From assembly GCA_017439805.1 (NCBI GenBank), contig JAFSIK010000042.1, forward strand, positions 1 through 35,674: a DNA stretch of 35,674 nucleotides, given 5' to 3'. The position numbers and the translations under genes are program-made. Numbering within the stretch: the first letter of the stretch is position 1; each line of letters starts with the position of its first letter. Origin of the DNA: Oscillospiraceae bacterium. Lineage in GTDB: Bacteria; Bacillota; Clostridia; Oscillospirales; Oscillospiraceae. The notes under the pieces were generated by a model that was not told where the DNA came from, did no database searches, and worked only from the letters and a program-made list of their open reading frames with translations. Below are positions 1 through 35,674 of this stretch, one piece after another.

Positions 1-2183
1 TAGATATTCTCGCCGCCGCGGATGATCATATCCTTCAGACGTCCGGTAATGCGGAAGTTGCCGTTTTCGTCCTCGCAGGCCAGGTCGCCTGTGTGCAGCC
101 AGCCCTCTGCGTCGATGGTTGCGGCGGTTGCGGCGGGCATTTTATAATAGCCTTTCATGATGTTATATCCGCGGGCAACGAACTCGCCGTCCACACCGAC
201 AGGACATTCCTCGCCGGTTTCGGGGTCAATAATTTTACACTCAACGTTTGCAAAGCGGCTGCCGACGGTGTTCGTGCGCACATCCAGAGAGTCGGTGAAG
301 CTGGACATGGTGCAGCCGGGAGAGGCCTCGGTCTGTCCGTAAACGCTGACTATCTGGGTCATGTTCATAACATCCGCTGCCTTGCGCATCAGGTCGGCGG
401 GGCAGTTTGCGCCGGCCATAATACCGGTGCGGATGTGGGAGAAGTCGGTTTTGGCAAAATCCTCATGGTTCATCATTGCGATGAACATTGTGGGAACGCC
501 GTTGAACGCCGTGATCTTCTCCTGATTTATGCAGGCCAGCGCAGGCTTGGGAGAGAAGTAAGGCAGAGGGCATATGGTTGTGCCATGGGTCATGGATGCG
601 GTCATCGACAGCACCATGCCGAAGCAATGGAACATTGGCACCTGTATCATCATACGGTCAGCGGTGGACAGATCCATATGATCGCCTATATATTTGCCGT
701 TGTTTACAACGTTGTAGTGGGTCAGCATAACGCCCTTGGGGAAGCCGGTTGTGCCGGAGGTGTACTGCATATTGCATACATCATTGGGGTTTACAGCGGC
801 AGCCATGGCACGCATTTCCTCCACGGATACCTGTCCGGAGCGCTCCACGGCTTCCTCCCAGGTCATGCAGCCATCCTGTCTGAAGCCTACGGTTATAACA
901 TTTCGCAGGAAAGGCAGACGTCTGGAGTGCAGAGGCTTGCCGGGACGGGTGGTTTTCAGTTCGGGACACAGCTCGTTGATGATTTCGGCATAATTGGAGT
1001 CCCGGTATCCCTCGACCAGTATAAGAGTGTGGGTATCGCTCTGGCGCAGCAGATACTCCGCCTCGTGAATCTTGTAGGCGGTATTGACGGTTACCAGTAC
1101 GGCGCCGATCTTGGCCGCAGCCCAGAAGCTTATATACCAGGCAGGTACGTTGGTGGCCCAAACGGCAACCTTGTCGCCGCGCTTTACGCCCAGAGCAATC
1201 AGACTGCGGGCAAACTCGTCCACATCGTCACGGAACTCGGAATAGGTGCGGGTATAGTCCAGAGTGGTGTAACGGAAAGCCGGCTGGTCGGGGAAATGCT
1301 CCACCTGAGCGTCCAGTACCTGAGAGAAGGTGGCGTCTATAAGGGTATCTTTTTTCCAGATAAATTCGCCTGTACCGGCGGTGTTGCGGTAAAGCTCTTT
1401 CTTTTTGCGGCTGACGCTTCTGAAGCGGCCGATGTAATCCACATAATGAGAGAAAATTATCTCGGTATCGGGTAATTCGGGTATCCACTCGGGATCCCAC
1501 AGCAGAGACACGAAACCGTCGTAGTTTACAGAGCGCAGAGCGTTTACCAGCTCTGTCATGGGCAGCTGACCGTCGCCGATAAGTTCGGGGCACTCCCCTG
1601 CTTCGGTTTTTACCGCATCGTAAACACGTACGTGCTTTACATACGCGCCAAGATTGCGGATGGTAAATTCAGCGCTCTCACCTGCGGCAAGACAGGTGTC
1701 GTGCATATTCCAGCAGGCAGACAGCAGGTCGCTGGCAAAATAATTCAAAACGTCACGCAGGCGTTCGGTATTGCTGAAAACCCCGGTGGTCTCAATCAAT
1801 ATCTCAACTCCCATGACCTCGGCCTCTGCAATGATTTTCTCCAGACGGGTCTCAACCGCCTCCATATCCTCGCAGCAGGTATGGACTACCACGTAGGGTA
1901 CGCTGAGATTTCGTGCGGCGGAAAGGGCATCGGAAATCTCACCGCTGTTTTCGTCCATCATATCGGCGGCAGTATCGATGCAGGGTATCTCCAGCTTCTG
2001 CTCGGCCAGTCTGCGGCGGGTGGCACGGGCCAGTTCGGGATTGATTGGGCTGGATTTGTCAGCGAATATTTTTTCAGTAACAGAGCCGATGACGATGCCG
2101 GCAAACTTGCTGGCGGCAGCCATGGCGCAGTAATCGTTCCAGCTTTCCGCCGGGATGTATCTTGTGGTAAATGCTGTTTTCAT
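1..2183 (-). CDS. TIM-barrel / acyl-CoA synthetase fusion protein (C-terminus cut by window edge)
   Basis: One uninterrupted minus-strand frame of 727 codons starts at 2183 and runs off the left edge. Residues 1 to about 255 look like an AP-endonuclease-2/xylose-isomerase-type TIM barrel, with LIET (E131), WNMHDT (H161, D162), HVRVYD (H184, D189) and IGDG. From about 275 the protein is an AMP-forming acyl-CoA synthetase. It has the ATP loop YTSGTTGFPKG at 474-484, YGQTEAS at 615-621, HTGD at 697-700 and GRLKDMIIRGGENI at 714-727. The acyl-CoA synthetase family activates a carboxylic acid as an acyl-adenylate and then an acyl-CoA. The barrel suggests sugar or polyol isomerase/epimerase chemistry, but its substrate cannot be read. 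The usual last metal Glu of the barrel is not obvious (SLLWDPEW at 226-233). The start lies 3 nt after the upstream stop with an AGGGGG site, so translation is probably coupled to the LeuA-like gene. Fold assignment is confident; function is not. Confidence 0.88.
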   Translation of the reverse strand, partial: MKTAFTTRYIPAESWNDYCAMAAASKFAGIVIGSVTEKIFADKSSPINPELARATRRRLAEQKLEIPCIDTAADMMDENSGEISDALSAARNLSVPYVVVHTCCEDMEAVETRLEKIIAEAEVMGVEILIETTGVFSNTERLRDVLNYFASDLLSACWNMHDTCLAAGESAEFTIRNLGAYVKHVRVYDAVKTEAGECPELIGDGQLPMTELVNALRSVNYDGFVSLLWDPEWIPELPDTEIIFSHYVDYIGRFRSVSRKKKELYRNTAGTGEFIWKKDTLIDATFSQVLDAQVEHFPDQPAFRYTTLDYTRTYSEFRDDVDEFARSLIALGVKRGDKVAVWATNVPAWYISFWAAAKIGAVLVTVNTAYKIHEAEYLLRQSDTHTLILVEGYRDSNYAEIINELCPELKTTRPGKPLHSRRLPFLRNVITVGFRQDGCMTWEEAVERSGQVSVEEMRAMAAAVNPNDVCNMQYTSGTTGFPKGVMLTHYNVVNNGKYIGDHMDLSTADRMMIQVPMFHCFGMVLSMTASMTHGTTICPLPYFSPKPALACINQEKITAFNGVPTMFIAMMNHEDFAKTDFSHIRTGIMAGANCPADLMRKAADVMNMTQIVSVYGQTEASPGCTMSSFTDSLDVRTNTVGSRFANVECKIIDPETGEECPVGVDGEFVARGYNIMKGYYKMPAATAATIDAEGWLHTGDLACEDENGNFRITGRLKDMIIRGGENI

Positions 2184-2186
2184 GTA

Positions 2187-3608
2187 TTAGCCCCCTTCGT
2201 AGACGATCTTGTTCAGGGCGTTGATGTAAGCCTTGATGCTTGCACCGATAATATCGGTGGAAATACCGCTGCCGGAGTAGAGTCTGCCACGGTCGCGGAT
2301 TTTTATAAGGGCGGAGCCCATGGCGTTGCGGCCCTCGGTAACGGACTGGATCTGAAAATCATCCAGCTCGTAATGGCGGCCTATAATCTGTTCGATAGCC
2401 ATAAAGGAGGCATCGATAGGACCGTCTCCGGCGCTGGTGCCGATAAGCTTTTTGCCGTCGCGCTCCAGAGTTATGGTAGCCATGGAGGTAATGCTGTTGC
2501 CGTTTGTAACAACATAGTTGTCGATGTTATAGACGGAAGGCACCTGCATAGCGGTGGAGGCGATGATAGCTTCCATTTCCCGGGTACCGATGAACTGCTT
2601 TTTCTCTGCGGCCTGCCGGAAAGCTTCGTATACCTTTACGTTGTCCTCCTCTGACAGGTTGTAGCCCATCAGGCCGATGACCTTTACCATTTCGGATATA
2701 TCATCGTTTTTGTCCAGAGTAATGTTTTTGGTAATACTCTCGCTGTCCATCATCACCTCATCAAAGGGTGACTGCTCGCTGCGCTTTGTCTGAAGAATCC
2801 AGCGCAGCTGCTTGGAGGAGCGGTTCAGGCTGGCGGTTCGGATACCTACTTCAAATCCCAGGCTGTCGCCCTTGGCCTGTATGAAATGAACGAAATCGTC
2901 CATTTTTACAAAACTCTCATCGGCGATGGAGGTTTTTATCTCATCCACGCCGTTTTCCAGCGCGGCGCATGCGCAGGCCACGCCAAGATGCAGACCGTCA
3001 GACAGCTGAGCACCCAGAGTAATGTCGTACAGGGCGGGAATATCAGATCGCAGGCTGCTGATAAATTCGGAAAATTCTTTGGAAGTATAAGCTCCCGCAT
3101 TGTCGCAGACAGTAATCTGGGAGGCGCCGGCCTCAATGGCGGTTTTGATGGCCTTTCGCAGGAAATCGGGCTCGGCGCGGGTAGCGTCAACGGCAGAAAA
3201 TTCAACCTTTTCACACTTTTCGCGGCAGGCAGAAACCAACTCTGTTACAGTTTCCAGAACAGCGGGGGCCTTCATGCCGCAAATATACTCCATCTGCACG
3301 GAGGAAACGGGCATCATAACATGCAGCGCGGGATTTTTAGCGTCCTTAATGCTGTTCCATGTGTCCTCAACGGATTGAACGGTCATACCTACAGCGGCGG
3401 AAATGACCGCGCTGTTCACTCCGGTGGCGATTGTGCGGTTGGTGAGCATATCCGCACGTCTGTCCTTAATGGGAGGAAGCTCTATTTTATCAACATTGAG
3501 CTTATCCAGAGATCTGGCAATTTCCAGTTTTTCTCTGAAACTCAAAGAATAATCCTTACCGGGAACAAATTCCCTCAATGTAATGTCGGAAACGGTGATT
3601 TTCTTCAT
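2187..3608 (-). CDS. 2-isopropylmalate synthase-like protein with degraded metal site
   Basis: 473 residues. The N-terminal part (about 1-270) is an HMGL-like TIM barrel and the C-terminal part (about 365-465) is a typical LeuA regulatory domain, with GDGPIDASF, VTEGRNAMGS and STDIIGASIKAYINALNK. In true 2-isopropylmalate, citramalate and homocitrate synthases the divalent metal is held by the Asp of LRDG, both His of HxHND and the Asn of GERxGN. Here the matching positions read E13 (DITLRE), Q201 and S203 (AQLSDG), and S260 (GIRTAS). Normal Claisen condensation with acetyl-CoA is therefore doubtful. The protein could be a changed-function enzyme, a regulator or an inactive paralogue. The start has an AAAGGAG site 8 nt upstream. 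The gene sits directly behind a T-box leader and 3 nt ahead of the TIM-AMP-ligase fusion, which argues for a shared pathway. Automatic annotation would probably call it leuA; I would not. Confidence 0.85.
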   Translation of the reverse strand: MKKITVSDITLREFVPGKDYSLSFREKLEIARSLDKLNVDKIELPPIKDRRADMLTNRTIATGVNSAVISAAVGMTVQSVEDTWNSIKDAKNPALHVMMPVSSVQMEYICGMKAPAVLETVTELVSACREKCEKVEFSAVDATRAEPDFLRKAIKTAIEAGASQITVCDNAGAYTSKEFSEFISSLRSDIPALYDITLGAQLSDGLHLGVACACAALENGVDEIKTSIADESFVKMDDFVHFIQAKGDSLGFEVGIRTASLNRSSKQLRWILQTKRSEQSPFDEVMMDSESITKNITLDKNDDISEMVKVIGLMGYNLSEEDNVKVYEAFRQAAEKKQFIGTREMEAIIASTAMQVPSVYNIDNYVVTNGNSITSMATITLERDGKKLIGTSAGDGPIDASFMAIEQIIGRHYELDDFQIQSVTEGRNAMGSALIKIRDRGRLYSGSGISTDIIGASIKAYINALNKIVYEGG

Positions 3609-3632
3609 AATCGTTGCTCCTTTGCTGAAAAT

Positions 3633-3917
3633 AAAAATCCCAGAAGCTGAATTTATCAGCTCCTGGGACGATAATAAACTATTACCGCGGTACCACCCGG
3701 GATTACTGCTTTCGCAGTCACTCGTCGGACTCTTTCAAGTCCCCGGCCATGATAACGGAGCCTGCCGTAGTCCCTTAATACGCAGCGGCGGTTCGGGGAC
3801 TCTGCTCAGGTAGGAGACTGCGGGTTTTTGACCTGCCGGCTTTCACCTGCCGCCGGCTCTCTGCAAGGTTTTTAAAAACTCGCATAATACCTTCAACGCA
3901 TTTAGGTTATTTTGTTG
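3633..3917 (-). ncRNA. T-box leader of the LeuA-like operon
   Basis: On the minus strand, the antiterminator T-box sequence GGGTGGTACCGCGG lies at 3685-3698. It is followed by a terminator hairpin at 3638-3668 (TCCCAG...CTGGGA) and a T-run at 3633-3637. Upstream is a Stem I-like region with an AGAGAG element and a GCCGGC distal arm. T-box leaders bind a cognate uncharged tRNA and then allow read-through. The specifier loop lies between GCG/CGC and AGGTA/TACCT helices, and its 3' strand is AGTCTCC. CTC (Leu) at 3814-3816 fits the downstream gene. TCC (Ser) at 3813-3815 cannot be excluded by eye. Confidence 0.93.
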
Positions 3918-3923
3918 TGAATA

Positions 3924-3952
3924 AAAATACCACAGCCGTGTTTTATTGTCAA
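3924..3952 (-). promoter_or_regulatory. sigma-A-type promoter for the T-box operon
   Basis: Minus strand: TTGACA (3947-3952), a 17-nt spacer, then TATTTT (3924-3929). It lies only 18 nt past the stop of the upstream UPF0210 gene and no terminator hairpin is visible between them. Some read-through from that gene is therefore possible. Confidence 0.8.
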
Positions 3953-3969
3953 CACTTTTTTAGCGGCGC

Positions 3970-5328
3970 TTAGTTTTTAAGACTGTGCATGGGAGCGGGA
4001 ATTCGCCCTCCCCTGCCGATGAAATCCACACTGCTTTCCTGGTGGACGGGCATTACAGGAGCACTGCCAAGAAGTCCGCCGAATTCCACGCTGTCACCCA
4101 CCACCTTGCCCGGTGCGGGAATTATGCGCACAGCGGTGGTTTTGGTGTTTACCACACCGATGGCAGCCTCGTCGGCAATAATGGCGGAAATGGTTTCTGC
4201 AGTGGTGTCACCGGGAACGGCTATCATATCAAGACCAACGGAGCATACGCAGGTCATGGCCTCAAGTTTGTCAAGAGTCAAAGTTCCGCCGGAAGCGGCA
4301 GCTATCATGCCCTCGTCCTCGCTGACGGGGATAAACGCGCCGGAAAGGCCTCCCACGTGACCGGATGCCATAACGCCGCCCTTTTTAACGGCGTCGTTGA
4401 GCATGGCAAGAGCCGCGGTGGTGCCGTGAGTGCCGCAGGTCTCAAGACCGATTTCCTCCAGAATACGGGCCACACTGTCGCCCTTTGCGGGAGTGGGAGC
4501 CAGTGAAAGGTCCACAACTCCGAAAGGCACGTCCAGACGTCTGGAGGCTTCCTGTGCCACCAGCTGACCCATGCGGGTTATTTGGAAAGCGGTTCGTTTG
4601 ATGGTTTCGGCAACCACATCAAAGCTGGCGCCTTTGACCTTTTTCAAAGCGCTGTGCACAACGCCGGGGCCGGATACGCCCACATTTATGACACACTCAG
4701 GCTCGCCCACACCATGGAAAGCGCCGGCCATAAAGGGGTTATCCTCAACGGCATTGGCGAACACAACCAGCTTTGCGCAGCCAAGTCCGCCGTCAGCTGC
4801 CGTAAGGGCGGCGGTTTCCTTGATAACGCGACCCATAAGGGCAACAGCGTCCATATTTATACCGGCCTTGGTAGTGGCAACGTTTACGCTGGAGCAAACA
4901 CGCTCGGTGGAAGCCAGAGCGGCGGGAATCGACGCGATAAGACGGCGGTCACCTTCCGTAAATCCCTTATGTACAAGAGCGGAAAAACCGCCTATGAAAT
5001 TTACTCCGCACTCTTTTGCCGCCTTGTCCATCGCCACGGCAATGGGGGTAAGGTCATCAGCGCGACAGGAGCCTGCAACGATGGCGGCGGGAGTAACGGA
5101 AATTCTCTTGTTTACGATGGGAATACCCAGTTCGTTTTCAATTGCGCAGCCTGTAGCCACCAGATTTTCAGCCTTGCGGACAATTTTTTCATAAATACGC
5201 CGGGCGCATTCATCAATGTCCTCATGGGCGCAGTCCAGCAGGGATATGCCCATAGTTATGGTACGGATATCCAGATGCTGATTGTCGATCATGGCCAGGG
5301 TGCGCAGTATTTCTTTATGACTGATCAT
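3970..5328 (-). CDS. UPF0210 family protein (PFL-like fold)
   Basis: 452 residues matching the UPF0210/DUF711 family, whose fold is related to pyruvate formate-lyase-like barrels and whose biochemical role is not settled. Recognisable stretches are [38 protein letters not shown], and the Gly-rich segment HVGGLSGAF near residue 340. Length is usual for the family (about 450). No signal peptide or membrane segment is visible, so it is probably cytosolic. The start follows a GAGGTG site and lies 8 nt after the stop of the UPF0237 ACT gene. UPF0237 and UPF0210 proteins are commonly encoded side by side, so the two probably act together, with the ACT protein perhaps sensing an amino acid (inference). 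Confidence 0.9.
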
Positions 5329-5336
5329 TTGGCACC

Positions 5337-5606
5337 TCAGACCTTATACATTGCGTTGAAAATGTCCTCGCGCTGGATACGGATGGCAAGACCGGTATCC
5401 TCGCCCTTCTTTTTAAGGGATGAATGGATGGTTTCAAAGGGAGTTTCTGTGTTTCCGATATCCACCAGCATGGTCATGGTGAAAAAGCCCTGCATTACCG
5501 TCTGGTTGATGTCCAGAATATTTACACCCATAGAGGCAAGCAGGGTGCATACCTCAGCAATAATACCCACTCGGTCGTTGCCGACTACAGTTACAATTCC
5601 TCTCAT
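5337..5606 (-). CDS. UPF0237-type ACT domain protein
   Basis: 89 residues from the ATG at 5606. The frame is open further upstream, but a start beyond 5623 would overlap the preceding ACT gene and lacks family similarity. A single ACT domain fills the protein: [19 protein letters not shown], then [14 protein letters not shown] and a hydrophobic FTMTMLVDI strand. ACT domains bind amino acids and control partner proteins. The usual partner of this small family is the UPF0210 protein, which is encoded 8 nt downstream. The gap to the upstream tandem-ACT gene is 16 nt. Confidence 0.88.
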
Positions 5607-5622
5607 TTTCAATACCCTTACC

Positions 5623-6060
5623 TTAGAATTTATCCACTTCCTGCTGGCTGATAATGTGAACGCCGGCATCGGAGAGAATTTTTGCGCACTTTTCCTTGTC
5701 AGAGGGACGGATGATAATTACCGCGTCGTCAAGAGTGCTGCGGCAGAAAGAATAGGAATACTCGATGGAAATATCGCTTTCCTCGATAAGTGCCAGGATA
5801 TTTGCAAGCCCCATGGGCTTGTGGGGCATGCCAACACAGAGCACTTCGTTGGCCTTTGCAATATAGCCGTTTTCCTTAAGAACTTCGATAGACTTGTCAA
5901 CATCCCCGCTTTTTACGATGCAGCGGATAATGCCGAAACCGGCGGTGTCTGCTATGGACAGGGCAAGAAGATTTATTTCGTTTTCACCAAGGACGCGGGT
6001 AAGTTCCTTGAGAGTTCCTTTTGCATTTTCAAGAAAGACGGATACCTGTTTGATAAACAT
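5623..6060 (-). CDS. tandem ACT domain protein
   Basis: 145 residues. Two ACT-like modules are visible: residues about 1-70 (QVSVFLENAKGTLKEL, then GFGIIRCIV) and about 72-140 (VLCVGMPHKPMGLANIL, then DDAVIIIRP). No enzyme domain is attached. Small double-ACT proteins often sit beside phenylacetate-CoA ligase genes in anaerobes. They are taken to be amino-acid or aromatic-acid sensors, but the ligand is unknown. A GGAGG site precedes the ATG, and the gene starts 12 nt after the paaK stop in the same operon. Confidence 0.88.
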   Translation of the reverse strand: MFIKQVSVFLENAKGTLKELTRVLGENEINLLALSIADTAGFGIIRCIVKSGDVDKSIEVLKENGYIAKANEVLCVGMPHKPMGLANILALIEESDISIEYSYSFCRSTLDDAVIIIRPSDKEKCAKILSDAGVHIISQQEVDKF

Positions 6061-6072
6061 TGTGCTTCCTCC

Positions 6073-7377
6073 TTAAATCTTTCTGTTGTCGATAAGACGC
6101 TTGGCCTTGCCTTCGCTGCGGGGTATGGAGCGGGGCGCCACAAGGGTGATCTTGCACTGGATGCCAACAACGGATTTTATCTGGTCGGCAATCTGGCGGC
6201 GGAGAGTTTCAATGTGAGCCACGGTGTCGGAGAACATATTTTCGGTCAGTTCCACCTGTACCTCCAGACTGTCAGTGTAATTTTCACGCTCAGCAATAAT
6301 AACGTAATGAGGAGCCACGCCGTTTATGCCTACCAGAACGGACTCGATCTGGCTGGGGAATACGTTTACGCCGCGGATGACCAGCATATCGTCGGTACGA
6401 CCGGTGATTCGGCCCATACGGACGTGAGTTCTGCCGCAGGGGCAGGGATCGTCGTAGAGCACGCATATGTCATGGGTGCGGTAGCGCAGCATGGGCTGGC
6501 CTTCCTTGGTGATGGTGGTGAACACCAGCTCACCGGGTACGCCGTAAGGCATGGGCTCGCCGGTAACAGGGTCAATAATTTCGGGGATAACATGGTCCTC
6601 GTTTACATGGCAGCCGTTTTTGGCACAGCATTCAAAGGACACGCCGGGGCCGGCAATTTCGGTCAAGCCGTAAATATCCATAGCGTCAATATTCAGCAGA
6701 CCCTCAAGATTGCGGCGCATTTCCTCACTCCAGGGCTCGGCGCCGAAGCAGCCGGACTTGAGCTTAAGGTCGTCAACGATACCCATTTCGCGGGCAGTCT
6801 CACCCAGATAGGTGGCATAGGACGGGGTACAGCACAGCATGGTGGAGCCAAGTTCCTTCATCATCATAAGCTGGCGCTGGGTGTTGCCGCTGGACATGGG
6901 GATTACCATGGCGCCAACTCTCTGGGCACCCTGGTGAGCGCCGAGTCCGCCGGTAAACAGGCCGTAGCCGTAGGCCACCTGAATGATGTCATCGGGTCCG
7001 GCGCCGGCAGCGGTAAGGGCGCGGGCAACCATTTCGGTCCATACCTCAATGTCATTTGCGGTATATCCGGAAACGATTGGTTTGCCGGTGGTGCCGGAGG
7101 AACCCTGAATACGGACTATTTCCTTTTTGGGTGCTGCAAGCAGACCAAAGGGGAAGCAGTCGCGCAGGTCGGTTTTTTCGGTAAAAGGCAGCAGACGCAG
7201 GTCATCGCGGGTCTTTATATCCTCGGGTCGCACACCCTTTTCATCCATTCTCTTTCTGTAAAGAGGTACGTTGTCGTACACTCTGCGGACGGTTTCAGCC
7301 AGACGCTTGCTCTGAATTTCAAACAGCTCGTCCCGGCTGATACACTCCATTTTAGGATCGTAAATTTTGTTTTCCAT
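6073..7377 (-). CDS. paaK: phenylacetate-CoA ligase (or aryl-acetate relative)
   Basis: 434 residues, the normal PaaK length. It is an AMP-forming ligase with the ATP loop GSSGTTGKP at 92-100, the TPSYATY segment near 184-190 and YGLTE at 236-240. A Cys/His-rich stretch (FECCAKNGCH) and a DPCPCG motif are typical of the PaaK branch, as is the C-terminal GRTDDMLVIRGVNVFPSQ. The family converts phenylacetate or similar aryl acids (including indoleacetate) plus ATP and CoA to the aryl-acetyl-CoA. In gut anaerobes this usually serves aromatic amino acid by-products. No aerobic paa ring-oxidation genes are nearby. It is followed by two ACT genes and UPF0210, all co-directional. The start is supported by AGTAGGAG. 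Confidence 0.92.
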   Translation of the reverse strand: MENKIYDPKMECISRDELFEIQSKRLAETVRRVYDNVPLYRKRMDEKGVRPEDIKTRDDLRLLPFTEKTDLRDCFPFGLLAAPKKEIVRIQGSSGTTGKPIVSGYTANDIEVWTEMVARALTAAGAGPDDIIQVAYGYGLFTGGLGAHQGAQRVGAMVIPMSSGNTQRQLMMMKELGSTMLCCTPSYATYLGETAREMGIVDDLKLKSGCFGAEPWSEEMRRNLEGLLNIDAMDIYGLTEIAGPGVSFECCAKNGCHVNEDHVIPEIIDPVTGEPMPYGVPGELVFTTITKEGQPMLRYRTHDICVLYDDPCPCGRTHVRMGRITGRTDDMLVIRGVNVFPSQIESVLVGINGVAPHYVIIAERENYTDSLEVQVELTENMFSDTVAHIETLRRQIADQIKSVVGIQCKITLVAPRSIPRSEGKAKRLIDNRKI

Positions 7378-7408
7378 ATATTCTCCTACTTTCTATGTAT
7401 GAAAAGCA

Positions 7409-8044
7409 TTATTTGCGGCGTTTTTTGGATATTTCCGGCGGTACGGACACGTTTTCCACCTCGTGCAGTTCTTCGGCGGGAATGTTTACGTTCTGCAGCT
7501 TAATGATTTTCTCCGCCAGAAGCTTAGAAAAAGACGCCATTATAGCCGCCCAGGAAACCAGATTGGAAACTGCATTTTCCGTGGTGTCGGTGGAATCCAG
7601 AACATGCTGCGCCTGTTCCTTAACCTGTCCGATGAAGCTGAGAACACTTTCGTTATGGCGGCGAACATACTCACTGTAGATAACCTTCAGCTCGTCTACG
7701 CTTAAATCCACGGGTATCATTTTCTGCACACAGGCGATGGGAAGGCTCTGCTTCAGGGTACATATCATTATAAGATAGGCAAGATGCACGCGGGAGTAGC
7801 GTTTTTTGTAAGGCGCGGGCATTATCTTGATTCTAACATAATTATTTATTGCGCTGGGGGTTACAACCTTTTCGTCGAATTCATCATGGGGCAGGAAATC
7901 AAGGTATCTTTTCAAAAGAGCGATAACCTGATCCATATAAAGTTCGATAACGGGCAGTTCATCCCACCCGGGCAGAGTATAATCGCGCATATACTTATCC
8001 CAACGGCGCAGCTTGGCCGCTATAAAATCCTTGTCGTAGAACAT
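7409..8044 (-). CDS. DUF1836 domain protein, probable transcriptional regulator
   Basis: 211 residues from the ATG at 8044, chosen over an in-frame ATG at 8089 because GGGG lies just upstream and the family begins here. It matches DUF1836: an N-terminal helical region with VVTPSAINNYVRIKIMPAP, the HTH-like part, followed by YSRVHLAYLIMICTLKQSLPI. The C-terminal third is helical and Lys/Arg-rich. These proteins are thought to have a MerR-like DNA-binding region, but their targets are mostly unknown. The gene heads the paaK group (paaK starts 31 nt downstream) and is divergent from degV. An 11-bp inverted repeat in the shared promoter region could be its operator (inference). Confidence 0.82.
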   Translation of the reverse strand: MFYDKDFIAAKLRRWDKYMRDYTLPGWDELPVIELYMDQVIALLKRYLDFLPHDEFDEKVVTPSAINNYVRIKIMPAPYKKRYSRVHLAYLIMICTLKQSLPIACVQKMIPVDLSVDELKVIYSEYVRRHNESVLSFIGQVKEQAQHVLDSTDTTENAVSNLVSWAAIMASFSKLLAEKIIKLQNVNIPAEELHEVENVSVPPEISKKRRK

Positions 8045-8077
8045 TTTATGACCCCACAATAATAAATAATAAAGCCA

Positions 8078-8101
8078 GCAAATTTCCAAAGAAAAATTTG
8101 C
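8078..8101 (-). repeat. small inverted repeat in the DUF1836 leader
   Basis: GCAAATTT at 8078-8085 and AAATTTGC at 8094-8101 form an 8-bp hairpin with an 8-nt loop, about 35 nt ahead of the DUF1836 start. No T-run follows it on the minus strand, so it is not a clear terminator. Confidence 0.5.
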
Positions 8102-8144
8102 AGTTTTGCCATAATAATGATATACTGTTTGCCAGTGTATTTTT

Positions 8145-8165
8145 AAACGCAGTTTTTTTGCGTTT
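8145..8165. repeat. 7-bp inverted repeat around a T-tract
   Basis: AAACGCA (8145-8151) and TGCGTTT (8159-8165) flank a T-rich centre (on the minus strand an A-tract). It lies in the predicted 5' leader of DUF1836. It could be a hairpin or an operator. Confidence 0.45.
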
Positions 8166-8169
8166 TATA

Positions 8170-8180
8170 AAACACCTAAA
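8170..8180. promoter_or_regulatory. inverted repeat half-site 1 (candidate operator)
   Basis: AAACACCTAAA. Its exact reverse complement occurs at 8279-8289. The heptamer AAACACC is repeated at 8178-8184. The site lies just downstream of the DUF1836 promoter. The binding protein is unknown. Confidence 0.55.
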
Positions 8181-8203
8181 CACCAAATCGTATTATTCTT
8201 TAT

Positions 8204-8232
8204 ATTATACCGCATATTGCGTCAATATTCAA
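8204..8232 (-). promoter_or_regulatory. promoter for the DUF1836-paaK group
   Basis: Minus strand: TTGAAT (8227-8232), 17-nt spacer, perfect TATAAT (8204-8209). Transcription would give a leader of about 150 nt that contains half-site 1 and the two small inverted repeats. Confidence 0.75.
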
Positions 8233-8278
8233 TGCATTTAATTTTCAAAATCCCATACATTTTTATATTTTCTTCACA

Positions 8279-8289
8279 TTTAGGTGTTT
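8279..8289. promoter_or_regulatory. inverted repeat half-site 2, overlapping the degV -35
   Basis: TTTAGGTGTTT is the exact reverse complement of half-site 1. Its last bases form part of the degV -35 hexamer, so a bound protein would be placed to repress degV. Confidence 0.55.
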
Positions 8290-8315
8290 ACACGTTTCAT
8301 CTTGTGTGGTATATT
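8287..8315 (+). promoter_or_regulatory. promoter for degV
   Basis: TTTACA (8287-8292), 17-nt spacer, TATATT (8310-8315), giving a leader of about 30 nt before the ATG at 8351. Confidence 0.75.
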
Positions 8316-8350
8316 ATATTTGCGGAAAGAGAAAGAGGCATAACGTAATT

Positions 8351-9196
8351 ATGAGTATTAAGATAGTAACCGACAGCACCAGCAGTCTTTCCCCCGAAAT
8401 CGCCAGCCGTTTCGGAATCGAAGTTATTCCCATGGTTGTTGTCGCCGGTACTGAGCAGTACAAGGACGGTATTGAGATAAATCCCCCCGATGTTTTCGAA
8501 TATTTTGAAAAGACCGGTGAACTGTGCTCCACCACTGCCATCAACTACGCCACCTACGTGGACATCTTCACTCCCCTGGCCGCCGAAAATGACGCCGTCA
8601 TTTATATCAGTCTGGGTTCCGGCTTCTCTGTTTGCTATCAAAATGCCGTCAACGCTTCTCAGGAGTTCAATAACGTTTATGTTATAGACTCTGAAAACCT
8701 CTCCTCCGGACAGGGCCTGCTTGTTATCGAGGCTGCCCAGATGGCAGCCGCCGGCGCCACTCTGGAGGAAATGCTGGAGAAGCTGCCTCAGGTAGCCAAG
8801 CGCGTGGAAGCCAGCTTTATCCTCAATCAGCTCAACTACATGGTAAAGGGCGGTCGTTGCTCCGCCGTTACCGCAATGGGCGCAAACCTTCTTCGCATAA
8901 AACCCAGCATTGCCGTTAAGGACGGCAAAATGGGCGTTGACAAGAAGTTCCGCGGAAAATATCACAAGGCTCTTGAAGAGTATGTTATTGACAGGCTTAA
9001 AGACCGCACCGACATCCGCCGTGATAAGATATTCCTTACTTACAGCTCTGCCGACGAGGAGGCTGTCTCCATTGCACGCAGGTGCATTGAGCAGTACGGT
9101 CCCTTTGATGAGGTCTTTGAAAACACTTCCGGCTGCACAGTTGCCTGTCACTGTGGCCCCAACACCCTGGGCGTACTGTTCATTCGCAACGAGTAA
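8351..9196 (+). CDS. DegV family fatty-acid-binding protein
   Basis: 281 residues from the ATG at 8351, which has AAAGAGG upstream. An in-frame start at 8306 would lie inside the promoter and is rejected. It has the DegV hallmarks: KIVTDSTSSL at the N-terminus, SLGSGFSVCYQNA (lipid headgroup loop), DSENLSSGQGLLV, and GRCSAVTA followed by LRIKPSIAVKDGKM. Length matches the family (about 280). DegV/FakB proteins bind a fatty acid and, where a FakA kinase exists, present it for acyl-phosphate formation. No fakA is visible here. It is followed 35 nt later by a co-directional SGNH hydrolase, which might supply or act on acyl groups (inference). Confidence 0.93.
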   Translation: MSIKIVTDSTSSLSPEIASRFGIEVIPMVVVAGTEQYKDGIEINPPDVFEYFEKTGELCSTTAINYATYVDIFTPLAAENDAVIYISLGSGFSVCYQNAVNASQEFNNVYVIDSENLSSGQGLLVIEAAQMAAAGATLEEMLEKLPQVAKRVEASFILNQLNYMVKGGRCSAVTAMGANLLRIKPSIAVKDGKMGVDKKFRGKYHKALEEYVIDRLKDRTDIRRDKIFLTYSSADEEAVSIARRCIEQYGPFDEVFENTSGCTVACHCGPNTLGVLFIRNE

Positions 9197-9231
9197 CCGT
9201 TTCGCCCTCTGCCCCACGCGGAGGTAACAAT

Positions 9232-9927
9232 TTGACAGAGAAAGTAAAAATCTTTATTTTTGGCGATTCCCTTATGAAGGCTACCACGCCTGACCCTTCC
9301 CAGAAACTCCGTTTCAACATCAAGTCCTTTCTGGACCGGCTGTGTCTGGAATTTCCTGTGGAGGTAAAAAACTGTTCTCATTTCGGCTGCACTACGGAAA
9401 AGGGTCTTGCCACCCTGAAAAAGCAGCTTGAAATGAGCGATTTTCGCGGCGCAAGAGTCCTGTTGGAGTACGGCGGCAACGATTGTGACTACGATTGGAC
9501 CCAGGTATCCGCGCGCCCCGACGAGGACCATTTAAACAATGTTCCTCTGCCAAATTTCGAGCAGCATCTGACCGAGATGGTGCAGCTGATACGCGGCGCG
9601 GGAGCAAAGCCTGTTATGATGACCCTCCCCCCTATCAGCGCCGACAATTATTTTGAGCGCATAGTGGAAAAGGGCAACGTAAGGGAAAACGTTTTGCAAT
9701 GGCTTGGTGACAAACAGGAAATTTACCGCCAGCACGAAATGTACTCAAACACAGTTGCAAGACTGGCGGGAAAGCTGGACGTGCAGCTTATCGATGTGCG
9801 CTCCCCCTTCCTGCTGAGAAGAGATTTTACTTCTCTTGTATCCAACGACGGTATCCACCCCACGCTGAAAGGTTACGAGCTTATATACAGCACCATCGCA
9901 AACCATATGAAAACCGTATTTGCATAA
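9232..9927 (+). CDS. SGNH/GDSL-type hydrolase
   Basis: 231 residues beginning with a TTG codon. This start is set by a GGAGG at 9220-9224, 7 nt upstream. The SGNH blocks are visible: GDSL with Ser13, GGND at 81-84, and the catalytic pair in NDGIHP (D206, H209). This family contains esterases, lipases and carbohydrate deacetylases acting on many acyl esters, and the substrate cannot be predicted. There is no signal peptide, so it is probably cytosolic. It is likely co-transcribed with degV and ends at a strong terminator. Confidence 0.88.
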   Translation: MTEKVKIFIFGDSLMKATTPDPSQKLRFNIKSFLDRLCLEFPVEVKNCSHFGCTTEKGLATLKKQLEMSDFRGARVLLEYGGNDCDYDWTQVSARPDEDHLNNVPLPNFEQHLTEMVQLIRGAGAKPVMMTLPPISADNYFERIVEKGNVRENVLQWLGDKQEIYRQHEMYSNTVARLAGKLDVQLIDVRSPFLLRRDFTSLVSNDGIHPTLKGYELIYSTIANHMKTVFA

Positions 9928-9929
9928 AA

Positions 9930-9953
9930 AATCCCCCGGAAATCCGGGGGATT
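9930..9953. terminator. bidirectional intrinsic terminator
   Basis: A 10-bp GC-rich stem (AATCCCCCGG / CCGGGGGATT) with a 4-nt loop has T-rich sequence on both sides. It can end the degV-SGNH transcript on the plus strand and trpB2 on the minus strand. Confidence 0.9.
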
Positions 9954-9958
9954 TTGTT

Positions 9959-11326
9959 TTATACCTTCGGAAGTTTTTCAAGGCTTGCCTCAAGCTCTTT
10001 ATCCGTAGGGATAAAGTCTGTCATCTGACCGTTGTGGAATTTTTCATAGGCATACATATCAAAATATCCGGTGCCTGTAAGGCCGAAAACTATGGTTTTT
10101 TCTTCACCGGTCTCTTTACATTTGATAGCTTCGTCAATGGCCACTCTGATGGCGTGACTGCTTTCGGGTGCGGGCAGGATGCCCTCAACTCTGGCGAAAT
10201 ACTCCGCCGCCTCGAACACTTTGGTCTGTTCCACGGAGGTTGCCTCCATAAGTCCGTCGGCGTAAAGCTGGGAAACAACGCTGTTCATACCGTGATAGCG
10301 CAGACCGCCGGCGTGATTTGCCGAGGGGATAAAGCCGCTGCCAAGAGTATACATTTTTGCCAGAGGACACATCTTTCCCGTGTCGCAGAAATCGTAGGCG
10401 TATCTGCCCCGGGTAAGACTGGGACAGGAGGCCGGCTCAACGGCGATTATGCGGTAGTCTGCCTCACCCCGGAGCATCTGTCCCGCAAAGGGAGCAATCA
10501 AACCGCCCAGATTGCTGCCACCTCCGGCGCAGCCAATAATAATGTCGGCTTTCACGCCGTATTTGTCAAGAGCCGCCTTGGTTTCAAGGCCGATTACACT
10601 CTGGTGCAGGAGCACCTGATTGAGCACGCTGCCAAGAACATATCGGTATCCGGGGGTATTCACAGCCACTTCCACGGCTTCTGAAATCGCACAGCCAAGG
10701 CTGCCGCCGGTTCCGGGGTGCTCGGCAAGTATCCTGCGCCCTACCTCGGTTTCCGTTGAGGGCGAAGGGGTAACGGAGGCACCGTAAGTGCGCATTACCT
10801 CACGCCGGAAGGGTTTTTGCTCATAACTGACCTTTACCATAAACACCCTGCAGTCAAGGCCAAAGTAAGAGCAGGCCATGCTCAGCGCCGTGCCCCACTG
10901 ACCGGCACCGGTTTCGGTTGTGACGCCTCTGAGCCCCTGCTTTTTGGCGTAATAGGCCTGGGCGATTGCGGAATTGAGCTTGTGACTGCCGGAGGTATTG
11001 TTGCCCTCGAATTTGTAATAGATTTTGGCGGGAGTCTGTAGTTTTTCCTCCAGACAGTAGGCTCTTACCAGAGGCGCGGGGCGATACATTTTGTAAAAGC
11101 TGCGGATTTCTTCGGGAATTTCAAAAAACGCAGTACTGTCATCAAGTTCCTGCTGTACCAGTTCGGAACAGAACACCGCCTCAAGTTCCTGGGCTGTAAC
11201 AGGCTGCAGAGTGTCCGGATTGAGCAGCGGCGCAGGCTTGTTTTTCATGTCCGCACGGACGTTATACCATGCTTTGGGCATCTCGTGTTCTTCAAGGTAG
11301 ATTTTGTAGGGAATTTTGTTTTCCAT
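9959..11326 (-). CDS. trpB: tryptophan synthase beta chain, TrpB2 type
   Basis: 455 residues from the ATG at 11326, chosen for its AAAGGAG site. The frame is open upstream into the T-box leader, but that part is not coding. Length above 440 and the N-terminal extension identify the TrpB2 branch. The PLP lysine is K116 in SGSHKLNSA, the phosphate loop is AGGGSNLGG, and the substrate-binding ETGAGQWG is present. TrpB makes tryptophan from indole (or indole released by TrpA) and serine. No trpA or other trp genes adjoin it, so it may salvage free indole. A Trp-specific T-box controls it. A second, TrpB1-type gene at 29288-30506 is frameshifted, which would leave this as the working copy within the window. 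Confidence 0.95.
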   Translation of the reverse strand: MENKIPYKIYLEEHEMPKAWYNVRADMKNKPAPLLNPDTLQPVTAQELEAVFCSELVQQELDDSTAFFEIPEEIRSFYKMYRPAPLVRAYCLEEKLQTPAKIYYKFEGNNTSGSHKLNSAIAQAYYAKKQGLRGVTTETGAGQWGTALSMACSYFGLDCRVFMVKVSYEQKPFRREVMRTYGASVTPSPSTETEVGRRILAEHPGTGGSLGCAISEAVEVAVNTPGYRYVLGSVLNQVLLHQSVIGLETKAALDKYGVKADIIIGCAGGGSNLGGLIAPFAGQMLRGEADYRIIAVEPASCPSLTRGRYAYDFCDTGKMCPLAKMYTLGSGFIPSANHAGGLRYHGMNSVVSQLYADGLMEATSVEQTKVFEAAEYFARVEGILPAPESSHAIRVAIDEAIKCKETGEEKTIVFGLTGTGYFDMYAYEKFHNGQMTDFIPTDKELEASLEKLPKV

Positions 11327-11363
11327 GGTATTTGCTCCTTTCGCTTTTTCGCGCAGAGGCAAA

Positions 11364-11629
11364 TAAAAAAACTCCTGCCTCTGCAATAATTTTGCAGGGA
11401 CAAGAGCGAAAACTCCTGCGGTGCCACCCAGCTTGACACAATACGTGCCCACTCATGCGTACCAACATACGCCGGCCAAATAACGTCAGGCCATTACGTC
11501 TCCCCTACTCGGTCGCCCTTTCGGTTTGCCCTCCCAAGTCCATTCATCCCGGCTCACGTACCGCCTTTCCACCATCGGCAGCTCTCTATACCCTGAGTTT
11601 ATGGGACTACTTCTCTTGTTCAACGGTTT
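11364..11629 (-). ncRNA. T-box leader, tryptophan-specific (UGG specifier)
   Basis: Minus strand. Stem I has AAGTAGTCCC pairing with GGGA...ACTT around a loop reading GAA-TGG. TGG (11540-11542) is the Trp codon. It also has AGAGAG and GGTGGAAAGGCGG elements in the distal part, T-box GGGTGGCACCGCAG at 11416-11429, and a 14-bp terminator stem at 11372-11406 with a T-run at 11364-11371. Uncharged tRNA-Trp would allow read-through into trpB2. Confidence 0.95.
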
Positions 11630-11635
11630 GGGTGA

Positions 11636-11664
11636 AGTATAGCACCGCTTTTTTGCCATGTCAA
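11636..11664 (-). promoter_or_regulatory. promoter of the trpB2 T-box transcript
   Basis: Minus strand: TTGACA (11659-11664), 17-nt spacer, TATACT (11636-11641), close to consensus. Confidence 0.88.
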
Positions 11665-11691
11665 TAGATTTTATGTTACAGTTTTATAAAA

Positions 11692-11725
11692 AAGTGTCAC
11701 GGGAAAAGTTTTTCCCGTGACACTT
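11692..11725 (-). terminator. intrinsic terminator after the ABC exporter genes
   Basis: A long perfect stem (AAGTGTCACGGGAAAA / TTTTCCCGTGACACTT, loop about 2-3 nt) is followed on the minus strand by a T-run. It begins 5 nt beyond the permease stop and insulates trpB2 from the upstream operon. Confidence 0.9.
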
Positions 11726-11730
11726 GATAT

Positions 11731-13317
11731 TTACAGATTTTCAAATTTTTCCCCGCCGGTTTTCATCATCCGGCGTCTTGCAAAAAAGGCCGCGGCAGCA
11801 TAAATCACAGTAGCTATGATACAGACAACCCCGTCGGGCAGGCCGATTTTGCTCATGATAAAAAACAGAATGAACATTATGCCGATACTGACCCAGTCGA
11901 TAATCATTGACAGCAAAATTCCCGCACCCTGTTTTACGGCGGAAACTTCGTTTATCCAGTTAAGGTTGGGAAAATGCAGGTTCATCAGCAGGCCTTTGTA
12001 TGCGGAAAACAGGGCAAATGCCACCGGCATAAGTATTACAAAAGGTGCGGCAAGGCTGTGTATTTTCAGCAGCACAACCGCCACCACGGCACATATCGCA
12101 GCAGGGACGGCGCTGTAAACAAAATGAGCCTTTACCTTGGCGTTTAAAATCACTCCCGTTTCCACCGGCAGAGTGCGGGGTATCCACAGGCTTTTGCCCT
12201 CCAGAGATATTGAGGATGCCGATATCTGATTTATGGACAGCACCAGACACAGCAATCCCGCTACCATAAATCCCAAATTTCCACCTAAAACGGGATACAT
12301 CGAAAACATGCCGGTTATTGCATCGTTTTTCACTGCCATAATAACTATCAGCACCACGCAGCCGATGCTTCCAAGGCCTGCATTGAGCAGTATCATGGGA
12401 TTTGTGGAAAAACGGCGAAGTTCTTTTGTAAACAAAGCCTCTCGGGGACTTCTGGCCTTAATCTTGCCACCCTTGTATTTTTTCGTTTTGCTTCCCTTTT
12501 TCATCGTCAGGGCGCCAACATATGCCTTTGAAACCACAGCAACCACAATTGCAAACGGAATAGCTGTGCAAATGAGGAAAATCAGCGTACTGAGCCAGTT
12601 TCCCTCAGAAATGGCAAGGCCGAAATGATAAAAGGGGAAAAGCCAGGTTCTTGCCGTTTGTGCAAGGGTTTCAATGTTGCCCAGCATATTTTCCATTATG
12701 CGCTGGCCATTTATAATGAAATTGAAATACACAACCAGCACAACAACCGTCAGCACAACACGGAAAATGTTTTTCCGTTTGAACCGGCTGATGGCAAGAC
12801 CCACAAGAAATCCTATTACCGTTGAGACGGTCAGCGCCAGAAAGGGCACTGCCAAAGCACAGATTATAAAATTTACAATGCCGGCGCTGCGGCCAATACC
12901 CATCCATACAACGATTACCGGTATCATTATGGCAAGAGAAAGGACAAGGTTCATAACCAGCAGCATAAAAAGGCGGCTGGCAAGAATGTCCCTGGGTCTT
13001 ATGGGCATGGACAGCAGTGCGTCGTTGTCTCTGGAGTCAAAAAGCTGATTCCAGACAGAAAACACGCTGCCAATAAACGCCAGAAGAAAGGCCATAACTC
13101 CGCCTATGGAAAAGTAAAGCCAATCAAGCCCCGCTTCCCGCACCGGCATGAGCAGGCTGCGGAAAATCCCGGCGAACATACCGATAAACACAACGCCCAC
13201 GTAGATAAACAGCGCGGCAAAAACCAACATACGTCCGCTGGATATTCTGCCGTTTTTTCCCTTGCCGAACTGACTTATCCAGGCTTGGGCGCGGATTTTA
13301 AAAAGCTGAAGAAACAT
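11731..13317 (-). CDS. ABC transporter permease (ABC-2-like exporter)
   Basis: 528 residues with about 10-12 hydrophobic segments in two blocks, separated by a basic cytosolic stretch near 275-300 (KKGSKTKKYKGGKIKARSPR). The N-terminal part has SVWNQLFDSRDNDALLSMPI, a motif seen in large ABC-2-type permeases of Firmicutes next to a single ATPase. There is no substrate-binding protein gene, which fits an exporter. The substrate is unknown. Its start lies directly after the stop of the ATPase gene, and it ends at a strong terminator. This makes it the last gene of the minus-strand unit that includes the pyr genes if read-through occurs. Confidence 0.85.
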   Translation of the reverse strand: MFLQLFKIRAQAWISQFGKGKNGRISSGRMLVFAALFIYVGVVFIGMFAGIFRSLLMPVREAGLDWLYFSIGGVMAFLLAFIGSVFSVWNQLFDSRDNDALLSMPIRPRDILASRLFMLLVMNLVLSLAIMIPVIVVWMGIGRSAGIVNFIICALAVPFLALTVSTVIGFLVGLAISRFKRKNIFRVVLTVVVLVVYFNFIINGQRIMENMLGNIETLAQTARTWLFPFYHFGLAISEGNWLSTLIFLICTAIPFAIVVAVVSKAYVGALTMKKGSKTKKYKGGKIKARSPREALFTKELRRFSTNPMILLNAGLGSIGCVVLIVIMAVKNDAITGMFSMYPVLGGNLGFMVAGLLCLVLSINQISASSISLEGKSLWIPRTLPVETGVILNAKVKAHFVYSAVPAAICAVVAVVLLKIHSLAAPFVILMPVAFALFSAYKGLLMNLHFPNLNWINEVSAVKQGAGILLSMIIDWVSIGIMFILFFIMSKIGLPDGVVCIIATVIYAAAAFFARRRMMKTGGEKFENL

Positions 13318-14025
13318 TTACTTCTCCTCCAGCTCCAGAAATACCTGTTCCAGAGAGGCATCGCCCCGGACAGACTCCATTGTGCCCTCCACAACAAGCT
13401 GTCCCTTTCTGATGATGGCTACGTGGTCGCAGAGTTTTTCCGCCACATCAAGCACGTGAGTGGAGAAGAAAATCGCCGCTCCCTCATCGCACATACGGCG
13501 CATAAGTTCCTTTAGCATATGGGTGCTGACAGGGTCGAGGCCAACGAAGGGTTCGTCCATCAAAATCAGTTTGGGCGAGTGGATAAGAGCGGATATCAGA
13601 GCCAGTTTCTGCTTCATGCCGTGGGAATAACCGGCTATCTGACCGCCAAGATCGTCCTTCAGGGCAAACATTTCGGCGTATTTGTCGATTTTATACTGGC
13701 GCTCCGCCTTGTCAACCGCGAAAACGTCTGCAATAAAATTCAAATATTTTATGCCCGTCATAAATTCGTACATATCCGGGTTATCCGGAATGTAGGCAAG
13801 CTGTTTCTTACACGCCACAGGGTCAGTCTTGATGGAGGTGCAGTTTATAAGTATCTCGCCCTCATCAAAGCGCAGAATGCCGCAGGCCGACTTCAGCGTG
13901 GTGGTCTTGCCGGCACCGTTATGGCCAATAAATGCGCATATCTCACCCGGCTTTATATGCAGCGAAAGGTTATCAACAGCCTTTTTATCGCCGTAAGTTT
14001 TGGTCAGATTACGGATTTCAAGCAT
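13318..14025 (-). CDS. ABC transporter ATP-binding protein
   Basis: 235 residues. Walker A is GHNGAGKTTT near 34-43, the signature is the variant YSHGMKQKLAL, Walker B is LILMDEP, and the H-loop is FFSTHVLD. It is a stand-alone ATPase of the ABC-2 (CcmA-like) group that pairs with the permease encoded immediately downstream, with no gap between the two. An AGGAG site precedes the ATG. It begins 57 nt after the pyrE stop with no terminator visible, so it may be co-transcribed with the pyrimidine operon. There is no evidence that it transports pyrimidines. Confidence 0.93.
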   Translation of the reverse strand: MLEIRNLTKTYGDKKAVDNLSLHIKPGEICAFIGHNGAGKTTTLKSACGILRFDEGEILINCTSIKTDPVACKKQLAYIPDNPDMYEFMTGIKYLNFIADVFAVDKAERQYKIDKYAEMFALKDDLGGQIAGYSHGMKQKLALISALIHSPKLILMDEPFVGLDPVSTHMLKELMRRMCDEGAAIFFSTHVLDVAEKLCDHVAIIRKGQLVVEGTMESVRGDASLEQVFLELEEK

Positions 14026-14082
14026 AGTTTCTCCTCTTTTCTCTGCCCACTATTTTGCAAAGAATACGGTGGAAGGCCAGTT

Positions 14083-14715
14083 TTAACCTGCGATCCAGCT
14101 TTCGTCGGAGGGGTTGGCACGGAAAGCCAGCAGGCGCTCCTTATCTTCGGGCTTTATATACCCGGTTTCGGCAGCCACCTCAACAACAGCGTCGAAATCG
14201 GAAAGACTTACGTTTTCAACCTGGGCGGCGGCCATACGGTCAAGACCCTTTTTCATGCCGTAGGTAAATATGCTGGCAACACCCAGAACTTCGGCACCGG
14301 CCTGGCGCAGAACTTCAACCACTTCCAGCACGCTGCCGCCGGTGGATATAAGATCCTCGATGACAACAACCTTTGTGCCGGGTTCCATGCGGCCCTCGAT
14401 CTGATTCTTGCGTCCGTGATCCTTGGCGCCGGAACGCACATAGCCCATGGGCATGTTCAGTATCTGGGCGGTAATGGCGGCATGGGCGATGCCGGCAGTG
14501 GAGGTGCCCATAAGCATCTCGGCCTCGGGATAGTGAGTCTTTACGATCTCGGCAAGGCCGTTTTCAACGTCATTTCTTACCGCTACATCGGACAGAGTCA
14601 GACGGTTGTCACAGTAGATAGGGCTTTTGATGCCGCTGGCCCAGGTGAAGGGCTCGTCGGGGCGGAGGAATACCGCCTTTATGCTCAGCAGATCTTTTGC
14701 AATAATTTTCTTCAT
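14083..14715 (-). CDS. pyrE: orotate phosphoribosyltransferase
   Basis: 210 residues. The PRPP-binding motif VVVIEDLISTGGS lies near residues 103-115, and the orotate/PRPP segment GIKSPIYCDNR near 28-38. The enzyme joins orotate and PRPP to make OMP, the fifth step of UMP synthesis. It lies 12 nt after pyrF and is the last pyr gene of the operon. Confidence 0.96.
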   Translation of the reverse strand: MKKIIAKDLLSIKAVFLRPDEPFTWASGIKSPIYCDNRLTLSDVAVRNDVENGLAEIVKTHYPEAEMLMGTSTAGIAHAAITAQILNMPMGYVRSGAKDHGRKNQIEGRMEPGTKVVVIEDLISTGGSVLEVVEVLRQAGAEVLGVASIFTYGMKKGLDRMAAAQVENVSLSDFDAVVEVAAETGYIKPEDKERLLAFRANPSDESWIAG

Positions 14716-14727
14716 TTTCCTACTCCT

Positions 14728-15429
14728 TTATCTGTCGCAAAATTCGGCAACGCAGCGCTTGTAAGCAGCCACGGGGTCATCGGCGGCGGTGATGGGGCGG
14801 CCCACAACGATGAAGTCGGAGCCGAGAGCCTTTGCCTTTTCGGGGGTGGTTACACGTACCTGGTCTCCCACTTCCCCGCCGGCAAAGCGTATGCCGGGGG
14901 TAACGGTGAGGAACTTTTCGCCGCAGGCACTGTGCACCGCGGACGCCTCCAGAGGAGAGCAGACGACGCCGTCAAGGCCTGCCTCGCAGGCATTTTTGGC
15001 ATAGTGCATAACAACCTCATCAATAGGCCTGTCTATAAGAATATCCTCTGTCATGCGCTCCTGGCTGGTGGAGGTAAGCTGAGTAACGGCGATGAGCAGA
15101 GGACGGGTGCCGTCGGGTCGGGTCAGTCCCTCAATTGCGGCCTCCATCATTGCCTTGGTACCGGCAGCATGAACGTTTACCATGTCCACATCCAGACGGC
15201 TGAGCACGCTCATGGCCTTTCTTACGGTATTGGGAATATCGTGAAGTTTAAGATCCAGGAAAATCTTGTGGCCACGGGCCTTGATTTCGCGTACGATGGC
15301 AGGGCCGGCTCCGTAGAACAGCTCCATACCAATTTTGACAAACAGCTTCTCGCCGGAGAAGTTGTCAAGAAATGCCATTACTTCCGGAGTTCCGGAAAAG
15401 TCACAGGCGATAATTACGTCTTTTCCCAT
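14728..15429 (-). CDS. pyrF: orotidine 5'-phosphate decarboxylase
   Basis: 233 residues. The catalytic Lys-Asp-Lys-Asp region is clear as FLDLKLHDIPNTV near 60. The phosphate-binding end VVGRPITAADDP lies near 211. It decarboxylates OMP to UMP, the last step of the pathway. The ATG overlaps the pyrD stop by one base (TGATG), indicating coupled translation. Confidence 0.97.
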   Translation of the reverse strand: MGKDVIIACDFSGTPEVMAFLDNFSGEKLFVKIGMELFYGAGPAIVREIKARGHKIFLDLKLHDIPNTVRKAMSVLSRLDVDMVNVHAAGTKAMMEAAIEGLTRPDGTRPLLIAVTQLTSTSQERMTEDILIDRPIDEVVMHYAKNACEAGLDGVVCSPLEASAVHSACGEKFLTVTPGIRFAGGEVGDQVRVTTPEKAKALGSDFIVVGRPITAADDPVAAYKRCVAEFCDR

Positions 15430-16337
15430 CAGTGAGCGCCTCCTGTAATTTTACTCAGATCGGTGATATTGTATTTTTCCATGGCTTTGGGCAGATTTGC
15501 AATAATGTCCCGGCAGGCGCATGGGTCTTTAAGGTTTGCCGCGCCAACCTGAACAGCGGTGGCTCCCGCCAGCATAAGTTCAATAACGTCCTCAGCGCTT
15601 GATACGCCGCCCATACCGATGATGGGGATTTTAACTGCGTTGTAGACCTGATACACCATTCTCACCGCCACAGGGAATACCGCCGGGCCGGACAGGCCGC
15701 CGGTGACATTGCCCAGCAGGGGCTTTTTGGTTTTAAGGTCTATACGCATGGCAAGCAGGGTGTTTATAAGGCTGACACCGTCGGCGCCTCCGTCCTCGCA
15801 GGCCTTGGCGATGGAAGCAATATCGGTAACGTTGGGGGTAAGTTTGATAATAACAGGCTTTTTGCACACGGCCTTTACCGCTTTGGTTATCTCCAGCGCG
15901 GAAGAGGCTTCCGTACCAAAGCTCATGCCGCCGGCGTGAACGTTGGGACAGCTGATATTAACCTCGATAAGGTCAACGTTTTCATCTGCATCCGCCAGAG
16001 CGCAGCTCTTTACATACTCCTCTTTGGAAAAGCCGCTGATGTTTGCAATAATTGGCTGGGAATATACCTTGCGCAGCTCCGGCAGCTCATGAGCCAGAAC
16101 CGCCTCAATGCCGGGGTTCTGCAGGCCAACAGCGTTTAAAAGTCCGGAGGGTGCCTCCGCAATGCGGGGCTGGATATTTCCGAAACGCTCTTTTTCGGTG
16201 GTTCCCTTTACAGAGATGGCGCCAAGGCAGTTGATGTCATACCACTGGGTAAATTCGTAGCCGAAACCGAAGGTACCGCTGGCGGGGATAACGGGGTTTT
16301 GAAGCTCCACGCCGCAGAGATTTACTTTCGTATTCAC
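15429..16337 (-). CDS. pyrD: dihydroorotate dehydrogenase, class 1B catalytic subunit
   Basis: 302 residues with an FMN-binding barrel. The N-terminal NPVIPASGTFGFGYE, the active-site loop VNISCPNVHAGG (with the catalytic Cys of class 1 enzymes), and GGVSSAEDVIELMLAGATAVQVG are visible. It oxidises dihydroorotate to orotate and hands electrons to PyrK, ending at NAD+. The immediately upstream pyrK overlaps it by 4 bp (ATGA), which fits the 1B (PyrDB-PyrK) heterotetramer. Confidence 0.97.
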   Translation of the reverse strand: MNTKVNLCGVELQNPVIPASGTFGFGYEFTQWYDINCLGAISVKGTTEKERFGNIQPRIAEAPSGLLNAVGLQNPGIEAVLAHELPELRKVYSQPIIANISGFSKEEYVKSCALADADENVDLIEVNISCPNVHAGGMSFGTEASSALEITKAVKAVCKKPVIIKLTPNVTDIASIAKACEDGGADGVSLINTLLAMRIDLKTKKPLLGNVTGGLSGPAVFPVAVRMVYQVYNAVKIPIIGMGGVSSAEDVIELMLAGATAVQVGAANLKDPCACRDIIANLPKAMEKYNITDLSKITGGAH

Positions 16338-17074
16338 CAGACCACCTCCTCTTTTTTAAGCACAGGGCCGTCCTTGCAGATGCGTTTGTTGCCGTATTTG
16401 GTCTTGCAGGTGCAGCCCATGCAGGCGCCGAATCCGCAGCCCATGCGCTCTTCGAAGCTGAGCTGTCCCTCTGTCGCGCTTGCGTTATACAGAGCCTTGA
16501 GCATAGGCTCAGGGCCGCAGGAGTAGAAGTAGGAATACTCCAGTTCCTTCATGGCGTCGGTAACAAAACCCTTTACTCCAACGCCGCCGTCCACTGTGGT
16601 CACAATAACATTTGCGCCCAAAGCCTTGAACTCCTCGGCGAAAAACACATCGGCCGCGGTGTTGAAGCCCAGAATGACGGTGGGGCGCTTGCCCTGGGCG
16701 GTAAGTCTTCTGCAAAGTCCGTACATGGGAGGTACGCCGGCGCCTCCGCCCACAAGGAGGGGACGCTCTCCGGAAAGGGTCATATCGTAGCCGTTTCCCA
16801 GACCGGTGAGAAGCTCCAGTTTTTCTCCGGCGGTCATTGCGCTCATCTTTTCCGTGCCTTTGCCGACCACCTTGTAGATAATGGTCAGTACGCCGTATTC
16901 CCAGTCACAAACGGAGATGGGGCGGCGCAGGTAAAAACCCTCCAGCTCGATATTGACGAACTGGCCCGGAGCGGTGATGGCGGAGGTGTCTCCGGTAAGA
17001 CGCATAAGGCAGACGTCTTTGGCTATGGATCGGTTTTCAATTATTTCAAAAATACTCTTTTTCATAGCGTTCAC
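16334..17074 (-). CDS. pyrK: dihydroorotate dehydrogenase electron-transfer subunit
   Basis: 246 residues from a GTG at 17074, or 243 from an in-frame ATG at 17065 (MKKSIFEI). The GTG overlaps the stop of an 18-codon ORF as GTGA, which supports coupled initiation there. Neither start has a strong site of its own. The FAD motif is RRPISVCDWE, the NAD-binding loop is GGGAGVPPMYG, and the [2Fe-2S] cysteines are C213, C218, C221 and C233 (CGFGACMGC...C). It carries electrons from PyrD to NAD+. Confidence 0.95.
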   Translation of the reverse strand: MNAMKKSIFEIIENRSIAKDVCLMRLTGDTSAITAPGQFVNIELEGFYLRRPISVCDWEYGVLTIIYKVVGKGTEKMSAMTAGEKLELLTGLGNGYDMTLSGERPLLVGGGAGVPPMYGLCRRLTAQGKRPTVILGFNTAADVFFAEEFKALGANVIVTTVDGGVGVKGFVTDAMKELEYSYFYSCGPEPMLKALYNASATEGQLSFEERMGCGFGACMGCTCKTKYGNKRICKDGPVLKKEEVVW

Positions 17075-17127
17075 TCAACAATGTCAGATATTTTGGCGAA
17101 ACCGGTTTTTGCATTTCTTTTATCCAT
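17071..17127 (-). CDS. 18-residue ORF between pyrC and pyrK
   Basis: The peptide is MDKRNAKTGFAKISDIVE. Its ATG follows the pyrC TAA with no gap, and a GGAGG (within the last pyrC codons) lies 8 nt upstream, an ideal ribosome binding site. Its TGA overlaps the pyrK GTG as GTGA. These features suggest real translation that hands ribosomes on to pyrK. The peptide is short, charged and has no recognisable family. It could be a coupling ORF, the remnant of an older pyrK N-terminus, or a small functional protein. Confidence 0.5.
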   Translation of the reverse strand: MDKRNAKTGFAKISDIVE

Positions 17128-18381
17128 TTATTCTTCCTCCCAGGCTTTCTCGCCGTCAGCGTAGGTTAAATGGCATTTGCCGTAAACCTCCATGCCTTCA
17201 AAGGGCGTGCTTTTGCCTCTGGACAAAAATTTGGAGGTGTCAACCACATACTTTTCAGCAAGGTCAAAGACGGTGAAGTCCGCCTTCTCCCCCACCCTGA
17301 TACCGCCGCCCAAACCAAAGCGGCGGCAGGGATTTGTGTGCATTATCTCTATAAGTTTTTCCAGAGTGATTACCCCGGTTTTCACAAGAGCGGTATAAAG
17401 CGCGGGGAACGCCGTTTCCAATCCCACCACTCCGTTAAGACTGTTTTTAAGGCCGCCGGATTTTTCCTCGGCACTGTGGGGGGCATGGTCGGTGGCGATC
17501 ATATCGATGGTGCCGTCCTTTATGCCCTCCGTAAGAGCCGCCCTGTCCCGGGCGGAGCGAATGGGCGGATTCATACGGAAACGCCCCTCGTCTTTAAGCA
17601 TCATATCGTCAAAAACCAGATAATGAGGCGCCGTTTCGCAGGTCACATCCAGCCCCTTTGCCTTGGCGGCACGGATGAGTTCAACGGTTTCGGCGGTGGA
17701 TATATGGCACACGTGGTAGGCGCAACCGGTCTTTTCAACAAGCTTAAGGTCCCGTTCAACCTGCTTCCACTCGCTTTCGGAGCAGATGCCCGGCAGACCG
17801 TGGAGTTTTACATACTCTCCCTGATGGATACATCCCCCGTTAAGAAGACTTTCATCCTCACAGTGGGCAACGATGATTTTGCCGAGAGCCTTGGCCTTCA
17901 GCATGGCCTGTTCCATCATTTCATCGCTCTGTACGCCCTTGCCGTCGTCGGAGAAGGCAACAACCTTTTCCGCCATTTCCTCAAAAGAGGCCAGCTGCTG
18001 ACCCTTTTGCCCCACGGTTATTGCACCGTAGGGATAAACCTTTACCTTAGCGCCCTTTTCAATGGCATCCAGCTGCGCCGCCAGATTTTCGGCGCAATCG
18101 GGTACAGGGTTCAGATTGGGCATGGAACATACCTTGGTAAAGCCGCCGCGGGCTGCGGCTGCGGTGCCGCTTCCCACATCCTCCTTATATGAAAAACCCG
18201 GCTCACGCAAATGTACGTGTACATCCGCAAAGCCGGGAAAAAGGTAACGATGGGACACGGGGGCCTGAACATCGTCGGAAAAGGGAATAATTTCGGAAAT
18301 GACGCCGCCTTCAAGAACAATAGTGCCCTTGAAAACCTTGCCAGCCTGAAAGATATTCACATTTTCAATGAAAGTCTTCAT
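17128..18381 (-). CDS. pyrC: dihydroorotase
   Basis: 417 residues, class I (amidohydrolase) type. Metal site HVHLREPG near 55-62, IVAHCEDESL near 170, YHVCHISTAETV near 218, and the catalytic TDHAPHS near 295 are all present. It closes N-carbamoyl-aspartate to dihydroorotate. Its start overlaps the pyrR stop by one base (TAATG). The 3' end contains the ribosome binding site of the 18-aa ORF. No pyrB or carAB is present in the operon. Confidence 0.96.
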   Translation of the reverse strand: MKTFIENVNIFQAGKVFKGTIVLEGGVISEIIPFSDDVQAPVSHRYLFPGFADVHVHLREPGFSYKEDVGSGTAAAARGGFTKVCSMPNLNPVPDCAENLAAQLDAIEKGAKVKVYPYGAITVGQKGQQLASFEEMAEKVVAFSDDGKGVQSDEMMEQAMLKAKALGKIIVAHCEDESLLNGGCIHQGEYVKLHGLPGICSESEWKQVERDLKLVEKTGCAYHVCHISTAETVELIRAAKAKGLDVTCETAPHYLVFDDMMLKDEGRFRMNPPIRSARDRAALTEGIKDGTIDMIATDHAPHSAEEKSGGLKNSLNGVVGLETAFPALYTALVKTGVITLEKLIEIMHTNPCRRFGLGGGIRVGEKADFTVFDLAEKYVVDTSKFLSRGKSTPFEGMEVYGKCHLTYADGEKAWEEE

Positions 18382-18920
18382 TAGTCCTCTGCTCCTATGA
18401 TCGCAACTTCTTTAACGCCGTCAAATTCCGGCAGCCTTACTTCTATCATTTCTTTTTTGGAAGTGGGTACATTCTTACCCACAAAATCCGGGCGGATGGG
18501 AAGTTCCCTGTGACCTCTGTCCACCAGTACAGCAAGACGCACAATCGCGGGTCTGCCACGTTTTATAAGAGCGTCCATTGCGGCTCGTACGGTGCGGCCG
18601 GTGTGCAGTACGTCATCCACCAGAACAACTACCCTGCCGCGGATATCCTCATCGACAAAGACGCTGACTCCGTCGCCCACGGCGGCTCCCTCGGGAAGGT
18701 CATCGCGGTGTTTGGTGATGTCCAGCTCTCCCACGGCGGCATCTATACCGGAGAATTTTTTGATATTCTCCCCTATCTGGCGCGCCAGAGGTACGCCGCC
18801 ACGGCGTATGCCCAGCAGCACAATGGAGCCCTCCGAACCGTCTTTTTCGATAATCTCATGTGCTATTCTCATCAGGGTGCGGTCGATCCCGGCCGCGTCA
18901 AGGATTATTGCCTTGTCCAT
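18381..18920 (-). CDS. pyrR: PyrR: pyr attenuation regulator / uracil phosphoribosyltransferase
   Basis: 179 residues. The PRPP motif VVVLVDDVLHTGRT lies near 96-109, with LLGIRRGGVPLA near 36-47. PyrR binds UMP/UTP and then a conserved loop in the pyr leader RNA, favouring the terminator. It also has weak uracil phosphoribosyltransferase activity. It is first in the operon, directly behind a leader with a terminator and a PyrR-loop-like sequence. AAAGGAG precedes the ATG. Confidence 0.97.
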   Translation of the reverse strand: MDKAIILDAAGIDRTLMRIAHEIIEKDGSEGSIVLLGIRRGGVPLARQIGENIKKFSGIDAAVGELDITKHRDDLPEGAAVGDGVSVFVDEDIRGRVVVLVDDVLHTGRTVRAAMDALIKRGRPAIVRLAVLVDRGHRELPIRPDFVGKNVPTSKKEMIEVRLPEFDGVKEVAIIGAED

Positions 18921-18941
18921 GAAGCAACTCCTTTTTTACAT

Positions 18942-19030
18942 AAAAAAAGCCTTGCGGCGAGCCACAAGACAACATGGCACGGGGAGCCCCTCCCGGTGCT
19001 TTTATTTGATCTTGCCGGCATCTCTGTACC
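18942..19030 (-). promoter_or_regulatory. PyrR-type attenuator in the pyr leader
   Basis: Minus strand, in order. First is a PyrR-loop-like ACAGAGATGCCGGCAAG within 19008-19030 (compare the known CAGAGAGGC...GCAAG). Then comes a GC hairpin at 18977-18999 (GCACCGGGAG / CTCCCCGTGC, one mismatch). Last is an 8-bp terminator hairpin at 18951-18968 with T-run 18942-18948, just ahead of the pyrR ribosome binding site. The layout is that of uridine-nucleotide-controlled attenuation. The antiterminator fold was not computed. Confidence 0.75.
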
Positions 19031-19052
19031 GCATTTAAAAATCATTTTTATC

Positions 19053-19081
19053 ATCTTATCAGACCCGCCTGCCGATGTCAA
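19053..19081 (-). promoter_or_regulatory. promoter of the pyr operon
   Basis: Minus strand: TTGACA (19076-19081), 17-nt spacer, TAAGAT (19053-19058). It begins 13 nt beyond the stop of the histidinol-phosphatase gene. Confidence 0.85.
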
Positions 19082-19094
19082 TAAGGCAGGCAGG

Positions 19095-19850
19095 TCATTT
19101 GGCAAATCTTTTGACGTTTTCGTCCTGAAAGCCATAGTCCAGAAACTCCGCGTCGTGGCAGTCGGAACTGAGTATCAGCCGCCCTCCCCTTTTGGCGATG
19201 TATTCAATGAAATCATAGGAGGGATAGGGGCGTTTCAGGTAACCCCGGGCCATGGCGCCGGTGTTGATTTCAAATATCTTTCCCGCCGCCAGCAGCGCAT
19301 CCATGGCGGTTTGCGCCGCAGCAACGTAACGGGGATGATTTTCATCGAAAAACTCCCCGTCTTCATTGAATTTGCAAAGCAGGTCAAAGTGTCCCACGAT
19401 AGCCGCATCATCCCTTGGTGCCCACTGGGAAACGGCGGCAAAATAGTCCTCCGCAAAGGCGTAAGGGTCGCCCTCCCAGCCGGTGTCAATGGCATGACGC
19501 AACTGCTCGGCGCTTTCGTCAACAGGCCAGTATTTCCCGTCTTTGAGCACATAGTGCACGGAGCCTATGACAAAATCATAGCCGTAAGTCCCCTCGGCGC
19601 TGTACAGGTCCTGCTCAACCCCAAGATGGATTTTCATTTTGTCTGCGTATTTGTCTTTAAGCTCCAGAACACGACTCTGGTACTCCTGAGTACCTTTGCG
19701 GCTCATGCACCACGTATCGTCAAAAAAGGTATAGCTGTGGCCGGAAAAACCAAGAACTTCAAAGCCTTTTTCAAAGGCCGCCGCCGCCATTTCCTCGGGA
19801 GTATTTTTGCCGTCGCAGAAGGTAGTGTGAGTGTGAAAATTTCTTTTCAT
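19095..19850 (-). CDS. hisJ: histidinol-phosphatase, PHP type
   Basis: 251 residues of the PHP superfamily. Metal-binding motifs are [11 protein letters not shown] at 4-14, GHSY, GVEQD, GSVHY, GHFDL and SSDCHDA. It removes phosphate from histidinol phosphate, the step before HisD. This type (HisJ/HisK) replaces the HAD-type phosphatase that in enterobacteria is fused to HisB, and HisB here is indeed a lone dehydratase. It overlaps hisIE by 4 bp (ATGA) and ends the his operon. Confidence 0.94.
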
Positions 19851-20485
19851 GTCATCTTTTCCTGTTTTACTTTTTTGTCGATAACGTGGCGGGAGGCCAG
19901 TTCGGCGCGAACATCCTCCAAACTGATTCCCGCCTGTGTCATCAGCACCAGCACGTGGTAGGCAAGGTCGGCAATTTCGTAAACCGTTTCCTTTTTGTCC
20001 TCTGCCTTGGCGGCAATTATGACCTCGGTACTCTCCTCGCCCACTTTTTTTAGTATCTTATCCAGACCTTTCTCAAAGAGGTATGTGGTGTAGGAGCCTT
20101 CCTTTTTTTCCTCCCGGCGGCCCTTTATTAGCTCCATAAGGCCGTCGATGGAAAATCCCTCGCTGCCGTAAAAAGTTTCGTTGAAGCAGGAGTCTGTACC
20201 CAGATGACAGGCAGGCCCGTCCTTTTTGACCTCTACCACCAGCGCATCGGCGTCACAGTCATGGGTTATGGAAACAATATGCTGATAGTTGCCGGAGGTT
20301 TCTCCCTTTAGCCACAGCTCCTGTCGGGAACGGCTGTAAAAGCAGGTCAGCCCCTTCTCCATGGAGATTTTAAGGCTCTCCTCGTTCATATAGGCCAGAG
20401 TCAGAACTTTTTTGGTGTATGTATCCACGACGATGGCGGGTATAAGTCCTTTTTCGTCAAATCTCAATGTAGTTATATCGAACAT
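19847..20485 (-). CDS. hisIE: bifunctional phosphoribosyl-AMP cyclohydrolase / phosphoribosyl-ATP pyrophosphatase
   Basis: 212 residues from the ATG at 20485, preferred because AGGA lies 10 nt upstream. A GTG at 20494 overlaps the hisF stop as GTGA but has its SD only 2 nt away. HisI part: about 1-115, with [16 protein letters not shown], the zinc-site HDCDADA, and GTDSCF. HisE part: about 118-205, with [15 protein letters not shown] and [11 protein letters not shown]. The enzyme carries out steps 2 and 3 of histidine synthesis. Confidence 0.94.
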
Positions 20486-20490
20486 GGTTT

Positions 20491-21249
20491 TCACTTCCTA
20501 ACGATTATGCCGTTTTTGTCAAGGAGGGTTTTAAGCTCTTTTATCTCCACCTCGCCGAAGTGGAAAATCGAGGCCGCAAGGCCAGCATCAACCCACGGAA
20601 GGGTTTTGAAAAGGTCTATGAAATCCTCGCTTTTTCCCGCGCCGCCGGAGGCGATTACAGGAACATTCACCGAGCCGCATACGTCCCGGAGCATCTCAAG
20701 GTCGAAGCCGCCCTTGACACCGTCTGTGTCGATGGAATTGAGCACCACTTCACCCGCTCCCATGGACACACATTTTTTAATCCATTCGATAGCATCCATT
20801 CCGGTGTCGTCACGGCCGCCCCGGGCAAATACTCTGTACTGCCCATCCACCCTTTTTACGTCGGCAGAAATGACCACGCACTGGTCGCCGTATTTCCGGG
20901 CGGCCTCGGTAATGAGTGCGGGATTTTTTATGGCGCCGGAATTTACGCTGACCTTGTCCGCGCCGCATTTTAGCACCCGGTCAAAATCATCAACCGTATT
21001 GATTCCACCGCCTACGGTAAGGGGTATGAACACCCGCTGAGCCGTTTCACGCAGGATGTCGGTAAATAGGGCGCGTCCCTCGGCGGAGGCGGTTATGTCG
21101 TAAAACACCAGCTCATCCGCGCCGCAGGAACTGTAATATTCCGCCAGAGCCACGGGGGAGTTGACGTCTGACAGTCCCTCGAAATTCACTCCCTTTACAA
21201 CTCTGCCGTTTTTAACGTCAAGGCAGGGGATTATTCTTTTTGTTATCAT
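20491..21249 (-). CDS. hisF: imidazole glycerol phosphate synthase, cyclase subunit
   Basis: 252 residues, a (beta/alpha)8 barrel with two phosphate-binding halves. The catalytic Asp residues lie in [15 protein letters not shown] and [16 protein letters not shown] and [11 protein letters not shown] hold phosphate. It uses ammonia delivered by HisH to make IGP and AICAR. It overlaps hisA by 4 bp. Confidence 0.97.
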
Positions 21250-21962
21250 TTTGCCCCTCCCAGTTCAATGGCCTGTGCCAGGTCAATGGCGCCGGTATAA
21301 TACGCCTTGCCGATGATGGCGCCGTAAATATTGCGCGCGGCAAGACTTGCAACGTCCTCCAGACTGGAAACTCCGCCGGAAGCAATTACGTTAAAATCAA
21401 AGCTTGCGGATATTTCGCGGTAAAAATCGTGGTTTGCCCCCTGCATGGCGCCATCACGGGAAATATCGGTACAGATAAGGGTGGAAACCCCGGCGTCGGT
21501 CATCATGGCGCAGAAATCCCGCCATTTTATGCCGGCGGACTGCGTCCAACCATGTACGGCAACCATTCCGTCTTTAACGTCCATGCCCACCGCAACTTTA
21601 TCTCCGAATTCCTTAACGGCTTCAGCTGCAAAGCCGGGTTTTGCGGCGGCGGTGCCGAAAATCACACGGCTGACGCCGGCATTCAGGTATTTCTCCGCCG
21701 TTTGCAGGCTGCGTATTCCGCCGCCCAGCTCTACAAAGAGGCCGCTTCCACCGGCCACCCGGCGGATGGTATCCATATTGGGGGTTCCGCCGCTGCGGGC
21801 GCCTTCAAGATCCACCATATGCAGGTGGGTGGCGCCGGCGGCTTTAAACCGCTCCGCCACGGCGGAGGGGTCCTTGTCATACACTGTCATGCGGTCATAA
21901 TCGCCCTTGAAAAGGCGCACTGCCTGACCGCCAAAAAGATCTATTGCAGGAAAAATTATCAT
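21246..21962 (-). CDS. hisA: ProFAR isomerase
   Basis: 238 residues, a barrel related to HisF. The catalytic Asp is in FPAIDLFGGQAVR, and the second half has LICTDISRDGAMQG and ASGGVSSLEDV. It isomerises ProFAR to PRFAR, step 4. Adjacent to hisH with a 1-nt gap. The frame begins at an ATG close to the hisH end. Confidence 0.96.
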   Translation of the reverse strand: MIIFPAIDLFGGQAVRLFKGDYDRMTVYDKDPSAVAERFKAAGATHLHMVDLEGARSGGTPNMDTIRRVAGGSGLFVELGGGIRSLQTAEKYLNAGVSRVIFGTAAAKPGFAAEAVKEFGDKVAVGMDVKDGMVAVHGWTQSAGIKWRDFCAMMTDAGVSTLICTDISRDGAMQGANHDFYREISASFDFNVIASGGVSSLEDVASLAARNIYGAIIGKAYYTGAIDLAQAIELGGAK

Positions 21963-21963
21963 C

Positions 21964-22587
21964 TTATTCTCCCAAGCTGCAAAATGCTTTCAGTATTTTC
22001 AGTCCCACATCACCGCTTTTTTCCGGGTGAAACTGGCATCCGTATACGCTGCCTTTCCATGCGGCGGCGGTAAGGGGCGCTCCGTACTCAGCCGTAGCGG
22101 CGGTGTTTTCACCGCATTCGGCGGCGTAGTAGGAGTGGACGAAATAGACACAGTCGCCCTCGTTCAAATCGGCAAAAATGGGACAGCGCTGCTTCCCTGC
22201 CGGGAAATTGAGTGCGTTCCAGCCGATATGGGGAATTTTAAGTCCGGAGGGAATAACGTCCGCAATGGGACGCACTGTGCCGGGAATAAGTCCCAGGCCC
22301 TTGTGCACACCGTATTCGTGACTTTCATCGAAAAGCAGCTGCATTCCGAGGCATACACCCAGAAGGGGTTTGCCCAGATTTGCCTGCTCCACAACCACCC
22401 TGTCAAGACCGCTTTGGCGCAGCTTTCTTGCCGCGTCCTCAAAAGCGCCCACGCCGGGCAGGACGATTTTTTCAGCGGCACGGATAACATTAGGGTCGCC
22501 GGTTACCACACAGTCCGCTCCCACAGCCTTGAAAGAACAGGTCAGGGAAAAAAGATTTCCCACGCCGTAGTCGATTATAGCTGTCAT
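21964..22587 (-). CDS. hisH: imidazole glycerol phosphate synthase, glutaminase subunit
   Basis: 207 residues, class I glutamine amidotransferase. The nucleophile Cys is in LLGVCLGMQLLF, and the His-Glu pair is in GCQFHPEKSG. N-terminal IDYGVGNLFSL and VLPGVGAF are typical. It makes ammonia for HisF. It overlaps hisB by 4 bp (ATGA). Confidence 0.97.
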   Translation of the reverse strand: MTAIIDYGVGNLFSLTCSFKAVGADCVVTGDPNVIRAAEKIVLPGVGAFEDAARKLRQSGLDRVVVEQANLGKPLLGVCLGMQLLFDESHEYGVHKGLGLIPGTVRPIADVIPSGLKIPHIGWNALNFPAGKQRCPIFADLNEGDCVYFVHSYYAAECGENTAATAEYGAPLTAAAWKGSVYGCQFHPEKSGDVGLKILKAFCSLGE

Positions 22588-23174
22588 ACAAGCATCCCCT
22601 TTGTGGAGGGAATTGCCCCCTTGACTGCAGGGTCAATGCTTACCGCCTGACGCATGCTGCGGGCGGCGGATTTGAAAGCACCTTCAATAATGTGGTGGGT
22701 GTTGGTGCCGGCAAGCTCACGGATGTGCAGGGTAATATTTGCACGGCGAACGAAAGCCCGCCAGAATTCCTCCACCAGTTCGGTGTCAAATTCACCCACC
22801 TTTGCCGCGGGCAGGGGCAGATCAAAGGCAAGGTGTCCCCTGCCGGAAATGTCAACGGCGGTGAGAACAAGAGCCTCGTCCATGGGGATAATTGCGCTGC
22901 CGTAGCGGGTTATGCCCGCCATGTCGCCCAGAGCCTGAGCAAAGGCGTCGCCCAGACATATGCCCACATCCTCGGCGGTGTGATGGCAATCCACCTGAAT
23001 ATCACCGGAGCAGGCAACCGTTAAATCGAAACAGCCGTGCTTTGCAAAAAGGGTCAGCATGTGGTCAAGAAAAGGCGCGCCGGTGCTCACTTTTGATGCG
23101 CCGCTTCCGTCTATATTGAGTTTCAGCATTATATTGGTTTCAGCGGTTTTTCGGCTTATCTGACTTTTTCTCAC
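22584..23174 (-). CDS. hisB: imidazoleglycerol-phosphate dehydratase
   Basis: 196 residues from a GTG at 23174, chosen because GAGG lies 8 nt upstream, just past the hisC stop. An alternative GTG at 23183 lacks a spaced site. The manganese motifs DHML, DCHHTAEDVG and NTHHIIEGAFK are intact. It dehydrates IGP to imidazole acetol phosphate. It is monofunctional, without a phosphatase domain. Confidence 0.95.
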   Translation of the reverse strand: MRKSQISRKTAETNIMLKLNIDGSGASKVSTGAPFLDHMLTLFAKHGCFDLTVACSGDIQVDCHHTAEDVGICLGDAFAQALGDMAGITRYGSAIIPMDEALVLTAVDISGRGHLAFDLPLPAAKVGEFDTELVEEFWRAFVRRANITLHIRELAGTNTHHIIEGAFKSAARSMRQAVSIDPAVKGAIPSTKGMLV

Positions 23175-23184
23175 GATAAACACC

Positions 23185-24237
23185 TCAATTCAAAATATCT
23201 TTTATCGCTGCAAGGAAAGCATCCATTTCGCTGTCGCTTCCTATGGTGACGCGAATGAAGTTTCCGGTTCGCTCTCCGGAAAAATACCGCACAAGGATAC
23301 CCCGCTGGCGAAGGCCGGTATAAAGCTGCTCTCCCGTTTTGCCCGGGCAGGAGACAAAAAGGAAATTGGTTTTTGAAGGCAGCACGGTGAATCCAAGTCC
23401 TTTCAGCGCCGCCGCGGTGCGTTCACGGGTGGTCTGTATCTTCCGGCAGCAATCAATAAAATAGTCATTATTCTCCACCGCCGCCAGACCACAAATCTGG
23501 GTCAGCCTGTCAATATTGTAGGGATTTGTGGAATATTTCAGCTTTTCAAGATCTGCGATAATTTCAGCGCTTCCGATGGCAAAACCAAGGCGGGCGCCCG
23601 CCATGGAGCGGGATTTTGAAAAGGTCATAACCACAAGGAGGTTTTCATACTTTTTCGTAAGCTCCACCGCGCTATCACCGCCAAAATCCACATAGGCCTC
23701 GTCAATGAGCACCACACTGTCCGGATTGGATTTCAGAATCTCCTCAACCTGCCACAGAGGTATGGGCATACCGGTGGGAGCATTGGGGTTTGCAATTGCT
23801 ATGAGCTTATTAAGACCCAGATAGTCGGTATAGTCAAGAGAAAAATCCTCTTTCAGGGGTATGACCTGTGCAGGCAGGCAGTTGAGAGAGGCTATTACCT
23901 TGTAAAAACCGTAGGTTATGTCCGCAAAGGCCACGCCCTTTTCACCAAAGGCCATAAATGCAAAATTCAAAATGTCGTCGGAGCCGTTGGTGAGAAAAAC
24001 ATTCTCCGCTTCCACTCCGTAAAGCTCCGCAAGAGCCTTTTTAAGGGGAAGCGCATCCGGGTCTGGGTAAAGGCGAAGATCGTCAATCGCCTGTCGGGTC
24101 ACCGCCTGGCACACCGCCGGAGGGGGCGGATAGGGCGACTCGTTGGTATTTAATTTTATATACTTTTTATCCCGGGGCTGCTCACCGGGGACATAGGCGT
24201 CCAGAGGTGCGTAGCGTGGGTGCATAAATCTGCTCAT
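23185..24237 (-). CDS. hisC: histidinol-phosphate aminotransferase
   Basis: 350 residues, PLP fold type I. IKLNTNESPYPPPP at the N-terminus, LTNGSDDIL, NPNAPTG, the Asp-Glu of LIDEAYVDF, and the PLP Lys K208 in TFSKSRSMAGAR are visible. It transaminates imidazole acetol phosphate with glutamate. It overlaps hisD by 4 bp (ATGA). Confidence 0.96.
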   Translation of the reverse strand: MSRFMHPRYAPLDAYVPGEQPRDKKYIKLNTNESPYPPPPAVCQAVTRQAIDDLRLYPDPDALPLKKALAELYGVEAENVFLTNGSDDILNFAFMAFGEKGVAFADITYGFYKVIASLNCLPAQVIPLKEDFSLDYTDYLGLNKLIAIANPNAPTGMPIPLWQVEEILKSNPDSVVLIDEAYVDFGGDSAVELTKKYENLLVVMTFSKSRSMAGARLGFAIGSAEIIADLEKLKYSTNPYNIDRLTQICGLAAVENNDYFIDCCRKIQTTRERTAAALKGLGFTVLPSKTNFLFVSCPGKTGEQLYTGLRQRGILVRYFSGERTGNFIRVTIGSDSEMDAFLAAIKDILN

Positions 24238-25508
24238 TTTTTCGCCAGCCGGACGGACACACTTTCTCCGTGAGCGTCCAGACCCTCCTTCCTGGCAAAG
24301 TAAACGACATCCTCCCCTATTGCCTCAAGGGCGGCGGGGGTGAAGTAGGAAAACTGCACTTTTTTTATAAAATCGTCCACACCAAGGGGGCTGGAGAACC
24401 GGGCGGTGCCGCCGGTTGGCAGGGTGTGGTTGGGGCCGGCCATATAGTCGCCCAGAGCCTCGGGGCAGTATTTACCCAGAAATACGGAGCCTGCGTTTTT
24501 CACAAGGTCAAGGTATTTGAAAGGCTCGTCCAGAACCAGTTCCAGATGTTCGGGGGCAAGACGGTTTGAAAGTTCAACGGCATCTTCAATATTTTCCGTC
24601 AGAATAATCTTGCCGTTTCGGCGAATGGATTCCTCCGCGATTTCCCTGCGGTGCAGAAGCGCCGTACGGCGCTCCAGAGCGGTGGATACTTCGCCTGCCA
24701 AAGCATCGCTGTCGGTAATAAGTACGGCGGTGGCGTTTTTGTCATGCTCTGCCTGGGAGAGCATATCCGCGGCAACCGCGTCAGCATCGGCGGAAGCGTC
24801 GGCGATTATGAGTATCTCGCTGGGGCCTGCAATCATGTCGATTGCCACCTTGCCGAAAACCTGACGCTTGGCCTCCGCCACGAAAGCGTTGCCGGGGCCT
24901 ACTATTTTGTCAACGGCGGGAACGCTCTCGGTTCCGTAGGCAAGAGCCGCCACAGCCTGAGCGCCGCCCATGCGGAACACTCTGTCCGCTCCGGCGATTT
25001 TCGCCGCGGCAAGTATAACGGGGTTTATATCGCCGCCGGTGGGAGGAGAAACAAGTACCACTTCCTCCACGCCGGCAAGCTTTGCCGGAATACAGTTCAT
25101 CAAAACCGTGGAGGGATAAGCCGCCGTACCTCCGGGAACGTACAGACCTGCACGCTGCAGAGGAGTTATCTTCTGGCCCATTACCGCGCCTGCGGAGGTT
25201 TCCATTTTAAAGCCTTCACGCACCTGGCGGGAATGAAAAGCGCGAATATTCTCCGCCGCTTTTTTAAGTATTTCGATAAATTCCGGCTCAACCGCGGACA
25301 TTGCCGCATCAAGCTCGTCGGGCGTCACCTCAAGGGCGGTAAGTTTCGCGCCGTCAAATTTTTCCGCGTATTCGTACAGCGCTTCATCGCCGCGATTTTT
25401 AACGTTTTCAATTATCTCACTGACCGCGCCGGAAACATCGCTGACAGCCTGGCTGCGGGAGAAAATTTCACTTTCGGGGGTCACACCCCAGCGGAGTATT
25501 TCAAGCAT
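24234..25508 (-). CDS. hisD: histidinol dehydrogenase
   Basis: 424 residues from the ATG at 25508. The frame is open further upstream inside hisG, but AAAGGAGAGG lies just before this ATG and family length (about 430) agrees. Motifs: GPGNAFVAEAKRQVFG, AIDMIAGPSEILI, QAEHD (zinc), APEHLEL and GPNHTLPTGGTARF. It oxidises histidinol to histidine with 2 NAD+. It overlaps the hisG end by 8 bp. Confidence 0.96.
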   Translation of the reverse strand: MLEILRWGVTPESEIFSRSQAVSDVSGAVSEIIENVKNRGDEALYEYAEKFDGAKLTALEVTPDELDAAMSAVEPEFIEILKKAAENIRAFHSRQVREGFKMETSAGAVMGQKITPLQRAGLYVPGGTAAYPSTVLMNCIPAKLAGVEEVVLVSPPTGGDINPVILAAAKIAGADRVFRMGGAQAVAALAYGTESVPAVDKIVGPGNAFVAEAKRQVFGKVAIDMIAGPSEILIIADASADADAVAADMLSQAEHDKNATAVLITDSDALAGEVSTALERRTALLHRREIAEESIRRNGKIILTENIEDAVELSNRLAPEHLELVLDEPFKYLDLVKNAGSVFLGKYCPEALGDYMAGPNHTLPTGGTARFSSPLGVDDFIKKVQFSYFTPAALEAIGEDVVYFARKEGLDAHGESVSVRLAKK

Positions 25509-26148
25509 CTGCCCTCTCCTTTCCCAGCACCCCGGCAAGACCTGCGCAGAGCTTTTCGATAAGCTCGTTTTTAAAGCGGAAGCCTGCCTTGTTGGCAATA
25601 AGCCGGGCGCTGATGGGCATAATTGTTTCAAAAACCTCAAGGTTGTTTTCTTTTAAAGTGGTTCCGGTCTCAACGATGTCAACGATAACATCGGACAATC
25701 CCAGAATAGGCGCAACCTCGATGGAGCCGTTGAGCTTTATGATGTCGATATCACGGCTCTGTCCGGCGTAGTATCCGGCGGCAATGTGGGGAAATTTGGT
25801 GGCAACCCGCAGGGTTCGCTCGGGATTTTCACGAAAATCCTTCTGTGCGGCAACACACATACGGCACTTTCCCAATCCAAGGTCAAGGAGTTCGTAAACC
25901 TCCGGGGCGTATTCAATAATTATGTCCTTTCCCGCAACGCCCACGTCGGCGGCCCCCCGCTCAACATAAATTGCAACGTCGGAGGGTTTTACCCAGTAAT
26001 AGCGCACATTTGCCTCCGGATTTTCAAAAATCAGCTTCCGGTTGGGCTGCAGCAGTTCGGGACAGGGAAAACCTGCGGCGGCGAACATCTCATATACTTT
26101 TTCACCAAGCCGGCCCTTTGGCAGGGCCACATTGAGCATATCATCCAT
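25501..26148 (-). CDS. hisG: ATP phosphoribosyltransferase, short form
   Basis: 215 residues, lacking the C-terminal regulatory domain of the long form. NVALPKGRLGEKVYEMF at the start, DVGVAGKDIIIEY, and the PRPP loop DIVETGTTLKEN near 160 are visible. It starts histidine synthesis by joining ATP and PRPP. Short HisG needs HisZ, encoded directly upstream with no gap. Confidence 0.96.
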   Translation of the reverse strand: MDDMLNVALPKGRLGEKVYEMFAAAGFPCPELLQPNRKLIFENPEANVRYYWVKPSDVAIYVERGAADVGVAGKDIIIEYAPEVYELLDLGLGKCRMCVAAQKDFRENPERTLRVATKFPHIAAGYYAGQSRDIDIIKLNGSIEVAPILGLSDVIVDIVETGTTLKENNLEVFETIMPISARLIANKAGFRFKNELIEKLCAGLAGVLGKERADA

Positions 26149-27249
26149 TTACATTTCCTCCAGACGCACCAGCCTGCGGTACCGGAGTTTTTCCGGCACG
26201 ATTTTTTCCGGCAGCACACTTTCTCCCGCAGCAATTATGCTTTCTGCCACGCGGGAAACTTCACCGGGATCGCTGTCCGGTTTGTACAGAAGCAGCACGT
26301 CAACATCGTAATCTTTACCCGCGCCGTCAAGGCGTTCCAGCTCGTCAAGATACACCGCAAAGCCAATGGCTCCCGCGTCTTTTCCAAGCTTCTGCATGAG
26401 CCTGTCATACTGTCCGCCGGACAGTACACTGTCGGGGGCACCCTGAATAAATCCCTGGAAAACGATGCCGTTATAGTAACTCATATCGTTTACAACGGAA
26501 AAATCAAGGCGTACATTATCCGCAATCCCTCCCTGCTCAAGGCGGTCATATATGGCCTGAAGCTGGACGAGAGCATTTTCCATTTCCTCTCCGGCACACA
26601 TGGCCTTAAGGCTGCCGAGCATACTTCCGAGAGGGCCGTAGGTGGTGATGAGCTTTAATATCAGCTGCTTTTTATCCTCGGTCAGACCAAGCCGCTGGCA
26701 AAGGTCGGTAAGCTCCGGTGCGTTTTTCTCCCGGACACAGCGCAGGACGGCGGTGTATTCCTCCTGTGCGACGCCTGCGGCGGACAGCAGGCCGGAAACG
26801 AAACCCAGGTGGGAAATATCCAGAACGTACTGCTCGCCGATTAGCTGCAGGCTCTTGACCGCAAGGGTAATTACCTCGCAGATGTTGTAAAGGTCAATGC
26901 TGCCGATACATTCAAGGCCGGTCTGCATAATTTCACGAAAATCGCCGTCGCTTTTGGACGCGCGGAATACATTTTCGTTGTAATAAAGTTTCCGCGTGGA
27001 CTTCTCCGCGTTTTTGGTGGTCTTGATTATGGACATGGTCACGTCCGGCTTCAGCGCCAGAAGCACACCTCGGCGGTCGGTAAAGGTTATCATTCGGTCG
27101 CTGACCAGAAATTCCTTGTTCCGGACATAGAGGTCGTACTCCTCAAACTTGCTCATTTTAAAGCGGGAGTAGCCGTATTTGCCGAAAAGGGCGCGCATTT
27201 TAAAAATTGCCGCTTCCTCCCGGCGTAGGGTCTCCATGGGAATGCTCAT
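26149..27249 (-). CDS. hisZ: HisZ, regulatory subunit of ATP phosphoribosyltransferase
   Basis: 366 residues, a histidyl-tRNA synthetase-like core without an anticodon-binding domain. The class II core is seen in LALKPDVTMSIIKTT, the NVFRASKSDGDFREIMQTGLE region (residues about 93-115) and SYYNGIVFQGF. It carries histidine feedback control for short HisG. It overlaps the upstream regulator by 4 bp (ATGA). Confidence 0.95.
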   Translation of the reverse strand: MSIPMETLRREEAAIFKMRALFGKYGYSRFKMSKFEEYDLYVRNKEFLVSDRMITFTDRRGVLLALKPDVTMSIIKTTKNAEKSTRKLYYNENVFRASKSDGDFREIMQTGLECIGSIDLYNICEVITLAVKSLQLIGEQYVLDISHLGFVSGLLSAAGVAQEEYTAVLRCVREKNAPELTDLCQRLGLTEDKKQLILKLITTYGPLGSMLGSLKAMCAGEEMENALVQLQAIYDRLEQGGIADNVRLDFSVVNDMSYYNGIVFQGFIQGAPDSVLSGGQYDRLMQKLGKDAGAIGFAVYLDELERLDGAGKDYDVDVLLLYKPDSDPGEVSRVAESIIAAGESVLPEKIVPEKLRYRRLVRLEEM

Positions 27250-27539
27250 TTGGTCTCCTCCTTTTCCCTGTCCAGAACAATGCGGTATCCGCCGCTGCCG
27301 TAGAGCAGGCAGCGGTTTACGCGGCTTATTGTGGCGGTGCTGGCACCGGTTGCCTCGGATGCCTGGGCATAGACAGCGCCGTTATCCAGTTCCCGTGCCA
27401 CATCAAGGCGCTGCACAATGGTCTGCAGCTCCTTTATGGTGCATATATCATCGAAAAATTTGCGGCACTCCTCCTCAGTTTCAAGAGAAAGAACGGCCCT
27501 ATAAAAACCTTCGCAGGGGCGAATTTTAATCTTTTCCAT
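27246..27539 (-). CDS. TrpR-like (YerC/YecD family) regulator heading the his operon
   Basis: 97 residues from the ATG at 27539. The frame is open to 27635, but that part overlaps the promoter. A TrpR-superfamily HTH is visible in the C-terminal half: VQRLDVARELDNGAVY, then EATGASTATISRVNRCL. In Firmicutes such YerC-type proteins have been linked by genome context to histidine genes (recollection, not checked). Its first position in the operon, the ATGA overlap with hisZ, and a palindrome over its own promoter all suggest it represses the operon in response to histidine (inference). Confidence 0.88.
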   Translation of the reverse strand: MEKIKIRPCEGFYRAVLSLETEEECRKFFDDICTIKELQTIVQRLDVARELDNGAVYAQASEATGASTATISRVNRCLLYGSGGYRIVLDREKEETK

Positions 27540-27571
27540 TAAATCACCGCTTTCGTGAGATTTTAGCTCTT

Positions 27572-27589
27572 TAGTATGATAGCACACTA
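27572..27589. promoter_or_regulatory. candidate his operator palindrome
   Basis: On the minus strand the site reads TAGTGTG-CTAT-CATACTA. The 7-bp arms match except for one position. It covers the -10 of the his promoter, so binding would block RNA polymerase. The TrpR-like protein encoded 33 nt downstream is the natural candidate. Confidence 0.65.
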
Positions 27590-27604
27590 TTTCGATAAAG
27601 TAAA
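27576..27604 (-). promoter_or_regulatory. promoter of the his operon
   Basis: Minus strand: TTTACT (27599-27604), 17-nt spacer, TATCAT (27576-27581). The transcript starts inside or just after the palindrome. Confidence 0.75.
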
Positions 27605-27737
27605 GGTCTAAATAGGCAATATTTTTATTTATCATTCTGGTTATATAAAATGTCCTAAAAACGATATATAATTATGTTCAAATAAATTTTAACGTAATTT
27701 TATATGGAAATTTCGACCTTTCCGGAGGATAATAATA

Positions 27738-28574
27738 ATGGATAATCAGAAAAGAGTAATAACAGTTCAGGACATTTCCTGCATCGGCAAGTGCTCCGCC
27801 ACCGTTGCCCTGCCTATACTTTCCGCCATGGGCGCCGAATGCGCACTGCTGCCCACCGCTGTACTTTCCACCCATACCGGCGGTTTTTCCGGCTTCACTT
27901 TCCTGGATTTGACCGAGGAACTGGACAAAATCGTAGAGCACTGGAAAAAGGAAAGCTTTAAATTTGACGGCATTTATTCCGGTTATCTGGCCTCTCCCGC
28001 CCAGGTAAAGCAGGTGGAAAATCTTATCGACGATTTCGGCCCTCATGGTGCTGTGGCTGTGATTGACCCGGTCATGGCAGACCACGGCAAGCTTTATACC
28101 GGCTTCACACAGGAACACGTAGAGGCCATGGCCGGCCTTTGCGGCAAGGCCGACATAGTGCTGCCCAACCTTACCGAGGCAACGCTTATGCTGGGCATGG
28201 AGTACACTCCGGATGGTTACGGTCAGGATTATGTGGATGCCATACTGGAAGGACTTGCCGCTTTGGGCGCAAAGGTACCTGTTCTCACCGGCGTAAACTA
28301 CGGCGACGGCAGGCTGGGCATAATGGGAATTGACACCCGTTCCGGCGAGAAGTTTTCCTACTTCCATGAAAAAATCGATCAGAGCTTCCACGGCACCGGC
28401 GATATTTTCGCCAGCGCCTTCACCGGCGCGCTGATGCGTGGTGAAAGTCTTGAAAGCTGCTGCAAAACAGCGGCAGACTTTACCGTTGAATGCATAAAAA
28501 ACACCATGGACACCCCCAAGGACAGATGGTACGGCGTCAGATTTGAAAACTGCATGGGACTTTTGTGCAAATAG
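27738..28574 (+). CDS. pdxY: pyridoxamine/pyridoxal kinase
   Basis: 278 residues of the PfkB/ribokinase-like superfamily. VITVQDISCIGKCSATVALPI at the start, VIDPVMADHGKLYTGF in the middle, PNLTEATLM, and the catalytic HGTGDIFASAFTGAL (GTGD with the base Asp) are typical of PdxK/PdxY. It phosphorylates B6 vitamers towards PLP. GGAGG lies ahead of the ATG. A TATAAT occurs at 27667-27672 but without a clear -35. PLP is needed by HisC and the TrpB proteins of this window, though no regulatory link is seen. The HD-domain gene follows 26 nt downstream. Confidence 0.92.
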   Translation: MDNQKRVITVQDISCIGKCSATVALPILSAMGAECALLPTAVLSTHTGGFSGFTFLDLTEELDKIVEHWKKESFKFDGIYSGYLASPAQVKQVENLIDDFGPHGAVAVIDPVMADHGKLYTGFTQEHVEAMAGLCGKADIVLPNLTEATLMLGMEYTPDGYGQDYVDAILEGLAALGAKVPVLTGVNYGDGRLGIMGIDTRSGEKFSYFHEKIDQSFHGTGDIFASAFTGALMRGESLESCCKTAADFTVECIKNTMDTPKDRWYGVRFENCMGLLCK

Positions 28575-28600
28575 CGGCTCAAACGCGAAAGGAGCGTAAA

Positions 28601-29260
28601 ATGGTAACATTTGAGCAAATAAAAAACGACCCTAAAATAAACACCTACATCGCAAAGGCCGACGAGTCCCTCATCGCCCTTGGATTCACCGAACACAGCT
28701 TTGCCCACGTTACCCGCGTGGCAGAAACCGCCGGATATATTCTGGAAACCTTGGGGCATCCGGAGCGGGATATTGAACTTGCAAAAATCGCCGGCTATCT
28801 TCACGATATCGGCAATCTCATAAACCGCATCGACCACTCCCAGAGCGGCGCGGCCATGGCCTTCAGTATACTTAACGATATGGGCGTTGAACCCCAGGAG
28901 GTTGCCACCGTTATTACCGCCATAGGCAATCACGACGAGGGTACGGGCGTGGCGGTAAATGCCGTGGCGGCAGCCCTTATTCTGGCGGACAAATCCGATG
29001 TTCGGCGCAGCCGCGTAAGAAATCAGGATATTTCCAAATTTGACATTCACGACCGTGTAAATTACTCCGTCAAAAAATCCGTTTTGAAGATAAACGAGGA
29101 ACACACCCTTGTAAAGCTGAAGCTCACCGTCGACACACGCTTCAGCTCGGTAATGGACTATTTTGAAATTTTCCTCAAGCGCATGAGTATGTGCCGGAAA
29201 GCGGCAGAATGTCTGGGACTGGAATTCAAGCTGATAATAAACGAACAGCAGCTCATGTGA
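28601..29260 (+). CDS. HD-domain phosphohydrolase
   Basis: 219 residues from the ATG at 28601, which has AAAGGAG 7 nt upstream. The HD motif is complete: H in HSFAHVTRV, the pair in AGYLHDIGNL, a second His in RIDHSQSG, and the Asp of LADKSDV. It is probably a cytosolic metal-dependent nucleotide or phosphate-ester hydrolase. The substrate is not predictable. It is co-directional with the kinase gene and ends within a terminator hairpin. Confidence 0.88.
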   Translation: MVTFEQIKNDPKINTYIAKADESLIALGFTEHSFAHVTRVAETAGYILETLGHPERDIELAKIAGYLHDIGNLINRIDHSQSGAAMAFSILNDMGVEPQEVATVITAIGNHDEGTGVAVNAVAAALILADKSDVRRSRVRNQDISKFDIHDRVNYSVKKSVLKINEEHTLVKLKLTVDTRFSSVMDYFEIFLKRMSMCRKAAECLGLEFKLIINEQQLM

Positions 29261-29272
29261 GCTGCTGTTTTT
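29246..29272 (+). terminator. intrinsic terminator overlapping the HD gene stop
   Basis: A 10-bp stem, CAGCAGCTCA / TGAGCTGCTG, is followed by TTTTTG. The stop codon TGA is part of the stem. Confidence 0.88.
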
Positions 29273-29287
29273 GTTTTGTTATTTGAT

Positions 29288-30506
29288 TTATCTGATGCCG
29301 TAGTTTTCGATGATATAGTCCATATCCTTGTCGCCGCGGCCGGACAGGCAGATAAGCACGGAACCGTGATTCATAATTTTCGCCAGTTTAATGGCGTAAG
29401 CAACTGCGTGGGCGCTTTCAATTGCAGGGATTATGCCTTCCATACGGGCCAGTTCATAGAAGGCATCAATGGTATCGTCATCATTGATAACGTCGTATTT
29501 AACACGGCCAAGTTCGTGAAGGAACGCATGCTCAGGGGCCGGAGGAGGGGTAGTCCAGACCGCTGGCCACAGAATAAACAGGCGCGGGGTCACCGTTTTC
29601 GTCCTTGAGCATTATGGAATTGAAGCCGTGCATTATGCCCTCGCTGCCGTACTGAAGACTGGCAGCGTGGTCACCGAGTTTGGTGCCGCGGCCAAGGGGC
29701 TCAATGCCGTAGATGTCAACAGGGTCATTAAGGAAGCCGGAGAAGAACCCTGCCGCGTTGGAACCGCCGCCAACACAGGCAACGATTGCGTTGGGCAGTT
29801 CGCCGGTCATTTTAACAAACTGATCTCTGGACTCTTCACCAACAACATGCTGGAAATCGCGCACCATCATGGGGAACGGATGGGGTCCAACAACGGAGCC
29901 GATGCAGTACATGCTGTTTTTATAATCCTTTGCGTAGGCGTCAAAGGCAGAGTCAACAGCCTCTTTAAGAGTTGCAAGGCCGTGGGTAACTTCAACCACG
30001 TTGGCGCCCAGAATCTTCATGCGGGCTACGTTGGGAGCCTGCTTTTTAATGTCGACAGAGCCCATGTGAATGTCACATTCCAGACCGAAATAAGCAGCAG
30101 CGGTAGCCATGGCAACACCATGCTGACCGGCGCCGGTCTCGGCAATAAGCTTGGTTTTGCCCATATACTTGGCAAGCAGAGCCTCACCCATACAATGATT
30201 AAGCTTATGTGCGCCGGTGTGGTTAAGGTCTTCACGCTTTGCGTAAAGCTGTACGTTGCCAAGCTTGTTTGACAGGCGCTCCAGATGGGAAATCGGTGTG
30301 GGACGTCCCTGGAACTCGGCGCGGATGCGGCGAAGTTCGGCAATAAACTTTCTGGATTTACAGATGGCAAAATAGGCCTCGGTAATTTCCTCCATGGCCT
30401 TTTTCAGGTCGTCGTCAACATAGACACCGCCGTATTTTCCAAAATATCCGTTTGCGTCGGGATAGTTTTTCAGATAAGTGTCGAAATCAATTCCGTTAAA
30501 ATTCAC
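29288..30506 (-). pseudogene. trpB: tryptophan synthase beta chain, TrpB1 type, frameshifted
   Basis: The GTG at 30506 has GGAGG 8 nt upstream. The first frame runs 324 codons and holds the PLP Lys K101 ([10 protein letters not shown]), ETGAGQHG and VGGGSNAAG. It stops right after GLDYPSSGP. The next frame continues the same protein, [16 protein letters not shown] to NYGIR, ending at 29288. Removing one C from the CCCC run (29535-29538) restores an unbroken TrpB of 405 residues, the normal TrpB1 length. The lost part includes the C-terminal IESAHA and LSGRGDKD motifs, so the truncated product should be inactive. It could be a true mutation, a sequencing or assembly error, or phase variation. 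Upstream is the lacI-type gene with no terminator between. Confidence 0.9.
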
Positions 30507-30604
30507 TTAATCTTCCTCCAAACATATAAATACGGCCCAAAAGGGCGTTTTTTCGCATTGTAAAAATTAGAATATCACACTTTCCCTATAAAATAAAGAA
30601 ATTT

Positions 30605-31606
30605 TTATCTTTTTTGCGTAAAACAGCTTTCTCTTTTTATTAGGGCGCAGGGCAGTTCCACCCGCATGGAAGTCTTATGCCCGCCTTTTATTCTGTCAAG
30701 CAGCAGCATTACCGCAGAATGAGCCATATCGCGCAGAGGCACGGACACGGTGGTAAGCATAGGACTTTGCCGGCGTCCCTGTTCGATGTCATCTATTGAA
30801 ATAACGGAGATTTTCCCCTGCACTTCCCTGCCCCGGATTTTCAGAGCCTCCATGGCGCCAAGTGCAATAATATCGTTAGCGCAGAAAACGGCGGTAAAAC
30901 TGCCCCGGGCAAGTAATTTTTCCATGGCATCCCGGCCGTCCGAAAGAGAAGGCTCACAGGGCACGATGATATCGTAATCCATATGCAAATTGTGTCTTAT
31001 AAGGCTTTCGCAATAGCCCACGTACCTGTCCTCGTTGGTGCATTCGCCTATATAGGCTATTTTGCGGTGTCCAAGGTCAAGCAGATGATTCATCGCAAGC
31101 TCTGCCGCACGCTCGCCGTCACAGACCACTTCATCCATATCGAAATCACGGGGATTTCGGGATACCGCAACAATGTTGCCGGTGACCTTTTTTATGGAGC
31201 GGGAAAGGTTTTCCGGACAGCGACCCACAATTACCACTCCGTCAGAACCAGAAAGCTTGTTTGCCAGGTCATCTGCGCTCAATCCTTCCGCGCAAACCAT
31301 CTCCCCTGCCTCACATCCTGCCGCGCACAGCTCTATATCAACGCAGCGGCACAGCTCGTAGAAAAAGGGGTCCTCCTCCAACGCGTTGGGGCGGGTCATC
31401 ACCACGGTCACCCGGCTCTGACGGTTTTTGCTGCCGGTGCGCAGGGTGCGGGCGCTCTGATTCGGTGTATACCCCTCCTCTTTGGCCGCCTGCCAGATGC
31501 GGTCTTTAAGTTCCCGGGATGCGCAGGTCGGTGAATTGTCATTGAGAACACGGGATACTGTGGACGGGGATACTCCCACCTTTTGAGCAATACTTTTCAG
31601 GGACAT
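30605..31606 (-). CDS. LacI/GalR family transcriptional regulator
   Basis: 333 residues. The LacI HTH fills residues 3-22 (LKSIAQKVGVSPSTVSRVLN), followed by a hinge helix region and a periplasmic-binding-like ligand domain (FTAVFCANDIIALGAMEAL, ISVISIDDIEQGR). This family usually binds sugars or related small molecules and represses nearby genes. The neighbour here is a sulfate importer, transcribed divergently. Operator-like sequences with the same ACGCAA(A/T)CG core occur in front of both genes. Sulfate control by a LacI protein is unusual. The ATG has GGAGG upstream. Confidence 0.93.
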   Translation of the reverse strand: MSLKSIAQKVGVSPSTVSRVLNDNSPTCASRELKDRIWQAAKEEGYTPNQSARTLRTGSKNRQSRVTVVMTRPNALEEDPFFYELCRCVDIELCAAGCEAGEMVCAEGLSADDLANKLSGSDGVVIVGRCPENLSRSIKKVTGNIVAVSRNPRDFDMDEVVCDGERAAELAMNHLLDLGHRKIAYIGECTNEDRYVGYCESLIRHNLHMDYDIIVPCEPSLSDGRDAMEKLLARGSFTAVFCANDIIALGAMEALKIRGREVQGKISVISIDDIEQGRRQSPMLTTVSVPLRDMAHSAVMLLLDRIKGGHKTSMRVELPCALIKRESCFTQKR

Positions 31607-31618
31607 AGCAGCCTCCGA

Positions 31619-31636
31619 TTACGCAAACGTTTTCAT
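31619..31636. promoter_or_regulatory. LacI-type operator 1, in front of the regulator gene
   Basis: TTACGCAAACGTTTTCAT, an imperfect palindrome around a central CG typical of LacI-family sites. It shares TTACGCAAACG with operator 2 read on the other strand. It lies in the 5' leader of the regulator gene, just ahead of its ribosome binding site. Confidence 0.7.
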
Positions 31637-31645
31637 AATTTGCTG

Positions 31646-31674
31646 TTGTTGTGCATTGATTTTCGTGCTAAAAT
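31646..31674 (+). promoter_or_regulatory. possible promoter of the sulfate transporter operon
   Basis: TTGTTG (31646-31651), 17-nt spacer, TAAAAT (31669-31674). A second, weaker candidate is TTGAAG near 31686 with TATTTT. Operator 2 lies downstream of either, as expected for a roadblock or start-site repressor. Confidence 0.5.
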
Positions 31675-31689
31675 GCTTCTATAACTTGA

Positions 31690-31718
31690 AGATTACACCA
31701 AAACAGCCATATTTTCAA
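31690..31718 (-). promoter_or_regulatory. promoter of the LacI-family regulator
   Basis: Minus strand: TTGAAA (31713-31718), 17-nt spacer, TAATCT (31690-31695). It overlaps the divergent promoter region of the transporter. Confidence 0.7.
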
Positions 31719-31729
31719 GGGTAAAATCA

Positions 31730-31745
31730 ACGCAATCGTTTGCGT
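31730..31745. promoter_or_regulatory. LacI-type operator 2, in front of the sulfate importer
   Basis: ACGCAATCGTTTGCGT is a nearly perfect palindrome (ACGCAA / TTTGCGT arms about a CG). It ends 4 nt before the GGAG ribosome binding site of the substrate-binding protein gene. Confidence 0.75.
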
Positions 31746-31760
31746 AACGGAGACTTCGTA

Positions 31761-32786
31761 ATGAAAAAAATAAGAAAATACATAATTTTGTCACTGTGCG
31801 TGCTGATAACGGCGGCATCCCTGTGCGGCTGCGGCTCCCGTTCCGACGGCAACACGGTTTCAATGATAAACGTATCTTACGACCCTACACGGGAATTTTA
31901 CGAGGAATACAATGCTCTCTTTTCCGATTACTGGCAGCAGCAGACCGGCAAGAGCGTGGAAGTTCTGATGAGCCACGGCGGTTCCGGCACTCAGGCTCTT
32001 TCCGTGGCAAACGGCCTGCCGGCAGATGTGGTGACTCTGGCTCTTGAGGCGGACGTCAACTCCATTATGAACGAGGGCATTATCGAACCCGGCTGGGTTG
32101 AGCAGTTTGAAGGTGACAGTTCCCCCTACACCTCCACCATCGTTTTCATGGTACGGGCCGGCAATGAGAAAAACATTTCCGACTGGGGCGACCTTGCAGG
32201 TGAAGTTGGTGTAATAACCCCCAACCCCAAGACCTCCGGCGCCGCAAGATGGATATTCCTGGCCGCCTGGGCCTGGGCGGAAAATCAGTACGGTGCGGAC
32301 AACGAAGATGCCATAGTGGATTTTGTGGGCAAAATTTACCGCAACGTTCTGGTACTTGATACCGGTGCCCGGGGCTCCACCACCACTTTCTGTGAAAACG
32401 GGCAGGGCGACGTGCTGCTGGCATGGGAAAACGAGGCTTTTCTTATTTTGGAGCAGTACCCCGGAGAGTTTGAAATTGTAAATCCCTCCATAAGCACCCT
32501 TTGTCAGCCCTCCGTGGCAGTTGTGGACGAAGTGGTGGACAGAAACCGCAGCCGTGACCTGGCGGAGGCCTATCTGGAGTACCTCTACTGCGATGAGGCT
32601 CAGAGGATGATAGGCCGCTACAACTACCGCCCCAGCAATCCCGAGATACTGCAGGAATTTTCCAACGTGTTTGACCTTGAAATGGAGCTTGTGACCATCG
32701 ACCACTTTGGCGGTTGGGTGGCAGCTCAGGAAAAATACTTCTCCGACGGAGGAGTTTTCGACCGGATTTACGATTTCCAAAGGTGA
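31761..32786 (+). CDS. sbp: sulfate ABC transporter substrate-binding lipoprotein
   Basis: 341 residues from the ATG at 31761 (GGAG upstream; the frame is open a little earlier, into the operator). A basic N-terminus, a hydrophobic stretch and LCGC with the lipid-anchored C24 make it a membrane-tethered lipoprotein. Sulfate-binding-protein motifs are clear: NVSYDPTREFYEEY, MSHGGSGTQA, ITPNPKTSGAARW and DVLLAWENEA. It delivers sulfate (perhaps thiosulfate) to CysT-CysW-CysA. First gene of the operon. Confidence 0.94.
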   Translation: MKKIRKYIILSLCVLITAASLCGCGSRSDGNTVSMINVSYDPTREFYEEYNALFSDYWQQQTGKSVEVLMSHGGSGTQALSVANGLPADVVTLALEADVNSIMNEGIIEPGWVEQFEGDSSPYTSTIVFMVRAGNEKNISDWGDLAGEVGVITPNPKTSGAARWIFLAAWAWAENQYGADNEDAIVDFVGKIYRNVLVLDTGARGSTTTFCENGQGDVLLAWENEAFLILEQYPGEFEIVNPSISTLCQPSVAVVDEVVDRNRSRDLAEAYLEYLYCDEAQRMIGRYNYRPSNPEILQEFSNVFDLEMELVTIDHFGGWVAAQEKYFSDGGVFDRIYDFQR

Positions 32787-32789
32787 GTT

Positions 32790-33623
32790 ATGGACAAAAC
32801 TTTACTTAAAAGAAAGAGGATAATCCCCGGCTTCGGGCTGAGTATGGGCGTGACCATTGCCATGCTCAGTATTATCGTGCTTATCCCTCTTATATCTATC
32901 TTCTGGAAAATGGCAGAGCTCAGCATTGGGGAGTTTTTTGCCGTTATTTTTCACCGGCGCACTCTGGCCGCCTTCGGAGTTAGCATTCTCTGCTCTGCTC
33001 TGGCTGCCCTGGTAAATCTTGTTATGGGCGTGCTTCTGGCCTGGGTGCTGGTGCGCTATGAATTTCCTCTCAAGCGCGTAATGGATGGCCTTATCGAGCT
33101 GCCCTTCGCCCTGCCCACCGCCATCGCAGGCATAGCCCTTACCTCTCTTACCGTAAACACCGGCTGGGTCGGCTCCGTTTTCGCAAAACTGGGAATTGAT
33201 ATCGCCTACACCAAATTCGGTATAATTATCGCCATGGTTTTCGTGGGCATTCCTTTCGTCGTTCGCACGGTGCAGCCGGTGCTTGAAAAGCTGGACGGCT
33301 CCTACGAGGAGGCCGCCGCCATGCTTGGCGCTGGCAGACGCACCACATTTCTGCGGGTAGTTCTTCCCGAAATTCGCCCCGCTGCTCTCACGGGTTTCGG
33401 CCTTGCCTTTGCCAGAGGTCTGGGTGAGTACGGCAGCGTTGTTTTCATCGCCGGCAACCAGCCTTACAAAACAGAGATTGCTTCCCTGCTGATAATGAAT
33501 CAGCTGCAGGAGTATGACTATGCCGAGGCGGCAGCCATCGCTCTGGTAATGCTCATTATTGCGTTTGTGGTGCTCTTTGTCATGAACGTCATCCAGTCCC
33601 GGGCCGCAAGGCGGGCAAGCTGA
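32790..33623 (+). CDS. cysT: sulfate ABC transporter permease CysT
   Basis: 277 residues with about six membrane segments. The binding-protein-dependent permease loop is YEEAAAMLGAGRRTTFLRVVLPEI near 172-195, followed by FARGLGEYGSVVFIAGN, which is characteristic of CysT/CysU. It forms the membrane channel with CysW. The start is 3 nt after the sbp stop, with AAAGGTGAG upstream. Confidence 0.94.
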   Translation: MDKTLLKRKRIIPGFGLSMGVTIAMLSIIVLIPLISIFWKMAELSIGEFFAVIFHRRTLAAFGVSILCSALAALVNLVMGVLLAWVLVRYEFPLKRVMDGLIELPFALPTAIAGIALTSLTVNTGWVGSVFAKLGIDIAYTKFGIIIAMVFVGIPFVVRTVQPVLEKLDGSYEEAAAMLGAGRRTTFLRVVLPEIRPAALTGFGLAFARGLGEYGSVVFIAGNQPYKTEIASLLIMNQLQEYDYAEAAAIALVMLIIAFVVLFVMNVIQSRAARRAS

Positions 33624-33632
33624 GGAGGTGGC

Positions 33633-34448
33633 ATGATGGAAAAGAAAAAATGCCGGCCTGTGCCTGTTATAATCTGCGCTGTTTTCATTGCGCTGTTTCT
33701 GATTTTGCCCCTGGTTTTCGTAATTACCGAAGCTTTCAGCGACGGTCTTGCCGGCTGGTGGGCAAACATCACCGAAAGATACACCGTAAAGGCACTCAAA
33801 CTTTCCCTGCTGTCCATGGTGGCGGCGGTAGTTATAAATACCGTTTTCGGACTTTTCGCCGCCTGGGCGCTGACCAGATACTATTACAGAGGCCAGAGGA
33901 TATTAAACACCCTCATCGACATTCCCCTGTCGGTTTCCCCGGTAATCGCAGGTCTTATCTTTATTTTGACCTTTGGCCGCTCCAGCCCCCTTTATCCCCT
34001 GCTTCAGCAGCTGCACATCAGCGTGATTTACGCCGTGCCGGGCATTATAATCGCAACTGTTTTCGTTACTCTGCCCTACGTTTCAAGAGAGATAATCCCG
34101 GTACTCAACGCCATCGGCACCGCCGAGGAGGAGGCCGCGGCACTTATGGGCGCAGGCGGGTGGAAGATTTTCCGAAAAATCACCCTGCCTCACATCAAGT
34201 GGTCACTGCTTTACGGCATCGTGCTTTGCACCGCCCGCTCTCTGGGCGAGTTCGGCGCGGTATCGGTAATATCCGGCCACCTTCGCGGCAGGACAAACAC
34301 TCTGCCTCTGCACATAGAAATTCTCTACAACGAGTTCCAATATTCCCCCGCTTTCGCCGTGTCCTCCCTGCTGGTCATTCTGGCCATAATTCTGCTGGTA
34401 ATTCGCAGCGTGGTTGAGCACAGAGGCGGAAAGAATGAGCAGGTGTGA
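33633..34448 (+). CDS. cysW: sulfate ABC transporter permease CysW
   Basis: 271 residues, six membrane segments. The coupling loop EEEAAALMGAGGWKIFRKI is followed by ARSLGEFGAVSVISGHLRG and TNTLPLHIE, typical CysW. A GAGGAGGTG site precedes tandem ATG codons (33633 and 33636), and either may be used. It pairs with CysT in the inner channel. Confidence 0.94.
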   Translation: MMEKKKCRPVPVIICAVFIALFLILPLVFVITEAFSDGLAGWWANITERYTVKALKLSLLSMVAAVVINTVFGLFAAWALTRYYYRGQRILNTLIDIPLSVSPVIAGLIFILTFGRSSPLYPLLQQLHISVIYAVPGIIIATVFVTLPYVSREIIPVLNAIGTAEEEAAALMGAGGWKIFRKITLPHIKWSLLYGIVLCTARSLGEFGAVSVISGHLRGRTNTLPLHIEILYNEFQYSPAFAVSSLLVILAIILLVIRSVVEHRGGKNEQV

Positions 34449-34449
34449 T

Positions 34450-35517
34450 ATGTACGTACAGCTTGAAAACATAAATAAAAAGTTTGGCGGCGTTGTAGCC
34501 TCCGACAACATAAATTTCGGTGTTGAAAAGGGTCATCTTGTAGCTCTGCTCGGCCCCTCCGGCAGCGGAAAGACCACGGTTTTGCGTATGGTTGCCGGCC
34601 TTGAGCAGCCCGACAGCGGCAACATCATTATCGACGGTCAGGTGGTCAACGACGTCAAGCCCAGTGACCGCGGCATCGGTTTTGTTTTTCAGAACTACGC
34701 ACTGTTTCGCTACATGACCGTTTTTGACAACATTGCTTTCGGTCTGACGATTCAAAAAAAGAGTAAAAAGGAAATACGCGAGAGAGTGCTGGAGCTGATG
34801 GAACTTACAGGCCTGTCCGGGTTGGAAAACCGCTATCCCAATCAGCTTTCCGGCGGTCAGAGACAGCGCGTGGCCTTCGCACGTGCGCTGGCTCCCAATC
34901 CCCATCTGCTGCTGCTTGACGAGCCTTTCGCCGCCATCGACGCCAAGGTACGTCTGGAGCTTCGCTCCTGGCTGCGGGAAATGATAAGCCGGGTTGGCAT
35001 AACCAGCATCTTCGTCACCCACGACCAGGACGAGGCAGTTGCGGTGGCCGACGAAATAATTATTATGAATTCCGGCCGCATTGAACAGACCGGCAACCCC
35101 GTGGAGATATACAAGCATCCCCAGACTCCCTTCGCCGCCCAGTTTATCGGCTCTTCCTCCGTTATCAGCGGATACGGCAGTCTGAAAGGTTTTGAAACTC
35201 TTCACGGCATTGACACCGCCGTGGTGCGTCCGGAATTTATTGAGGTTTTCAAGGCCGACAATGACAAGTTCCACGACGTGCTGGACTGCACCGAGGAGGG
35301 CATTATTGAAGCCATCACCTTTATGGGCAGCTGTCTGGAGCTTACCGTCCGGGTGGGAACTATGAAATTCACCGTGGAGCGTTCCCTTGAGCGCCGTGCT
35401 GTAGAGATTGGTGAAAAAATGAGGGTTTTGATATACAGGCTATATGTTTTCGATGAGGATAAGGCATATCTTCTTGAAAACGCCGCGCTCGAGGACAAAC
35501 ATCTTATAACTTTCTGA
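34450..35517 (+). CDS. cysA: sulfate ABC transporter ATP-binding protein
   Basis: 355 residues from the ATG at 34450, directly after the cysW stop (TGATATG, AGGTG upstream). Walker A GPSGSGKTT, Q-loop QNYALFRYMTVFDNIAFGL (the CysA form), signature LSGGQRQRVAFARAL, Walker B LLLLDEPFAAID and the H-loop TSIFVTHDQDEA are all intact. The last 100 residues form a TOBE-like domain. It powers sulfate uptake. Confidence 0.95.
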   Translation: MYVQLENINKKFGGVVASDNINFGVEKGHLVALLGPSGSGKTTVLRMVAGLEQPDSGNIIIDGQVVNDVKPSDRGIGFVFQNYALFRYMTVFDNIAFGLTIQKKSKKEIRERVLELMELTGLSGLENRYPNQLSGGQRQRVAFARALAPNPHLLLLDEPFAAIDAKVRLELRSWLREMISRVGITSIFVTHDQDEAVAVADEIIIMNSGRIEQTGNPVEIYKHPQTPFAAQFIGSSSVISGYGSLKGFETLHGIDTAVVRPEFIEVFKADNDKFHDVLDCTEEGIIEAITFMGSCLELTVRVGTMKFTVERSLERRAVEIGEKMRVLIYRLYVFDEDKAYLLENAALEDKHLITF

Positions 35518-35592
35518 AAAAATACCCCCGGAGAAGTCCACGGTCGCATAGGGAAACAATGTGAACCGAGGGCAATCGGTACGGAACGAAAT
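35518..35592 (+). other. structured untranslated stretch of unknown role
   Basis: No ORF. A small hairpin ACCGA-GGGCAA-TCGGT and a possible CATA...TGTG stem around GGGAAACAA are visible, followed by the terminator-like hairpin. It could be the 3' UTR of the sulfate operon or a leader RNA for a gene beyond the window. I could not match it to a known riboswitch. Confidence 0.35.
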
Positions 35593-35634
35593 AGACACGA
35601 GTTATCAGAAATGATGACTCGTGTCTGTTTTTGT
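35593..35634 (+). terminator. strong hairpin with GAAA tetraloop and T-run
   Basis: AGACACGAGT-T-ATCA / TGAT-G-ACTCGTGTCT gives a 15-bp stem (one T-G pair) capped by GAAA and followed by GTTTTTGTG. It probably ends the sulfate operon or works as an attenuator for what follows. Confidence 0.85.
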
Positions 35635-35674
35635 GTGTATATTTTGTCCGAGGATGGTTTTTGTGATTCGTGCA

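Follow-up and report, generated by a model that had tools for sequence, protein, structure and literature searches.

The gene at positions 2187–3608 (minus strand) of the window, i.e., the whole 35,674-nucleotide stretch of Oscillospiraceae DNA that was analyzed, encodes a LeuA-like protein whose metal site has been lost family-wide and whose regulatory domain has been kept, and it is, on balance, probably a LeuA-derived pseudoenzyme serving as the leucine sensor of an isovalerate-based leucine route. The parts of this reading, judged from sequence comparisons, differ in strength: the operon very likely represents an isovalerate-to-leucine setting that works by reductive carboxylation, and it is likely, if somewhat less so, that the LeuA-like protein is a non-catalytic leucine sensor within that setting; the ligase substrate, the protein–protein contact, the binding of leucine, and the direction of regulation are what we infer on these grounds.

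Domain organization and loss of the metal site

The 473-aa protein is translated from a real open reading frame with an ATG start and shows the domain order of LeuA, with a Pfam HMGL-like domain (residues 4–229) followed by LeuA_dimer (residues 343–468). All of the features given below lie on the same strand as the gene. The TIM-barrel (HMGL-like) domain as a whole spans residues 1–270 (positions 2799..3608; PF00682, 104.6 bits), and in the AlphaFold model of the protein (mean pLDDT of 85.7), whose top structural matches are methylthioalkylmalate synthase and LeuA, the barrel superposes on 3ewb with an rmsd of 2.0 Å and a TM-score to target of 0.91. Against the bacterial LeuA model TIGR00973 the protein scores 250.5 bits (cut-off 598.7), and against the LeuA model NF002086 it scores 282 bits (cut-off 532).

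The active site was inspected in an alignment of the window protein with 89 relatives (the family, n = 90), E. coli LeuA, and 10 LeuA sequences of the same order. The metal-binding HxH pair (H202 and H204 in E. coli) is replaced by Q201-L-S203 (positions 3000..3008), just as the sequence-only reading had it, and the replacement is family-wide: the pair is intact in none of the 90 sequences, with a single His being kept in only one of them (L057), the first position being occupied by Q in 52, E in 24, and S in 9 sequences, and the second by S in 75 of the 90. The Asp of TLRD (D14) was likewise correctly described as changed to E13, although this change is conservative and the weakest of the set, since Glu is present in only 43 of the 90 sequences (Q, K, or A being found in others) and is itself a normal metal ligand in homocitrate synthases. 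A further proposed substitution, N to S260, does not hold, as residue 260 is not a ligand position. The ligand in question is instead an Asn within the NGxGER loop, a metal/substrate residue in M. tuberculosis LeuA (N321; PMC2704214) that aligns with N230 in E. coli LeuA, and the loop carrying it has been deleted from 88 of the 90 family sequences, including the window protein, where residues 228–229 (positions 2922..2927) mark its former place. Also absent from the window protein is the SGIHQ segment with the catalytic His (H379 in M. tuberculosis): a shortened linker, residues 277–287 (positions 2748..2780), which is a low-confidence stretch of the AlphaFold model, stands in place of the LeuA QPNKAIVG..HESGIHQDG segment. 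At the S-x-E-D motif, the window protein has V140 where the catalytic Glu would stand, and 17 of the 90 sequences still have Glu there.

His ligands placed elsewhere in the barrel would have spoken against a lost metal site, as was acknowledged from the outset, and no conserved His is seen elsewhere in the barrel across the 90 aligned sequences, which led us to reject metal ligands relocated within this domain. The metal site of LeuA and the DRE-TIM metallolyases (TLRD Asp, HxH, and Asn of NGxGER), taken as a whole, is missing throughout the family, and the old active-site positions (13, 14, 201, 203, 205, and 229–231) vary freely among the relatives. Conserved in a family-specific manner within the barrel are K113 (90/90), K225 (87/90), and C168 (83/90), and D8, E43, D141, R144, and D169 are kept in the family and are invariant in true LeuA too. 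A lone pseudogene or an assembly error is ruled out by the open frame and by the many-member clade showing the same losses; being a family trait, the loss of the site cannot be ascribed to chance, misassembly, or a young pseudogene, and its family-wide extent strengthens the original observation.

Retention of the regulatory domain

The regulatory, predicted leucine-binding domain comprises residues 343–470 (positions 2199..2582). That it is well kept had been claimed from the window protein alone, and the family comparison makes the case stronger than it was put: mean pairwise identity within the LeuA-like family is 74% in the regulatory domain versus 46% in the barrel, whereas true LeuA of the same order show the reverse pattern (63% in the barrel and 46% in the regulatory domain). 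In M. tuberculosis LeuA, the leucine pocket is formed by L535, A536, V551, Y554, A558, A565, and A567, the feedback mutants of the yeast enzyme map to G531, G533, and A536, and the Phe mutant of Y410 loses its response to leucine (PMC2704214). The equivalents in the window protein, as read from the alignment, are I398, D399, L415, F418, S422, A429, G431, G394, G396, and Y316, of which L415, F418, A429, G431, G394, G396, and Y316 (positions 2661..2663; the counterpart of Tyr410) are each found in 90/90 family sequences. The same invariance (90/90) applies to the equivalent of G462 of E. coli LeuA, whose G462D mutation relieves feedback (PMC12967937). The domain is thus a LeuA-type regulatory domain both by its PF08502 score (107.6 bits) and by its conserved pocket residues, and leucine binding itself is predicted from these.

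Leucine T-box

Upstream of the LeuA-like gene lies a T-box leader (positions 3661..3905; Rfam RF00230, 100 bits against a gathering threshold of 93) with the leucine specifier codon CUC (positions 3814..3816). A T-box motif precedes the LeuA-like gene in 79 of 99 loci, two more being recognized by Rfam, and about a fifth of the relatives are without a recognizable T-box by motif. The specifier is CUC or CUG, both of them leucine codons, in all 78 readable T-boxes, and a U occupies the bulge of the antiterminator in 79/79, which fits A73 of tRNA-Leu. The RF00230 structure, the specifier, and the bulge base matching A73 all identify a leucine T-box; serine, valine, or another specificity is ruled out, as leucine alone fits both CUC and CUG, and the bulge U does not fit tRNA-Ser and other G73 tRNAs. 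CUC also serves as specifier in the ilv-leu operon of B. subtilis, according to Marta (1996) as cited in PMC2494555.

Two loci are worth recording separately. In one (L110:260-509), the T-box is located far upstream of the LeuA-like gene, its specifier is read, doubtfully, as ACG, and no next gene was recognized. In another (L121:6776-7370, corresponding to G059:C41), two divergent T-boxes stand back to back, one with a leucine specifier facing the LeuA-like gene and one with an isoleucine specifier facing two XRE-cupin-ligases and VOR genes.

Distribution and the missing classical leucine pathway

Relatives are encoded in at least 581 stretches of species genomes, the 80 retrieved being from gut and rumen Clostridia. 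An order-wide sample of 147 genomes contained 30 carriers plus one partial, all scoring at least 497 bits, with true LeuA coming next, from 372 bits; in the tree that had been called for, a single branch with full support splits the LeuA-like family from true LeuA, leaving it a clade of its own. In a phylum-wide sample of 249, just two genomes were carriers, that of the window and one belonging to another class, the latter showing the same leucine T-box and ligase. The plasmid records searched returned LeuA-type matches only, at ~25% identity.

LeuB above the cut-off is found in 1 of 31 carriers versus 85 of the 116 other genomes (Fisher p ~3e-13), and the figures for LeuC are 1 of 31 versus 84 of 116 (Fisher p ~6e-13). 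Whether a canonical leuA exists elsewhere was among the checks proposed alongside the sequence-only reading, and a recognized LeuA is present in 0/31 carrier genomes; IlvC is found in 3/31. The window's genome (G000), which is only ~80% complete, lacks both LeuB and LeuC, but 20 of the 31 carriers are at least 90% complete, and gaps therefore do not explain the missing genes. With LeuB and LeuC absent from 30 of the 31 carriers, the LeuA-like protein cannot supply isopropylmalate to the usual pathway, which rules out a substitute IPMS in normal leucine synthesis and, together with the missing metal site and catalytic His, bears out the claim that its reaction, if any, would be other than the normal one.

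The sole carrier in the sample with LeuB, LeuC, and IlvC (G089) has all three in one cluster on its contig C45 and possibly represents a transition state between two leucine routes. Five other carriers (G011, G016, G080, G093, and G106) encode a full-length LeuB-like protein of 250–268 bits, below the LeuB cut-off, and no LeuC.

Gene neighborhood and a second ligase arm

Directly downstream of the LeuA-like gene, in 93/93 relatives with enough sequence (neighbor counts being made by tblastn), there is a fusion of an AP_endonuc_2 domain, itself a TIM barrel, with an AMP-forming acyl-CoA ligase whose nearest model is PRK12583; in the window, it occupies positions 1..2183 and is truncated by the end of the contig, whose first base is also that of the window. 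The Hyi-type metal residues of its AP_endonuc_2 barrel (residues 1–260) seem intact in L030, L046, and L056 and partly replaced in the window copy, which may be decaying too.

Other partners in the 52 long loci are PFOR (22), an amidohydrolase (21), and VorB (9). Of the 31 carriers, 17 have VorB and ilvE no more than 5 kb apart, versus 1 of 116 other genomes (p 6e-13, with positions read by hand from two tables). The fullest arrangement, seen on one strand in L105, L117, and L118, runs XRE-cupin-AMP ligase, P-loop ATPase, VorB-A-G, IlvE, leucine T-box, LeuA-like protein, ligase fusion, and amidohydrolase; in L116, the genes follow one another in this order too, with no T-box above the Rfam threshold, and an acyl-CoA ligase, a 2-oxoacid:ferredoxin oxidoreductase, and a branched-chain transaminase are linked in L105 and L116–L120. 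In the window's genome, the ATPase-VorB-A-G-IlvE-PFOR cluster is on contig C42 and the LeuA-like gene on C17. VorB above the cut-off is missing from G025, G060 (where PFOR is in the operon instead), and G080, only a fragment of it is present in G106, and no IlvE (TIGR01123) match was obtained in carriers G011, G059, and G127. PFOR-type proteins are seen in or beside the operon at L021:5275-8781, L122:10458-13958, and L115:1856-5455, and may have branched 2-oxo acid specificity.

The nearest NCBIfam model of the XRE-cupin ligase is MbcS (NF047394), which in S. aureus activates short branched acids, preferring 2-methylbutyrate and isobutyrate and using isovalerate poorly (PMC10026030). Wherever Rfam detects a T-box for this ligase, its specifier is AUC (isoleucine; 5/5 loci), whereas CUC is the specifier for the LeuA-like gene at these loci, and the two ligases are therefore split by amino acid, isoleucine versus leucine. 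The natural acid of the ligase beside the LeuA-like protein, we infer, would be isovalerate. Unlike MbcS, the second ligase has N-terminal XRE and cupin domains and an isoleucine T-box, and the ligase beside the LeuA-like protein belongs to a different subfamily (PRK12583) and is fused to the AP_endonuc_2 barrel. At L105:59-2347 and in its relatives, the XRE helix-turn-helix, cupin, and MbcS-like acyl-CoA ligase form one polypeptide, which possibly regulates its own or other genes.

Elsewhere in the window (positions 5337-7377, minus strand), two ACT-domain proteins, one with a single ACT (5337-5669) and one with an ACT pair (5623-6060), lie beside a PaaK-type aryl-CoA ligase (6073-7377), a parallel case of a ligase for acid activation standing next to an amino-acid sensor, perhaps for aromatic acids. 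The DUF711/UPF0210 protein at 3970-5328 (minus strand) adjoins the ACT protein, a common pair.

Discussion

Rumen leucine has been reported to arise from isovalerate by carboxylation and amination (Allison 1962, 1966, as cited in PMC7356843), and the three enzyme types such a route needs are the ones clustered here, with the LeuA-like protein as the remaining member. In the proposed scheme, the adjacent ligase fusion would convert isovalerate to isovaleryl-CoA, the 2-oxoacid:ferredoxin oxidoreductase would reductively carboxylate this to 4-methyl-2-oxopentanoate, and IlvE would transaminate the latter to leucine. Uncharged leucine tRNA would turn the operon on via the T-box, and leucine, once accumulated, would bind the LeuA regulatory domain of the LeuA-like protein, the resulting change being relayed by the linker (Tyr316) to a barrel empty of catalytic function and inhibiting a partner, most likely the ligase as the committed step. 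Allosteric feedback on the neighboring ligase would be the simplest role for a protein that no longer catalyzes and yet has an invariant leucine pocket and Tyr316. Of the two options originally offered, a changed reaction or a sensor, the sensor is the better one, as neither the pocket for leucine nor the Tyr that transmits its signal varies; the accompanying phrase “rather than leucine synthesis” is in one sense probably wrong, given the leucine T-box and an operon resembling an alternative isovalerate-to-leucine route.

Could the protein still be an enzyme? It might use a new metal-free barrel site within the same isovalerate-to-leucine operon, with, e.g., an acyl-CoA or a 2-oxo acid as its substrate, and the retained D8, E43, D141, R144, and D169, along with the new and almost invariant K113, K225, and C168 (strand periodicity suggesting that K225 points into the barrel), can be cited in favor. 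We consider this unlikely, as the positions around the old active site vary freely, the catalytic-His segment that closes over the substrate is gone, and the five retained residues may be structural because they are invariant in true LeuA as well. The catalytic alternative keeps a small probability because the two Lys and the Cys are new and nearly invariant, and its more specific form, in which a metal-free active or binding site is built around these three and a condensing enzyme has turned into a different catalyst with its leucine switch kept, is marginally less probable still. That the protein is a true 2-isopropylmalate, citramalate, or homocitrate synthase holding its metal by other residues is scarcely credible: the fold and the domain order are indeed those of LeuA, but the 90 relatives have lost all four metal/substrate residues, along with the GxGERxG loop (the Asn loop in 88 of them) and the catalytic His, the score is 250 bits versus a LeuA cut-off of 599, and 30 of the 31 carriers have neither LeuB nor LeuC to follow.

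The purpose of the operon may be questioned as well. VOR and IlvE can work in the oxidative direction, so that the genes might degrade leucine to isovalerate in a Stickland-type oxidation; this is very improbable, as leucine and isoleucine T-boxes activate genes in starvation, AMP-forming ligases run towards acyl-CoA, and the carriers are without the classical leucine pathway. Isovaleryl-CoA might instead serve as a fatty-acid primer, and an operon for branched-chain membrane lipids, in which the LeuA-like protein merely reports the leucine supply, would have a parallel in S. aureus MbcS, which supplies 2-methylbutyrate and isobutyrate to FabH (PMC10026030). Such an operon is, however, improbable here, since the T-box responds to uncharged leucine tRNA, VOR and IlvE, unneeded for lipid priming, are clustered with it, and the leucine synthesis genes are absent.

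Under the leucine sensor reading, the protein can be set beside several known systems. It shares with LeuA (TIGR00973, NF002086; M. tuberculosis 1SR9/3FIG) the barrel–linker–regulatory order, the leucine-pocket residues, and the Tyr410 equivalent, and leucine T-box control is known for leuA and ilv-leu operons too; unlike LeuA, it is ~40 residues shorter and is devoid of the metal ligands, the catalytic His and Glu, and the NGxGER loop, and its family forms a separate clade, far below the LeuA cut-offs, that has no LeuB/LeuC partners. HisZ, which works with the short HisG, is a regulatory pseudoenzyme paired with an active enzyme, and the likeness lies in a dead paralogue that retains a ligand-binding role for its partner, although the partner proposed here, the ligase, is not paralogous to the dead enzyme. 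With the rumen carboxylation of isovalerate (Allison 1962, 1966, via PMC7356843), the operon has in common the predicted substrate and product, the gut and rumen hosts, and the sequence of carboxylation followed by amination, whereas the present proposal adds a set of candidate genes in one operon, controlled by a leucine switch of its own and including a partner protein derived from LeuA. In the literature searched, no gene assignment for the isovalerate-to-leucine route and no LeuA pseudoenzyme were found.

Tracer work on the rumen since the 1960s showed that branched volatile acids are the starting material from which some anaerobes form leucine, valine, and isoleucine, and the operon family described here offers a concrete candidate gene set for this branched-acid route, the leucine and isoleucine switches distinguishing its two arms. 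If the proposed reading is true, isovalerate-based leucine supply would become readable from gut and rumen genomes that are otherwise scored as leucine auxotrophs, and the regulatory half of an enzyme would have outlived its catalysis and been put to new use in controlling a competing route to the same end product.
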